A stretch of 52,711 nucleotides of DNA from an uncultured Bacteroidota bacterium (GTDB lineage Bacteria > Bacteroidota > Bacteroidia > Bacteroidales > P3), in assembly GCA_902775135.1 (NCBI GenBank), contig CACYKY010000014.1, positions 1-52,711 of the forward strand, in the 5' to 3' direction. Below, in pieces: positions 1 to 52,711 of this stretch. The notes beneath the pieces are model-generated. The model was not told where the DNA came from. It was given only the letters and a program-made list of their open reading frames with translations, and searched no databases. A program made the translations under genes and the position numbers. How positions within the stretch are numbered: position 1 is the stretch's first letter; each line of letters starts with the position of its first letter.

Positions 1-131
1 ACTCCGGGCTTAGCCTTTTCTTCCCGTTCCTGGTTTTCACTTCTCTTGTTTGCATTTCTGTTGACTATTGTGTCAACTTTTTTCAGCGCAAGACAGAGTG
101 TTGGATGCGATTTTGGTTCACTCTTCAACAT
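1..131 (-). CDS. possible N-terminus of a gene running off the left edge
   Basis: An open frame starts with ATG (complement of 129-131) and stays open for 43 codons to the window edge. The peptide is short, basic and highly charged, with many Lys, Glu, Arg and Asn, and I do not recognise it. It lies on the same strand as proS, just past the proS terminator, so a following gene is plausible here. Two plus-strand frames are also open over this stretch, so the call is weak. Confidence 0.25.
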   Translation of the reverse strand, partial: MLKSEPKSHPTLCLALKKVDTIVNRNANKRSENQEREEKAKPG

Positions 132-196
132 AACGTACACATACACAGCAAGGTAGAGACACAAATTGTATCCCAAATGTGTCCAAAGGAAAACAA

Positions 197-223
197 AAGT
201 GGAGCCTCGGGGAGGCTCCACTT
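197..223 (-). terminator. rho-independent terminator of proS
   Basis: A near-perfect hairpin has arms AAGTGGAGCCTC and GAGGCTCCACTT. Read on the minus strand, a T-rich stretch (TTGTTTTCC) follows it. It begins 24 bp past the proS stop codon. Confidence 0.85.
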
Positions 224-247
224 GGAATAGCGTTATTGTGCTGATGA

Positions 248-1720
248 TCAGTAGCTACGGGCGAAGACGACGCGACGGTGGGAGGGTTTGCCGGAGTAGA
301 TGCAACGGCCTTCTTCCTCGGGGGCGTCGAAGGGGATGCAGCGGATGGTGGCTTTGGTTTCCTCCTTGATGCGTTCCTCGGTTTCGACGGTGCCGTCCCA
401 ATGGCAGAGGAGGAAGCCGTTCTTCTCGATCTCGACCTTGAAGTCGTCCCAGGTGTCGACCTTGCGGGTCATGCTGGCGCGGAAGTCGGCGGCTTTCTTG
501 TAGAGGTTCTGCTGGATCTGCTCCATGAGGTCGTAGACGTGGTCGGCGATGCCTTCGATGGGCATGGTGATTTTCTCGAGAGTGTCGCGACGGCATACCT
601 CGCAGGTGCCGTTCTCGAGGTCGCGGGGGCCGATGGCAAGACGCACGGGGACGCCCTTGAACTCGTACTCGTTGAACTTCCAGCCGGGCTTGTATTCAGG
701 ACGGTTGTCGTACTTGACAACGAGACCTTTGGCTTCGAGGGCCTTCACGATGGGGGCGATGTGCTCGTCGAGCTGGCGCTGCTGCTCGTCGCTCTTGCAG
801 ATGGGGACGATGGCCACGTGGATGGGCGCCAGATGCGGCGGGAGGACGAGGCCGTTGTCGTCGGAGTGGGTCATGATGAGGGCGCCCATGAGACGGGTGC
901 TGACGCCCCAGGAGGTGGCCCATACGTATTCGAGCTGGTTCTGCTTGTTGAGGAACTGCACCTCGAAGGCTTTGGCGAAGTTCTGACCGAGGAAGTGGGA
1001 GGTGCCTGCCTGGAGGGCCTTGCCGTCCTGCATCATGGCTTCGATGCAGAGGGTGTCGAGGGCGCCGGCGAAGCGCTCGTTGGGGCTCTTGTGGCCTTTG
1101 AGGACGGGCATAGCCATATACTTCTCCGCGAACTCGGCATAGACCTCGAGCATGCGGCGGGTTTCGGCTTCAGCCTCTTCGCGGGTGGCGTGGGCGGTGT
1201 GGCCTTCCTGCCAGAGGAACTCGGCGGTGCGGAGGAACATGCGGGTGCGCATCTCCCAGCGGACGACGTTGGCCCATTGGTTGCAGAGGATGGGGAGGTC
1301 GCGATAGGACTTGATCCAGTTCTTGTAGGTGCTCCAGATGATGGTTTCGGAGGTGGGGCGGACGATGAGCTCTTCCTCGAGCTTGGCGGCGGGGTCGACG
1401 ACGACGCCGTTGCCGTTGGGGTCGTTCATGAGGCGGTGGTGGGTGACGACGGCGCACTCTTTGGCGAAACCCTCGACGTGCTCGGCCTCACGGGAGAGGA
1501 AGCTCTTGGGGATGAAGAGGGGGAAGTAGGCGTTCTGGTGACCGGTCTCTTTGAACATGCGGTCGAGCTGGTCGTGCATCTTCTCCCAGATGGCGTAGCC
1601 ATAGGGTTTGATGACCATGCATCCGCGTACGGCGCTCTGTTCGGCGAGGTCGGCACGCACCACTAGTTCGTTATACCATTCGGAATAGTTCTCACTACGT
1701 TTTGGAAAGTCTTTTGCCAT
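248..1720 (-). CDS. proS: prolyl-tRNA synthetase, archaeal/eukaryote-like type
   Basis: This class II aminoacyl-tRNA synthetase charges tRNA-Pro with proline in the cytosol. The 490-residue length fits the short ProRS form lacking the bacterial editing insertion, which is usual in Bacteroidota. Visible class II motifs are motif 1 (about residues 41-71), the proline-binding RPTSETIIW at 121-129, motif 2 around 154-178 ([20 protein letters not shown]) and motif 3 near TSWGVSTR. An anticodon-binding domain and a C-terminal domain follow, ending in Tyr as is usual for this type. The frame stays open far upstream, but the family start MAKDFPKRS is the ATG complementary to 1718-1720. A promoter element lies at 1788-1795. 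The gene is divergent from the outer-membrane-type gene at 1811. Confidence 0.97.
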
Positions 1721-1787
1721 AAGGTTATATATTTTTTTATATGTTATACAATATTTTGTGTCTTTTGTCGTTTCAAAAGACGATTTG

Positions 1788-1795
1788 CAAAGATA
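1788..1795 (-). promoter_or_regulatory. -7 element of the proS promoter
   Basis: The minus strand reads TATCTTTG, an exact match to the Bacteroidetes -7 consensus TAnnTTTG. It lies 67 bp upstream of the proS ATG. I see no clear -33 TTTG at the usual distance. Confidence 0.7.
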
Positions 1796-1810
1796 CGAAC
1801 TTTTTTTGAA

Positions 1811-2635
1811 ATGAGAAATAAATTTTGGATACTGACATTGGCGGCGATGCTGATTACCACCCACGTGCAGGGGCAGGAGAAGCACGGGATAGACACGCTG
1901 GAATGCCATATAGTGGGATTTTCGGTAGGGGCGATGACACCCTTGGCGGGGAGCAACAGCAGCGGAGCGGCCCATGCCAACATGGGGGAGCTCTACGATG
2001 GGCCTTATCTGAATTTCGACATTGACTGGGCATACAAGTGGAAGAGCAACTGGATGGCGACGCTGGATGCCGACCTGTGGTTCGGATACAACAGCGACAA
2101 CCTGACGTTGCGGGCTGACCGCATGGGCGACATCTTCACCCCGCAGGGCTACCTGATGAGCTGGGGCGGATATGACGGCATTGTGACCCTCTACAACCGC
2201 GGGTTTGCCGTACGTCCGGGTGTGGCCAAAATCATCCCCCTCTTCCGCAGGAACCCCGACTCGGGCATCCTGCTGAAGCTCAGCGGCGGATGGTTCATGC
2301 AGAAAACCATCAACACCCAAGACATGAACGAGGCCGAAGTGCCGCAGCTGAACGAGAACCTGATGAAGCTCTACGACCACCTGCGCAACGGCGTGATACT
2401 GACGCAGAGCGTTGGCTTCATCTTCATGAGCAATAGGTCGACCTACGTCAACTTCAAGGTCACCTTCGACGTGAGCGAATGCCTCAGCTGGTCGTCGCGC
2501 CCCTACATCATAGACAACGTGATGGGGCTCAACGGGAAGGACAACAACACCTACTTCGACCTGATGGCGGGCTTGAAGCTGAGCTGGATGTTCCCCTTCA
2601 CGGGAAAAACCGCCTATGACTATTACTATTACTAG
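1811..2635 (+). CDS. secreted or outer-membrane beta-barrel-like protein of unknown function
   Basis: The product is 274 residues with an N-terminal signal peptide (about residues 1-21, ending HVQGQ). The rest is rich in aromatic and glycine residues with alternating hydrophobic strands, and the last strands end in a Tyr-rich tail (YDYYYY). This suggests a small outer-membrane barrel or porin-like protein. I do not recognise a named family. It starts the plus-strand envelope cluster, with waaA 17 bp downstream, so co-transcription and a surface location are likely. The promoter probably lies in the short gap shared with proS. Confidence 0.75.
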
Positions 2636-2652
2636 GATTCAAACGTTTAGCA

Positions 2653-3897
2653 ATGCGAATCATATACACTATAGGAATCTACTTCTACACCTTGGGCATA
2701 CGGCTGGCGGCGCTGTTTGGGCATGAGAAGGCGCGCCAGATGGTTGGCGGATGGAAGCGGTGGCCGCAAGAGGTGGCCAAGTTGAGCCATGAACGCCCCA
2801 CCGTGTGGTTCCACGCTGCCAGCTTGGGCGAGTTCGAGCAGGCACGCCCCGTGCTCGAAGAATACCGCAGGCGCCATCCCGACCACCAGGTGCTGGTCAC
2901 CTTCTTCTCCCCCTCGGGATACGAGATAAGGAAGAACTACGCTTTGGCCGACGCCATCTGCTACCTGCCCATGGACACGCCGCGCAACGTGCGCAGCTTC
3001 ATCCTCGGGGCCAACCCCGACACGGTGTTCTTCGTCAAATACGAATTCTGGTACAACTACCTCAACGCCTTGAAGGGTTGGGGTGCGAAGACCTACATCT
3101 TCTCCACCATTTTCCGTCCCGACCAATACTTCTTCAAGTGGTATGGGGGTTGGTTCCTCAAACAGCTGCGGACGTGCTTCAAGCATTTCTTCGTGCAGAA
3201 CGAAGAAAGCCTGCAGCTGCTCGAGAGTCATGGTATCAGCCAATGCTCGCTTGCCGGCGACACCCGCTTCGACCGTGTGCACCAGATAGCCCTTGCTGCC
3301 GAGCGCAACGAGGCCATCGAGCGATGGCTCGGCGAGGGCGGCGAGAGTGTTGTCATAGGAGGCAGCACCTGGTCTCCCGACGAGGAGATTCTGGCGCGCT
3401 ACGTCCAGATGTCCCCACGTCCCATGCGTCTCATCCTCGCCCCCCACGTCATCAACGAAGAGCACCTGAAACAGATAGAACGCCTGTTCCCGGGCAGCGT
3501 GAGGTATTCTAGTTTTTCTAGTTCTTCTAGTTTAAATAGTACCACTAGACAGATTCTCATCATCGATAATATCGGTCTCCTGTCGAAACTCTACCGCTAT
3601 GCCGACGTAGCGTATATCGGCGGAGGCTTCGGAGTGGGGATACACAACATACTGGAAGCTGTGACCTTCGGCAAGCCCGTCTTCTTCGGCCCCAACTACC
3701 ACAAATTCCAGGAGGCTCGCGACATCATTGCCCGCGGCGGCGGATGGAGCATCGATGGTTTCGATGCCCTCAACCAGCCACTTTCCCGCCTCCTCACCGA
3801 CCCCGATGCAAGAGAGAAAGCCTCGCAGGCTTGCCAAGAATACATGAACGAAAACCTGGGCAGCACCGACAAGATACTTGGGGAAATTGAGCAATAG
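2653..3897 (+). CDS. waaA: 3-deoxy-D-manno-octulosonic acid (Kdo) transferase
   Basis: This GT30 enzyme transfers Kdo from CMP-Kdo to the lipid A precursor on the cytoplasmic face of the inner membrane. It has 414 residues, within family length. An N-terminal hydrophobic anchor (residues 3-22) is followed by the Rossmann-like N-domain. Glu60 in AASLGEFEQ fits the catalytic base position. The C-domain has GSTW (about 237), APHVINEEH and the CMP-binding stretch GGGFGVGIHNILEAVTFGKP. An odd Ser-rich insert (about residues 286-297) is encoded by a 9-bp tandem repeat and sits before the conserved LIIDNIGLLS segment. The stop codon lies 3 bp before the start of tamL, so the two are an operon. Confidence 0.96.
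   Translation: MRIIYTIGIYFYTLGIRLAALFGHEKARQMVGGWKRWPQEVAKLSHERPTVWFHAASLGEFEQARPVLEEYRRRHPDHQVLVTFFSPSGYEIRKNYALADAICYLPMDTPRNVRSFILGANPDTVFFVKYEFWYNYLNALKGWGAKTYIFSTIFRPDQYFFKWYGGWFLKQLRTCFKHFFVQNEESLQLLESHGISQCSLAGDTRFDRVHQIALAAERNEAIERWLGEGGESVVIGGSTWSPDEEILARYVQMSPRPMRLILAPHVINEEHLKQIERLFPGSVRYSSFSSSSSLNSTTRQILIIDNIGLLSKLYRYADVAYIGGGFGVGIHNILEAVTFGKPVFFGPNYHKFQEARDIIARGGGWSIDGFDALNQPLSRLLTDPDAREKASQACQEYMNENLGSTDKILGEIEQ
3508..3543 (+). repeat. 9-bp tandem repeat inside waaA (unit TTCTAGTTT)
   Basis: Three units (TTCTAGTTT, TTCTAGTTC, TTCTAGTTT) and a decayed fourth lie in frame and encode a Ser/Phe-rich loop. Base composition is AT-rich, unlike the flanking GC-rich coding sequence. Confidence 0.85.
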
Positions 3898-3900
3898 ACG

Positions 3901-6354
3901 ATGAGGAAAGAATGGCAACACAGAAGGCATTATGGGAAGGTACCGCACGGCGGCACCCTTTGCCTTGTATGCGCATTCACGTTGCTCCTCCTCACCCTCA
4001 CCTCGTGCTACACCAACCGCTACATCCCCGAGGGGTGCCACCGTCTGGACGAAACCGTGCAAACCGTCGTCATGTCCGACAGTACGGAGGTACCACCCGA
4101 AGTGACCGAGGCCTTGAAGAACGCTGAGAACTACTACGTGCAACGACGCAACTCGAAGGTTTTCGGAGTGAGGTGGTTGCCTGTGGGCATGTGGCTCTAC
4201 TCCATAGCCTCCCCTACGGACAGCACCATCTGGGGCAACTATTGGCGAAGACTCGGGCAGGCGCCCGTTGTCTACGACGAAGAGCGCGCGCGCCGCACCG
4301 CCCGGCAGCTGCAAGGGCTGCTAGAGACGAAAGGGTGCTTCAACTCCACCGTCAGCTTCGACACCCTCGAGATCGAGGATAAAAAAATTGCCATCGGCTA
4401 CCACATCACCGCCACGCGGCGCTACCTTGTGGAGGAAGTGCTGTATCACACCCAGAACGACACCGTGCGCAACCTCCTCGACCGCTGGCAACCCTCGTCG
4501 CCCCTGAAGGCAGGCACCTACTATGACCAGGAGATCCTCGCGGCCGAGCGCTCACGCCTTGTGTCGCTGCTTCGCGAACGCGGATACTACAAAGCCTCGC
4601 TCGAGAACATCACCTTCCTTGTGGACACCACCTACAGCGACCGGCGCCTCTCCATCGACGTCTATGTCGACAGTCGTGACCTTCGCGTATACCACATCAA
4701 CAACATCTTCATCTTCCCCAACAGCACGGCAGGCCTGCGAGGAGGCGAGATAGCGCTGGACACCACCTCCTTCAGCTATGCCGGTCTTACCCGCCAGTTC
4801 GACTACCAGTTTGTCACCGACCCCACCAAACCCGTCACCCCCAACCGCGAAACCATCAGCCGATCGATGATGATGTTCCCGGGTATGACCTATCGCCCAA
4901 GCCATATCACCAACACCTACAACTCGCTGCTCAACCTTCGCAACTTCAAGTACATCAACATCGAATTTTCGGAGTCGCCCTCGTCGACCGACAGCGTCCC
5001 CTTGGTGGATGCCCATGTGCGACTGCTGAACACCTCGCAACAGAAGATCTCCCTCTCGCTGGAGCTTACCAACGCCTCCCCCATCGGAGCCACCGACAGC
5101 TCGGCCAACTTCTTCACCAACGGCAACCTGGGCATTGAGACCACCCTCGAATACCAGCACAAGAACCTCTTTGGCGGAGCCGAGCTGTTGAAAGTGAAGA
5201 GCTCGCTCCTCCTGGAGCTTCCCAAATTCATCCTGCAGGGCGGCGGCGGCAGTTTCTACGACAACTTCAGCACCTTCGAGGTGAACCTTGATGCCTCGCT
5301 GGACATGCCCGACGCCTTCCCCTTCTCGTCGCTCATCCATTGGCGCAGCACACGTCCCCACACCCTTATCAACCTGGGAGGAAGCTACCAGTACCGCTAC
5401 TGGTTTGAACGCATACTGGCCAACACCTCCTTTGGTTACACCTGGACGCACCGTTCGACGGAACGACCGGGAGGTGCCGCACGCCACACCACGCAGCACC
5501 AGCTGCTACCCATCGAGCTCACCTTTGTCCGTGTGCTCAACATCGACGAAGATTTCACAGCACGCCTCCGAGCCATCAACGACCTGAGGATGAACTATCA
5601 GTACAGCAGCCACTTCATCATGGACGCCCGCTACGACTTTGCCTATAGCAACCAGCAGTTCGGCACGCGCCGCAACTTCTCCCTCTTCCGCCTCTCGGTG
5701 GAAAGTGCCGGCAACCTGCTGAAAGGCTATGCCCATTTGGCCAACACCCAAGAGGACAGTAACGGCGTGCACCAGATTTTTGGCGTACCCTTTGCGCAAT
5801 ACCTCCGCGTGAACACCGAATTCACACGCTATTTCTACCACTTCCAGCGCTCCACCCTCGTGGCACGCGCCCTCCTCGGTGCCGGCATACCCTTCGGCAA
5901 TTCCCTCTCCATGCCCTATGAGAAAAGTTTCTTTGGCGGCGGCCCCACCACCATGCGCGCTTGGCAACTGCGACACCTGGGGCCCGGCTCCTACAACTAT
6001 GGCGACAACATGATAGAGCGTGTAGGCGACCTCCAGCTGGTGCTGAACCTTGAGGAGCGCTTCCCCATAGCCGGCATTTTCGAAGGGGCCCTTTTTGCCG
6101 ACATGGGCAACGTGTGGCTCCTCAACCCTTCCGACCAATATCCTGGCGGAGAACTGCAATGGGGCGACATACTGAAAGAGATAGCCGTCGGCGTGGGATT
6201 TGGCATCCGACTCAACGTCTCCATAGCCACACTCCGACTTGATTTCGCCATTCCCATCTACGACCCCGGATACGGCGAATCCTACCGTTGGCGTCCGCCA
6301 CATTGGGCTTTCAATCAGATTGTCACCAATTTCGGCATCAACTACCCATTCTAA
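3901..6354 (+). CDS. tamL: TamL-type Omp85 lipoprotein (BamA/TamA family)
   Basis: This is an outer-membrane insertase or translocase of the Omp85 family with 817 residues. A lipobox LTSC places the lipidated Cys at residue 36, which marks the Bacteroidetes TamL variant rather than BamA. POTRA-type repeats follow (to about residue 420), then a 16-strand-type surface-antigen barrel. The loop-6 signature is GGGPTTMRAWQLRHLGPGSY, and the C-terminal beta-signal ends in NYPF. Known TamL proteins pair with an AsmA-family TamB, which is not adjacent here. It sits directly behind waaA and before a DMT transporter, giving an envelope-assembly cluster. Confidence 0.93.
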   Translation: MRKEWQHRRHYGKVPHGGTLCLVCAFTLLLLTLTSCYTNRYIPEGCHRLDETVQTVVMSDSTEVPPEVTEALKNAENYYVQRRNSKVFGVRWLPVGMWLYSIASPTDSTIWGNYWRRLGQAPVVYDEERARRTARQLQGLLETKGCFNSTVSFDTLEIEDKKIAIGYHITATRRYLVEEVLYHTQNDTVRNLLDRWQPSSPLKAGTYYDQEILAAERSRLVSLLRERGYYKASLENITFLVDTTYSDRRLSIDVYVDSRDLRVYHINNIFIFPNSTAGLRGGEIALDTTSFSYAGLTRQFDYQFVTDPTKPVTPNRETISRSMMMFPGMTYRPSHITNTYNSLLNLRNFKYINIEFSESPSSTDSVPLVDAHVRLLNTSQQKISLSLELTNASPIGATDSSANFFTNGNLGIETTLEYQHKNLFGGAELLKVKSSLLLELPKFILQGGGGSFYDNFSTFEVNLDASLDMPDAFPFSSLIHWRSTRPHTLINLGGSYQYRYWFERILANTSFGYTWTHRSTERPGGAARHTTQHQLLPIELTFVRVLNIDEDFTARLRAINDLRMNYQYSSHFIMDARYDFAYSNQQFGTRRNFSLFRLSVESAGNLLKGYAHLANTQEDSNGVHQIFGVPFAQYLRVNTEFTRYFYHFQRSTLVARALLGAGIPFGNSLSMPYEKSFFGGGPTTMRAWQLRHLGPGSYNYGDNMIERVGDLQLVLNLEERFPIAGIFEGALFADMGNVWLLNPSDQYPGGELQWGDILKEIAVGVGFGIRLNVSIATLRLDFAIPIYDPGYGESYRWRPPHWAFNQIVTNFGINYPF

Positions 6355-6369
6355 ACCGATAGTACCAAA

Positions 6370-7275
6370 ATGAAAAAGAGAACCAAGATACTGACATACA
6401 CCCTCATTACCGCCTCCGTTGTGTTCTGGGGCATCAGTTTCATCCTCACCAAAGAGCTCTTCCTCACGGAGGAACACATGACCGTCACCTCGCTCATCGC
6501 GTTGCGGCTGGCCATTGCATCGGCCGTCATGCTGCCTGCCCTCGCCCTCACCCACCGCCTTCAGCGCATCCGCAAGGAAGACCTCAAATGGTTTCTCCTG
6601 CTTGCTTTCTGCGAGCCCTTCATCTACCACCTTTGCGAAACCAACGGCGTACGCCTGGTGAGCGGATCGCTGGCATCCGTCGTCATCGCCACCATACCCC
6701 TCTTTGTGCCCTTCGGCATGTGGCTGGGGTACCGGCAAAGAATCAAGCCCTCGCTCATTCTCGGCGTAGCGCTCTCGCTGGCAGGAGTGATCCTTATGCT
6801 TAACGGCGAAATCGGATTGCAGGGGTCCGCTTTCCAAGGAATACTCTTCCTCTGTGGTGCTGTAGCCATTGCCGTCGTATACACCCTACTGCTTGTCAAA
6901 GTAGTGGACCACTACCACCCCCTCGTTGTCACCACATGGCAGAACGTCATCGGGTTGGTATACTTCCTGCCGCTCGTACTGGCATTCGACGCAGGAACCC
7001 TGCCGCTACTCTCATGGAGTCCCAAGATGTTGCTTCTCATCCTGGTGCTGGGCATCCTGTGCTCCACCCTTGCCTATGCAGGATACAACTATGGAGTGCG
7101 AAATCTGGGAGCCTCGGAAGCATGCATCTTCAACAACGCCATCCCGGTGTTTTCCCTCATAGCCGCCGTAGCCATAGGGCAGGAAAGCTTCAGCTGGGCC
7201 AAACTCGTCGGCATGGTCATAGTCATCTCCGGCGTCGTCATCGCCCAGGGGCGCCCCACAAAAAACAATCCGTAG
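6370..7275 (+). CDS. EamA/DMT-family inner-membrane transporter
   Basis: The 301-residue protein is almost entirely hydrophobic, with about ten transmembrane helices in two EamA repeats (roughly residues 8-135 and 155-292). The motif GISF near the start and the NLGASEA and VIVISGVVIAQ segments in the second half are typical of drug/metabolite exporters. The substrate cannot be told from sequence. The gene follows tamL by 15 bp. It ends at the base next to the stop codon of the convergent phosphoesterase gene, leaving no spacer for a separate terminator. Confidence 0.92.
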   Translation: MKKRTKILTYTLITASVVFWGISFILTKELFLTEEHMTVTSLIALRLAIASAVMLPALALTHRLQRIRKEDLKWFLLLAFCEPFIYHLCETNGVRLVSGSLASVVIATIPLFVPFGMWLGYRQRIKPSLILGVALSLAGVILMLNGEIGLQGSAFQGILFLCGAVAIAVVYTLLLVKVVDHYHPLVVTTWQNVIGLVYFLPLVLAFDAGTLPLLSWSPKMLLLILVLGILCSTLAYAGYNYGVRNLGASEACIFNNAIPVFSLIAAVAIGQESFSWAKLVGMVIVISGVVIAQGRPTKNNP

Positions 7276-7773
7276 TCAGACTTCCTGCAGCTTTGGGAAA
7301 TCCATAACCTCCATCTCCTTGGGAGTGGGATCGAGGACGAACCTCACCAGAGTGCCCACCTTGTGGAACCCCTGTCTTCCGGCAGCACCCGGATTGATGT
7401 GCAAGAAGTTGTAATCCTTGTCGTACATCACACGAAGAATATGGCTGTGGCCACAGACAAAGATGTCGGGCTTGGCCAGTTCCAAGGTCCTCCTCAATTC
7501 ATAGGGATAGTGTCCGGGCCAGCCGCCGATATGCGTCATCAGCACCCGCTGACCTTCCACCTCGAAGAACGATTTCTCCTCCAATTCATAATGCAGAGTG
7601 AAGCTGTCGCAGTTGCCCCACACGGCGCGCACGGGCTTGAAAGCCCGCAACTCGTCCAACACCCCGGGACCTATGTCGCCAGCATGCCACAACTCGTCGC
7701 AATCCTTGAAGAAAGAGAAGACTTGCGGCGCCAACACCCCGTGTGTGTCACTCAACACTCCGATTCGTTTCAT
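7276..7773 (-). CDS. YfcE/MJ0936-like metallophosphoesterase
   Basis: This is a calcineurin-like phosphodiesterase of 165 residues. All metal-binding blocks are visible: LSDTHG (D9, H11), HAGDIG, GNCD, the histidine of THIGG, and CGHSH. The ATG at 7771-7773 gives the family start MKRIGVLSDTHG; a longer frame upstream lacks similarity. Members hydrolyse phosphodiesters in vitro, and the cellular substrate is usually unknown. It is followed tail-to-tail with no gap by the EamA gene and lies downstream of the HATPase gene on the same strand (63 bp gap). Confidence 0.93.
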   Translation of the reverse strand: MKRIGVLSDTHGVLAPQVFSFFKDCDELWHAGDIGPGVLDELRAFKPVRAVWGNCDSFTLHYELEEKSFFEVEGQRVLMTHIGGWPGHYPYELRRTLELAKPDIFVCGHSHILRVMYDKDYNFLHINPGAAGRQGFHKVGTLVRFVLDPTPKEMEVMDFPKLQEV

Positions 7774-7836
7774 ATTGCTTAACCACTTACTGGGAGACGC
7801 AGCACGCTGCGTCTCCACATGCTACACAACTACCTT

Positions 7837-8385
7837 TCACTCGTTTGCATGAATCTCTTTCAGGTTCTCAGCAATCATCTCCTTCAGATAGTTGATGATA
7901 TGGATGTCGTTCATGGACATACCATCGAGGGCTTCCTTCAGCTCGTCGGTATCCAGCACAAACTCATCCTCGTCGGTGCGATAGGTGATGACGAAATGAA
8001 TGTCCTCGTGCGCGGAAAGGAGCATCACGAGAGTGCCGGGCAGGTCGCCCATGGGCGGACGGTCCCAATTGTTGTGCTCAAACCAAAACTCCAGCCGCGT
8101 ACCGACACCCAATGTACTCGTCAGATTCATGCCACCGCCACACTTCTCGGTGTTCATCTTGATGAGAGGCAAGCCGAGGCCCACCTTGCGGGTGGTGCGG
8201 CTGGTGGTATAGGGATCGGTCACCTTAGCCAGGAACTCGGGGCTCATACCCTTGCCGTTATCTTCGATAGTGAAGTGGAAGTCATTGTTCTTCAAGCTGT
8301 CCACAATCGTCAGCTTGACATCTTTCGCATTGGCGGCCGTGGAGTTCTCCATCAGGTCGTAGACGTGCATGGCTAGTTCTTTCAT
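7837..8385 (-). CDS. stand-alone HATPase (GHKL) ATP-binding protein
   Basis: The protein has 182 residues and a histidine-kinase-like ATPase fold. The N-box is ENSTAANA (13-20), the G1 box DNGKGM (42-47) and the G2 box GLGLPL (about 69-74). There is no phospho-accepting His domain or sensor region, and the C-terminal 70 residues form an acidic helical tail. Similar short proteins occur in anaerobes beside [FeFe]-hydrogenase gene clusters, but no hydrogenase gene is near here. Its role could be anti-sigma or regulatory; this is inference. The start MKELAMHVYD fits the family, and the longer open frame includes the promoter. Confidence 0.85.
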   Translation of the reverse strand: MKELAMHVYDLMENSTAANAKDVKLTIVDSLKNNDFHFTIEDNGKGMSPEFLAKVTDPYTTSRTTRKVGLGLPLIKMNTEKCGGGMNLTSTLGVGTRLEFWFEHNNWDRPPMGDLPGTLVMLLSAHEDIHFVITYRTDEDEFVLDTDELKEALDGMSMNDIHIINYLKEMIAENLKEIHANE

Positions 8386-8408
8386 GGCGTTGAAATTTTT
8401 TCGGGATG

Positions 8409-8416
8409 CAAAATTA
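8409..8416 (-). promoter_or_regulatory. -7 element for the HATPase gene
   Basis: The minus strand reads TAATTTTG, matching TAnnTTTG, 23 bp before the chosen ATG. This short distance supports the downstream start and gives a very short leader. Confidence 0.6.
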
Positions 8417-8488
8417 CACATAATTTTTCATTCGAGAATAATAAAAATGCAACTTCTTCGTTTTTTACATATAATACTTATTAAATAA

Positions 8489-9412
8489 ATGATGAAATAC
8501 CTGCGGCTATTGCCCATCCTGATAACAATGCTATGCGTTTCGTGCGCTGACGACGAATTCGTTGCGCCGTCGTTCATCCATATCGACGCCATCAAACTCG
8601 TCCCACCGGAGAGCAACCCCATCACCCTCGACGAAGGCTTCTACACCTCCGATATCGTTGCCTGCTATGTGGCCGTACACTACCCCGATGCGCGCAAGAT
8701 GGACACCATCGGGCTCTTCCGCATGCCCTTCACCGTTCCCGTCCTCCACGACGGCCCCATCGACTACATCGAGGTCTACCCTGCTGTTCCCCACAGCGGC
8801 AACAGCATCCTTCTCCCCTTCTATTCATTCTACAAACCCATCACCATCCGTTCCGGCGTCCTTGGCACCGACTCGCTCCGATTCGTCAGCGGCGACACCC
8901 TCTGTCTCGACACCCTCTCCACCACCTACAATATCTCCATGAGCGACATACACATGTACGAACTCTTTGAGCCCACGGCCAGCAGCCAATACTTTGAAGG
9001 TGTTGAATGGGTGAAGCACGACCCCGTCAACGCTTGCACAGGCCAAGGATATGCCCGTGTCCACGTGTCCGACACCTCCGATGCCGTACCCTTCTCTATC
9101 AATAGCGACCTCTACCTCTTCGATGCCACACGCGCCATCTACCTCGAACTCGACACCCGTTCCGACGTCCGCTTTGAAGTCTACATGGAAGCAGCCTACA
9201 CCAGCGGTGGCAACACAGAAAAGGAACGTGTCATGGTTGTCAATCCCACCGACCACTGGCAGCACATGTACATCAACCTTGGCCGCACCTGGTCATGGTT
9301 CAACCACCCCCAAACCTTCCGCATCTCTTTCGCAGCCCTCAACATTGACGGGATCGAAGGCGACGTCCGCATAGACAATGTCAAGATCATCTCCACCAAC
9401 ATCGTCAACTAA
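8489..9412 (+). CDS. lipoprotein of unknown function
   Basis: The 307-residue protein has a lipoprotein-type signal (hydrophobic residues 5-15, then CVSC with Cys19 as the probable lipidation site; the -3 residue is an unusual Cys). It then has beta-rich sequence with many Thr, Asp and Tyr, and a final segment (about 255-305) resembling a carbohydrate-binding or jelly-roll strand pattern. I do not recognise a family. The polyprenyl sugar transferase gene starts 46 bp downstream on the same strand, so a link to surface polysaccharide is possible but unproven. Confidence 0.8.
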   Translation: MMKYLRLLPILITMLCVSCADDEFVAPSFIHIDAIKLVPPESNPITLDEGFYTSDIVACYVAVHYPDARKMDTIGLFRMPFTVPVLHDGPIDYIEVYPAVPHSGNSILLPFYSFYKPITIRSGVLGTDSLRFVSGDTLCLDTLSTTYNISMSDIHMYELFEPTASSQYFEGVEWVKHDPVNACTGQGYARVHVSDTSDAVPFSINSDLYLFDATRAIYLELDTRSDVRFEVYMEAAYTSGGNTEKERVMVVNPTDHWQHMYINLGRTWSWFNHPQTFRISFAALNIDGIEGDVRIDNVKIISTNIVN

Positions 9413-9458
9413 CCCTACGACCGGACGGCCAACAACCGCCCACCCCAATCCATAACAA

Positions 9459-10904
9459 ATGAAGAAAAAGCAAACCCTCAAATATATCCTTCTCGACCTG
9501 CTGGCAGCATTGCTCTCGTGGTCGGCGCTCTTTGCATTCCGCAAACTCGCCCTCGACCCTCCGCACCCCCAAGCGCTCACCCTGTCGGGCATACAGACCA
9601 TCTTTGCCGACCCCAACTACTGGCTCGGCCTGCTCCTCGTGCCTGCCGGATGGCTCGCCCTCTACACCATCCTCGGCACTTACCGCAATGTTCTCCGCAA
9701 GGCCCGCCTCAAAGAGCTTCTGGACACCCTCACGGCAACCCTGATAGGCGCCGTTGTCATCTTTTTCGTGCTGCTCCTCGATGACTCCACCTCCATCTAC
9801 AGCGACCATTACATAGCTTTCCTTTTCCTTCTTGCCGTCCACTTCTCCTTCACATACTTTTTCCGCCTCCTCATCACCTCACAGACGGTACGTCGCGTCC
9901 ACTCGCGTCAGATTGGATTCCCCACGCTACTCATTGGCGCCGGCATCAAGGCCCACCATACCTACCTTGACATCGAAAACCAAGAGACCTATTCCGGCAA
10001 CCTCATCATAGGCTACATTGATCCGTCGCCAGCCTCCGACACTCACACCCAACCCTCGCCCCTTTCCACCCTGATGCCCTGCCTAGGAACCATCGACGAC
10101 ATTCGTCCACTCATCGAGCAGTACCATATCGAAGAGGTCATCATCGCACTCGAGGACAGTCAGCGCGACCTCATCGGAGGCATCCTGCGCCAACTCAATT
10201 CCGCCGCCGACCTCATCATCAAACTCACACCCGACGCTCGAGACCTGATTGTTGGATCTGTCAAACAGCAATCCATCTTCCACTCGCCCTTCATCGTCAT
10301 CAACAACCGCCTCATGCCCGAGTGGCAATACTCCGTCAAGCGGATCGGTGACGTAGTCATCGCCCTGCTCGCCATGATTATTCTCTCACCCGTCTACCTT
10401 ATCACAGCCATCATCGTCCGCACCACTTCCCCCGGCCCCGTCTTCTATGCCCAGGAACGCATTGGACTCCACGGACGGCCATTCCGCATGCACAAATTCC
10501 GTTCCATGTATGTAGACGCCGAACAATCTGGTCCCGCACTCTCCAAGGACGACGACCCGCGCATTACACCCTTTGGACGATTCATGAGGAAAGTACGTCT
10601 CGACGAAATACCACAATTCTACAATGTTCTGCGTGGCACCATGTCCATTGTCGGCCCTCGACCCGAGCGCCAGTTCTACATCGACCAAATCGTACGTCGC
10701 GCACCCGAATACCTGCTTCTGCAGCGCATCAAACCCGGCATCACCTCTTGGGGACAAGTCAAGTACGGATACGCCTCATCAGTCGACGAGATGGTTGAGC
10801 GCCTACGCTACGACCTCCTGTACCTCGACAACATGTCCGTCACCACAGACCTGAAGATAATGGTTTACACCGCCAAAATCATTCTTCAAGGCAGAGGAAA
10901 GTAA
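9459..10904 (+). CDS. undecaprenyl-phosphate sugar phosphotransferase (polyprenyl glycosylphosphotransferase)
   Basis: The enzyme transfers a sugar-1-phosphate to undecaprenyl phosphate, starting exopolysaccharide or O-unit synthesis at the inner membrane. The 481 residues show the WcaJ-like layout. Four N-terminal membrane helices (about 10-135) come first, then a soluble Rossmann-like CoA-binding-type domain (about 145-270), a re-entrant helix (about 290-320) and the catalytic bac_transf domain. That domain carries PGPVFYAQERIG, FRMHKFRSM, VRLDEIPQFYNVLRG, SIVGPRPE and KPGITSWGQVKYGY. The sugar (Glc, Gal or other) cannot be read from sequence. It may be co-transcribed with the lipoprotein upstream. 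Confidence 0.95.
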   Translation: MKKKQTLKYILLDLLAALLSWSALFAFRKLALDPPHPQALTLSGIQTIFADPNYWLGLLLVPAGWLALYTILGTYRNVLRKARLKELLDTLTATLIGAVVIFFVLLLDDSTSIYSDHYIAFLFLLAVHFSFTYFFRLLITSQTVRRVHSRQIGFPTLLIGAGIKAHHTYLDIENQETYSGNLIIGYIDPSPASDTHTQPSPLSTLMPCLGTIDDIRPLIEQYHIEEVIIALEDSQRDLIGGILRQLNSAADLIIKLTPDARDLIVGSVKQQSIFHSPFIVINNRLMPEWQYSVKRIGDVVIALLAMIILSPVYLITAIIVRTTSPGPVFYAQERIGLHGRPFRMHKFRSMYVDAEQSGPALSKDDDPRITPFGRFMRKVRLDEIPQFYNVLRGTMSIVGPRPERQFYIDQIVRRAPEYLLLQRIKPGITSWGQVKYGYASSVDEMVERLRYDLLYLDNMSVTTDLKIMVYTAKIILQGRGK

Positions 10905-10968
10905 CCCACCCGGATCCACTCGGAGATACCCTATCCGAAAAAAACAAGCAGAAAGTCTTTTTCAACCC

Positions 10969-11016
10969 ATCCACTCCTACCAACAGACGCTTTGGGAGGA
11001 GTCGGATAGACGACTC
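10969..11016 (+). other. inverted repeats downstream of the sugar transferase gene
   Basis: ATCCACTCCT (10969-10978) can pair with AGGAGTCGGAT (10997-11007), and GAGTCG/CGACTC (10999-11004/11011-11016) form a competing hairpin. No T-run follows, so it is not a classic terminator. The rest of the 277-bp gap holds the decarboxylase promoter and AT-rich sequence, with no gene visible. Confidence 0.4.
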
Positions 11017-11112
11017 TTATGAATCATACTATATTTCAACAAATTACACAGAAAAACAATAATCAAACCCAACTTTTTTGAATATTTTTCAGAAAAGTAA
11101 CTAAATTAGTTG

Positions 11113-11120
11113 TATATTTG
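11113..11120 (+). promoter_or_regulatory. -7 element for the arginine decarboxylase gene
   Basis: TATATTTG matches TAnnTTTG and lies 61 bp upstream of the ATG. No TTTG is present at the standard -33 distance; the nearest is at 11077-11080. Confidence 0.6.
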
Positions 11121-11126
11121 CAGACG

Positions 11127-11145
11127 AATCCGAGTGAGTCGGATT
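11127..11145 (+). promoter_or_regulatory. hairpin at the predicted 5' end of the decarboxylase mRNA
   Basis: Perfect arms AATCCGA and TCGGATT flank a 5-base loop (GTGAG). The repeat begins about 7 bases after the -7 box, so it would form at the extreme 5' end of the transcript. It could be an mRNA-stabilising hairpin or an operator; the sequence does not decide. Confidence 0.4.
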
Positions 11146-11181
11146 GGGTAAAATGGTTGAATTTTAATCACATCAATAAAG

Positions 11182-12582
11182 ATGAAGAACAAATACTACG
11201 ACCTAATCGACCAAACGTTCGATTTCCCACAGGACGAATTCCGCACAGAGGATGGCGAACTGTATTTCCACGACATACCCTTGATGGAAATCATCAAACA
11301 GTACGGCACGCCGTTGAAGATCACCTACCTACCCAAAATCAGTTCACAGATTCAACGGGCCAAACGATTGTTCAACGTCGCCATTGCCAAAACCGACTAC
11401 CGAGGCACCTACAACTATTGCTACTGCACCAAGAGCAGCCACTTCGCCTTTGTATTAGAAGAGGCGCTGAAGAACGACATCAACCTCGAAACCTCGTCGG
11501 CTTTTGACATCAACCTCATCCAGGAACTGCACAACCAAGGATTGATAGACAAGGAGAAAGTAATTGTGTGCAACGGATTCAAAAAGGAACAATATATTGA
11601 GAATATTGTAGGTATTTTCAACGACGGATTCCACAATGTGATTCCTATTCTGGACAACAAAAACGAATACTACACCCTTGACCAGATGCTATCCGAGGGT
11701 GCCGAGCAGATGAGTTTGGGCATCCGCATAGCATCGGAAGAGGAGCCGAAATTCGACTTCTACACGTCGCGCCTGGGTATCCGATACAACGATATTGTCT
11801 CCTTCTATGAGGAACAGGTGAAGCCAAACAAAAAGTTCCGCTTCAAGATGCTGCACTTCTTTATCAACACCGGCATCCGCGACACAGCCTACTATTGGAA
11901 CGAGCTGGCAAAATGTGTCAACGTCTACTGCGACCTCAAACGCGTGTGCCCGGAGCTTGACTCGCTGAACATCGGTGGAGGGTTCCCTTCAAAGGTGAGC
12001 CTTGCGGCCACCTACGACTACGAATACATGGCCGAAGAAATCCTAGCGCAAATCAAAAACATCTGTTCCTTGCGGGGCGTGGAGGAGCCAAACATCTTCA
12101 CCGAATTCGGCAGCTTCACCGTTGGCGAGAGTGGCGCCACACTCTATTCCATCCTCGACCAAAAGCAGCAAAACGACCGCGAGCTGTGGTACATGATTGA
12201 CTCCAGCTTTATCACCACCCTGCCTGACACCTGGGGCATCAACCAACGCTTCATCATGCTGCCCATCAACCATTGGGACTGCGAGTACCAGCGTGTGTTC
12301 CTGGGAGGTCTGACATGTGATTCGGAAGACTACTACAACGCCGACAGTCACGCCAATGCCATCTTCCTGCCCAAGCTGCAAAAGGACGACCCCTTGTACA
12401 TCGGGTTCTTCCACACCGGGGCCTACCAGGAAAGCATCGGCGGCTACGGCGGCATACAGCACTGCCTGATACCGGCACCGAAGCACGTCATCATCGACAA
12501 GGACGAGAACGGCGAATACACAACCAAGCTATTCGCAAAAGAGCAGAGCTACAAATCGATGCTGAAGATCCTAGGATATTAA
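11182..12582 (+). CDS. speA: biosynthetic arginine decarboxylase, fold-III PLP enzyme (short Bacteroidetes type)
   Basis: The enzyme decarboxylates arginine to agmatine for polyamine synthesis. It has 466 residues, shorter than the proteobacterial SpeA and matching the compact form of Bacteroidota. The PLP-binding Lys is K84 in NYCYCTKSSH. The GGG of NIGGGFPSK is the phosphate-binding loop, and LTCDSEDYYN near residue 375 supplies the second-subunit catalytic Cys. The fold is an alanine-racemase-type barrel plus a C-terminal beta domain. The gene is monocistronic, with its own promoter and a strong terminator. A related carboxynorspermidine or diaminopimelate decarboxylase function is less likely but not excluded. 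Confidence 0.88.
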   Translation: MKNKYYDLIDQTFDFPQDEFRTEDGELYFHDIPLMEIIKQYGTPLKITYLPKISSQIQRAKRLFNVAIAKTDYRGTYNYCYCTKSSHFAFVLEEALKNDINLETSSAFDINLIQELHNQGLIDKEKVIVCNGFKKEQYIENIVGIFNDGFHNVIPILDNKNEYYTLDQMLSEGAEQMSLGIRIASEEEPKFDFYTSRLGIRYNDIVSFYEEQVKPNKKFRFKMLHFFINTGIRDTAYYWNELAKCVNVYCDLKRVCPELDSLNIGGGFPSKVSLAATYDYEYMAEEILAQIKNICSLRGVEEPNIFTEFGSFTVGESGATLYSILDQKQQNDRELWYMIDSSFITTLPDTWGINQRFIMLPINHWDCEYQRVFLGGLTCDSEDYYNADSHANAIFLPKLQKDDPLYIGFFHTGAYQESIGGYGGIQHCLIPAPKHVIIDKDENGEYTTKLFAKEQSYKSMLKILGY

Positions 12583-12604
12583 GCAGGTAACCAGACAATA
12601 GTAA

Positions 12605-12636
12605 AGCGAGAGGCTGCCTTTCGGCAGCCTCTCGCT
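12605..12636 (+). terminator. rho-independent terminator between speA and the FKBP gene
   Basis: A 14-bp perfect stem (AGCGAGAGGCTGCC with its complement) has a TTTC loop and is followed by a short ATTTT. It lies between two convergent genes, and the minus-strand side is also followed by T's, so it could work both ways. Confidence 0.9.
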
Positions 12637-12677
12637 ATTTTGGGGATTGCCGCTCCAAACGGCATTCTTCTTTCGTC

Positions 12678-13403
12678 TTAATCGTTGAAGGTCTTATGGA
12701 GTTCGATCTCGTAGATGAAGGGCGTGTAGCCCGGAATTCCGGATGCGCCAGTGGGGCCAAAGGCCAACTGATAGGGGAAATAGAAGCGGTAGATACTACC
12801 GGCATTCATGAGTTGGAAGGCATGGATGAGGCCGGGGAACATGGGCTCGCCGACAACATGCAGGATGGGAGGACGCTTCCCATAGGTCTGATCGTAGGGC
12901 TCACCCGTCAGCATGAGATAGCTCTTGTAGTCGAACTCGATACGCTGTCCGTAGATGGCATTGGGACCGGAACCTTGCTTGAGAACCTCATAATAGAAAC
13001 CTTTGGGGTGACGCTTAACGGCGGGATTGTTCTTGACAAGCTGCTGGAAATAGGCTTCCTGAGCCTGTTCCACCTGCTCCCTGGTGTTGGCAGCCACCTG
13101 GCGGAGGGAGTTTTCATACATGGTGGTGACAAAATCGATGGCCTCCTTGGTTTCGTCGGGTGTCATCGGTTGGGCGGTTCCGCCGTGAAGGGTATAAAGA
13201 GCCGAGCGCATGACAAGGTCGGCATCGAGCTCCTTGAAGAACCCCGTACTGAGGATGCTGGCAATGTTTTGGCCGTAGGCCCATGAGAGAGAGTCTACAG
13301 GGGTGCTTAGTTCCGGCACAGTAGTGGGAACCGTCACAGAGGAATTGTTGCCACAGGATGCCAACAAAAGGGCGCTGAGGACTATCAGAGAGAGTCTTTT
13401 CAT
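12678..13403 (-). CDS. FKBP-type peptidyl-prolyl isomerase lipoprotein
   Basis: The 241-residue envelope foldase has a lipoprotein signal (LLASC, Cys17). A helical FKBP N-terminal dimerisation region (about 35-135) comes next, then an FKBP catalytic domain (about 145-238). The domain shows FDYKSYLMLTGEPYDQTYG, PGLIHAFQLMNAG, PYQLAFGPTGASG and a final FIYEIEL strand. It probably sits in the periplasmic leaflet and helps fold exported proteins. It is the last gene of the long minus-strand series, 39 bp after the C25 protease gene, a plausible client or partner. Confidence 0.92.
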   Translation of the reverse strand: MKRLSLIVLSALLLASCGNNSSVTVPTTVPELSTPVDSLSWAYGQNIASILSTGFFKELDADLVMRSALYTLHGGTAQPMTPDETKEAIDFVTTMYENSLRQVAANTREQVEQAQEAYFQQLVKNNPAVKRHPKGFYYEVLKQGSGPNAIYGQRIEFDYKSYLMLTGEPYDQTYGKRPPILHVVGEPMFPGLIHAFQLMNAGSIYRFYFPYQLAFGPTGASGIPGYTPFIYEIELHKTFND

Positions 13404-13442
13404 CTTTGTGAGGATTGTTTTTAGTTGGTTTTTCGTGCTATT

Positions 13443-15788
13443 TTATTTGCTAATGACAAGTTTTTGCAGGCTGATACCAGTGTCGGTATGCAGACGAAGG
13501 AGGTAGATGCCTCCATGGTAGGGCTGCAGGGAGAGCTGGCAGCTGCCGTCGACGGCTGTGAGGTTGGCAAGAGGACGTCCCATGAGGTCGAGAACCTCCA
13601 CGCTCTGGAGCCCCTCTCCGCTGACGGTGCAAAGGTCGGAGGCTGGATTGGGAGCCACAGTGACTTTTTGCATACTGGCGGAAGCAATACCGACATTCAT
13701 ATCGCTGAAGTTCTTAAAGTAAGGCTTGTAGCCTTGGGCAGTCACCGAGAGACACACATTGCCGAGACTCTGGGTTGAAGCAAGGGTTAGCGTAGCATGG
13801 CCATCGGCATCAGCAAAAGCGGCGCCGAGGAGAAGATTGGAGTTGGTGTCGACTGCTGCAACATAGGCATAGGCAGGAACCACAGCATCCAATTTGTCGC
13901 CACGAAGAGAGGCGCTAGCCGTAAGTTCGTCGGCAGTACCGAGCCATGGGAGAAGCGAGGGGTCGCCCATAAGTTCGTAGATTTCCCAATAGTATTGCTT
14001 TGACTTGCTGCTGCTCAACTGGTTGTTGGATGCCGCATTGACGGCCATGTTGCCTGCAACAAGCATGCTGCCGGCAGTGACGGCATAGACCGATGGATCC
14101 TCGCCATGGGTATGGAAGAGACGGTCGTACATGCCGAGATTGTTGGCATTGTATGCAAGATTCATGGCATTATAGATGTTGGTGCGGATTCCGACGCTCC
14201 AATAGAAGTCTTCTTTCCAGTAGGTGGAGTTGGTGGCTCCGAAATAGGCGACAGCGCCAGCATTGTCGCGGCGAAGGAGCGCTTCGCCGAAGCAGACGTT
14301 CTCGTCAAATTTGTTGGACAGGCAGCAGTTGCCAATCATGATGGAAGGCTTGCCACTATTGCTCATGGCATTGACGTGCGAAACGGTGAAGGAGGGCTGA
14401 TGCCAACGGTCCCAGTCGCCGTGGGCGGAATAGTTCACCCAGCCTGCACCCTCGCTATAGAGGGTTCTGAGGGCAGTGGCAGCGGCGGAGCTGCCGGAAT
14501 TGCCGGTGACGGTAACACCGTCAGGATGGACGGAGGTGTTGTTCTTGTAGTAGGTCACATTGCCGAATCCGTTGTCATTGTTGACATAGAATGCGGCGAG
14601 GTAGTCCATCGTGGGATCACAATAGCGATAGGCATTGTCACCGCTGGAGCCTTGGTCGATACCCGAGACAAGGATGCCTTTGGAAAGATAGCTGTCATCG
14701 GCAAAGGCATACTGCTCGTAAAGGAGCGTCTTCCTGATGATACGACCGAGAACGACAGTATCGAGGGTGGAAAAACGGCCGGAATAGCAGTCGGGGAGAT
14801 TGTCGCCCGAGGTCCAAGTGGTGAAATAGAGGTCGGAAATGTGGTCGTAGCTTTCATACCACGAGGAAGAGGTGATGCGGGTATCGAAGGCCGCAAGACG
14901 GGTGTGATCACCAATTAGGAGAAGGTAGGTAGGAGCAGGAGCTTCGGCAGTGGCGTTGGTATAGAGACCTTTGAGGTAGTTGGCGACATCGGAGTTGGAA
15001 GAAAGACCCATATCGTCCATAAACACAAGGTCAACCATCATACCCTGACGACGCTTCCAGTTAGCAAAAGCAGAGAGGCTATGACAACGGAAATTACCAG
15101 GGGACATAATGACCATGCGGAGAGGAGCGCTGTTGGTGGCGTCCTTGGTGGTGAAGAGGCTGTTGAGGGTGGCTCCTGTGGTGAAAGCCGGCGAATGGTA
15201 GCGGCTGTAATGGTCAAGGGTGCCCTGCTGGTCGACATCATTGTAATTCACTGTGATAGTGGCCCGACGACAGAGAATAACTTGGCCTGTGACGGGATTG
15301 ACACGCACAGGACTGAAAACGAGAGTTGCCAATCGGCGGTCACGGGCGATACCTTCCACTTCGACCCTTGCTGTAGGCAGTCCCCAGAACTCATCGGCAG
15401 CGTAACGCTGGGCATCGATGACCGGTTCGGGATCCACAAGCTGTGACTTGGAACGACTGGGCTGCAAGGGATAGAGATTGGCGAGCTCGAGATTGATGGT
15501 GTCGTAAACAGCATCGGTGACATCAACGGAAATGGACTGGCAAAAGGGCACGGTAATGACATCTGTGCGCACAGGAATGGCCGGCGCGCCATAAAGTCCG
15601 CCACTGATAAAACCATCGAGCTCGAGGACGGTGGCCTTGTCACCATTGAAAGGAACGGTGTGAAAAGAAAGCTGAGGTGTCTCATAGCGAACCTGGAGCC
15701 TGTCGAAGTTGTCGACAGTTACGACCTGAGCCCGCAAGGAAACGCCGGCAACCATAGAAATCAAGAGAAACAAAAACGTTTTTTTCAT
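13443..15788 (-). CDS. gingipain-like C25 cysteine protease with T9SS sorting domain
   Basis: The secreted protease has 781 residues. The signal peptide spans about 1-20 (SLRA-Q). A propeptide-like beta region reaches about 200, followed by a C25 peptidase domain (about 220-640). The His is H456 in NYSAHGDW, and the nucleophile is probably C489 in GNCCLSNKF; the 33-residue spacing matches gingipains, and CFGEALLR follows as in the family. The C-terminal 80 residues form a type A T9SS sorting domain (VAPNPASD, VLDLMGRPL, GGIYLLRL, LQKLVISK). T9SS would export it and remove the tail. The gene starts only 15 bp after the RluA-like gene, so it probably shares that transcript. Substrate preference is unknown; it could be a PorU-like processing enzyme, but the full sorting tail favours a cargo. 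Confidence 0.9.
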   Translation of the reverse strand: MKKTFLFLLISMVAGVSLRAQVVTVDNFDRLQVRYETPQLSFHTVPFNGDKATVLELDGFISGGLYGAPAIPVRTDVITVPFCQSISVDVTDAVYDTINLELANLYPLQPSRSKSQLVDPEPVIDAQRYAADEFWGLPTARVEVEGIARDRRLATLVFSPVRVNPVTGQVILCRRATITVNYNDVDQQGTLDHYSRYHSPAFTTGATLNSLFTTKDATNSAPLRMVIMSPGNFRCHSLSAFANWKRRQGMMVDLVFMDDMGLSSNSDVANYLKGLYTNATAEAPAPTYLLLIGDHTRLAAFDTRITSSSWYESYDHISDLYFTTWTSGDNLPDCYSGRFSTLDTVVLGRIIRKTLLYEQYAFADDSYLSKGILVSGIDQGSSGDNAYRYCDPTMDYLAAFYVNNDNGFGNVTYYKNNTSVHPDGVTVTGNSGSSAAATALRTLYSEGAGWVNYSAHGDWDRWHQPSFTVSHVNAMSNSGKPSIMIGNCCLSNKFDENVCFGEALLRRDNAGAVAYFGATNSTYWKEDFYWSVGIRTNIYNAMNLAYNANNLGMYDRLFHTHGEDPSVYAVTAGSMLVAGNMAVNAASNNQLSSSKSKQYYWEIYELMGDPSLLPWLGTADELTASASLRGDKLDAVVPAYAYVAAVDTNSNLLLGAAFADADGHATLTLASTQSLGNVCLSVTAQGYKPYFKNFSDMNVGIASASMQKVTVAPNPASDLCTVSGEGLQSVEVLDLMGRPLANLTAVDGSCQLSLQPYHGGIYLLRLHTDTGISLQKLVISK

Positions 15789-15803
15789 TTTATTATGAAT
15801 ATA

Positions 15804-16487
15804 CTATTGAATATTAAACATCTTTTCAATTGAAGGGCACGGAGCCGTGATAGTGAGGTACTCGTGTGTAACGGGATGCTCAAAAGAAATACTGTGGGCA
15901 TGAAGGGATATGCTGCCGTCATCATTGCTTCGCGGCGCACCATACTTGAGGTCGCCTTTGATGGGACAGCCGATATTGGCCAACTGGCAACGAATCTGAT
16001 GGTGCCGTCCAGTGTGAAGATTGATATCGAGGAGGTGGTAACCGCCATCACTGACGGCAAGTTCGCGATATTCGAGGCGGGCAAGTTTGGCGTTGGGACG
16101 GGCCGAGGAGAAGACATAGGACTTGTTGCGTTCCTCGTTCTTGACGAGCCAGTTTTCCAATGCTCCGGCAGGCTGCGGAGGGGCATTCTTGACCACAGCC
16201 CAATAGTGCTTCTCAAACTCACGCGTGCGGACCTTTTCTACCATACGAGAGAGTGCCTTGGAGGTCTTTGCCAAGAGCACAACCCCCGAGACGGGACGGT
16301 CGAGCCGATGGATAACTCCACAATAGACATTGCCGGGCTTGTGGTCACGCTCCTTGATGAATTCTTTCACCAGTTCAGCCAAAGGAGTGTCGCCGGTCTT
16401 GTCGCCCTGGGTGATTTGCCCAGGCAACTTGTTCAGCGCCAACAAGTGGTTGTCTTCGTATAGAATCTGGTCGGCAATCATTATCAC
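15804..16487 (-). CDS. RluA-family pseudouridine synthase
   Basis: This enzyme isomerises uridine to pseudouridine in rRNA or tRNA. It has 227 residues with the catalytic motif HRLDRPVSG (Asp63) and the conserved LHTGRHHQIRCQLANIG block. No S4 domain is present, so the exact target (RluA, TruC or RluD type) is not readable. The start codon overlaps the psd stop by four bases (ATGA), indicating translational coupling; a second Met two codons in is an alternative start. The C25 protease gene follows 15 bp downstream. Confidence 0.93.
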   Translation of the reverse strand: MIMIADQILYEDNHLLALNKLPGQITQGDKTGDTPLAELVKEFIKERDHKPGNVYCGVIHRLDRPVSGVVLLAKTSKALSRMVEKVRTREFEKHYWAVVKNAPPQPAGALENWLVKNEERNKSYVFSSARPNAKLARLEYRELAVSDGGYHLLDINLHTGRHHQIRCQLANIGCPIKGDLKYGAPRSNDDGSISLHAHSISFEHPVTHEYLTITAPCPSIEKMFNIQ

Positions 16488-17143
16488 ACAATCTCAGCGA
16501 TGGGACTAATGGCGTTTTTCACCTTATCCTGCAAAGCCACATTGATAGGGAAATCGAGTGGAAGGAAAAGATCGACACGCGAACCGAAACGGATGAAACC
16601 GAGTTCTTGGTTCTGTTTGACACGTTCGCCTTCCTTGGAATAGCAGACAATACGACGTGCCATCACGCCAGCCACCTGGCGGATAAGGATGCGCTTGCCG
16701 TTATCGAGGAGCATTCCTATTTCGGTACGCTCGTTGAGGTCGCTGCTCTTGGGATAGGAGGCCACGAAATAGTTGCCACGACGGAACTTGACGTATTCCA
16801 CGAGGCCATCACAGGGGTAACGGTTCACATGCACATCGGTGCCACTCATAAAAATGGACACCTGCATGCATTCACCCTTGATATAGGTCTTCTCCGTCAC
16901 CTGCTCGATGGTGACGATGGTGCCGTCGGCAGGCGAGATGAGTTCCTTCGCACTCTCGGTGAAAATGCGACGAGGTATACGGAAGAAAGCCGTCACCATC
17001 AACCCGAAGATGACCAAGGCGCAGACAAAGAGGTAGTGTACCACGTTCCAATCCTTGCAGAAAAGGAGCATCAGCAACACTATCAAAAAGATAACGCCAC
17101 CGGTAATGGCAATGATTTTCTTTCCTTCACGATGGATTTTCAT
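16484..17143 (-). CDS. psd: phosphatidylserine decarboxylase proenzyme
   Basis: This enzyme converts phosphatidylserine to phosphatidylethanolamine in the inner membrane. The 219-residue protein is of the short type. Two membrane helices (about 10-28 and 33-53) precede SPADG (Asp73) and DVHVNR (His105). The self-cleavage site in IRFGSR lies between G187 and S188, and S188 becomes the pyruvoyl group. The gene lies 4 bp after cdsA and overlaps the RluA-like gene, so CDP-diacylglycerol synthesis and PE formation are encoded together. A pssA gene is not in view. Confidence 0.95.
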   Translation of the reverse strand: MKIHREGKKIIAITGGVIFLIVLLMLLFCKDWNVVHYLFVCALVIFGLMVTAFFRIPRRIFTESAKELISPADGTIVTIEQVTEKTYIKGECMQVSIFMSGTDVHVNRYPCDGLVEYVKFRRGNYFVASYPKSSDLNERTEIGMLLDNGKRILIRQVAGVMARRIVCYSKEGERVKQNQELGFIRFGSRVDLFLPLDFPINVALQDKVKNAISPIAEIV

Positions 17144-17147
17144 ATAC

Positions 17148-18002
17148 TTACAATATAATTAATGATATATACGCGTACGCGAAAGGCATGATGATGAGCA
17201 GGCTGTCGAAGCGGTCGAGGAAACCGCCATGTCCAGGCATAATATTGCCGCTATCCTTCATTCCGACAGAGCGCTTCAGCATGCTTTCCACCAAGTCGCC
17301 CAGCGTGTCGACAACACTGCAAATCAATCCCAAAGCCAGCCAGTGGTACCAAGCCACAGCAGGCTGGATCCAAGGGCCGACGAAGACAGCCAGCAAAATG
17401 GTGACCAACACACCGAAAGCGGTGCCTTCCCATGTCTTTCCGGGCGAATGGCGCTCCCACATCTTGTGCTTGCCAAAGAGGGAACCGCCGATATAGGCAC
17501 CTGAGTCATTGACCCAAACCATCAATATCAGCATCAGCACCACACGCGCTCCCACATCCGGAACCAGCGCAATCATCAGGCACAAAGGGATGGCAATATA
17601 GAGCATCGGGACCATGGTATAGGCGGCATCACGGAAAGGCTGGTCGCTCTTGGTCCACAGCTGTACTATAGCCGCCAATGCAAAGGCGCAGGGAAAGAGT
17701 ACAAAAGCCGACAACATTACGACGAACCCATTGAGAATACTGCTCAACACAGGCGGAACAATCACTACCGCGAAGGTAATCAAACAGTAGGCCACTGCCA
17801 ATGGCTCGCAAGCCTTGGAACCTTGTGTCTTAACCATACGGAAAAACTCATACGTGCACCCAAGCATGACGATGCCCAGGAACGTGGAAAAAATGAGTAG
17901 CCCATATACGGGATTCTTTATAAAGAATCCACTCAGCAGCGAGCCAAGGAAAAGCACAGCGTAGACAACGGCGCTGGCGGTGCGAATCCAAAATGTTTTC
18001 AT
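17148..18002 (-). CDS. cdsA: phosphatidate cytidylyltransferase (CDP-diglyceride synthase)
   Basis: The enzyme makes CDP-diacylglycerol from phosphatidic acid and CTP. It has 284 residues with about seven or eight membrane helices. The C-terminal signature runs from DLVESMLKRSVGMKDSG into PGHGGFLDRFDS, as in the CDS family pattern. The start codon overlaps the ftsH stop by four bases, showing tight coupling. The order ftsH-cdsA-psd links lipid synthesis with membrane proteostasis. Confidence 0.96.
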   Translation of the reverse strand: MKTFWIRTASAVVYAVLFLGSLLSGFFIKNPVYGLLIFSTFLGIVMLGCTYEFFRMVKTQGSKACEPLAVAYCLITFAVVIVPPVLSSILNGFVVMLSAFVLFPCAFALAAIVQLWTKSDQPFRDAAYTMVPMLYIAIPLCLMIALVPDVGARVVLMLILMVWVNDSGAYIGGSLFGKHKMWERHSPGKTWEGTAFGVLVTILLAVFVGPWIQPAVAWYHWLALGLICSVVDTLGDLVESMLKRSVGMKDSGNIMPGHGGFLDRFDSLLIIMPFAYAYISLIIL

Positions 18003-20035
18003 GCTTCTATTGATTTTGTTTCAGACGGGTCGGACAATTCAGACGCGTCAGAGGGTTCTTTTATTTCTTCCGGTTGTTCCCACGGACGAGGACCGTAAAT
18101 GCGCTCAAGGTCCTCTCGGAAGAGCACTTCCTTTTCATAGAGTTGTGTTGCCAGTTCGTCAAGTTGCTCTCGGTGGCTGACCAACAATTCCTTAGCCTTG
18201 CTGTAAGCCTCCTCTACCATGCGACGTACCTCACGGTCGATGGTTTCGGCGGTCTTCTCACTGAAGGGCTTGGTGAAACCATATTCGTTCTGGCCCGTAG
18301 AGTCGTAGAAACTGATGTTGCCCACCTCCGGACTCATGCCATAGTAGGTCACAAGAGCCTGAGCCATCTTGGTGGCTCGCTCGATGTCGTTCAATGCCCC
18401 TGTACTGATACGTCCGAAGACGATCTCCTCCGATGCACGTCCGGCCATGAGGGAGGTCATCTCATCGAACATCTGCTCGTATGTGGTAATCTGTCGTTCC
18501 TCGGGCAAGTACCAGGCGGCACCAAGGGCTTTGCCTCGCGGCACAATGGTCACTTTCACCAACGGATTGGCCCAGCGCAGCAGCCAACTCACCGAAGCAT
18601 GACCACTTTCATGATAGGCGATAGTACGTTTCTCCTGTTCGGTAAGCACTTTGGTGCGCTTCTCCAAGCCACCGACAATACGGTCGACGGCATCAAGGAA
18701 ATCCTGTTTGTCAATCAGTTTCTTATTCTTGCGGGCGGCACAAAGGGCTGCCTCGTTGCACACATTGGCAATGTCGGCGCCCGAGAAGCCTGGAGTCTGC
18801 TTGGCAAGGAAGTCGCGGTCCACAAAACCTTCCGTCCCTTCTTTGTCATTCAGCTTCAGGTTCCTCATGTGGACGGCAAAGATAGCCTTGCGCTCCTCGA
18901 TGTCGGGCAGCTCGACGTAGATCTGGCGATCGAAGCGGCCGGCACGCATCAAGGCCTTGTCCAGCACATCGGCACGGTTGGTGGCCGCCAGGACAATGAC
19001 ATTGGTGGTGCTTGAGAAACCATCCATCTCGGTGAGCAGCTGGTTGAGCGTATTCTCTCGCTCATCATTGCCTCCGGTGATTCCCCCGCGGCCACGGGCG
19101 CGTCCCACGGCGTCAATCTCGTCGATGAAGACAATGCAGGGCGATTTCTTCTTTGCCTCTTCAAACAGTCCTCGCACTCGCGATGCACCGACACCGACAA
19201 ACATCTCCACAAAATCCGATCCGCTCATCGAGAAGAAAGGCACCCCGGCTTCACCAGCTACAGCCTTAGCCAGCAAGGTTTTACCCGTACCTGGAGGTCC
19301 TACCAGCAGTACGCCCTTGGGTATCTTGCCTCCCAATTCCGTATAGTGTTTCGGATTCTTCAGGAAGTCCACTACCTCCATCACCTCCTCTTTGGCTCCC
19401 GCCAATCCGGCGACATCCTTGAAGGTGACATTGACCTGCTTGGTGGCGTCATACTGCTTGGCTCGCGATCCGCCAAAACCGAACATGCCGCCGAAGCCAC
19501 CGCCCTTATCTCCCCCCATCTGCCGACGGGCGAAAGCGCTGAATCCCCAGAACATCAGTATCATCAACAACAGCGGGCCAAACCACACCAGCAAATCGCG
19601 CCACGCGTTGGTGCGTGTCTCAATCCGGTAGCTGATATGCTCACCGGTCTTTTCTTCTATGATGGACAGTTCTTTGTCAAAATGCTCATAGTTGCCTATA
19701 TTGTAGGTGTACATGCCGGCAGGGCCTTCTTTGCCTGTCAGATTGCGTGTACGCAAGTCTCCGTAGAGGTCGGGGTAGGCCTTGAGTGCGTCGGCCTTGA
19801 TTCTTATCTCGGCCACCTCCTGGTTGATAACCGTGATACTCTCGTAGTCATGACGCTCAAGCACCTGCGACAGCTTGTCCCACTCGACAGGCACCTTCGA
19901 CGACTCACCGCCACCAAACATGCCAAACAATAGTACAAGCATAATGACTATATATATAGTATAAAGCCACTTCGCCCCTTTGGGCTTCTTTCCCTGGGGT
20001 GACATCTGAGGGGGTCTTCCGGTCTGTTTTGCCAT
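17999..20035 (-). CDS. ftsH: ATP-dependent zinc metalloprotease FtsH
   Basis: This membrane-bound AAA+ protease degrades misfolded membrane proteins and regulators. From the ATG at 20033-20035 it has 678 residues. Helix 1 spans about 24-41, a periplasmic domain follows, and helix 2 spans about 148-168. Walker A is GPPGTGKT (246-253), Walker B FIDEID (303-308), the SRH region includes [12 protein letters not shown], and the zinc site is HESGH (475-479). An upstream in-frame GTG abuts rsfS but lacks similarity, whereas the ATG has an A/G-rich stretch before it. The last about 20 residues are an acidic Ser/Asp/Glu tail encoded by a 9-bp tandem repeat. Confidence 0.97.
18017..18052 (-). repeat. 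9-bp tandem repeat at the ftsH 3' end (unit TCTGACGCG-like)
   Basis: Four degenerate units read on the minus strand (TCTGACGCG, TCTGAATTG, TCCGACCCG, TCTGAAACA). They encode the repeating S-D/E pattern just before the stop codon. Confidence 0.8.
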
Positions 20036-20056
20036 ATTCTCTTTTCTCAAAAACAC

Positions 20057-20422
20057 TTAATTCTTAATCGCCACCTCTTCGCCATCGCTCCATAGTTCGT
20101 CCAGACGGTAGAAGGCACGCTTATCCTTCTGGAAGATGTGCACCACAACATCGAAGTAGTCCATCAGTATCCACTCGGCGTTGTTGTAGCCTTCAATCTT
20201 GTGGGGATTGAGGCCTGTGGCCTTCTTCACCGTCTCGAACACGGCGTCGCTCAGTGCACTGACGTGCGACGGCACATTACCCGATGCAATGACAAAATAT
20301 TCTGCCGGAGCACCATGCACCTTTCTCAAGTCCAGTATGCGCACCTCTTCGCCTTTCTTGGCGTCCAGAGCCTGGGCCGCAAGCCGTGCCAGCACTTCCG
20401 ATTCTTTTTCTCTATTGTTCAT
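20057..20422 (-). CDS. rsfS: ribosomal silencing factor RsfS
   Basis: RsfS binds ribosomal protein uL14 and blocks subunit joining under nutrient limitation. The 121-residue form starts at the ATG complementary to 20420-20422 (MNNREKES). It shows the family core AEYFVIASGNVPSHVSAL, then YNNAEWILMDYFDVVVHIF and FYRLDELW. The longer upstream frame is produced by a short tandem repeat and is not conserved. The gene lies between tsaE and ftsH on one strand. Confidence 0.95.
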   Translation of the reverse strand: MNNREKESEVLARLAAQALDAKKGEEVRILDLRKVHGAPAEYFVIASGNVPSHVSALSDAVFETVKKATGLNPHKIEGYNNAEWILMDYFDVVVHIFQKDKRAFYRLDELWSDGEEVAIKN

Positions 20423-20441
20423 ATAGTTTTTATAAATTGTT

Positions 20442-20473
20442 GCATTCAAGCATTCACACATTCAGTCATTCGA
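20442..20473 (-). repeat. 8-bp tandem repeat spanning the tsaE stop codon
   Basis: Four degenerate units (on the plus strand GCATTCAA, GCATTCAC, ACATTCAG, TCATTCGA) fill the tsaE-rsfS gap. The tsaE stop codon (complement of 20466-20468) and its last Glu codon lie within the fourth unit. Confidence 0.75.
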
Positions 20474-20891
20474 CCACCCTCTCCGCCACCAGCGTACGCA
20501 CACCATTGTTCTCGGCAATATCCACCCTCACATAACTCTCAGGGAGCAGTTCCTCCACCTTCTCGGTCCACTCGGTGAAGCAGTAGTACCCGCTATAAAA
20601 GTATTCTTCATAGCCCAAGTCATAGGCTTCTCCGAGTGTCTTCAACCGGTAGAAATCAAAATGATACACCGGTTCGTTTTCCGGCTGGCGACAATATTCG
20701 TTCACGATGGCGAACGTGGGGCTGCACACCACGTCCTTCACACCCAGTTCGGCACATATCTCCTTAATCAGCGTTGTTTTCCCAACACCCATGGAGCCGA
20801 AAAAGGCGAAGAAACGGTCGTCCGGAAAAGTTTCCAGCAACTTCCGTGCCACTTCGGGCAGTTGTCCTATATTGTTAAATTCCGTTTTCAA
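20466..20891 (-). CDS. tsaE: tRNA threonylcarbamoyladenosine biosynthesis ATPase TsaE
   Basis: TsaE is the ATPase of the TsaB-TsaD-TsaE complex making t6A37 in ANN-decoding tRNAs. It has 141 residues, typical length. The P-loop is GSMGVGKTT (32-40). The conserved SPTFAIVNEY, YHFDFYRL and FTEWTEK blocks follow. It lies between DUF4293 and rsfS. The stop codon is embedded in a short tandem repeat, so the exact C-terminus may vary between strains. Confidence 0.96.
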   Translation of the reverse strand: MKTEFNNIGQLPEVARKLLETFPDDRFFAFFGSMGVGKTTLIKEICAELGVKDVVCSPTFAIVNEYCRQPENEPVYHFDFYRLKTLGEAYDLGYEEYFYSGYYCFTEWTEKVEELLPESYVRVDIAENNGVRTLVAERVVE

Positions 20892-20910
20892 TTCTCAACT
20901 CCTATCTCTC

Positions 20911-21450
20911 TTACCTCAGTCTGTCGGCCGCCTTCACCAAGGCCTCGTCCTTCCTGATGGCGCGCTGGGCCAGGAAAAGGAACACCATCGATGCCAGCGG
21001 GGCATAGGCACCGACGTACCATGTCACCTCGGGCTTCACACCACCCATGCCTGCCGAAAGCAGGTCGGCATAGTGGTCCACCGCCCAGAAGAACAGCAGG
21101 AAGGCATACACCACACTGAGGATAAATCCAAAGGCCGTCAGGCGCACCTGCAATGTACGGCGCTTGAAGAGGAAGATGGCAACTACGGCAATCACCATGC
21201 ACACCAGCACTATGGTCACCAGCGGCCATGTCTCCATGCCCGTCAGGCGCTGGCCGTAGTGCACCACAGGCTGGTCCATCTGCGACATCATGTCGGCACC
21301 GCCGCGTGCAAAGAGGTCCAGCTGGGCCTCGACTCGCTGACCTTCGGTCGGCATATTGTCAAACTGATAGTTGGCCACAGGCACCAGCAGGCACAGACCC
21401 ATGCAGCACGCTGCCAACAGCAGCCATAAAGATTGAATTCTCTGTATCAT
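20911..21450 (-). CDS. DUF4293 family membrane protein
   Basis: The 179-residue protein has four predicted membrane helices (about 6-26, 77-94, 103-124 and 144-164) and the family start MIQRIQSLWLLL. A longer loop lies between helices 1 and 2. It is a Bacteroidota-specific family of unknown function. It sits 19 bp upstream of tsaE. Confidence 0.88.
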   Translation of the reverse strand: MIQRIQSLWLLLAACCMGLCLLVPVANYQFDNMPTEGQRVEAQLDLFARGGADMMSQMDQPVVHYGQRLTGMETWPLVTIVLVCMVIAVVAIFLFKRRTLQVRLTAFGFILSVVYAFLLFFWAVDHYADLLSAGMGGVKPEVTWYVGAYAPLASMVFLFLAQRAIRKDEALVKAADRLR

Positions 21451-21486
21451 ACTTTTTCTCTATTTTCTTAGGTTCTATTAGCACCC

Positions 21487-22614
21487 TTATTCCATTTTCA
21501 ATTCCCCAGCCTTGCGGCCTTTGTCCACCACCACAGCATCCTTCACATACATGAATCCGGGGGTGCCACGCAACATGGTCTTGATGGCGGTGGCATCGGC
21601 AAAGAGATAATCCAGGCCTTCCACATGGTTGTCGTACAACCAGGCCTGTATCTCCTCCGGCAGGGCCGCCGTCAGCAGCACGATCTGCTTGCCGTTCTCC
21701 TCAGCCAACTGCTGAGCCAGCTTCACCTCCTCCAGTCCTTCCTCGTCCATCTTGTCCAGCGAATGGATAGTAATGATAACCAACCCATCCTCGGCCTGGA
21801 TGAGGTCCACGGCGTGGTCCTCCATCATCATGTCCATCATGCTGAAACCATCGGCTTTGATCTCGAACGGTTCATCGCTGGTAGAGGCCACAATCTCCCA
21901 CTTCTCAAAGTCCTTGTACTCCTCCGGCACCTCGCTCCATCCTCCGTTGGGATAGTCCACGTTGACCTCCTCGCCAGTAGCAATATTTTTGAAAGTCATG
22001 TGGTTCATAGCCTCGCGTTCCTCAATCATCTTGTTGCCAATCTTCCAGGGGCGGAAATCAATGACCGGTTCGTGCTTGATGTTGTAGATGCAAAATACCA
22101 GCATTGCGGCGAATGCAGCCACAAGGACGATACAGTCGCGCTCGAAACGGCGCTTGCGGCGCAGATGCCAGGTGAGGAATATCCACACCGTCGGCACATC
22201 CAGAGCCACATTCTTCCAGAAAGTCTCCCAGTTGGTCAGCTTGATGGCATCACCGAAACAACCGCAGTCGGTCACCTTGTTGCTGAGAGCGTCGGCGAAA
22301 GTGGTCACCGTGAAGAAAAGCATCATCAGCACCAACAGCCAGGCTGTCATGCGTCGATAAGCATTGGTGATGAGTAGCACACCCACCACGAACTCGGCGC
22401 AAATCAACGCGCACGAAAGCACGCCCGCCAGCGGCAGCGCCCACTCGAAAGTGAGGCTCCCGATGCTCCAGGCCGTCATATACTCCTGCACCTTGTAGAC
22501 CGTGCCCAGAGGATCGACACCCTTGACGAACGACGAGAACAAGAACACCAAGCCCACCACCCAGCGGGCCACAACATTGAGAGTGTAATTGAGATTTGTA
22601 TCCTTTATTTTCAT
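21487..22614 (-). CDS. DoxX/MauE-like membrane protein with C-terminal thioredoxin-like region
   Basis: The 375-residue protein begins with four to five membrane helices (about 8-190) of the DoxX/MauE type. These include FLFSSFVKGVDP and the motif TDCGCFGD, seen in MauE-like redox membrane proteins. The C-terminal half (about 220-375) is soluble and resembles a thioredoxin-like fold (LVIITIHSLD, QIVLLTAALP, RGTPGFMYVKDAVV) but lacks a CxxC pair. It probably acts in envelope redox or membrane homeostasis; the substrate is unknown. DUF1599 lies 3 bp upstream in the same operon. Confidence 0.85.
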   Translation of the reverse strand: MKIKDTNLNYTLNVVARWVVGLVFLFSSFVKGVDPLGTVYKVQEYMTAWSIGSLTFEWALPLAGVLSCALICAEFVVGVLLITNAYRRMTAWLLVLMMLFFTVTTFADALSNKVTDCGCFGDAIKLTNWETFWKNVALDVPTVWIFLTWHLRRKRRFERDCIVLVAAFAAMLVFCIYNIKHEPVIDFRPWKIGNKMIEEREAMNHMTFKNIATGEEVNVDYPNGGWSEVPEEYKDFEKWEIVASTSDEPFEIKADGFSMMDMMMEDHAVDLIQAEDGLVIITIHSLDKMDEEGLEEVKLAQQLAEENGKQIVLLTAALPEEIQAWLYDNHVEGLDYLFADATAIKTMLRGTPGFMYVKDAVVVDKGRKAGELKME

Positions 22615-22617
22615 ATC

Positions 22618-23196
22618 TTAGTTTTTTTCTTCTTCAGTGAGTCTGACCAGACAGAAAAGCGAGTAGTTGACGATGTCCATGTATCCGCCCTCGACGCCTT
22701 CGCTGACCAACGTACGGCCCTCATTGTCCTCTATCTGTTTGATGCGGAGGAGCTTCATCAGTATCAAGTCAACCATCGACCCGATGCGCATCTGGCGCCA
22801 GGCCTCGCCGTAGTCGTGGTTCTTGGCCATCATCAAGTCCAGAATGCGGGTAATATGCTTGTCGTACAGCTTCATAGCCACTTCCAACGGCAGTTCCATC
22901 GGTGCCTCGCCCTGTTTTCCGCACTCCACTTGACATTTTCCGCCTTCCAGCTCCTGCTGGATCAGAGCCATAACGGCATAGTTCACCATGGCTACAAACT
23001 CGTCCCTCACTCCATCGCCCACATGGTTCTCGCCGCTCTCCTGCACACTACGGATACGGTTGGCTTTGATGAAAATCTGGTCCGTCAGCGACGGCAGGCG
23101 CAGAATGCGCCACGATGTGCCATAGTCGCGCGTCTTCTTCTCAAACAACGTCCGGCACATCGCCACCTCGCGCTCCATCTCCTCGCGGGTACTCAT
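22618..23196 (-). CDS. DUF1599 family protein (nucleotide-modification-associated domain)
   Basis: The cytosolic protein has 192 residues built from two repeats of the same unit: KKTRDYGTSWRILRLPSLTD near residue 25 and KNHDYGEAWRQMRIGSMVD near residue 130. Each repeat ends in a VNYAVMAL/VNYSLFCLV helix. Pfam-type names link this domain to nucleotide modification; no reaction is established. The ATG complementary to 23194-23196 (MSTREEMERE) is preferred over an upstream Met. It is the first gene of the long minus-strand series. Confidence 0.9.
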   Translation of the reverse strand: MSTREEMEREVAMCRTLFEKKTRDYGTSWRILRLPSLTDQIFIKANRIRSVQESGENHVGDGVRDEFVAMVNYAVMALIQQELEGGKCQVECGKQGEAPMELPLEVAMKLYDKHITRILDLMMAKNHDYGEAWRQMRIGSMVDLILMKLLRIKQIEDNEGRTLVSEGVEGGYMDIVNYSLFCLVRLTEEEKN

Positions 23197-23337
23197 TTTC
23201 GTTAGTCCATTTTTACACATAACCTATCATAAACGCGCTTCCAGTTTTTTTATTGTATACAAAAAATAAAAAAATCCTCCATTTCCCACATTGCATTCTA
23301 ATACTGCACATAAGAAGAATTTGAGGACCATTGGAAT

Positions 23338-23368
23338 ATAGGGTAAGAAATATCGACAAAAACCCTAT
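23338..23368 (+). other. inverted repeat upstream of folP
   Basis: Arms ATAGGGT and ACCCTAT (23338-23344/23362-23368) are separated by 17 bases in the 234-bp gap between DUF1599 and folP. The gap is AT-rich and I see no gene and no convincing TAnnTTTG box in it. Confidence 0.25.
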
Positions 23369-23430
23369 TTCTATCCAGGTATGGAACCTTCAGCACAATA
23401 AAAAAAAATCCCGAGCGTTAATAGGGCGAT

Positions 23431-24273
23431 ATGAAACGACTGGACTTTTCGCCTTTCAGCATCATGGTGCGCGGCCAGCTGGTCACCTTCGCACGGCCGG
23501 CGGTAATGGGCATACTGAACATCACGCCCGATTCATTCTACGACGGCGGCCGCTACCGCGACGCCGTCACCATGCTTGCACAGGCCCGCAAACTGCTGGC
23601 CGACGGGGCCGACATCCTCGATGTGGGCGCCGCCTCATCGCGCCCCGGGGCAGAGCTACCGCCACCCGAAGTGGAAGCACAGCGGTTGGACGAGGCCGTC
23701 AGACTGATACGCAGCGAGTTGCCGGAAGCCATCATCTCCGTCGACACCTGCTATAGCATTCCTGCCCGCACCGCCATTGAGGCAGGTGCGGACATCGTCA
23801 ACGACATCAGCGGCGGACAATTCGACGAGCAGATGTTCCAGACCGTTGCCGACATGCAAGTGCCTTATATCCTGATGCATAACCGGGGACTACCAGGGGT
23901 GATGCAGCAAATGACTGGCTACGACGACATCGTCGGCGACCTGACACGCTTTTTTTCCCAACGGCTTGACAACCTCTACCGCTTGGGAGTCAAGGATATA
24001 TGGATCGACCCCGGCTTCGGGTTCGCCAAAACCGTGGAAGAGAACTACGAGCTGCTGCACCGCCTCGACGAACTGACCTCGCTATTTCGCGAACCCCTGC
24101 TCACAGCATTGAGCCGCAAAAGCATGATATACAAGCGACTGGACACCACCCCCGACGAGGCACTGACCGGCACCGTGGCCCTCGATGCCATAGCCCTCGA
24201 GAAGGGCAGCCGACTGCTGCGTGTCCACGACCCCAAACCTGCCGTCGAAACCATCCGCTTGCTTTTCGATTGA
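23431..24273 (+). CDS. folP: dihydropteroate synthase
   Basis: The enzyme condenses p-aminobenzoate with 6-hydroxymethyl-7,8-dihydropterin pyrophosphate in folate synthesis and is the sulfonamide target. It has 280 residues forming a TIM barrel. The two signatures are present: MGILNITPDSFYDGGRY (about 26-42) and DILDVGAASSRPGA (about 61-74). IISVDTC, VNDISGG and the C-terminal LSRKSMI and RVHD motifs are also present. The cdaA start is 25 bp downstream, a pairing conserved in Bacteroidota. Confidence 0.97.
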   Translation: MKRLDFSPFSIMVRGQLVTFARPAVMGILNITPDSFYDGGRYRDAVTMLAQARKLLADGADILDVGAASSRPGAELPPPEVEAQRLDEAVRLIRSELPEAIISVDTCYSIPARTAIEAGADIVNDISGGQFDEQMFQTVADMQVPYILMHNRGLPGVMQQMTGYDDIVGDLTRFFSQRLDNLYRLGVKDIWIDPGFGFAKTVEENYELLHRLDELTSLFREPLLTALSRKSMIYKRLDTTPDEALTGTVALDAIALEKGSRLLRVHDPKPAVETIRLLFD

Positions 24274-24298
24274 AAAAAGAACAATAATAGATTATAAC

Positions 24299-25093
24299 AT
24301 GTTGACAAACGCAATCTTAGGACTTCCACAAATCCAACTCATCGACATCATCGACGTGCTCATCGTGGCTGGACTTGCCTTCTATGTCTACCGCATGGTA
24401 CGCGGCACCAATGCCATGCTGATTTTCTGGGCCTTGGTGATTATCGTGGTGGCTTGGCGCGCCGCCGAAATGCTGGGCATGCGCCTGCTGGGTGCCATAC
24501 TGAGCTCCGTGGCCGGCATCGGCCTCATCGCGCTAGTAGTCATCTTCCAACCCGAAATACGGCGTTTTCTGCTCTTCCTCGGCACCAAGACGCAGTTCGA
24601 CCAATCGTGGATGCAACGCTTCAAATTCTGGAAACACAACATACAGAACAAGCAGACCGTCAACTACGAAGCCTACATCAACGCCTGCATGCACATGTCG
24701 CAGTCAAAGACCGGCGCACTCATCGTCTTCAAGCGCAAGAATGAGGTGGAGGAGATCATCAAAACCGGCGAGCGCATCAACGCCATGGCCTCGTCGGCAC
24801 TCATAGAAGCCCTGTTCTTCAAGAACTCGCCTCTGCACGACGGTGCTGTCATAGCCCACGGCAACGACATCCTGGCCGCACGCTGCATCCTGCCCGTGAC
24901 CTCGCGCCTCGACGTGGACCCCAATCTCGGCCTGCGCCATCGCAGCGCCATCGGCGTCACCGAGCAACTCGATGTCCTCAGCGTCATCGTCAGCGAGGAA
25001 ACCGGAGCCATCTCCTACGCCCTCAACGGAGAAATCCACCACAACATCAGCCCTGTGGAACTGCGCCAGGCCCTGGAGCACTACGAATGCTGA
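24299..25093 (+). CDS. cdaA: diadenylate cyclase CdaA
   Basis: CdaA makes the second messenger c-di-AMP from two ATP at the inner membrane. It has 264 residues. Three N-terminal helices (about 12-80) precede the DAC domain (about 100-250), which carries SPLHDGAVI (the DGA motif) and GLRHRSAIG (the RHR motif). The ATG at 24299 is chosen because residues from here match the family; the longer frame overlaps folP. It is probably co-transcribed with folP. Confidence 0.96.
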   Translation: MLTNAILGLPQIQLIDIIDVLIVAGLAFYVYRMVRGTNAMLIFWALVIIVVAWRAAEMLGMRLLGAILSSVAGIGLIALVVIFQPEIRRFLLFLGTKTQFDQSWMQRFKFWKHNIQNKQTVNYEAYINACMHMSQSKTGALIVFKRKNEVEEIIKTGERINAMASSALIEALFFKNSPLHDGAVIAHGNDILAARCILPVTSRLDVDPNLGLRHRSAIGVTEQLDVLSVIVSEETGAISYALNGEIHHNISPVELRQALEHYEC

Positions 25094-25124
25094 TGGCTAT
25101 AGTAGAAAGAATTATAAAATAAAT

Positions 25125-25155
25125 TTTACCAATTATAAAAACTTTATTATCTTTG
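25125..25155 (+). promoter_or_regulatory. promoter of the M16 protease gene
   Basis: TATCTTTG at 25148-25155 is an exact -7 box. TTTA at 25125-25128 lies 19 bp upstream and matches three of four -33 bases. The predicted leader is about 95 nt and AT-rich. Confidence 0.75.
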
Positions 25156-25255
25156 CACTTTGAACCTTTGTGCAAAAGCTAGGCTAATTATATATAAAAC
25201 AGCCCTTAACGGAAAACAAAAATAAAATAATAAAACTAACAAAAAACAACAAAAA

Positions 25256-28150
25256 ATGAAAAAATCGATTTGGATTGTGCTGCTGGCTATGGTCCTCGGC
25301 GGCACCTCTTTCGCCCAGATGCCCGGCGCTGGCGCCAAAGAGAAGAAAAGCGACCTGAAGGCCACGGTGCCCCTCGACAAGAAGGTCATCTACGGCAAAC
25401 TCGACAACGGATTCACCTACTACATCCGCAACAACAAGAAGCCCGAGAACATGATCCAGTTCCGTCTGGTTTCCAACGCCGGATCCATCATGGAGCGCGA
25501 AGACCAGCGCGGCCTTGCCCACTTCTGCGAGCACATGGCCTTCAACGGCATCAAGGGCTATCCCCACAACGAAATGATTGACAAGCTGCAGCAGCACGGT
25601 GTCGAGTTCGGTCGCGACATCAACGCCTACACCAGCTTCGACCAGACCGTCTACTATGTCAACATGCCTGCCAACGACGAAGAAATGGTCAAGATGGGCA
25701 TCGAGATTCTCGACGGCTGGGCCGGCAACGTCCTCTTCGACGAGAAGGAGATTGAGGAAGAGCGCGGCGTCATCCACGAGGAGTGGCGCGGTGGCGTCGG
25801 TCACGGCGACCGCCTCCGCCAGAAGACCTGGCCCATCATGCTGAAAGGCTCGCTCTATGCCGAGCGCCTGCCCATCGGCAAGGAAGAGGTCATCATGAAC
25901 TTCAAGCGTCAGAGCATCGTCGACTTCTTCAACGACTGGTACCGTCCCGACCTGCAGGCCATCGTCATCGTTGGCGACATGGACAACTATGCCTATGCCG
26001 GCATGAAGGGTGCCAAAGCCATGGAAAAGATGATCAAAGACACCTTCAGCTCCCACAAGTTCCTCGGCAAGGAGAAACTGCCCCGCCTGAGCTACCAGAT
26101 TCCCGACAACAAGAATCCCCTCATCTGCATCGCCACCGACAAGGAGGCCACCAGCACCAGCCTGGCCCTCTACTGGAAGCATAAAAAGACCCCCAACGGC
26201 ACCATCGGCGCCTACCGCCAGATGCTTGTCCGCAACCTTATCGACATGATGATCAACGAGCGCTTCGCCGAAATCTGCGAGAAGCCCACCGCCCCCATGA
26301 TGTATGCCGGTGGCGGCTACAGTGGATTCCTGGGCCGTGAAATCGACGTCTTCGCCGTCAGCGCTGCCCCCAAAGAGGGCCGCATCAACGAAACCGCCGA
26401 GCTCCTGCTCAAGGTCATGAAACAGATCGACGACCACGGCTTCCTCCAGAGCGAACTGGAGCGCCAGAAAGAGGACCTCCTCAGCACCTACACCAAGCTG
26501 GCCAAGGAAGAGAACAAAACCCAGAGCAACAGCCTTGCCGACGAGTACACCGACCACTATCTGGAGAACTCCCCCTGCCCCGGTATCCGTCAGGAATGGA
26601 AATACGCCAAGGAGTTCATCCCCGAAATCACCCTCGAGGAGTGCAACGCCCTCGTCAAGACCTGGATCACCGACAACAACATGATTTTCTACCTCACCGC
26701 TCCTGAGAAGGACGGCGTCAAGGTCACCACCGAGAAAGAAGCCAAGAAAATCATCAAGAACGCAAAGAAAGCCAAGACCCAGCCCTGGGTTGACAGCTTC
26801 AAGGACGAGCCCCTCTTCACCCAAACCCTCAAGGACGTCAAAGCCAACGTCACCAAGACCAACAGCGTCCTCGGCTACACCGAGTACACCTGCCCCAACG
26901 GCATCCGCTTCATTGTGAAGAAGACCGACTATAAGGCCGACGAAATCCAGATCAGCTCCTTCGGTTTCGGCGGAAGCTCGCTCTACAGCGATGAGGAAGC
27001 CTACCAGGCCCAGAACGCCGCCAACTTCGTCGACGCCGGCGGTATCGCCAACTTCAGCGCCACCCAGCTCAACAAGAAGCTCAAAGGCATGAACCTCAGC
27101 ATCAGCCCCTACATCAGCGACGAGACCCAGGGCTTCAGCGGCAACTGCTCGCCCAAAGACCTCGAGACCACCCTGCAGCTCATCAACCTCTACTACACCG
27201 CTCCCCGCAAGGACCAGGAAGCCTATGAGCGCAACATCGAGAACACCATCAACCAGATCAAGTACATCCGCGAGAACCCCCAGGTGGCCTTCATCGAGAC
27301 CTACTACAAGACCGCTTTCCCGAACGACAAGCGCCAGGTTGTCGTCCCCACCGAAGAGAAAGTGCGCAGCCTCAGCCTCGACCGCATGTTTGAGATCTAC
27401 CGCGAGCGCTTCAACGATGCCTCCAACCAGACCTTCTTCTTCGTCGGCAACGTCGAGGACAACGACATCGCCCTCATCGCCAAGTATCTGAACAACCTGC
27501 CCGTCAACGGCAAGCAGAAAAACGACAAATTCATCAACCGCAACCCCAAATTCACCAGCGGCATCCAGCACGCCGAGGCCGTCAAGGGCATCGAGCGCCA
27601 GGGTATGCTCATCATGAGCGGCCAGGTGAACGTCAACGCCAGCGAGCTCGACCCGCAGACCCGAATCGCCATCACCGAACTTGGCGAGGCCCTCAGCATC
27701 ACCGTCACCGAGATTATCCGCGAGAAGAACGGCGACGCCTACAGCCCCTCCGCCGGCTTCGACTACGAGATCAGCCCCGAAGGCCAGGTCAGCTGGCAGT
27801 TCTACATCGGCTGCGACCCCGAGAAAGCCAAGAAAATTGAAGGCGACTGCATCGAAATCCTCAAGCAGTACATGAAGGAAGGCTGCGACGAGAAGACCCT
27901 CGGCAAAGTCCAGGAGCAGATGATCGTCAACCGCGACAAAGCCCGCCAGAACAACAGTTTCTGGATTGGCCAGATCAGCGGCAGCTATCGCTTCAACGAG
28001 AGCCGCGACTTCGTGGAGAACTACAACGAGATGGTCAAGAAGGTCACCGTCAAAGACATCCAGCGCCTCGCCGCCAAGTATGTCAACCTGAACAACTATG
28101 TTGCCGTCTCTCTCCGTCCGGAGAATCCCGATGCCGGCAGCGCCGAATAA
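25256..28150 (+). CDS. M16-family zinc protease, two-repeat secreted form
   Basis: The exported metallopeptidase has 964 residues with a signal peptide of about 20 residues (GGTSFAQ). The inverted zinc motif is H89-F-C-E-H93, and the downstream Glu ligand is in EIEEERGVIHEE. Two M16 halves are visible (about 40-500 and 530-950), the second lacking the zinc motif as is usual. Similar Bacteroidota enzymes sit in the periplasm and degrade peptides or signal peptides. Codon use is very strongly C-ending, suggesting high expression; as a side effect the opposite strand is open over almost the whole gene. It has its own promoter and terminator. Confidence 0.95.
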   Translation: MKKSIWIVLLAMVLGGTSFAQMPGAGAKEKKSDLKATVPLDKKVIYGKLDNGFTYYIRNNKKPENMIQFRLVSNAGSIMEREDQRGLAHFCEHMAFNGIKGYPHNEMIDKLQQHGVEFGRDINAYTSFDQTVYYVNMPANDEEMVKMGIEILDGWAGNVLFDEKEIEEERGVIHEEWRGGVGHGDRLRQKTWPIMLKGSLYAERLPIGKEEVIMNFKRQSIVDFFNDWYRPDLQAIVIVGDMDNYAYAGMKGAKAMEKMIKDTFSSHKFLGKEKLPRLSYQIPDNKNPLICIATDKEATSTSLALYWKHKKTPNGTIGAYRQMLVRNLIDMMINERFAEICEKPTAPMMYAGGGYSGFLGREIDVFAVSAAPKEGRINETAELLLKVMKQIDDHGFLQSELERQKEDLLSTYTKLAKEENKTQSNSLADEYTDHYLENSPCPGIRQEWKYAKEFIPEITLEECNALVKTWITDNNMIFYLTAPEKDGVKVTTEKEAKKIIKNAKKAKTQPWVDSFKDEPLFTQTLKDVKANVTKTNSVLGYTEYTCPNGIRFIVKKTDYKADEIQISSFGFGGSSLYSDEEAYQAQNAANFVDAGGIANFSATQLNKKLKGMNLSISPYISDETQGFSGNCSPKDLETTLQLINLYYTAPRKDQEAYERNIENTINQIKYIRENPQVAFIETYYKTAFPNDKRQVVVPTEEKVRSLSLDRMFEIYRERFNDASNQTFFFVGNVEDNDIALIAKYLNNLPVNGKQKNDKFINRNPKFTSGIQHAEAVKGIERQGMLIMSGQVNVNASELDPQTRIAITELGEALSITVTEIIREKNGDAYSPSAGFDYEISPEGQVSWQFYIGCDPEKAKKIEGDCIEILKQYMKEGCDEKTLGKVQEQMIVNRDKARQNNSFWIGQISGSYRFNESRDFVENYNEMVKKVTVKDIQRLAAKYVNLNNYVAVSLRPENPDAGSAE

Positions 28151-28166
28151 TAATGACACCCAAAAC

Positions 28167-28200
28167 AATAGGGACGCGGTTTCTTTTCCGCGTCCCTATT
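28167..28200 (+). terminator. rho-independent terminator of the M16 gene
   Basis: A 13-bp perfect stem (AATAGGGACGCGG) with an 8-base loop is followed by TTTTT. Confidence 0.92.
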
Positions 28201-28215
28201 TTTATAAATAATCCT

Positions 28216-29025
28216 ATGAGAAACCCCGATACTACTAAACACGACTACGGGCACGCGCTGCTGATAGCGGGAGCCTACGGACGCTGCGGCTGCGCCATTC
28301 TGGCCGCCCGCGCGGCCCTGCGCAGCGGCTGCGGACTGGTGAGCGTGCATCTGCCCTCGCGGTGTGTGGATGCCATGCAGACGGCCTTCCCCGAAGCCAT
28401 GGTGGACATCGACCCCGACGACAAGGTTTTCACCACTCCTCCAACTCACCTGGAGTACTACTCCTCGCTAGCCATAGGTCCCGGATTGGGTACCGCACCG
28501 GAGAGTCAAGAAGCGTTGTTGGCCACACTCCAGGCCTGGCCCTCGGACCGTCCACTCATCCTCGATGCCGATGCGCTGAACATCATGGCGCTGCGGCCGG
28601 ACATACTCGCCATCGCCAGTCATAGGACGCTGCCTACAGTCGTCACTCCCCACGACGGCGAATATCGCCGCCTCTTCGGAGAGAGCGATGCCGCCGAAAT
28701 GGCACATCAGCACGGCATGATTATCGTCCGCAAAGCCCACCACACACGCATCTACTCGCCCGATGGCACTGTAACAGAGAATCATACAGGCAATGCAGGC
28801 ATGGCCACTGCAGGCAGCGGCGACGTGCTGACAGGCATACTGCTTGGGATTACCGCACAGCAGCACAGAGACTTATACAAATACGTATGCTTTGCCGTCG
28901 GAACGCACGGCAAAATCGGCGATCTAGCCATCCAAAATCAGTCACAATCCAGCCTTATAGCATCAGACATGGTTGAAAAATTATGCTCTGTAGAAATCGA
29001 ATTTACAGCCAATTATAAAAAATAG
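28216..29025 (+). CDS. nnrD: ADP/ATP-dependent NAD(P)H-hydrate dehydratase, stand-alone
   Basis: This ribokinase-like repair enzyme converts NAD(P)HX back to NAD(P)H. The 269-residue protein has AIGPGLGT, LILDADALN, VVTPHDGEYRRLFG and the nucleotide-binding NAGMATAGSGDVLTGI. In many Bacteroidota this domain is fused behind the NnrE epimerase in one protein of about 500 residues; here the epimerase half is absent and not adjacent. The ATG at 28216 is used because an upstream frame would run through the M16 terminator. Confidence 0.9.
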   Translation: MRNPDTTKHDYGHALLIAGAYGRCGCAILAARAALRSGCGLVSVHLPSRCVDAMQTAFPEAMVDIDPDDKVFTTPPTHLEYYSSLAIGPGLGTAPESQEALLATLQAWPSDRPLILDADALNIMALRPDILAIASHRTLPTVVTPHDGEYRRLFGESDAAEMAHQHGMIIVRKAHHTRIYSPDGTVTENHTGNAGMATAGSGDVLTGILLGITAQQHRDLYKYVCFAVGTHGKIGDLAIQNQSQSSLIASDMVEKLCSVEIEFTANYKK

Positions 29026-29046
29026 AAGAAAATATTTCAAAAAAAA

Positions 29047-29078
29047 TTTGGCCGGAATAAAAAAAGTGTGTATCTTTG
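29047..29078 (+). promoter_or_regulatory. promoter of tRNA-Asn
   Basis: TTTG (29047-29050) and TATCTTTG (29071-29078) are 20 bp apart, an excellent Bacteroidetes promoter. It lies about 66 bp before the tRNA. Confidence 0.85.
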
Positions 29079-29107
29079 CACCCGATTTCAAGAGAGATAA
29101 CTGACAC

Positions 29108-29142
29108 TTAGAAATAAGAAATCAGGAATTAGAAATCAAGAG
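29108..29142 (+). repeat. 7-bp tandem repeat before tRNA-Asn (unit TTAGAAA)
   Basis: Five degenerate units (TTAGAAA, TAAGAAA, TCAGGAA, TTAGAAA, TCAAGAG) fill the precursor leader between promoter and tRNA. Confidence 0.8.
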
Positions 29143-29144
29143 AT

Positions 29145-29218
29145 TCCTCCTTAGCTCAGTTGGTTAGAGCACCTGACTGTTAATCAGGGGGTCGAAGGTT
29201 CAAGTCCTTCAGGGGGAG
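29145..29218 (+). tRNA. tRNA-Asn (GTT)
   Basis: A complete cloverleaf folds. The acceptor TCCTCCT pairs with AGGGGGA, the D-arm is GCTCAGTTGGTTAGAGC, the anticodon stem CCTGA/TCAGG carries loop CTGTTAA (anticodon GTT), and the T-loop is GGTTCAAGTCC. The discriminator base is G and the full CCA is not encoded. A terminator follows directly. Confidence 0.96.
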
Positions 29219-29223
29219 CAAAA

Positions 29224-29254
29224 ACGAGCGCTGAAATTCAGTGCTCGTTTTTTT
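29224..29254 (+). terminator. rho-independent terminator after tRNA-Asn
   Basis: Arms ACGAGCGCTGAA and TTCAGTGCTCGT (one G-U pair) are followed by a run of seven T's. The 131 bp after it, up to 29385, are AT-rich with nothing recognisable. Confidence 0.9.
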
Positions 29255-29385
29255 ACGCTTTTTACCCGAATACACCTCCATCATTTCCCCCAATGATTCT
29301 CAACCATTTCCAAAATAACTCAAAAAAAATTTTAACCCCCATGTAGATTTTTCCACCAAGCATGCCCCGCGAACTTGATAGCACA

Positions 29386-29940
29386 TCACCTCACTCTGGT
29401 CATGTGGTATCCCATGCGATGGAGCTGCATGGAAGTGCCGAAGAGGTACATCTGACGCAGGCAGGCCACATAGGCGGCGAAGGCCTCCTCGGTGCCAGGT
29501 TCGATGCGCTGATGCAGGAGGGCGTGGTGGACACGGGCGGCACACTCGCAGACGATGGTCTCCAAAGTGGCACCATCATCGCCTCGCAGCATAAGGAGAT
29601 CCTCGCAGATGTACTCGTCGAGGGCATCGTAGCCGCGTTTGTCGCGCATGTAGGCATAGAGGTCAGGAATCTGGGAATAGATGCGCCACTCGTCGTCCCA
29701 CATCTTGGCCACCGCCATGCCGATGTACATCATCCAGCCGATGCTGGCCACGGGGTAGTTGCGGAACTCGCGGGCACCGTCGGGGATATAGGCGTTGGCA
29801 ATAGTCTCCCAACGCTCCTCGACGTCGGGACACGACGGGAGCTGTGCGTCGACCTCGTCAAGGCCGAGAAGGTACTGATGAAGGTCCTGGTGCATCGACT
29901 CTTCAAACTTCTGAACCATAATCTTACTCGTCTGTGTCAT
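29386..29940 (-). CDS. hypothetical helical protein
   Basis: The 184-residue protein has no signal peptide and no strong membrane segment. It is rich in Met, Tyr and acidic residues and predicted mostly helical. I do not recognise a family. The longest start overlaps the acetyltransferase gene by 17 bp; the internal ATG complementary to 29917-29919 (MVQKFEES) would remove the overlap and is a good alternative. It lies directly downstream of the acetyltransferase, so the two form a pair. Confidence 0.75.
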   Translation of the reverse strand: MTQTSKIMVQKFEESMHQDLHQYLLGLDEVDAQLPSCPDVEERWETIANAYIPDGAREFRNYPVASIGWMMYIGMAVAKMWDDEWRIYSQIPDLYAYMRDKRGYDALDEYICEDLLMLRGDDGATLETIVCECAARVHHALLHQRIEPGTEEAFAAYVACLRQMYLFGTSMQLHRMGYHMTRVR

Positions 29941-30493
29941 CAGTCAAATCTTTTATTTTGCGGGCAGGAACGCCAGCAACAAGACAATTGTCGGGTACAT
30001 CGTGGGTCACCACAGCACCGGCAGCGACAACGACATTGTTGCCAATGGTGACGCCGGGGAGGATGGTGACATTGCCACCAATCCACACATCGTTGCCGAT
30101 GGTCACCGGCGCAGCCTGCGCCATGTATTCGCGGCGCTTCTGCGGCGACAGAGGATGTCCGACCGTGGTGATGAGGGTGTTGGGACCTATCATGACGTTA
30201 TGGCCGATATGCACTTCTCGGATGTCGAGGATGGTGAGGTTGTAGTTGCCACTGAAGTAGTTGCCGATGAAAATGTTCTTTCCACAATCGCAACGGAAAC
30301 TCTTGGCAATCCACGCGCCTTCGCCCACGGCGCCGAGCATCAGCTTCAGGTGCTGGTACTGGGCGGCATAGTCGGTGCCGTCGATGGCATTGTACTCCTC
30401 GCACCAGCGGACAGCACGGCCATAGCGTTCCCTGAGCTCGTCGTCGGCAAAGGTGTATTCCAACCCCGCCTTCATTTTCTCCATTTCTGTCAT
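29924..30493 (-). CDS. maltose/galactoside-type O-acetyltransferase (left-handed beta-helix)
   Basis: This acetyl-CoA-dependent sugar O-acetyltransferase has 189 residues. The N-terminal Mac domain (about 1-60, YTFADDELRERYGRA) is followed by hexapeptide repeats. The catalytic His lies in TTVGHPLSPQKR, and AGAVVTHDVPDN with VAGVPARKI close the helix. The acceptor sugar cannot be read. It is divergent from the small membrane protein at 30608. Confidence 0.94.
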   Translation of the reverse strand: MTEMEKMKAGLEYTFADDELRERYGRAVRWCEEYNAIDGTDYAAQYQHLKLMLGAVGEGAWIAKSFRCDCGKNIFIGNYFSGNYNLTILDIREVHIGHNVMIGPNTLITTVGHPLSPQKRREYMAQAAPVTIGNDVWIGGNVTILPGVTIGNNVVVAAGAVVTHDVPDNCLVAGVPARKIKDLTDDTDE

Positions 30494-30607
30494 TGTTGCT
30501 TATTCCTTATTTATAATATAGTAACGGGAAAGCCACTTTTTTATTGCAAGAGGCACAATAATTTGGCATAAGGAGCGTTAAACCTTAAGAAAATAAAGAA
30601 GAACAGA

Positions 30608-30835
30608 ATGAAGACGATACTGATCGTACTGGCCATTGCCGTGGGGGTGCTGGCCCTGATGATGGCCGGACTCGGACTGAAGATGCTCCTGCACAAGGAG
30701 AAAGAGTTCAAGCGTCCCTGCGCCAATGCCGACCCCAAGACGGGCCGTTGCGCCCACTGCACCTGCGACAAGAAGACCGTCCAGGCCCGGCTGGCACAGA
30801 TGCAGCGGCTCAATCAGCTTGCGAAAATTCTTTGA
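30608..30835 (+). CDS. small single-helix membrane protein with a four-Cys cluster (NqrM-like?)
   Basis: The 75-residue protein has one N-terminal membrane helix (about 3-26), a basic stretch and the cysteine cluster C38, C48, C51, C53 in the pattern C-x9-C-x2-C-x1-C. Small Bacteroidota proteins of this shape and the NqrM (DUF539) maturation factor of Na+-NQR share a single helix plus four Cys that could bind iron; the likeness is by architecture only, and no nqr genes are in view. Its last 26 bp overlap the 3' end of manC on the other strand. Confidence 0.75.
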   Translation: MKTILIVLAIAVGVLALMMAGLGLKMLLHKEKEFKRPCANADPKTGRCAHCTCDKKTVQARLAQMQRLNQLAKIL

Positions 30836-31841
30836 TGCGCTGCTCCTCGCTGCGGCGGCAGACGAGGAGTCGACCGCCTTTCTGCGAGACGATGTATCCG
30901 TCCAGGCCCTGCAGGACCACCTTGCTGGCATCCTCGGCGTGGACGACGCAGTTGCTGCACTCGTAGAGGCGGACGGTGCCCACGGCGCCATTGTTGCCAG
31001 AGTCCTTATGAAGCTTGTCGTGGAGCGAGGCCCAGTTGCCGAGGTCGCTCCAGCCGAAGTCGGCGGGGTGGGTGTAGACCTTGCCGTCGGCAGCGGCGGG
31101 CTCCATGACGGCATAGTCGATGCTGATCTTCTCGCATTGCGGGAACACCTCCTGCACATCCTTGTCGGTGCGCATGCGCTCCATGTCGGCGGCAATGTTG
31201 GGCTTGTAGGTGGAGATGGCATCGGTGATGGTCTTCACGTTCCACACGAAGATGCCGGCGTTCCAGAGGTAGTTGCCCGCCTGGAGGTACTGCTCCGCCA
31301 CTTCGCGGTTGGGTTTTTCCTTAAAGGCCGCCACCTTGCAGATTTCGCCTTGTGCCACTCCGGCGGACTCCACATATCCATATCCCGTCTCGGGGCGCGA
31401 GGGCTTGATGCCAATGGTGACGATAGCGTCGCTCTTCTCGGTGAAGGCCAGCGCGTTGCCGATGACGCGGCGGAACTCCTCGGGGTTCATCACCACGGCG
31501 TCGGCGGGGGTGACTACCACGTTGGCCTCGGGGTCTTCCTTCTTGATACGCCAGCATGCCCATGCAATACAGGGGGCGGTGTTGCGTGCTGCCGGCTCGG
31601 CAAGGATGTGGTTGACAGGCATCTCCGGCAACTGGGTGCGGACGATATCGACATAGGCGGCGTTGGTCACCACCCAGAAGTTCTCCATGGGGCAGAGGCC
31701 TTTGAAACGGTCCACGGTGAGCTGAATGAGCGTGCGACCACATCCAAGGATGTCGATGAACTGTTTGGGATATTCGGGTGTGCTGAGGGGCCAGAAACGG
31801 CTTCCAATGCCGCCGGCCATTATCACTATGTGGTTGTTCAT
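30810..31841 (-). CDS. manC: mannose-1-phosphate guanylyltransferase
   Basis: The enzyme makes GDP-mannose from GTP and mannose-1-phosphate for surface glycans. It has 343 residues. The nucleotidyltransferase signature is MAGGIGSRFWPLSTPEYPKQ (8-27). EPAARNTAPCI, VTPADAVV, AFKEKPN and NAGIFVW follow, with FGWSDLGNWASL in the C-terminal part. The start MNNHIVIMAGG is the ATG complementary to 31839-31841. The C-terminus stops right after RIKEFSQAD, about ten residues shorter than I would expect. A near-perfect promoter lies upstream. Confidence 0.95.
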   Translation of the reverse strand: MNNHIVIMAGGIGSRFWPLSTPEYPKQFIDILGCGRTLIQLTVDRFKGLCPMENFWVVTNAAYVDIVRTQLPEMPVNHILAEPAARNTAPCIAWACWRIKKEDPEANVVVTPADAVVMNPEEFRRVIGNALAFTEKSDAIVTIGIKPSRPETGYGYVESAGVAQGEICKVAAFKEKPNREVAEQYLQAGNYLWNAGIFVWNVKTITDAISTYKPNIAADMERMRTDKDVQEVFPQCEKISIDYAVMEPAAADGKVYTHPADFGWSDLGNWASLHDKLHKDSGNNGAVGTVRLYECSNCVVHAEDASKVVLQGLDGYIVSQKGGRLLVCRRSEEQRIKEFSQAD

Positions 31842-31870
31842 AATCTGTTTTCTAGTTTGAAATGATTTTG

Positions 31871-31901
31871 CAAAGATACAACTTTTTCCCTTTTGTACAA
31901 A
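31871..31901 (-). promoter_or_regulatory. promoter of manC
   Basis: On the minus strand TTTG (31898-31901) and TATCTTTG (31871-31878) are separated by exactly 19 bp, the canonical Bacteroidetes spacing. Confidence 0.88.
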
Positions 31902-32025
31902 AAAATATATCCAAATAGATATCTCCAAGCAAGTTACGTTGCACCCAAACGTCGCCCCCATTAATACTTTCGTGGCTGTTAAAATCAAGTTGATATCTTT
32001 TGTGCGAGGCAGCGAAAAAAATTCG

Positions 32026-32033
32026 TAACTTTG
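32026..32033 (+). promoter_or_regulatory. -7 element for phoH
   Basis: TAACTTTG matches TAnnTTTG. A TTTG at 31999-32002 lies 23 bp upstream, slightly long. The leader to the phoH ATG contains a 7-bp repeat. Confidence 0.65.
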
Positions 32034-32045
32034 CAGCACGAAAAA

Positions 32046-32073
32046 TTAGGATTTAGAAATTAGAATAAAGAAA
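32046..32073 (+). repeat. 7-bp tandem repeat in the phoH leader (unit TTAGAAA)
   Basis: Four degenerate units (TTAGGAT, TTAGAAA, TTAGAAT, AAAGAAA) end one base before the phoH ATG, where a ribosome binding site would lie. The unit matches the repeat before tRNA-Asn. Confidence 0.8.
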
Positions 32074-32074
32074 T

Positions 32075-33046
32075 ATGACAGCGAGTAACGATTTGCCGAA
32101 CGAGAAGATTTTTTCATTGGAAGAGATTGACTACGCACGGTTCTGGGGCACCAACGACAAGATGCTGGATTTTGTCAGGGTGCTGTTTCCCAAACTGAAG
32201 CTTATAGCGCGCGGCGACATGCTGAAAGCCATTGGCAGCGAGGAGGACATCGCCTGGTTCGAGGGCAAGCTGCAGGCGATGATGACCTACTACGACAAGT
32301 TCGGGCGCATCACGGAGAACGCCATCATGGGCATCATGGAAAACAGCGGCGGCAGCCCTGAGAGCGAAATGAGCGACGAGGTGCTGGTGCACGGTCGCAA
32401 CGGACTGCTCATCAAGGCGCGCACGCCGAACCAGCAGCGGCTGGTGCGTGCCGTCTACGACCACGACATGGTGTTCGCCATAGGGCCTGCCGGTACAGGC
32501 AAGACGTACACGGCGGTGGCCATGGCCGTGAGGGCCCTGAAGAACAAGGAGGTGCGGCGCATCATCCTCACACGTCCGGCGGTGGAAGCGGGCGAGAACC
32601 TGGGATTCCTGCCGGGCGACCTGCGCGACAAACTGGATCCCTACCTGCAACCGCTCTACGACGCCCTGCGCGATATGATACCGCAGCAGAAACTCCTCTC
32701 CTACTGGGAAGACAACACCATCGAGATTGCCCCTCTCGCCTTCATGCGCGGACGCACGCTGGACAACGCTTTCGTGATTCTCGACGAGGCGCAGAACGCC
32801 ACCTCGGCACAGCTCAAGATGTTCCTCACCCGCATGGGCCGCAACGCCAAATTCGTCATCACGGGCGACCTGACGCAGGTGGACCTCCCCCTAAACCAGC
32901 AGAGCGGCCTGTTGCAGGCTGTCAACCTCCTCAAGGATGTGAAAGGCATCGACATCATACAACTTGACAATAGCGACGTTATTCGTCACCGTCTCGTCAC
33001 CGACATTATCCGCGCCTATGAAAACCTACCCAAACTGCAAGATTAA
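32075..33046 (+). CDS. phoH: PhoH-family ATPase
   Basis: The cytosolic P-loop protein has 323 residues. An N-terminal region of about 110 residues precedes the PhoH domain. Walker A is GPAGTGKT (137-144), Walker B is VILDEAQN, and TGDLTQVDLP is the conserved sensor block. RPAVEAGENLGFLPGD is diagnostic. Members are linked to RNA metabolism and stress; the exact reaction is not settled. The ispE start codon lies inside its 3' end (29-bp overlap), so the two are co-transcribed. Confidence 0.95.
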   Translation: MTASNDLPNEKIFSLEEIDYARFWGTNDKMLDFVRVLFPKLKLIARGDMLKAIGSEEDIAWFEGKLQAMMTYYDKFGRITENAIMGIMENSGGSPESEMSDEVLVHGRNGLLIKARTPNQQRLVRAVYDHDMVFAIGPAGTGKTYTAVAMAVRALKNKEVRRIILTRPAVEAGENLGFLPGDLRDKLDPYLQPLYDALRDMIPQQKLLSYWEDNTIEIAPLAFMRGRTLDNAFVILDEAQNATSAQLKMFLTRMGRNAKFVITGDLTQVDLPLNQQSGLLQAVNLLKDVKGIDIIQLDNSDVIRHRLVTDIIRAYENLPKLQD

Positions 33047-33809
33047 CCTCGGGTTGCATGTCGTCGGCAAGCGACCCGACGGCTACCACAACCTCGAAAC
33101 CATCTTCCTGCCTGTCACAGACCTCTGCGACGAGCTGGAAATCACCGAACAGAATCCCCCGTCGGGGGGCGCCGCGCATGCGCCGCGCATGATACAGGAT
33201 GGCATCACCCTCGACAACGCCCCTGAGGACAACCTCTGCATGAAAGCATGGAGGCTGCTGCACGAGGAGTTCGGCATCCCGGCGGTGCACATCCGACTGA
33301 AGAAGGGCATCCCCTTCGGCGCCGGGTTGGGAGGAGGCAGCAGCGACGCCGCCTTCACGCTGAAAATGCTCAACGAGATGTTCTCGCTGCATCTGAACGA
33401 CACCGACTTGGAGCGCCGTGCCGCCATGCTGGGTGCCGACTGCGCCTTCTTCATCCAGAACCGCGCCGCCTACGCCACCGGCATCGGCGACCAGCTGGAG
33501 AATATCGAAATTCGAAATTCGAAATTCGAAGTTAAAATCGAGATTCCCGACGGCGAGCACGTCAGCACCAAGGAGGCCTATGGCGGTTTGAGACGCGACC
33601 TCTTCGGGACCCCAAGACCCGATTTGCGCGAGGCCATCAGACGGCCCATCGAGGAGTGGAGAAACCTCATCGTCAACGACTTCGAAAACTCGGTCTTCCC
33701 CGCACACCCCGCCATTGCCGCCCTCAAGGACGACTTCTACCGCCGCGGCGCCCTCTACGCCTCCATGACCGGCAGCGGCGCCGCCGTCTTCGGCATCTTC
33801 GCCCGCTGA
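33018..33809 (+). CDS. ispE: 4-diphosphocytidyl-2-C-methyl-D-erythritol kinase
   Basis: This GHMP kinase phosphorylates CDP-ME in the MEP isoprenoid pathway. It has 263 residues. The start MKTYPNCKINLGLHV carries the conserved N-terminal Lys/Asn, followed by KRPDGYHNLET. The ATP-binding motif is PFGAGLGGGSSDAA (99-112), and GADCAFFIQ and MTGSGAAVFGIF follow. The ATG at 33018 lies inside phoH; an earlier frame is unconserved. A short 7-bp tandem repeat encodes residues about 163-174, between the two domains. Confidence 0.95.
   Translation: MKTYPNCKINLGLHVVGKRPDGYHNLETIFLPVTDLCDELEITEQNPPSGGAAHAPRMIQDGITLDNAPEDNLCMKAWRLLHEEFGIPAVHIRLKKGIPFGAGLGGGSSDAAFTLKMLNEMFSLHLNDTDLERRAAMLGADCAFFIQNRAAYATGIGDQLENIEIRNSKFEVKIEIPDGEHVSTKEAYGGLRRDLFGTPRPDLREAIRRPIEEWRNLIVNDFENSVFPAHPAIAALKDDFYRRGALYASMTGSGAAVFGIFAR
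33505..33538 (+). repeat. 7-bp tandem repeat inside ispE (unit TCGAAAT)
   Basis: Units TCGAAAT (three times), TCGAAGT and a partial fifth lie in coding sequence. A 7-bp period is not a codon multiple, so each unit reads in a different frame. Confidence 0.85.
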
Positions 33810-33867
33810 AGTTTTTTTTTGCATCCACTGTCAGATTTCGGTCTCTCATGGGGTAATGTATAGATGA

Positions 33868-33984
33868 ATGGACAGACATGAGACATACACCGAACTACTG
33901 CGAGACCACTCCGCCCTCATCTGGAGCATGTGCCGCAATACCGCACATGGCGACTACGAGCGATGCCGCGACCTGTTCTAGGAC
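33868..33984 (+). other. in-frame 5' extension of the sigma factor, interrupted by an amber codon
   Basis: From the ATG at 33868 the frame of the downstream sigma gene encodes 37 residues that look like the start of a sigma-70 region 2 (HSALIWSMC, ERCRDLF). TAG at 33979-33981 interrupts it, where sigma proteins of this type normally have Gln (DLFQDV pattern). A single C-to-T change of CAG explains it. The frame continues without other damage into the next entry. Confidence 0.7.
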
Positions 33985-34977
33985 GTGTCGTTGCGGCTTT
34001 GGCAGCACTACGACGAGCTGCGCAGCGACGCCAAGTCCCACGAACGGAAAGCCTGGGTGGAATGGCAGGTGCGGCATGTACTGAATCATGCGGGACGGCG
34101 CGAACGACCTGTACCGATGAGCGACCTTCCCGAACAGCCCGACATCGATGCCCTGGACAAGGCCGAAATACGCACGCTGGTCAACGACCTTCTGACACAG
34201 CTCAATCCCGACGAACGGCAGATGTTGCAGATGCGCATGGACGGATACAGTGCCGGCGAGATAGCGAAGGAAATGGGTCTGAGCCGCGACACCGTCTATC
34301 AGCGCATGCACCGCACCCTGACCAAGGCCCGCAGGATATTGCTGGTGCTGTTCCTGCTGTTTATGGCCAGCTCCATCACCGTCGCCGTGGTGCCGTCGTG
34401 GCGGCAGAAAGTCTTCGGCGGCGGCAATCCATCGGCAACTGATACAACCCCCTCCAGCACCGCCAGTCCCTCCACGCCAGTCCCTGCGCCGGTTGCCGAC
34501 AGCAACGCGGACAGCATTCCTGCACACCGTGCATGGGTGCCTCCGCAGCCCATCCAGCACCTGGTCGCCGCAGCCGACACGTCGCTGCCCATGCCCTTGC
34601 CAACCTTTGACGAGTCCTGCGGCTGCCCCCAAGGCTATCAAAGGAAAACACAGACAGACAGCCTCGACACACTCGACGACCCCTGCGAACCCATACCCGA
34701 TGAACTGCCGCCGGCAACCATCAGGGTGGTGGGGAACACCATCGTGGTGGAGGATGTCATGAATGAACTTGTCGATATTTACGACACACGTGGGCGTCTG
34801 GTGGCCACAGCACATTGCGACGGCCGTTGCGCTATATCTTTCAAGATCGAGCAGAACTATCCGCGAGACAGATCCACCACAACACATGTCTTGTGGGTGC
34901 ATGTAGGGAACCGTCCACGTCAACGCGTCATAATAGAAGACCAACGGAATGACAGCCCACGCGTGTACGTTCGATGA
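33985..34977 (+). CDS. membrane-tethered sigma-70 family protein with periplasmic sorting-domain-like tail
   Basis: Counting from the GTG at 33985, the protein has 330 residues. Residues 1-35 complete a sigma region 2 (VSLRLWQHYDELR). Residues about 61-116 form sigma region 4, with LNPDERQMLQMRMDGYSAGE and the helix-turn-helix MGLSRDTVYQRMHRTL. One membrane helix spans 118-136, then a Pro/Ser/Thr-rich linker (146-205) and a Cys-bearing stretch (C212, C214, C234). A terminal beta domain (about 245-317) reads IRVVGNTIVVED, VDIYDTRGRLV and HVGNRPRQRVII. That last part resembles the tail of the LRR protein 34 bp downstream. If the upstream TAG is read as a stop, the native protein would need re-initiation at this GTG or readthrough. 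An ECF-type sigma regulating surface genes is the likely role, by inference. Confidence 0.8.
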   Translation: MSLRLWQHYDELRSDAKSHERKAWVEWQVRHVLNHAGRRERPVPMSDLPEQPDIDALDKAEIRTLVNDLLTQLNPDERQMLQMRMDGYSAGEIAKEMGLSRDTVYQRMHRTLTKARRILLVLFLLFMASSITVAVVPSWRQKVFGGGNPSATDTTPSSTASPSTPVPAPVADSNADSIPAHRAWVPPQPIQHLVAAADTSLPMPLPTFDESCGCPQGYQRKTQTDSLDTLDDPCEPIPDELPPATIRVVGNTIVVEDVMNELVDIYDTRGRLVATAHCDGRCAISFKIEQNYPRDRSTTTHVLWVHVGNRPRQRVIIEDQRNDSPRVYVR

Positions 34978-35011
34978 ACAGAATCTTTATTCCTTTCAAA
35001 AAAATATAATA

Positions 35012-36799
35012 ATGAAAAAATTCTGTGCAATCATCATGATGAGCCTGACTGTCAGCGCCATGGGGCAGCAGGTATTTTTTGAAGCCGACGGCATCGCGTA
35101 CGGCGTCACATCGGAGCAGACTGTAGAAGTATTGCCCAAGTATTACTTTTACAACAGCCCCTACAGTGGTGCCCTCTCCATTCCCCAGACGGTGGAACAC
35201 GACGGCGCTACCTATACCGTGACGGCACTGGCGGCATCGGCCTTCGAGAGTTGCACCACGGTCACCAGCCTTACCCTGCCACCCACCATACGCACTATCG
35301 GCTCGTATTGCTTTTACGACTGCCGTTTCAGCACCCTGCTGCTACCCGACTCGTTGCGCGTCATCGAAGACCACGCCTTCCTCTACGCCAACGTCACGTC
35401 GCTGCACCTGCCGGCCTGCTTTGAGGAATACGGCGAGTGTGCCTTCTGGCTGAGGAACCTGGCGAGCATCACCGTCGACGAGGGCAATCCCCGCTACCGT
35501 TCCATCGACGGCTGGCTCTACAGCAAAGACAGTCTGACCCTCTGCCTGGTACCCAGCGGGACGACGGGAGCCGTCAGTGTGCCGCAATATGTGCGTCATC
35601 TCGGTTGGATGGCTTTCGGCTTTTGCGGTCAAATAAATTCGGTGACACTACCCGAAGGTCTGGAAAGCATCGGCGACTTCGCCTTCAACTGTTGCGCCTC
35701 GGTCGATGGCATCGTCATCCCATCGACGGTGACGCACATCGGCATCTGTCCCTTTTCTTACTGCCCGCAGATGAACAATCTCTCTCTTTCCCCCGGCAAC
35801 AGCCGCTACGTGCTCGACGGCCTGCTGCTCTACAACAGCAGCTACGACACACTAGTATCATGCCACAAGTCGGGCGCCACGGTCACGCTACACCCTAACG
35901 TGAAAGTGGTGGGCGGCTTCGAGAACAACACCTGGGTGCGGAATATCACATTACCCGAGAGTGTGACCGCCATCACCGACAACTGCTTCAACGGATGCAA
36001 ATTCACCAGCATCGCGCTGCCGGCCCACATGCAATCGATAGGCAGGAAAGCCTTTTCGGAGAACGACCGCCTCGCCAGCGTCACCATGCCGCAAACACTA
36101 CTCTCCATGGGCCAAGGGGCATTCGAATTCTGCTTTGCACTCACCTCCATTGCGATTCCCGACTCACTGCGCGTTATTCCCAAGGAGGCCTTCAACTCGT
36201 GCATCAAACTCAGCTCCGTTACTTGGAACAACGATGTGGAAGAAATAGGAGACTATGCCTTCTGGGCGATGGGGCAAATGAGCAGCACCCATGTCACAAC
36301 ACTCAGCCTGCCGACGTCATTGAGAAAGATTGGCGAATGTGCTTTCGGTGCATGCGACAACAACTTGCGTAACGTGTATTTCAACGGGCCGCTCGACACC
36401 ATGGGCGAAGCCGTGTTCAGCGGCGCCAACCTCGACCATATCCGTTTCTCCAATGGCAATCCTCCGGTTGCCACTGGTGAAGGCCCGCTCCATGACATCG
36501 GTCGCATCGACAGCATCGCCGTCCCCTGCGGTAGCCTCGATGCCTGGCTGGCCGACAGCTATTGGGGACAATTCGCCGACAAATACCACGAGAACTGCAG
36601 CGGCATTGACGACATCCATTCGCCCAACATCAAAGTCCACTCCCACGAAGGACGTATCATGGTCGAAGGCACCGACGGTGAAGCCATCCAAATCTTCGAC
36701 ATCACAGGCCGCATCATCCCCAATGAGAACCTATCCACCGGAGTCTACCTCGTCCGCGTCGGTCACCGCCCCGCCCGTAAAGTGGTCGTAATACAATAA
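35012..36799 (+). CDS. BspA-like leucine-rich-repeat protein with T9SS sorting domain
   Basis: The secreted surface protein has 595 residues with a signal peptide (about 1-19, SAMGQQ). It carries about a dozen LRR_5/BspA repeats with the core pattern SLTLPPTIRTIGSYCFYDC, from about residue 50 to 500. The end is a type A sorting domain (IQIFDITGRII, GVYLVRVGHRP, RKVVVIQ). BspA-type repeats bind host or partner proteins in known cases. The ATG at 35012 (MKKFCAII) gives the signal peptide, whereas an earlier frame does not. The sigma gene is 34 bp upstream, so they are probably co-transcribed and functionally linked. Confidence 0.92.
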   Translation: MKKFCAIIMMSLTVSAMGQQVFFEADGIAYGVTSEQTVEVLPKYYFYNSPYSGALSIPQTVEHDGATYTVTALAASAFESCTTVTSLTLPPTIRTIGSYCFYDCRFSTLLLPDSLRVIEDHAFLYANVTSLHLPACFEEYGECAFWLRNLASITVDEGNPRYRSIDGWLYSKDSLTLCLVPSGTTGAVSVPQYVRHLGWMAFGFCGQINSVTLPEGLESIGDFAFNCCASVDGIVIPSTVTHIGICPFSYCPQMNNLSLSPGNSRYVLDGLLLYNSSYDTLVSCHKSGATVTLHPNVKVVGGFENNTWVRNITLPESVTAITDNCFNGCKFTSIALPAHMQSIGRKAFSENDRLASVTMPQTLLSMGQGAFEFCFALTSIAIPDSLRVIPKEAFNSCIKLSSVTWNNDVEEIGDYAFWAMGQMSSTHVTTLSLPTSLRKIGECAFGACDNNLRNVYFNGPLDTMGEAVFSGANLDHIRFSNGNPPVATGEGPLHDIGRIDSIAVPCGSLDAWLADSYWGQFADKYHENCSGIDDIHSPNIKVHSHEGRIMVEGTDGEAIQIFDITGRIIPNENLSTGVYLVRVGHRPARKVVVIQ

Positions 36800-36966
36800 A
36801 CGTCACCGAGTTCGGCCTCAACTCCTCCATCATCAACCTCACCGGCACCATGCGCGACTGCAACGAACTCATCACCAACGGCAACGACGTATCCCTTCCC
36901 ATCACCATCCAACTCTACGACTGGTTCCAGGTCATCAACTACCCCACCGGCGCCACCCGCCAGTAA
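36799..36966 (+). pseudogene. possible remnant 3' end of a lost coding sequence
   Basis: A frame with coding-like GC-rich third positions runs from the LRR stop codon to TAA at 36964-36966. It encodes about 55 residues (for example SLPITIQLYDWFQVINYP) without a proper start. It sits before a terminator. I do not recognise the family. It may be the tail of a deleted gene. The rest of this 297-bp gap holds that terminator and the next promoter. Confidence 0.4.
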
Positions 36967-36988
36967 GCGTGACACAGCCGAACCCTGC

Positions 36989-37020
36989 GGCCCGCCAGAG
37001 TCATCTCCGGCGGGCCTTTC
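36989..37020 (+). terminator. rho-independent terminator after the LRR gene region
   Basis: Arms GGCCCGCC and GGCGGGCC (36989-36996/37009-37016) with a 12-base loop are followed by TTTC. It would end transcripts of the sigma-LRR unit. Confidence 0.75.
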
Positions 37021-37043
37021 TATTACCCCAGTGGCAAAATTAA

Positions 37044-37075
37044 TTTGGCTATGTAAAATATAATGTGTAATTTTG
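37044..37075 (+). promoter_or_regulatory. promoter of the four-helix-bundle gene
   Basis: TTTG (37044-37047) and TAATTTTG (37068-37075) are 20 bp apart. The short leader leads to the ATG at 37097 and rules out the in-frame TTG at 37073. Confidence 0.8.
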
Positions 37076-37096
37076 CAAAATCAAAAACAGAAGAAA

Positions 37097-37666
37097 ATGG
37101 ACAGCAACAACCACAATCAACTCCTGGCATCCAGTGGCGACTATCGCCAACTGATATGCTACCAGAAATCTGTGGTTGTATACGATTTGACCTACTGGTT
37201 CTGCGAGCAATACATGAATCGCAGCAAAGACAGGACCGTCGACCAAATGGTGCAGGCAGCCCGCAGCGGAAAACAGAACATAGTGGAAGGGGTGACCGAC
37301 GGAGCCGCCAGCAAAGAGTCGGAGCTGAAGTTGCTGAAGGTCGCCGCCGGAAGCCTGCACGAACTACACGAGGACTACGAGGACTGGCTCCGCACACACC
37401 AGCATGCCATCTGGGCGAAAGACAGTGTCGAGACAAAAGCCCTGTGGACCTTGGGGAAAGAGCACAGCGAACCCGAATACTACCTTCAGCTGGCACGCAC
37501 ACGCCCTCCGCAGACAACAGCCAACATCGCCCGGGGAATGACTGAACAAGCCCTCTACTTCCTCGACCGGCTCATCCAATCGAAGACGAAGCAGTTTGTC
37601 GAAAACGGAGGCTTGAAAGAGCAGATGTATCGAGCCAGACAAGAATACCGGCAGCGGAACGGCTAG
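37097..37666 (+). CDS. four-helix-bundle protein (23S rRNA-IVP-like, with suffix domain)
   Basis: The 189-residue protein belongs to the S23/IVP-related four-helix-bundle family. The core is SKDRTVDQMVQAARSGKQNI and EGVTDGAASKESELKLLKVA. A C-terminal suffix helix pair carries MTEQALYFLDRLIQSK. Members first came from rRNA intervening sequences but occur as free genes in many Bacteroidota. Function is unknown; recombination or RNA-associated roles have been suggested. It has its own promoter. Confidence 0.9.
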   Translation: MDSNNHNQLLASSGDYRQLICYQKSVVVYDLTYWFCEQYMNRSKDRTVDQMVQAARSGKQNIVEGVTDGAASKESELKLLKVAAGSLHELHEDYEDWLRTHQHAIWAKDSVETKALWTLGKEHSEPEYYLQLARTRPPQTTANIARGMTEQALYFLDRLIQSKTKQFVENGGLKEQMYRARQEYRQRNG

Positions 37667-37713
37667 GCAGGAGGAAAAGAATGGAAATAATAGAAGAAAA
37701 TGGAAATAAATAA

Positions 37714-37800
37714 TGGAATAAATGGAGATAATGGAATAAATAGAATCAATTGATTCAATTAATTCAATCAATTCAATTAACTCAATCAACTCAATCAATT
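37714..37800 (+). repeat. 9-bp degenerate tandem repeat upstream of fba
   Basis: Roughly nine to ten units run without a break. They begin as TGGAATAAA-type units and drift into AATTCAATC-type units. The repeat fills most of the 169-bp gap before the aldolase gene. I see no clear -7 box in the gap. Confidence 0.85.
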
Positions 37801-37835
37801 CAAAAAAAATCAATCCCAATAAAAAATAAAACATC

Positions 37836-38834
37836 ATGGTAGACTACAAAAAAATAGGACTGGTGAACACCCGCGAGATGTTCAAGAAAGCAGTCAACGG
37901 CGGCTACGCCATCCCCGCCTTCAACTTCAACAACATGGAGCAGATGCAGGCCATCATCATGGCCGCCGTCGAGACCAAGAGTCCCGTCATCCTGCAGGTG
38001 AGCAAGGGCGCACGCGAATACGCCAACCCCACCCTGCTGCGCTACATGGCCGAAGGCGCCGTCGAGTACGCCAAGGAACTCGGCTGCCCCAACCCCCAGA
38101 TAGTGCTGCACCTCGACCACGGCGACAGCTTCGAGACCTGCAAGAGTTGCATCGACATGGGCTTCTCCAGCGTCATGTACGACGGCAGCGCCCTCCCCTA
38201 TGAGGAGAACATCCGTATCTCCCGCCAGGTCGTGGAGTACGCCCACAAGTACGACGTCACCGTCGAGTGCGAGCTCGGCGTGCTGGCCGGCGTCGAGGAC
38301 GAGGTGGCCTCCGAGGTCTCCCACTACACCAAGCCCGAAGAAGTCATCGACTTCGCCACCCGCACCGGCTGCGACTCGCTGGCCATCAGCATCGGAACCA
38401 GCCACGGCGCCTACAAGTTCAAACCCGAGCAGTGCACCGTCGACCCCAAGACCGGCCGCCTGCTGCCTCCTCCGCTGGCCTTCGACGTCCTCGAAGCCGT
38501 CGAGAAGAAGCTCCCCGGTTTCCCCATCGTGCTCCACGGCTCCAGCTCCGTGCCCCAGGACGAGGTGGACACCATCAACGCCAACGGTGGCGCCCTGAAG
38601 GCCGCCGTGGGTATCCCCGAGGAGCAGCTCCGCAAGGCCGCCAAGAGCGCCGTCTGCAAGATTAACATCGACAGCGACAGCCGCCTGGCAATGACCGCCG
38701 CCATCCGCAAACACATGGCCGAGCACCCCGACCACTTCGACCCGCGCCAGTACCTCAAACCTGCCCGCGAGAGCATGAAGAAGATGTACATCCACAAGAT
38801 TGTCAACGTCCTCGGTTCCAACGACAAACTCTAA
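37836..38834 (+). CDS. fba: class II fructose-bisphosphate aldolase
   Basis: This zinc-dependent enzyme of glycolysis cleaves fructose-1,6-bisphosphate. It has 332 residues forming a TIM barrel. Metal and substrate motifs are visible: AFNFNNMEQ, LHLDHGDSFE (zinc His), YDGSALPYEENI, VECELGVLAG, GTSHGAYKF (zinc His) and VLHGSSSVP (zinc His). The last region ends KIVNVLGSNDK. Codon use is strongly biased to C-ending codons, in line with high expression. It has a strong terminator. Confidence 0.97.
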   Translation: MVDYKKIGLVNTREMFKKAVNGGYAIPAFNFNNMEQMQAIIMAAVETKSPVILQVSKGAREYANPTLLRYMAEGAVEYAKELGCPNPQIVLHLDHGDSFETCKSCIDMGFSSVMYDGSALPYEENIRISRQVVEYAHKYDVTVECELGVLAGVEDEVASEVSHYTKPEEVIDFATRTGCDSLAISIGTSHGAYKFKPEQCTVDPKTGRLLPPPLAFDVLEAVEKKLPGFPIVLHGSSSVPQDEVDTINANGGALKAAVGIPEEQLRKAAKSAVCKINIDSDSRLAMTAAIRKHMAEHPDHFDPRQYLKPARESMKKMYIHKIVNVLGSNDKL

Positions 38835-38860
38835 ACCCCGCGACGCAGACACACCCCACT

Positions 38861-38892
38861 GCCCGGGGCGAGCCATATAGCTCGCCCCGGGC
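38861..38892 (+). terminator. rho-independent terminator of fba
   Basis: A 13-bp perfect GC-rich stem (GCCCGGGGCGAGC) with loop CATATA is followed by TTGTTTTA. Confidence 0.92.
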
Positions 38893-38997
38893 TTGTTTTA
38901 CATAAGAAAGGCCAGGAAGAAGACGTGTATCAGGGGTACCCGTCAAAAACACACAATAAAAAAGGATTTTACGCGTTATGACAGAAAATTTATAAAG

Positions 38998-40815
38998 ATG
39001 AAGAAACCCTTATCCTTTGGAATGACCATGCTGGCTTCGGCCTTGGGCATGGTGATAGTGTCGGTGATTTCCGGCATACTGATGTTTGCCATGATGCTGC
39101 TGATGGTGGCCTCTGTGGCCAAGATGGACAACAGCGAGATGACACCCGTACGCAAAGGCTCGGTGCTCAAAGTGGACCTTAGCCGCATCAGCGGCGACCG
39201 CACACAGAGCGGTCTGACGATGTCGCTCGGCGGCGGCAAGACCGTGGGTCTGCTGGATGCCGTCTACGCCATCCGCCACGCTGCCGACGACGACCGTATC
39301 AACGCCCTCTATCTGACCGACGCCGGCCTCGGCGAACTCTCCTGGGGTTCGCTCACCGAATTGCGTGCCGCCATCGAGGACTTCCACAACAAGAAACCCG
39401 TGGTCGCCTATGCCACCACCTGGTCGCAAGGCGGCTATTACGTAGCTTCCGTCGCCAACCGCATCTGCCTGCACCCCAGCGGAATGGTCGACTTCCGCGG
39501 CATGGGTGCCGAGGTGATGTACTACAAAGAACTGCTGGACAAGCTGGGCGTCGAGATGCAACTCATCCGCCCCGAGAGCTGCGCCTACAAGAGCGCCGGC
39601 GAGGTCTACACCCTCAACCACATGTCCGCCGCCAACCGCGAGCAGATTCGCGCCTACATCTCAAGCATTTGGAACACCGCCACCAACACCATTGCCGCCA
39701 GCCGCAACATCGACGTGGCCAAACTCAACGCCATTGCCGACAACCTGAGCGGATACTTGGCCGACGATGCCCAGAAGAACGGTCTCGTCGACGCCCTGCG
39801 CTTCGAAGAAGATGTGCGCCAGGAGCTTAAGGACAAGCACGACGGCAAGCAGCTCCTCCTCCTGGAGGACTACGCCAAGAACTTCAACCTGACCTCCGCC
39901 AACAAGCAGTCGAAGGACAAGATAGCCGTCATCTATGCCGAAGGCAACGTCATGGACGGCAGCGCCCGCGGCATGGACATGGGCGTCTACGGCGACGACA
40001 TCGTCAAAGCCCTGCGCCAGGCTTCGGAGGACAAAGCGGTGAAAGCCATCGTGCTGCGTGTCAATTCGCCCGGCGGCCAGGCCACAGCCAGCGAAAGCAT
40101 GACCCACGCCGTCATGCAGGCCCGCGAGAAGAAGCCCGTCATCGTCTCCATGGGCGACCTGGCGGCATCGGCAGGCTATGAGATGAGCTGCATGGCCGAT
40201 GTCATCGTGGCCCAGCCCACCACCATCACCGGCTCCATAGGCGTCTTCGGCACCCTGCCCAACGTGGGAAATCTCATGCGTAAAAAACTGGGACTCAATA
40301 TCGACACCGTCAGCACCAACCGCAACGCCAACGGTCTGACCATCTTCCGCCCGCTGAGTCCGACGGCAATGGCCATGATGGAGCGCAACGTAGAGGACTT
40401 CTACAAAGTCTTCGTAGGCCGTGTGGCCGAGGGACGCGGCATGAGCTATGACGCTGTGCATCAGATTGCCCGTGGACGTGTATGGACCGGCGTCGACGCC
40501 AAACAAATCGGGCTTGTGGACACCCTGGGCGGCATCGACCTGGCCCTGAGCATCGCCGCCGAGAAGGCAGGTCTCGAGCACTACGCCGTCAAAGCCTATC
40601 CCGCCGAGAAGGACGTATGGACACAGCTGCAGGAAATCCTCGGCGACGCCCCCGACAGCGACCTGAACCTCCTTGCCAAAGGCTGGATTGCCTACCGCTG
40701 GAAGACAGCAGGGAAAACACATAAAACGCTGTCGCGCATGGAGCAAGACCTGCTCTTCGTCTCCCAAAGCGAAGGACTGCAGGCCCGAATCCCCTTCATC
40801 GTGGTGACGGACTGA
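38998..40815 (+). CDS. sppA: signal peptide peptidase SppA, 67-kDa type
   Basis: This membrane serine protease clears cleaved signal peptides. It has 605 residues. One N-terminal membrane segment (about 14-40) is followed by tandem ClpP-like domains. The catalytic Lys is K198 (CAYKSAGE) in the first repeat and the nucleophile S390 (DLAASAGYE) in the second, as in the E. coli long form. [12 protein letters not shown] shows the oxyanion strand. The ATG at 38998 gives the membrane helix at the right place; the longer frame runs through the fba terminator. Confidence 0.96.
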
Positions 40816-40868
40816 CACATGTGGGGATGGACTATCGCAAACCAATCAGAATCAAAGAATAAACGCTT

Positions 40869-41072
40869 ATGATTATCGTAAACCTGGACACCATGCTGAC
40901 AAAGCGCAAGATGACCCTTGCCGAGCTTAGCGAACGTGTAGGCATCACTACGGCCAACCTGAGCATCCTGAAAACCGGGAAGTCGCGCGCCATCAGGTTT
41001 TCGACCCTGAACGCCATTTGCAAAGTCCTCCACTGCCAGCCCGGCGACATTCTGGAATACCGTCCCGTTTAA
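40869..41072 (+). CDS. small Cro/CI-type (XRE) transcriptional regulator
   Basis: The 67-residue protein consists only of a helix-turn-helix domain (MTLAELSERVGITTANLSIL, then the INAICKVL-type recognition region, here TLNAICKVLHCQPGDILEY). It resembles the YozG-like small XRE group. It follows sppA by 53 bp on the same strand and may share its transcript. Its operator is unknown. Confidence 0.93.
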   Translation: MIIVNLDTMLTKRKMTLAELSERVGITTANLSILKTGKSRAIRFSTLNAICKVLHCQPGDILEYRPV

Positions 41073-41082
41073 GGGAAAACAC

Positions 41083-41110
41083 AAAAAAAGGGGTGGAATC
41101 ATTCCACCCC
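41083..41110 (-). terminator. terminator overlapping the tex stop codon
   Basis: On the minus strand GGGGTGG and CCACCCC pair, flanking AATGATT, and are followed by seven T's. The tex stop TGA lies at the centre of the loop, so the last tex codons form the 5' arm. Confidence 0.85.
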
Positions 41111-43195
41111 ACGAAGCGTTAGACTGATGCGGTGCCGTCGCAGGTCGACATCGAGCACCTTCACTTTCAAATGTTGATGCAGATGCACCACCTCCGACGG
41201 GTCGTTGACCCGTCGCGAGGCCATCTGGCTGATGTGTACCAGCCCGTCCTGATGCACTCCGATGTCGACAAAAGCGCCGAAAGCCGTGATATTGGTAACG
41301 ATGCCGGGAAGCACCATGCCCGCCTGCACATCCTCGATACGGGTGACATTCTTGTCGAACTCGAACACCTCGAACTTGGCACGGGGGTCGAGGCCGGGCT
41401 TTTCCAGTTCCTTCATGATATCATGCAGGGTGGGCAGGCCGCAGTCGCCGGATACAAACTGCTCCAACTTGATGCTTGTACGGAGGTCGGCATTCTTGCA
41501 AAGGCTCTCCACATCGGCCCCAACGGAGGCCGCCATGCGCTCCACGAGGGCATATCTTTCGGGGTGGACGGCGCTGTGGTCGAGCGGATTGGCGCTTTCG
41601 CGGACACGCAGGAAACCTGCACACTGCTCGAAGGCCTTGTCGCCGAGCCCCTTGACCTGCTTCAGCGCCTCGCGGTCGGCGAAAGCACCGTTCTTGTTGC
41701 GGTGAGCCACAATCTTGTCGGCCAATGCGGGGCCAATGCCGCTGACATAGCTCAGCAGTTCGCGGCTGGCGGTGTTGAGCTCAACGCCAACGCTGTTGAC
41801 ACAACTGACGACGGTGTCGCCCAAGCTCTCGGAGAGAAGTTTCTGATCCACATCGTGCTGGTATTGTCCCACGCCGATACTCTTGGGGTCGATTTTGACG
41901 AGCTCAGAGAGGGGGTCCATCAGCCGGCGACCGATGCTGACAGCGCCGCGGACGGTGATGTCGTACTCTGGGAACTCGCGACGGGCCACCTCGCTGGCGC
42001 TATAGACCGAGGCCCCGGCCTCACTGACACTCACGGCAATGACCTTGCGGTTGAAATGGCACTTCTGCACCACCTCCTCGGTCTCGCGGCCGGCGGTGCC
42101 GTTGCCTATGGCAATGGCCTCGATATGGAAAGCCTCCACCAAAGCCTCAAGCTTGTTGACGGCGGCACGCTCCTCGCGCACAGAAGTGAAAGGATAAATG
42201 GTCTCGTTGTGTAGCAGCTGTCCCTGGGCGTCGAGACATACCACCTTGCAGCCGGTACGGAAGCCGGGGTCGATGGCCAAAGTGCGCTTCTGTCCCATCG
42301 GGGCAGCCAGAAGCAATTGGCGCAGGTTCTCGGCAAAGACGCGGATGGCTTCACGGTCGGCCTTCTCCTTCAACATATTGCGGAATTCCGTCTCGATGGA
42401 CGGCATAACAAGCCGTTTGTAACTGTCGGCCACAGCCAGGTCGTATTGTTCGCCAGCCTCGCCACGCGGTCGAGTGTGCGAGGTCATGGCCTCGATGCTC
42501 TCGTCGTCCTTCTCGGGCTTCACATGCACTTTGAGCACACCGGCCTCCTCGCCGCGGAAAAGGGCGAGGATGCGGTGCGACGGGGCACGGTTGATGGGTT
42601 CCTTCCAGTCGAGCCAACTCTCGAACTTGCCCACCTTCTCGTCGTTCTCGTCCACTCCTCGGGCCAACGCCGAGGTGAGCATGGCGCGGCGGCGGAAGAT
42701 ATTGCGCACGCGGTTGCGGACAGCGGCGTCCTCGCTGATGCGCTCGGCAATGATGTCGCGGGCGCCCTGCAAGTCATCGTCCGTGGCGCCGGCAGGCATC
42801 ACACCACGCATAATGCTGTCGGCCAGGGGTTCGAGACCTTTCTCGATGGCAATGGTGGCGCGGGTGCGGCGCTTGGGACGGTAGGGCAGGTAGAGGTCCT
42901 CTAGCTCTGTCATGGAGGCTGCCGCCTCAATCTGCTGGCGCAGCCCCGCATCGAGTTTCCCTTGCTCTTCAATGCTTTGCAACACCGCCTCGCGACGTTT
43001 GTCGAGTTCTTTCAATCGCAACAGCAAATCGCGGATGGCGGCAATCTGCACCTCGTTGAGACCGCCGGTAGCCTCCTTGCGGTAACGCGCAATGAAAGGC
43101 ACCGTGGCGCCCGACTCCAACAGCTCTATCGTCTTCTCAACCTGACGCTGATTGACATTCAGTTGGTTGGCAATAACAATAGCGTAATTACTCAC
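41099..43195 (-). CDS. tex: Tex-family RNA-binding transcription accessory protein
   Basis: The 698-residue nucleic-acid-binding protein shows the full Tex layout. A helical N-terminal region (about 1-190, VPFIARYRKEATGGLNE, EDLYLPYRPKRRTRA) precedes a YqgF/RNase H-like domain (about 310-440, LAIDPGFRTGCKV). Helix-hairpin-helix motifs follow (about 480-560, YVSGIGPALADKIV). The C-terminal S1 domain spans about 625-698 (GMVLPGIVTNITAFGAFVDI). Known roles include transcription-linked RNA processing and toxin expression. It is divergent from the Omp28-like gene. Confidence 0.97.
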   Translation of the reverse strand: MSNYAIVIANQLNVNQRQVEKTIELLESGATVPFIARYRKEATGGLNEVQIAAIRDLLLRLKELDKRREAVLQSIEEQGKLDAGLRQQIEAAASMTELEDLYLPYRPKRRTRATIAIEKGLEPLADSIMRGVMPAGATDDDLQGARDIIAERISEDAAVRNRVRNIFRRRAMLTSALARGVDENDEKVGKFESWLDWKEPINRAPSHRILALFRGEEAGVLKVHVKPEKDDESIEAMTSHTRPRGEAGEQYDLAVADSYKRLVMPSIETEFRNMLKEKADREAIRVFAENLRQLLLAAPMGQKRTLAIDPGFRTGCKVVCLDAQGQLLHNETIYPFTSVREERAAVNKLEALVEAFHIEAIAIGNGTAGRETEEVVQKCHFNRKVIAVSVSEAGASVYSASEVARREFPEYDITVRGAVSIGRRLMDPLSELVKIDPKSIGVGQYQHDVDQKLLSESLGDTVVSCVNSVGVELNTASRELLSYVSGIGPALADKIVAHRNKNGAFADREALKQVKGLGDKAFEQCAGFLRVRESANPLDHSAVHPERYALVERMAASVGADVESLCKNADLRTSIKLEQFVSGDCGLPTLHDIMKELEKPGLDPRAKFEVFEFDKNVTRIEDVQAGMVLPGIVTNITAFGAFVDIGVHQDGLVHISQMASRRVNDPSEVVHLHQHLKVKVLDVDLRRHRISLTLRGVE

Positions 43196-43242
43196 TTGAA
43201 GTTAAATTGTTTATAGGTATTCGTGACCTTAGGTTGATGCTG

Positions 43243-43250
43243 CAAATTTA
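43243..43250 (-). promoter_or_regulatory. -7 element for tex
   Basis: The minus strand reads TAAATTTG (TAnnTTTG), 47 bp before the tex ATG. No TTTG lies at the ideal spacing. Confidence 0.55.
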
Positions 43251-43325
43251 CGCAAAAAAATTCACACCTTGAACCAAAAATAAAAAAATGTTGAAAAAAA
43301 ATACCTCCATATCAAAAAATATATG

Positions 43326-43333
43326 TACTTTTG
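43326..43333 (+). promoter_or_regulatory. -7 element for the Omp28-like gene
   Basis: TACTTTTG matches TAnnTTTG and lies 35 bp before the ATG at 43369. The upstream region is very A-rich. Confidence 0.6.
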
Positions 43334-43368
43334 CACTTTGAAAAACAAATAATTTAAAACACATTTTT

Positions 43369-45264
43369 ATGAAGAAAACATTATTAATTCTTGCAGCAGT
43401 GCTGACCTTCGGCTTCGCTGCACATGCGCAAACCGCTTTTTCTGAGGACTTCCAAGGCGGATCCATGCCCTCGGGTTGGACTGTCATCGCCGACGAACTG
43501 GTAAACTATAACGGTAGCCCCTACAACCAGTTCGGACAGAGTTGGGAGGTTACCCAAGTATCCGAAGACGGCAACTATGCCGCCATTTCCATCTCCTACA
43601 CCGACCCTGAGGGAAATGACTGCGACCGTTGGCTCATCACCCCCGCCATCAACGTTCCCGCTTCTGGCTATAGCCTCTCAGCCAACATCTGGGGCCGCGC
43701 CGCCAACTATCCTGAGAAAGTAAAAGTGATGATCTCCACCACCGGCACCAACAAGACTGACTTCACCCAGGTGCTCGATGTGGTGATGGACGACCAGAAC
43801 TATTCCACCGGTTGGAACACCGTGTTGTTTAACCTTGACAGCTATGCCAACCAGAACATCTACATCGCCTTCGTCAACCATGGCGACGGCTTCTACACCT
43901 TTGTTGACGACATTGCCGTCTCCGTGTTCCCGGAGAACGCCATTGCCTGCACCGGTGTCGAGGTACCCTCCTTCGTCCCCCAGGACAACAACTTCAGCGT
44001 GAACGTAAACGTGACCAACAATGGCACAGCCCCCCTCACCTCCTTCAACCTTGACTATATCCTCAATGGTGGCAGCGAGCAGACCATCAACGTCACCAAC
44101 ATCAACGTTCCCTCCTTCGCTTCCTACACCTACACCTTCAGTCTCAGCAGCAGCGAAATCGGAGCCAACAACCTCAGCGTGACCGTATACGACCCCAATG
44201 GAGAGACCGATGTCGACCCCACCGACAACTCCGCCGCCACCACCATGACCGTCTACGACCCCACCACCGCGACCACACGCAACACCGTCCTCGAGCACTT
44301 CACCACCGCCCGTTGCCCCAACTGCCCCGCTGGCCATGATCGTCTCGATGCCGCCGTTGAAGGCCGAGAAGACCGTGTGGTTTGGATTGCCCACCACGTG
44401 GGTTACTACACCGACAACATGACCATCTCCGAGTCGAACCAGATGCTCAGCTTCTTCAACGATGGTGGCAGCACCTTCGCCCCCGCCTGGATGCTCGACC
44501 GCAACTATGACTATGTCGACGACAAGTCCGAATACCCCGGCCCCGCCTTCTTCCCCGGCACCAACGCCCGCCAGATTGTGACCAACGCAATCAGCACCCC
44601 CGCCCTGGTCAATGTCAGCATCAGCGACCTCAACTACAACGCCGAGAGCCGCACCCTGACCTTCACCGTCAGCGGCAACTTCCTCAGCTCCATGGCCTTC
44701 GCCAGCCCCCGTCTGAGCGTCTACTTCCTGGAAGACGGCATCAAGGCCGCCCAATCCGGTGCCTCCGGCATGTACACCCACAACCATGTGCTCCGCGCCT
44801 GCATCAGCGATGTCTGGGGCGACCAGAACGTCATCACCAGCACCGAAGCCGGCAGCACCTTCAGCAAGACCTACACCTTCCAGGTCTCCGACAACTGGCG
44901 TCCTAACAACTGCTGGGTGGCCGCCTTCGTCAACGACTACGGCACCGACGTCATGCACCGCACCATCGCCAACGGCACCAAGAGCGGCTACCTGACCAAC
45001 GTGGCTATCGAGGATGTGGAGAACACCAGCATCAGCGTGAACACCTACCCCAACCCCGCCACCGAGATGGCTGTTGTCGAGGCCGGTAGCACCATCCGCA
45101 GCTACCAGATGGTCGATGCCCTCGGCCGCGTGGTGATGCGCTCCGAGAACCTCAACGTCAACGCCCTCGAGCTCGACGTCAGAGCCCTCGCCCAGGGTGT
45201 CTACTTCATCAACGTCACCACCGACAACGGTGTCGCTTCCCAGCGCTTGACCATCGTGAAGTAA
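43369..45264 (+). CDS. Omp28-like secreted protein with cleaved-adhesin domain and T9SS sorting domain
   Basis: The 631-residue protein has a signal peptide (about 1-20, AAHAQT). A choice-of-anchor/cleaved-adhesin domain follows (about 24-185, SEDFQGGSMPSGWTV, WLITPAINVP), then a CARDB-like Ig domain (about 190-300). Next is an Omp28-like thioredoxin-related domain (about 305-550) with LEHFTTARCPNCPAGHDRL. The end is a type A sorting tail (YPNPATEMAVV, ALGRVVM, GVYFINVTT, SQRLTIVK). It would be exported by T9SS and attached to the surface. Strong C-ending codon bias suggests abundant product. It has its own promoter and terminator. Confidence 0.9.
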   Translation: MKKTLLILAAVLTFGFAAHAQTAFSEDFQGGSMPSGWTVIADELVNYNGSPYNQFGQSWEVTQVSEDGNYAAISISYTDPEGNDCDRWLITPAINVPASGYSLSANIWGRAANYPEKVKVMISTTGTNKTDFTQVLDVVMDDQNYSTGWNTVLFNLDSYANQNIYIAFVNHGDGFYTFVDDIAVSVFPENAIACTGVEVPSFVPQDNNFSVNVNVTNNGTAPLTSFNLDYILNGGSEQTINVTNINVPSFASYTYTFSLSSSEIGANNLSVTVYDPNGETDVDPTDNSAATTMTVYDPTTATTRNTVLEHFTTARCPNCPAGHDRLDAAVEGREDRVVWIAHHVGYYTDNMTISESNQMLSFFNDGGSTFAPAWMLDRNYDYVDDKSEYPGPAFFPGTNARQIVTNAISTPALVNVSISDLNYNAESRTLTFTVSGNFLSSMAFASPRLSVYFLEDGIKAAQSGASGMYTHNHVLRACISDVWGDQNVITSTEAGSTFSKTYTFQVSDNWRPNNCWVAAFVNDYGTDVMHRTIANGTKSGYLTNVAIEDVENTSISVNTYPNPATEMAVVEAGSTIRSYQMVDALGRVVMRSENLNVNALELDVRALAQGVYFINVTTDNGVASQRLTIVK

Positions 45265-45289
45265 ACCCATTCCACGACGAAATAATTGA

Positions 45290-45328
45290 ACGGGGTGCAA
45301 AGTTCGCTTTGCACCCCGTTTCTTTTTT
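45290..45328 (+). terminator. rho-independent terminator of the Omp28-like gene
   Basis: A 13-bp perfect stem (ACGGGGTGCAAAG) with a TTCG tetraloop is followed by TTCTTTTTT. Confidence 0.93.
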
Positions 45329-45413
45329 ACTCTGGATGACATTTTTTTTATCCGCAGATGCAATAAAGGAAGAGTTTTGTCGTTATGGTGAATAATTTAT
45401 TAGTATAATAGGG

Positions 45414-46010
45414 ATGAAAAGAATACTGACCATAGCAGCCCTGGTGCTGTGCAGCACGATGGCTTTCTCGCAGCAAGTGGCCTCGCGCGCCAAAGCCATG
45501 AGAATGATGAACTTTGGCCGTGAGGAATACATGATCAAAGACATCAAAGTGTACACCGACACTATGACCGTCTACTCGCTGTCCAACTACGTAATCTACC
45601 CCTTCGGCGAATGGGAGTCGATGGAGCAATACATCACCGACAACCAGCTCCATTGGTACCGCGAGAGTGGCTACCGCAGCTACTTCGACTCGATGGAGGT
45701 GAGCGTAAACCGCATGAAGCGCCTGGACGACAGCTATCTGGACATGTTCTATTCTATCTGGACACGTAAGGTGGAACTCCTCGGCGGCCGCATCAACGAC
45801 CCCGAAATAGTGCTCGCCAATGGCATCCACGTGGGCATGTCGAAGGACGAAGTCTTCCACGTGTTCTTCAAGAAATACCCCAAATCGTACACCTCCGACG
45901 TGGCCGTGCTGAAAGTGATCTCGGGCGCCGGCGAGGTGGCCGAAATCTACACCTTCAAGGGCACACGCCTTCGCCACGTGAAAATCGAGACGGCGTATAA
46001 CTACTATTGA
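45414..46010 (+). CDS. secreted protein of unknown function
   Basis: The 198-residue protein has a clear signal peptide (about 1-20, STMAFSQQ). The mature part is alpha/beta and rich in Tyr and Met, with a segment GIHVGMSKDEVFHVFFKKYP that resembles the small BLIP/SmpA-like beta-lactamase-inhibitor fold pattern (GMSKDEV). That likeness is weak. Its stop codon overlaps the nadD start by one base (TGATG), so the two genes are translationally coupled although one product is exported and the other is cytosolic. Confidence 0.82.
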   Translation: MKRILTIAALVLCSTMAFSQQVASRAKAMRMMNFGREEYMIKDIKVYTDTMTVYSLSNYVIYPFGEWESMEQYITDNQLHWYRESGYRSYFDSMEVSVNRMKRLDDSYLDMFYSIWTRKVELLGGRINDPEIVLANGIHVGMSKDEVFHVFFKKYPKSYTSDVAVLKVISGAGEVAEIYTFKGTRLRHVKIETAYNYY

Positions 46011-46588
46011 TGAAGCACATCGCGCTTTTCTTCGGGTCGTTCAACCCCATCCATGTGGGACACATGGTGATAGCCAACACCATGGTGCAGCAGGAAGGGG
46101 TGGACGAAGTGTGGTTTGTGGTGAGTCCGCAGAACCCCCTGAAAGAACGCCACACCTTGCTGGCCGACCACCACAGGCTTCAGATGGTGCGCCGCGCTGT
46201 CGACGACAACTATCGTCTGAAAGCCTGCGACATAGAGATGCACCTGCCCATCCCCAGCTACACGGTGGTAACCCTCGCGGCCCTGGGCGAGAAATATCCC
46301 GACTACGAATTCAGCCTCATCATGGGCAGCGACAACCTGGCCACTTTCGAGCGCTGGCGCAACTACGAATACATCCTTGAACACTACCGCATCCATGTCT
46401 ACCCCCGTCCGGGAAGCGAGCGCTGCAAGCTGGCCTCACACCCGCACGTCATCATGGCCGAGGTGCCTATGATGGACATCTCGTCGAGCTACATCCGCCG
46501 CCTCATCGGCGAGAAAAAAGAGGTGCGATACCTGCTCACAGAACCTGTCTACCAATACCTTACCGAGATGCACTTCTACGAGCAATAA
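46010..46588 (+). CDS. nadD: nicotinate-nucleotide adenylyltransferase
   Basis: The enzyme adenylates nicotinate mononucleotide in NAD synthesis. It has 192 residues. The nucleotidyltransferase motif is FFGSFNPIHVGHM (7-19), WFVVSPQNPLK and IMGSDNLATFERW follow, and the C-terminal ISSSYIRRLI is the second ATP motif. The ATG at 46010 is used; an in-frame TTG just before it is not needed. Confidence 0.96.
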   Translation: MKHIALFFGSFNPIHVGHMVIANTMVQQEGVDEVWFVVSPQNPLKERHTLLADHHRLQMVRRAVDDNYRLKACDIEMHLPIPSYTVVTLAALGEKYPDYEFSLIMGSDNLATFERWRNYEYILEHYRIHVYPRPGSERCKLASHPHVIMAEVPMMDISSSYIRRLIGEKKEVRYLLTEPVYQYLTEMHFYEQ

Positions 46589-46619
46589 AGGCTCGCCAAG
46601 GGGTGTTGTCATTTTTTCT

Positions 46620-46643
46620 TTCGCCACACAATAAAGTGGCGAA
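46620..46643 (+). other. inverted repeat after nadD
   Basis: Arms TTCGCCAC and GTGGCGAA flank an 8-base A-rich loop in the 97-bp gap before the DUF748 gene. T's precede rather than follow it on the plus strand, so a terminator role is doubtful; an operator or leader hairpin is possible. Confidence 0.35.
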
Positions 46644-46685
46644 GGATGCGTTATCACACTATTAAATATAAGGAATAATATAAAA

Positions 46686-48695
46686 ATGAAAAGGGGTCTG
46701 AAGATAGGACTTTGGGTACTAGGCATCTTGCTGGCAATCGTTTTCGTTGCCACCCTCATCGCCGCACCGGTAGCCAAGAGCTACATCAACAAACACGGCG
46801 AAGAGCTGGTGGGCCGCAAGGTGAATGTCGAAGGGCTGAAACTGAACGTGTACACGGGCCACGTGGCCGTCCACGGCCTAAGCCTCTACGAGGACAACGG
46901 CACCGACATCTTCGCCAGTTTCGACACCCTGGACGTCAAAGCCAGCCTCCTGAAACTGCTCGGCCACACCGTGCACCTGAAGCACATCACCCTGGCCGGA
47001 TTGAAGGTCAACCTGATACAGAACGGCGAGACCTTCAACTTCCAAAGCATCATCGACCACTTCGCCAGCGACTCCACCGAGGACGACACCGACACCACCC
47101 CCAGCGACTGGGTGATGAAATTCTACAACATACGCCTGAGCCACGCCCAGGTGAACTACCGCGACGCACAGTCGGGCAAGCAATGGCACCTGCCACAAAT
47201 CGGCCTGCGGGTACCCGGCTTCGTACTCGGAGGCGAGGAGGCTAGCGAAGGCGGCCTGCGCATAGGCTTTGCCGAGGGCGGACGCCTCTCCATCGACGGC
47301 GGCTACGACTCCAAGAACGGCACCTACAACCTGACGGCAGCCCTGAAGGACTTCGCGCTGAAGAACATCCAGCCGCTCACCGAAGGTCTGCTGCAGCCCT
47401 GCACCATCGGCGGCAACCTGCAAGCCAACCTCAAGGCCGAAGGCACCATCAGCGAGATACTGAAGAGCCGCATCGGCGGCACCGTGACCCTGAACAACGT
47501 CAGCCTCCAACCCCAAACCACGCACAACGAAAGCGCTCCCGCCAGCACCCGCCTGGCAAGCCTGGCGGTGAAAGTGAACAACATCAACCTCGACGCCAAC
47601 AGCTACGACATCGGCAGCATCGTGCTCACAGGCCTGGAAGCCCACTACGAGCAATGGCAGGACCGCAGCACCCTCGACGACATCCTGCTGCCCTCCTCCC
47701 CCGCCGACACCACCGTCGCCGCCAACAGCCCCGACACCACCTCCACCTCCTCCACACCCCTCAAACTCCATGTCGGCCACCTCGCCGTCAAAGACTGCAA
47801 CATCACCTACTCCGACTACACCCTCCCCGACCCCTTCCACTTCCCCGTCACCAACCTCAACATCGAAGCCAACGACCTCACCCTCGCAGGCGGCAACAAC
47901 GCCAAGCTGCGTGCCTCGCTGCCCGGCGGCGGCCACATGATGGTGAACTGGAAAGGCGACCTCGACAACTGGAAGCAGCACCAGGAACTCTTCCTCTCCG
48001 TCAAAGGACTCGACATGACCAAACTCAGCCCTTGGGCCGTTGCCTATACCGGCCAACCCATCGAGGACGGCATCTTCGGGCTCTCCACACGCCTGACCAT
48101 CAACAACAGCCAGCTCGACAACCAGAACAAGATAGACATCTTCAAGGCCCGCGTCGGCAGCCGCCGCAAGGACGTCGACCCCGAAGTGAAGATACCCCTC
48201 AAGACCGCCCTCTACATCCTGCGCGACAAGGACGACAAAATCCTCATCGACCTGCCCGTCAAAGGCAATGTGGACAGCCCCGAGTTCAACTACATGAAGC
48301 TGGTATGGAAGACCCTGGGCAACCTGCTGGTGAAGGTGGCCACCTCGCCCGTCCGCGCCCTCGGCAACGCCCTCGGCATGAGCAGCGACAACCTCGACTT
48401 CATGGCCATCGACCCCCATCAGCGAGGCTTCACCTCCGAAAACTACCACACCCTCGCCGACCTCGCCACCCTCGCCAAGAGCGACTCGCTGCTCGTCATC
48501 ACCCTCGAACAGCGCATGCCCGCCCCCGCCAACGACTCCGCCTCCTTCCGCTACACCCTCTGGAACAACATCATACAGCGCTATATGCAGGAACAGGGCG
48601 TCCCCGAACAGCAACTCATCATCACCTCGGGCGAACCCACAGCCGACGGCGAACGCACCGGCTACGCCATTGGCTCGGAAATGAAAATGGAATGA
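46686..48695 (+). CDS. AsmA-like DUF748 family envelope protein
   Basis: The 669-residue protein has one N-terminal membrane helix (about 6-28). A long beta-rich periplasmic part of the AsmA/DUF748 type carries [20 protein letters not shown], then repeated strand units with DLNWKG-like turns ([11 protein letters not shown]). AsmA-clan proteins bridge inner and outer membranes and carry phospholipids; that role is inferred here. A Thr/Ser/Asp-rich linker lies near 338-356. It precedes parE by 10 bp and may share its transcript. It could also be a TamB-like partner for TamL, but it is much shorter than TamB. Confidence 0.87.
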
Positions 48696-48705
48696 ATCGA
48701 ACACT

Positions 48706-50613
48706 ATGGAACAGACAGACATACTGAACACCACCAACCCCGTTGACTACAACGACGACAGCATCGTGCACCTCGAAGACATGGAGCACATCCGCCTGCG
48801 TCCCGGTATGTACATCGGCAAACTGGGCGACGGCTCCTCCCACGACGACGGCATCTACGTGCTCATCAAAGAGGTCATCGACAACGCCATCGACGAGTTC
48901 ACCTCGGGCTTCGGCAAGAAGATCGAGGTGAAAATCAACTTCGCCGACCGCCGCGTCTCCATCCGCGACTACGGCCGCGGAATCCCCCTCGGCAAACTCG
49001 TCGAAGCCGTCTCCAAACTCAACACCGGCGCCAAATACGACAGCAAGGTCTTCCAGAAGTCGGTAGGCCTCAACGGCGTGGGTACCAAGGCCGTCAACGC
49101 CCTGAGCAGCTACTTCAAGGTGCAATCCATCCGCGAAGGCAAGACCCGCATCGCCGAGTTCAGCGACGGCAAACTCACCAACGACAGCGGCATCGTCGCC
49201 GACACCACCGGCACCGACAACGGCACCCTCGTCGAGTTCGTCCCCGACAGCAAACTCTTCGGCAACTACCACTTCATCAGCGAATATGTCGAACGCCGCA
49301 TCTGGAACTATGCCTACCTCAACCACGGCCTCACGCTCTACTACAACGACAAACGCTACTACTCCAAGAACGGCCTCCTCGACCTCCTGGAGAACAACCT
49401 GCAGAGCGACGCCCTCTACCCCGTCATCCACATCAAGGAAGGCGACTTCGAGGCCGCCTTCACCCATGTCAACGGACAGAGCAACGACTACTACTTCTCC
49501 TTCGTCAACGGACAGCACACCACCGAGGGCGGCACCCACCAGAGCGCCTTCCGCGAGGCCTATGCCCGTGTTGTGAAGGACTTCATCAAGAAAGACTATC
49601 CCCCCGAGGTCATCCGTCAGGGGCTCGTCTGCGCCCTCTGCGTGCGCATACAGGAACCCGTCTTCGAAGCCCAAACCAAGACCAAACTCGGCTCCACACA
49701 CCTCGAACCCAACAAGGTGGACGGCACCAACGACTCCCCCCTGCTCAAGACCTACGTCCTCGACATCCTCAAGCGCAACCTCGACGACTACCTCCACATG
49801 CACTCCGAGACGGCCGACGCCCTGCTGGCCAAAATCAACGCCAACGAGAAGGAGCGCAAGGAGATTGCCGGCATCAAAAAAATTGCTCGCGAGGGCGCCA
49901 AGAAAGCCTCCCTCAACAACCGCAAGCTGCGCGACTGCCACGTGCACTACAACACCAACCATGCCCGCCGCCTCGAGAGCACCATCTTCATCACCGAGGG
50001 CGACTCCGCCTCCGGCTCCATCACCAAGAGCCGCGACGTCGACACCCAAGCCGTTTTCTCCCTCCGCGGAAAACCCAAGAACACCTACTCCATCTCCAAG
50101 GCCGACGTCTACCGCAACGAGGAACTCAACCTCCTCCACAACGCCCTCGACATCGACGACAGCATCGAGAACCTCCGCTACAACAACGTCGTCATCGCCA
50201 CCGATGCCGATGTCGACGGCATGCACATACGCCTCCTCCTCCTCACCTTCTTCCTCCGCTTCTACCCCGAGCTCATCCAAACGGGCCACGTCTACATCCT
50301 CCAGACACCCCTCTTCCGCGTGCGCAACAAGCAAAAGACCACCTACTGCTACACCGACGACGAGCGCATCGCCGCCATCCACGACACCCCCAAGGCCGAA
50401 ATCACCCGATTCAAAGGTCTCGGCGAAATCTCCCCCGACGAGTTCAAGAACTTCATCGGCAAAGACATGCGCCTCGACCCCGTCATCCTGCACAAAGACT
50501 TCGACACCAAGGGCGTACTCTCCTTCTACATGGGCGAGAACACCCTCGAGCGACGCGAGTTCATCATGAACAACCTGAGGGTCGAAGACGACGAATCCAT
50601 CGTGGTGGCATAA
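48706..50613 (+). CDS. parE: DNA topoisomerase IV subunit B
   Basis: This is the ATPase/TOPRIM subunit of a type IIA topoisomerase, with 635 residues. GHKL ATPase motifs are EVIDNAIDE (56-64), DYGRGIP (88-94) and [13 protein letters not shown] (121-133). QTKTKLG (323-329) ends the transducer domain. The TOPRIM domain has EGDSAS (431-436) and DADVDGMHI, and [12 protein letters not shown] lies near the end. Length and the lack of a GyrB insert favour ParE over GyrB. A parC gene is not in view; an acidic protein gene follows instead. Confidence 0.95.
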
Positions 50614-50619
50614 AAAAAA

Positions 50620-50651
50620 TTTGGCCATATCAAAATAACTTACTATTATTG
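50620..50651 (+). promoter_or_regulatory. promoter of the acidic protein gene
   Basis: TTTG (50620-50623) and TATTATTG (50644-50651, seven of eight bases) are 20 bp apart. The ATG at 50670 follows closely. Confidence 0.65.
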
Positions 50652-50669
50652 CACCAAAATCAAACTACT

Positions 50670-51353
50670 ATGGCAACTACCAAAAAACACAAAAAGAACC
50701 TGATAGTCAGTTACAAAAACCTGTCCGAAGACCTGAAGGAAAAGTTCAAAGAAGCCTATCCCGACGGCTATAATAACTACCTGCAACGCTTCGTCAAGCC
50801 CAACGGGGAAACTATTTTTGTCGTCCCCTTCGAAACCGACGACACCAACTACATGGTGAAATTCGAAGTGCGCATCGACCCCCTCGGCGAGGACCTCGAC
50901 AAAGCCCTCTTCGACGACGACGACGACAGCGGCAAGGAAGACGAGTTCGCCCCCCTGAGCGAAGCCCTCGAGAAAGAGGAAATCGACCCCACCCACAAGG
51001 AACGCGTGCTCCGTCACGGCGACTTCGAAACCAACCTCGAGGAGGACGAGAAACGCAAGAAGAAACTCACCCTCGGCATCAACAAGGAGGAAATCCGCGC
51101 CGCCTTCGGCGACGACGAGGTCGAGGAACTCGACAGCTACGAGAAAATCGGCGACGACGACGAACCCTCCGACGACGACTTCGAACCCTCCGACGAGGAC
51201 ATCCGAGGCATCGAAGAGGAATACTTCGACGCCGAGAACCCGCCCCTCGACGCCACCATCCCCGAAGAGGAGATGGCCAAAACCGTTGAGCACACCGCGA
51301 GCTCGTCGAGCGAACCCAAGAAGCGCGGCCGCAAGAAGAAAACCGAAAAATAA
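50670..51353 (+). CDS. acidic protein with basic AT-hook-like C-terminus, unknown function
   Basis: The 227-residue cytosolic protein has no signal peptide. Residues 1-80 (KKNLIVSYKNLSEDLKEKF, QRFVKPNGETIFVVPFET) form a small globular region conserved in look but not recognised by me. Residues about 85-200 are dominated by Asp and Glu. The last residues are strongly basic (KKRGRKKKTEK), with an RGR core like an AT-hook. This polarity suggests nucleic-acid or histone-like binding, but nothing proves it. It lies 56 bp after parE with its own promoter; the OMP gene follows 32 bp later. Confidence 0.82.
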   Translation: MATTKKHKKNLIVSYKNLSEDLKEKFKEAYPDGYNNYLQRFVKPNGETIFVVPFETDDTNYMVKFEVRIDPLGEDLDKALFDDDDDSGKEDEFAPLSEALEKEEIDPTHKERVLRHGDFETNLEEDEKRKKKLTLGINKEEIRAAFGDDEVEELDSYEKIGDDDEPSDDDFEPSDEDIRGIEEEYFDAENPPLDATIPEEEMAKTVEHTASSSSEPKKRGRKKKTEK

Positions 51354-51385
51354 AAAAAAAGAAAACAATAAAACAATCCCAAACG

Positions 51386-52126
51386 ATGAAAAGATTAGTA
51401 AAAGTTCTGTGCCTGACCGCCATGCTCGTGGGTGTCGGCACCGCGGCGCAAGCCCAATTCCGCCAGTCTATTTTCCTGAACGGCAACATTCCCACCGGCG
51501 ACTTCGCAAGCGACGCCTCCAACGGCCCCACCCTGATTACCGCATACAATTCCGGTGTGCCTCTGACCTACGAGCAAGTGGGTAAAGACGCCACCGTCGG
51601 CTTCGGTCTCGGCTACCGTGCCAGCTACCGCTTCGACATCGGATACGGCCTCGTGGCCCCCTTTGCTAACATCGACTTCATGTGGAACACCATCTCCGGC
51701 AAATGGAGCGACAAATACCTCGACGCCAAATTCAGCTCGCCGACCTACTTCAACATCCCCCTCCTTGCCGGTGTCAGCTACATCTATGACGACCTCCCCT
51801 GGGACGACATCTCCGCCTATGGCGAGTTCGGCGTCGGCACCGACCTCCTCTGGATTACCTCCGAAGGCGCCGACGACTTCAAATTTGCCTACAAGGCCAC
51901 CTTCGCCTTTGCCTGGATGATCGGCGCCGGTGCCTACTTCGGCGAACATGTCAGCGCAGGCCTCTACTACTATGGCCTCGGCAAACACCCCATCGACTAC
52001 ACCCAGGGCACCCTCGACGACAACATAGCCGCCAGCACCCAGGTAACGGCCAACGAAGCCGCAGGCATGGGCCGCCAACAGCGCACCGTCGGCAGCGTGA
52101 TGCTCCGCATCGGATTCCACTTCTAG
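51386..52126 (+). CDS. outer-membrane beta-barrel protein
   Basis: The 246-residue protein has a signal peptide (about 1-23, GTAAQAQ). About eight amphipathic strands follow, such as GYGLVAPFANIDFMW and AGAYFGEHVSAGLYYYGLG, and the C-terminus ends in a Phe after aromatic alternation (MLRIGFHF), the usual outer-membrane insertion signal. It fits the small OmpA/OmpW-like porin family group of Bacteroidota; a specific function is not readable. Confidence 0.87.
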   Translation: MKRLVKVLCLTAMLVGVGTAAQAQFRQSIFLNGNIPTGDFASDASNGPTLITAYNSGVPLTYEQVGKDATVGFGLGYRASYRFDIGYGLVAPFANIDFMWNTISGKWSDKYLDAKFSSPTYFNIPLLAGVSYIYDDLPWDDISAYGEFGVGTDLLWITSEGADDFKFAYKATFAFAWMIGAGAYFGEHVSAGLYYYGLGKHPIDYTQGTLDDNIAASTQVTANEAAGMGRQQRTVGSVMLRIGFHF

Positions 52127-52179
52127 TGCATCCGACACCGAAAAAAACGATTGGAAAAAACAAGACCCTAAAACACTAT

Positions 52180-52711
52180 TCAATTTCTCATAGCCGTAGG
52201 CGCTCGCCCACGGCTATTTTTTTTGTCCCCATCGGGCCCGTCGGGAAGCACCTCGCCGGTGGCGAGGTCGACGACACCGCCGTCCGACAGCGCTAGGGTC
52301 CCCTCCGGCGAAAGGGCCTGCAGCGCCTGCGGAAGGGCTTCCTCGGACGCCACCTCCGTCGTCTCCCCTTCGGCCAAAGCGCCGATATACTGGCTGTTGC
52401 CCCAGTTGCCGCCGGCGTGCTGCACCAGCAGGTAGAGCTGCACCGCATGGTCCCCGAAGTGGTCGGGCAGCGCAAGCGACAGGCGCTTCTCATGGCGATA
52501 GACGGGCGCCGAAAGGTAGCCATCGCCCAGGTCGGGCGCATAGGCATAGAGGTAGACATAGTCGGTTCCCGCCCCACGTCCACGGCGGAAGCTGACACTC
52601 AGCACGTTGGCCTCCGACCGCGAAGCCTCGGGGCTCTCCACCGGCGGCACATCGCCGAAGCTCAGGTGCAGCGAGCTGTAATCCACCTGAAGGCTTCCGT
52701 CGGCGAAGCCG
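52180..52711 (-). CDS. DUF6266 family protein, truncated by the window edge
   Basis: About 177 codons of the C-terminal part are visible. The frame is still open at the right edge (GFADGSLQVDYSS), so the start lies outside. The pattern FADGS, LSFGDVPP, GTDYVYLYAYAP, HAVQLYLLVQ and GNWGNSQYIGAL matches the Bacteroidota DUF6266 family, whose function is unknown. The last 14 residues (KKNSRGRAPTAMRN) are encoded across the terminator hairpin of the convergent OMP gene, so this tail is probably non-conserved. Confidence 0.78.
   Translation of the reverse strand, partial: GFADGSLQVDYSSLHLSFGDVPPVESPEASRSEANVLSVSFRRGRGAGTDYVYLYAYAPDLGDGYLSAPVYRHEKRLSLALPDHFGDHAVQLYLLVQHAGGNWGNSQYIGALAEGETTEVASEEALPQALQALSPEGTLALSDGGVVDLATGEVLPDGPDGDKKNSRGRAPTAMRN
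52190..52225 (+). terminator. rho-independent terminator of the OMP gene
   Basis: ATAGCCGT/ACGGCTAT (52190-52197/52210-52217) plus an inner GGCG/CGCC stem are followed by eight T's. It lies inside the 3' end of the opposing DUF6266 gene. Confidence 0.9.

Follow-up and report, generated by a model that had tools for sequence, protein, structure and literature searches.

Can an ECF sigma factor that runs, in one polypeptide, through a membrane helix into a periplasmic domain act as a signal transducer of the cell envelope? The question was raised by a gene on a 52,711-nucleotide contig of an uncultured Bacteroidota bacterium (assembly GCA_902775135.1, contig CACYKY010000014.1), the whole of which is referred to here as the window. 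The original prediction, made from the nucleotide sequence, had described the gene as a one-protein envelope transducer. This is the best reading for the family, whose members share the C-terminal region and whose genus also has a two-gene version, but the copy in the window is interrupted.

Architecture of the fused protein and state of the window allele

The features of the locus are collected in Table 1. ECF sigma identity was firm, with TIGR02937 matching the read-through frame at E 1.5e-23 (83.2 bits, cut-off 42.9) and the shorter GTG frame at E 9.9e-16 (57.8 bits, cut-off 42.9). Sigma regions 2 and 4 had been assigned to a single open frame at 33868..34977, a delineation that overlooked the TAG at codon 38. 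The two regions were recovered as TIGR02937 and Sigma70_r4_2 matches, but the GTG frame is missing region 2.1 and the first part of region 2.2, with TIGR02937 matched only from model position 37. A complete region 2 is absent from the uninterrupted frame of the window and present in intact relatives.

Table 1. Positions of the features of the fused sigma locus in the window, with the basis of each assignment.
Feature	Position	Strand	Basis
Motif TGTCAGATTT-N14-GTAATGTA	33829..33860	+	7 bases from motif end to ATG
Full frame of fused sigma gene, one interruption	33868..34974	+	Translation; ATG start, 369 codons; final stop 34975-34977
Sigma region 2, residues 8-79	33889..34104	+	TIGR02937 8-157; Sigma70_r2 10-79, E 2.5e-4, 21.2 bits vs Pfam cut-off 24
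In-frame TAG, codon 38, within sigma region 2	33979..33981	+	Translation
GTG-start open frame, 330 aa	33985..34977	+	Begins two codons past TAG
Sigma region 4, residues 105-152	34180..34323	+	PF08281 (Sigma70_r4_2), E 2.5e-11
Predicted membrane helix, residues 157-175	34336..34392	+	Hydropathy; helix 140-174 in P0001 model
Juxtamembrane motif V-V-P-S-W-R	34387..34404	+	V175, P176, R179 invariant in A1
Pro-rich linker, residues 185-283	34420..34716	+	19 Pro in 99 residues; mostly low model confidence
Beta domain, predicted fold of T9SS cargo C-terminal domain, residues 284-357	34717..34938	+	Predicted strands; fold and profile comparisons
C-x3-C pair, residues 317 and 321	34816..34830	+	C321 invariant, C317 at least 90% in 30 rows of A1
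Downstream LRR_5 (BspA-type) protein, signal-peptide-like start, similar tail domain	35012..36799	+	PF13306, E 8.7e-75

The single membrane helix that had been placed at residues 118-136 of the GTG frame was borne out by a mean hydropathy of 2.82, and it starts a few residues past region 4 in all 30 rows of the hand-picked alignment A1. In a structure model of the intact relative P0001, which is of moderate confidence (mean pLDDT 68.3, pTM 0.31; pLDDT below 50 at 184-250 and 264-269), the final helix of region 4 runs on into this one without interruption. The Pro/Ser/Thr linker and the final beta domain described beforehand were likewise recovered, the latter as predicted strands whose likeness to a type IX secretion (T9SS) tail had gone unremarked. 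The count of three cysteines was too low, since five lie beyond the helix (251, 253, 273, 317 and 321). The N-terminus of the fused protein is the sigma domain itself, and an N-terminal export signal peptide is absent. Hydropathy and the modelled helix together suggest a topology with the sigma domain inside and the tail in the periplasm.

At E <= 1 the window protein gave 25 Pfam matches, none of them to a FecR family or zinc-finger domain, and Pfam matches, alignment A1 and a helix-profile search revealed no recognised anti-sigma segment in the fusion. Absence of domains was judged from Pfam matches, the NCBIfam results (best 25 of 60 matches) being set aside for this purpose.

The alignment column interrupted by the TAG is invariant across the 30 relatives of A1. 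With this stop in region 2, the window allele is likely inactive as a sigma factor, as judged from its sequence. Decay into a pseudogene, which would leave only the downstream LRR gene of any importance in this genome, is on balance the probable fate of the window copy: the TAG falls within region 2, no CTA anticodon was found among the 45 tRNA matches of the genome, and TAG terminates 7 of the 31 mechanically called ORFs of at least 300 aa in the window, some of which are not genes. A recoded TAG was rejected as a simple reading on the same tRNA result and because TAG ends other long ORFs. Against decay, the remainder of the protein is 98% identical to P0001 over 100% of the query in the protein search, and the sigma part has a dN/dS of 0.11 against the nearest relative, from genome G016, so that any loss would be recent; the stop may also reflect a mixed population or an assembly error. 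Sigma and helix together differ from G016 by 5 nonsynonymous and 14 synonymous changes, the stop codon uncounted, and differences so few suggest that the damage is recent or a matter of assembly or strain. The pseudogene reading concerns the window allele and is compatible with the model proposed below for the family.

The tail appears to resemble T9SS cargo C-terminal domains (8gl6, 8gl8, 7pq4, 5ag8 and 5hfs) in predicted fold and shows profile similarity to them, the latter computed with row L175 left out of the T9SS tail set. Unlike them, it is joined to a sigma factor that lacks an export signal peptide and carries a predicted membrane helix. The Pfam search of the window protein gave no match to Por_Secre_tail at E <= 1, nor was the window protein among the 61 Por_Secre_tail matches of the genome at E <= 0.01. 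The tail of the downstream LRR protein gave a DUF6383 score of 20.2 bits, below the cut-off of 23.7.

The strong conservation of the C-x3-C pair (Table 1) would fit a tail that senses redox or folding stress rather than secretion state. We regard this as rather improbable, given that the pair lies inside one predicted strand (311-324), that its first cysteine is missing from two aligned relatives (P0057 and P0061), and that LRR-fused tails share the pair, which may therefore only brace the fold.

Distribution, selection and exchange of halves in the family

A database search for the same architecture, proposed along with the original prediction, screened 3424 candidates and found 64 homologues at E <= 1e-3; in 49 of these the match, at 37-98% identity, spans 90% or more of the query. 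The concern that relatives of the sigma part might never carry the C-terminal region was dispelled, as the relatives do carry it. In ten pairs, dN/dS was 0.09-0.33 for sigma, 0-0.44 for the 18-codon helix and up to 0.61 for the linker, and 0-0.33 for the tail in nine pairs (undefined in the tenth). A chance fusion or annotation artefact was rejected on the coverage of the 49 long homologues and on the purifying selection acting on both halves.

Within the genus, a match running through the helix (defined as ending at residue 190 or later) was found in 54 of 120 genomes, that of the window included, when the best 10 candidates at most were scored per genome; the 66 genomes without a fused match under this scoring include many incomplete ones. 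The other 70 genomes of the family gave no fused match at E <= 1e-50 (best 10 candidates at most per genome), and the window's own genome was the sole one to match both among 393 genomes of the order at E <= 1e-60 and among 395 of the phylum at E <= 1e-45 (best 5 candidates at most per genome in each). When viral contigs were scanned once with P0001, no relative turned up, leaving a viral origin unsupported. Across 47 loci, the named records are uncultured Bacteroidales or Bacteroidetes, and several are titled ruminant rumen, reticulum, omasum or rectum.

The two halves of the protein can have separate histories. In blocks of ten codons, similarity between the window and G016 is 87-100% as far as codon 180 and drops to 38-87% beyond; for the G070 and G100 genes the pattern is inverted, with 40-80% as far as codon 156 and 80-100% from codon 157 onward, a likeness that persists across the LRR gene downstream. 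These switches of identity show that sigma and sensor halves have been exchanged near the helix. In G070 and G100 the sensor travels with its LRR neighbour; G016, with a sensor unlike that of the window, has a lipoprotein-like gene downstream in place of the LRR gene.

The genus also contains a split version, in which neighbouring genes encode a sigma factor and a membrane protein with a cytosolic segment of about 45 residues that is absent from the fusion. Tree reconstruction required three changes and is still compatible with the fusion having arisen once; several sigma clades have a similar tail. The tree omits rows L073_5089, L070_5439 and L011 (skipped), as well as L016 and ORFs shorter than 140 aa, and L001 is represented in it by the window row. 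Alignment A2, hand-picked like A1, holds 54 of the 64 homologues. Totals of fused ORFs vary with the filter applied: 53 for the motif and -10 counts, 52 for the LRR count, and 51 for the tree and the helix-profile search.

Ten of the 15 soluble ECF sigma genes examined in the window's genome (L002-L018) are followed by a gene for an 86-147-aa single-helix protein. These small proteins have a short, arginine-rich cytosolic start and are perhaps a putative small anti-sigma family. None of the ten was matched by the helix profile of the fused family.

A promoter-like motif and the neighbouring genes

Gene-neighbourhood comparison, another step suggested at the outset, revealed LRR and lipoprotein-like neighbours and also a shared promoter-like motif that the original prediction had missed. 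The two-part pattern has a single exact match in the 2.57-Mb genome, directly before the window sigma gene; in fixed-spacing form with up to 3 mismatches, one further site was found on another contig. Over the 454,443 bases of family loci, TGTCARATTT-N13/14-GTAWT occurs 52 times, and 0 times in each of 10 shuffles. When each site was assigned to a gene within the next 220 bases, with preference given to sigma genes, 38 of these sites stood before a fused sigma gene (38 of 53 such ORFs, the other 15 having no motif match), 8 before an LRR gene, 5 before a lipoprotein-like gene and 1 before none. The motif was absent from the upstream stretches of the genome's soluble paralogues, several of which have variants such as GTAAGATTT.

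We infer from these sequence patterns that the motif is a promoter read by the fused sigma. The sixth base of the -10 element is G in all 13 rows of the window's sigma clade (support 100/100) and A in all 25 other motif-bearing fused genes (Fisher p 1.8e-10, with shared descent ignored). A -10 base that tracks the sigma clade is the pattern expected of a sigma factor and its own promoter, and may also be one inherited change.

About ten bases separate the predicted -10 from the ATG (33853-33870), and the sigma gene would accordingly be transcribed with little or no leader. Some motifs lie inside an inverted repeat (L051:8889-8921 and comparable sites in L052 and L053), whose arms co-vary between copies (CACCTCCGA/TCGGAGGTG and CACATCCAA/TTGGATGTG), possibly as an operator or an RNA hairpin.

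The LRR gene of the window has no motif of its own; it is likely co-transcribed with the sigma gene and likely read from the sigma promoter. The regulon in this genome is likely local, comprising the sigma gene and its LRR neighbour downstream. In the family, an LRR gene lies within 2.5 kb of 17 of the 31 fused genes that have no LRR repeats of their own and at least 2.5 kb of flanking sequence on either side (two LRR genes were counted for two sigmas each). By a rough estimate, about 4% would have such a neighbour by chance, given some 13 LRR ORFs in the 2.57-Mb genome (32 matches grouped by hand), the related loci not being independent. LRR repeats also occur within 14 of 52 fused ORFs, several of them past an internal signal-peptide-like stretch.

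This proximity to LRR genes and the LRR repeats inside fused ORFs are also what would be seen if the tail were the relic of a fused cargo gene that senses nothing, the fusion serving only to set a low sigma level. Such an origin is distinctly unlikely, as the tail is under constraint in the nine pairs with a defined dN/dS and a similar tail has been retained in several sigma clades.

Frames of 800 aa at L059:5418-7910, L065:5711-8128 and similar places hold sigma and helix in frame with an LRR protein, including its internal signal-peptide-like stretch. At L060 (G076) the sigma-helix and LRR parts are in different, overlapping frames, and the LRR part may for that reason be made separately from an internal start. 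Further downstream in the window, a frame at 37073-37666 on the plus strand resembles a four-helix-bundle protein, which we take to be of the 23S rRNA intervening-sequence type, and a similar frame is found behind the fused gene of L065. The upstream genes at 32075-33809 on the plus strand are presumably phoH and ispE; within the window's sigma clade of 13 rows, genes like these lie upstream in 12, and the remaining row, L058, has only 415 bases upstream.

Proposed mechanism and relation to known systems

Altogether, the family is best described as ECF sigmas in which region 4 runs into a predicted membrane helix, followed by a Pro-rich linker and a T9SS-tail-like domain, and in which the tether likely replaces an anti-sigma protein and would be cut on an envelope signal, the freed sigma then transcribing its own operon. 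We give this reading a probability of roughly 0.58. The sigma's own helix would anchor it at the membrane, and the tethered form would presumably be inactive. A signal at the tail would expose the outer part to proteases, and a site-1 protease followed by an RseP-like site-2 protease would cut the helix and free the sigma, which would then transcribe its own operon. One PF02163 (RseP-like) gene is present in the window's genome.

Regulators such as ToxR and CadC act from the membrane without release, and the sigma might do likewise. With no recognised anti-sigma segment in the fusion, the tether is the sole obvious block to activity, and in the window's genome the exact motif is local to the sigma gene; both would suit work from the membrane. 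It is nevertheless unlikely: in the model, helix 140-174 joins the recognition part of region 4 to the membrane without a break, which would leave little slack for RNA polymerase, and the related IutY is described as activated by release (PMC5411451).

What the signal might be is more speculative than release itself. A possible though doubtful elaboration treats the tail as a decoy of a T9SS cargo tail, presented by the Pro-rich linker to the translocon or to the tail-cutting sortase, whose engagement or cutting would free the sigma; one protein would then read secretion capacity and set adhesin expression, and sensor and cargo would form a cassette plugged into resident sigma genes at the helix. 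Linker lengths in 32 short-form relatives (26-119 residues, median 77, as measured by a rough pattern) count against this idea, as in some relatives the linker probably could not span the periplasm.

The proposal that a sigma with its own tether departs from the soluble ECF norm held in that the fusion is real, but membrane-fused ECF sigmas are known, as described for IutY and for ECF48, ECF52 and ECF53. IutY of Pseudomonas putida (ECF243) is described as a sigma/anti-sigma hybrid released by Prc and RseP; as predicted for the fused family, its one chain joins an ECF sigma in the cytosol to a membrane pass and a domain in the periplasm (PMC8999054, PMC5411451). By these accounts it keeps an anti-sigma part and serves a siderophore receptor system, whereas the fusion has no FecR-like Pfam match; additionally, the helix of the fused family comes directly after region 4, and its neighbours are often LRR and lipoprotein-like genes.

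Among Actinobacteria, ECF52 (SCO4117), ECF48 and ECF53 are reported to have a C-terminal membrane helix (PMC8999054, PMC5826349), ECF52 being described as exclusive to that phylum (PMC5826349). The likeness to ECF52 as described lies in the Pro-rich outer region, comparable to the linker of the fusion, and in the presence of an outer domain. The zinc-finger described before the helix in ECF48, ECF52 and ECF53 and the carbohydrate-binding module described in ECF52 have no counterpart among the Pfam matches of the fusion. Release is presented as a proposal for ECF52 (PMC8999054, PMC5826349), and IutY provides the tested precedent (PMC5411451).

In Porphyromonas gingivalis, a protein with a T9SS C-terminal domain, PorA, is reported to feed an ECF sigma pathway through PorXY-SigP (PMC7712824). 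There, as described, the tail protein, the two-component system and the sigma are separate, whereas in the fusion tail and sigma are one protein. Among the titles listed by searches of open-licence papers, none describes a membrane sigma with a T9SS tail.

The fused family falls within the ECF definition and lacks the defining features of IutY and of ECF48, ECF52 and ECF53 tested here, and for this reason we consider it a new variant of membrane-fused ECF sigmas. Membrane fusion as such is already known from IutY and ECF52; what appears new, from sequence comparison, is the combination of no recognised anti-sigma domain with a secretion-tail-like sensor. If the proposed mechanism is true, the family would represent compact envelope-crossing signalling, with a tether substituting for an anti-sigma protein. 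One-gene and two-gene forms coexist in one genus, so that the step between them can be studied directly, and the predicted promoter and local operon ease testing. If the tail reads secretion state, adhesin expression would be linked to the export machine in one protein.
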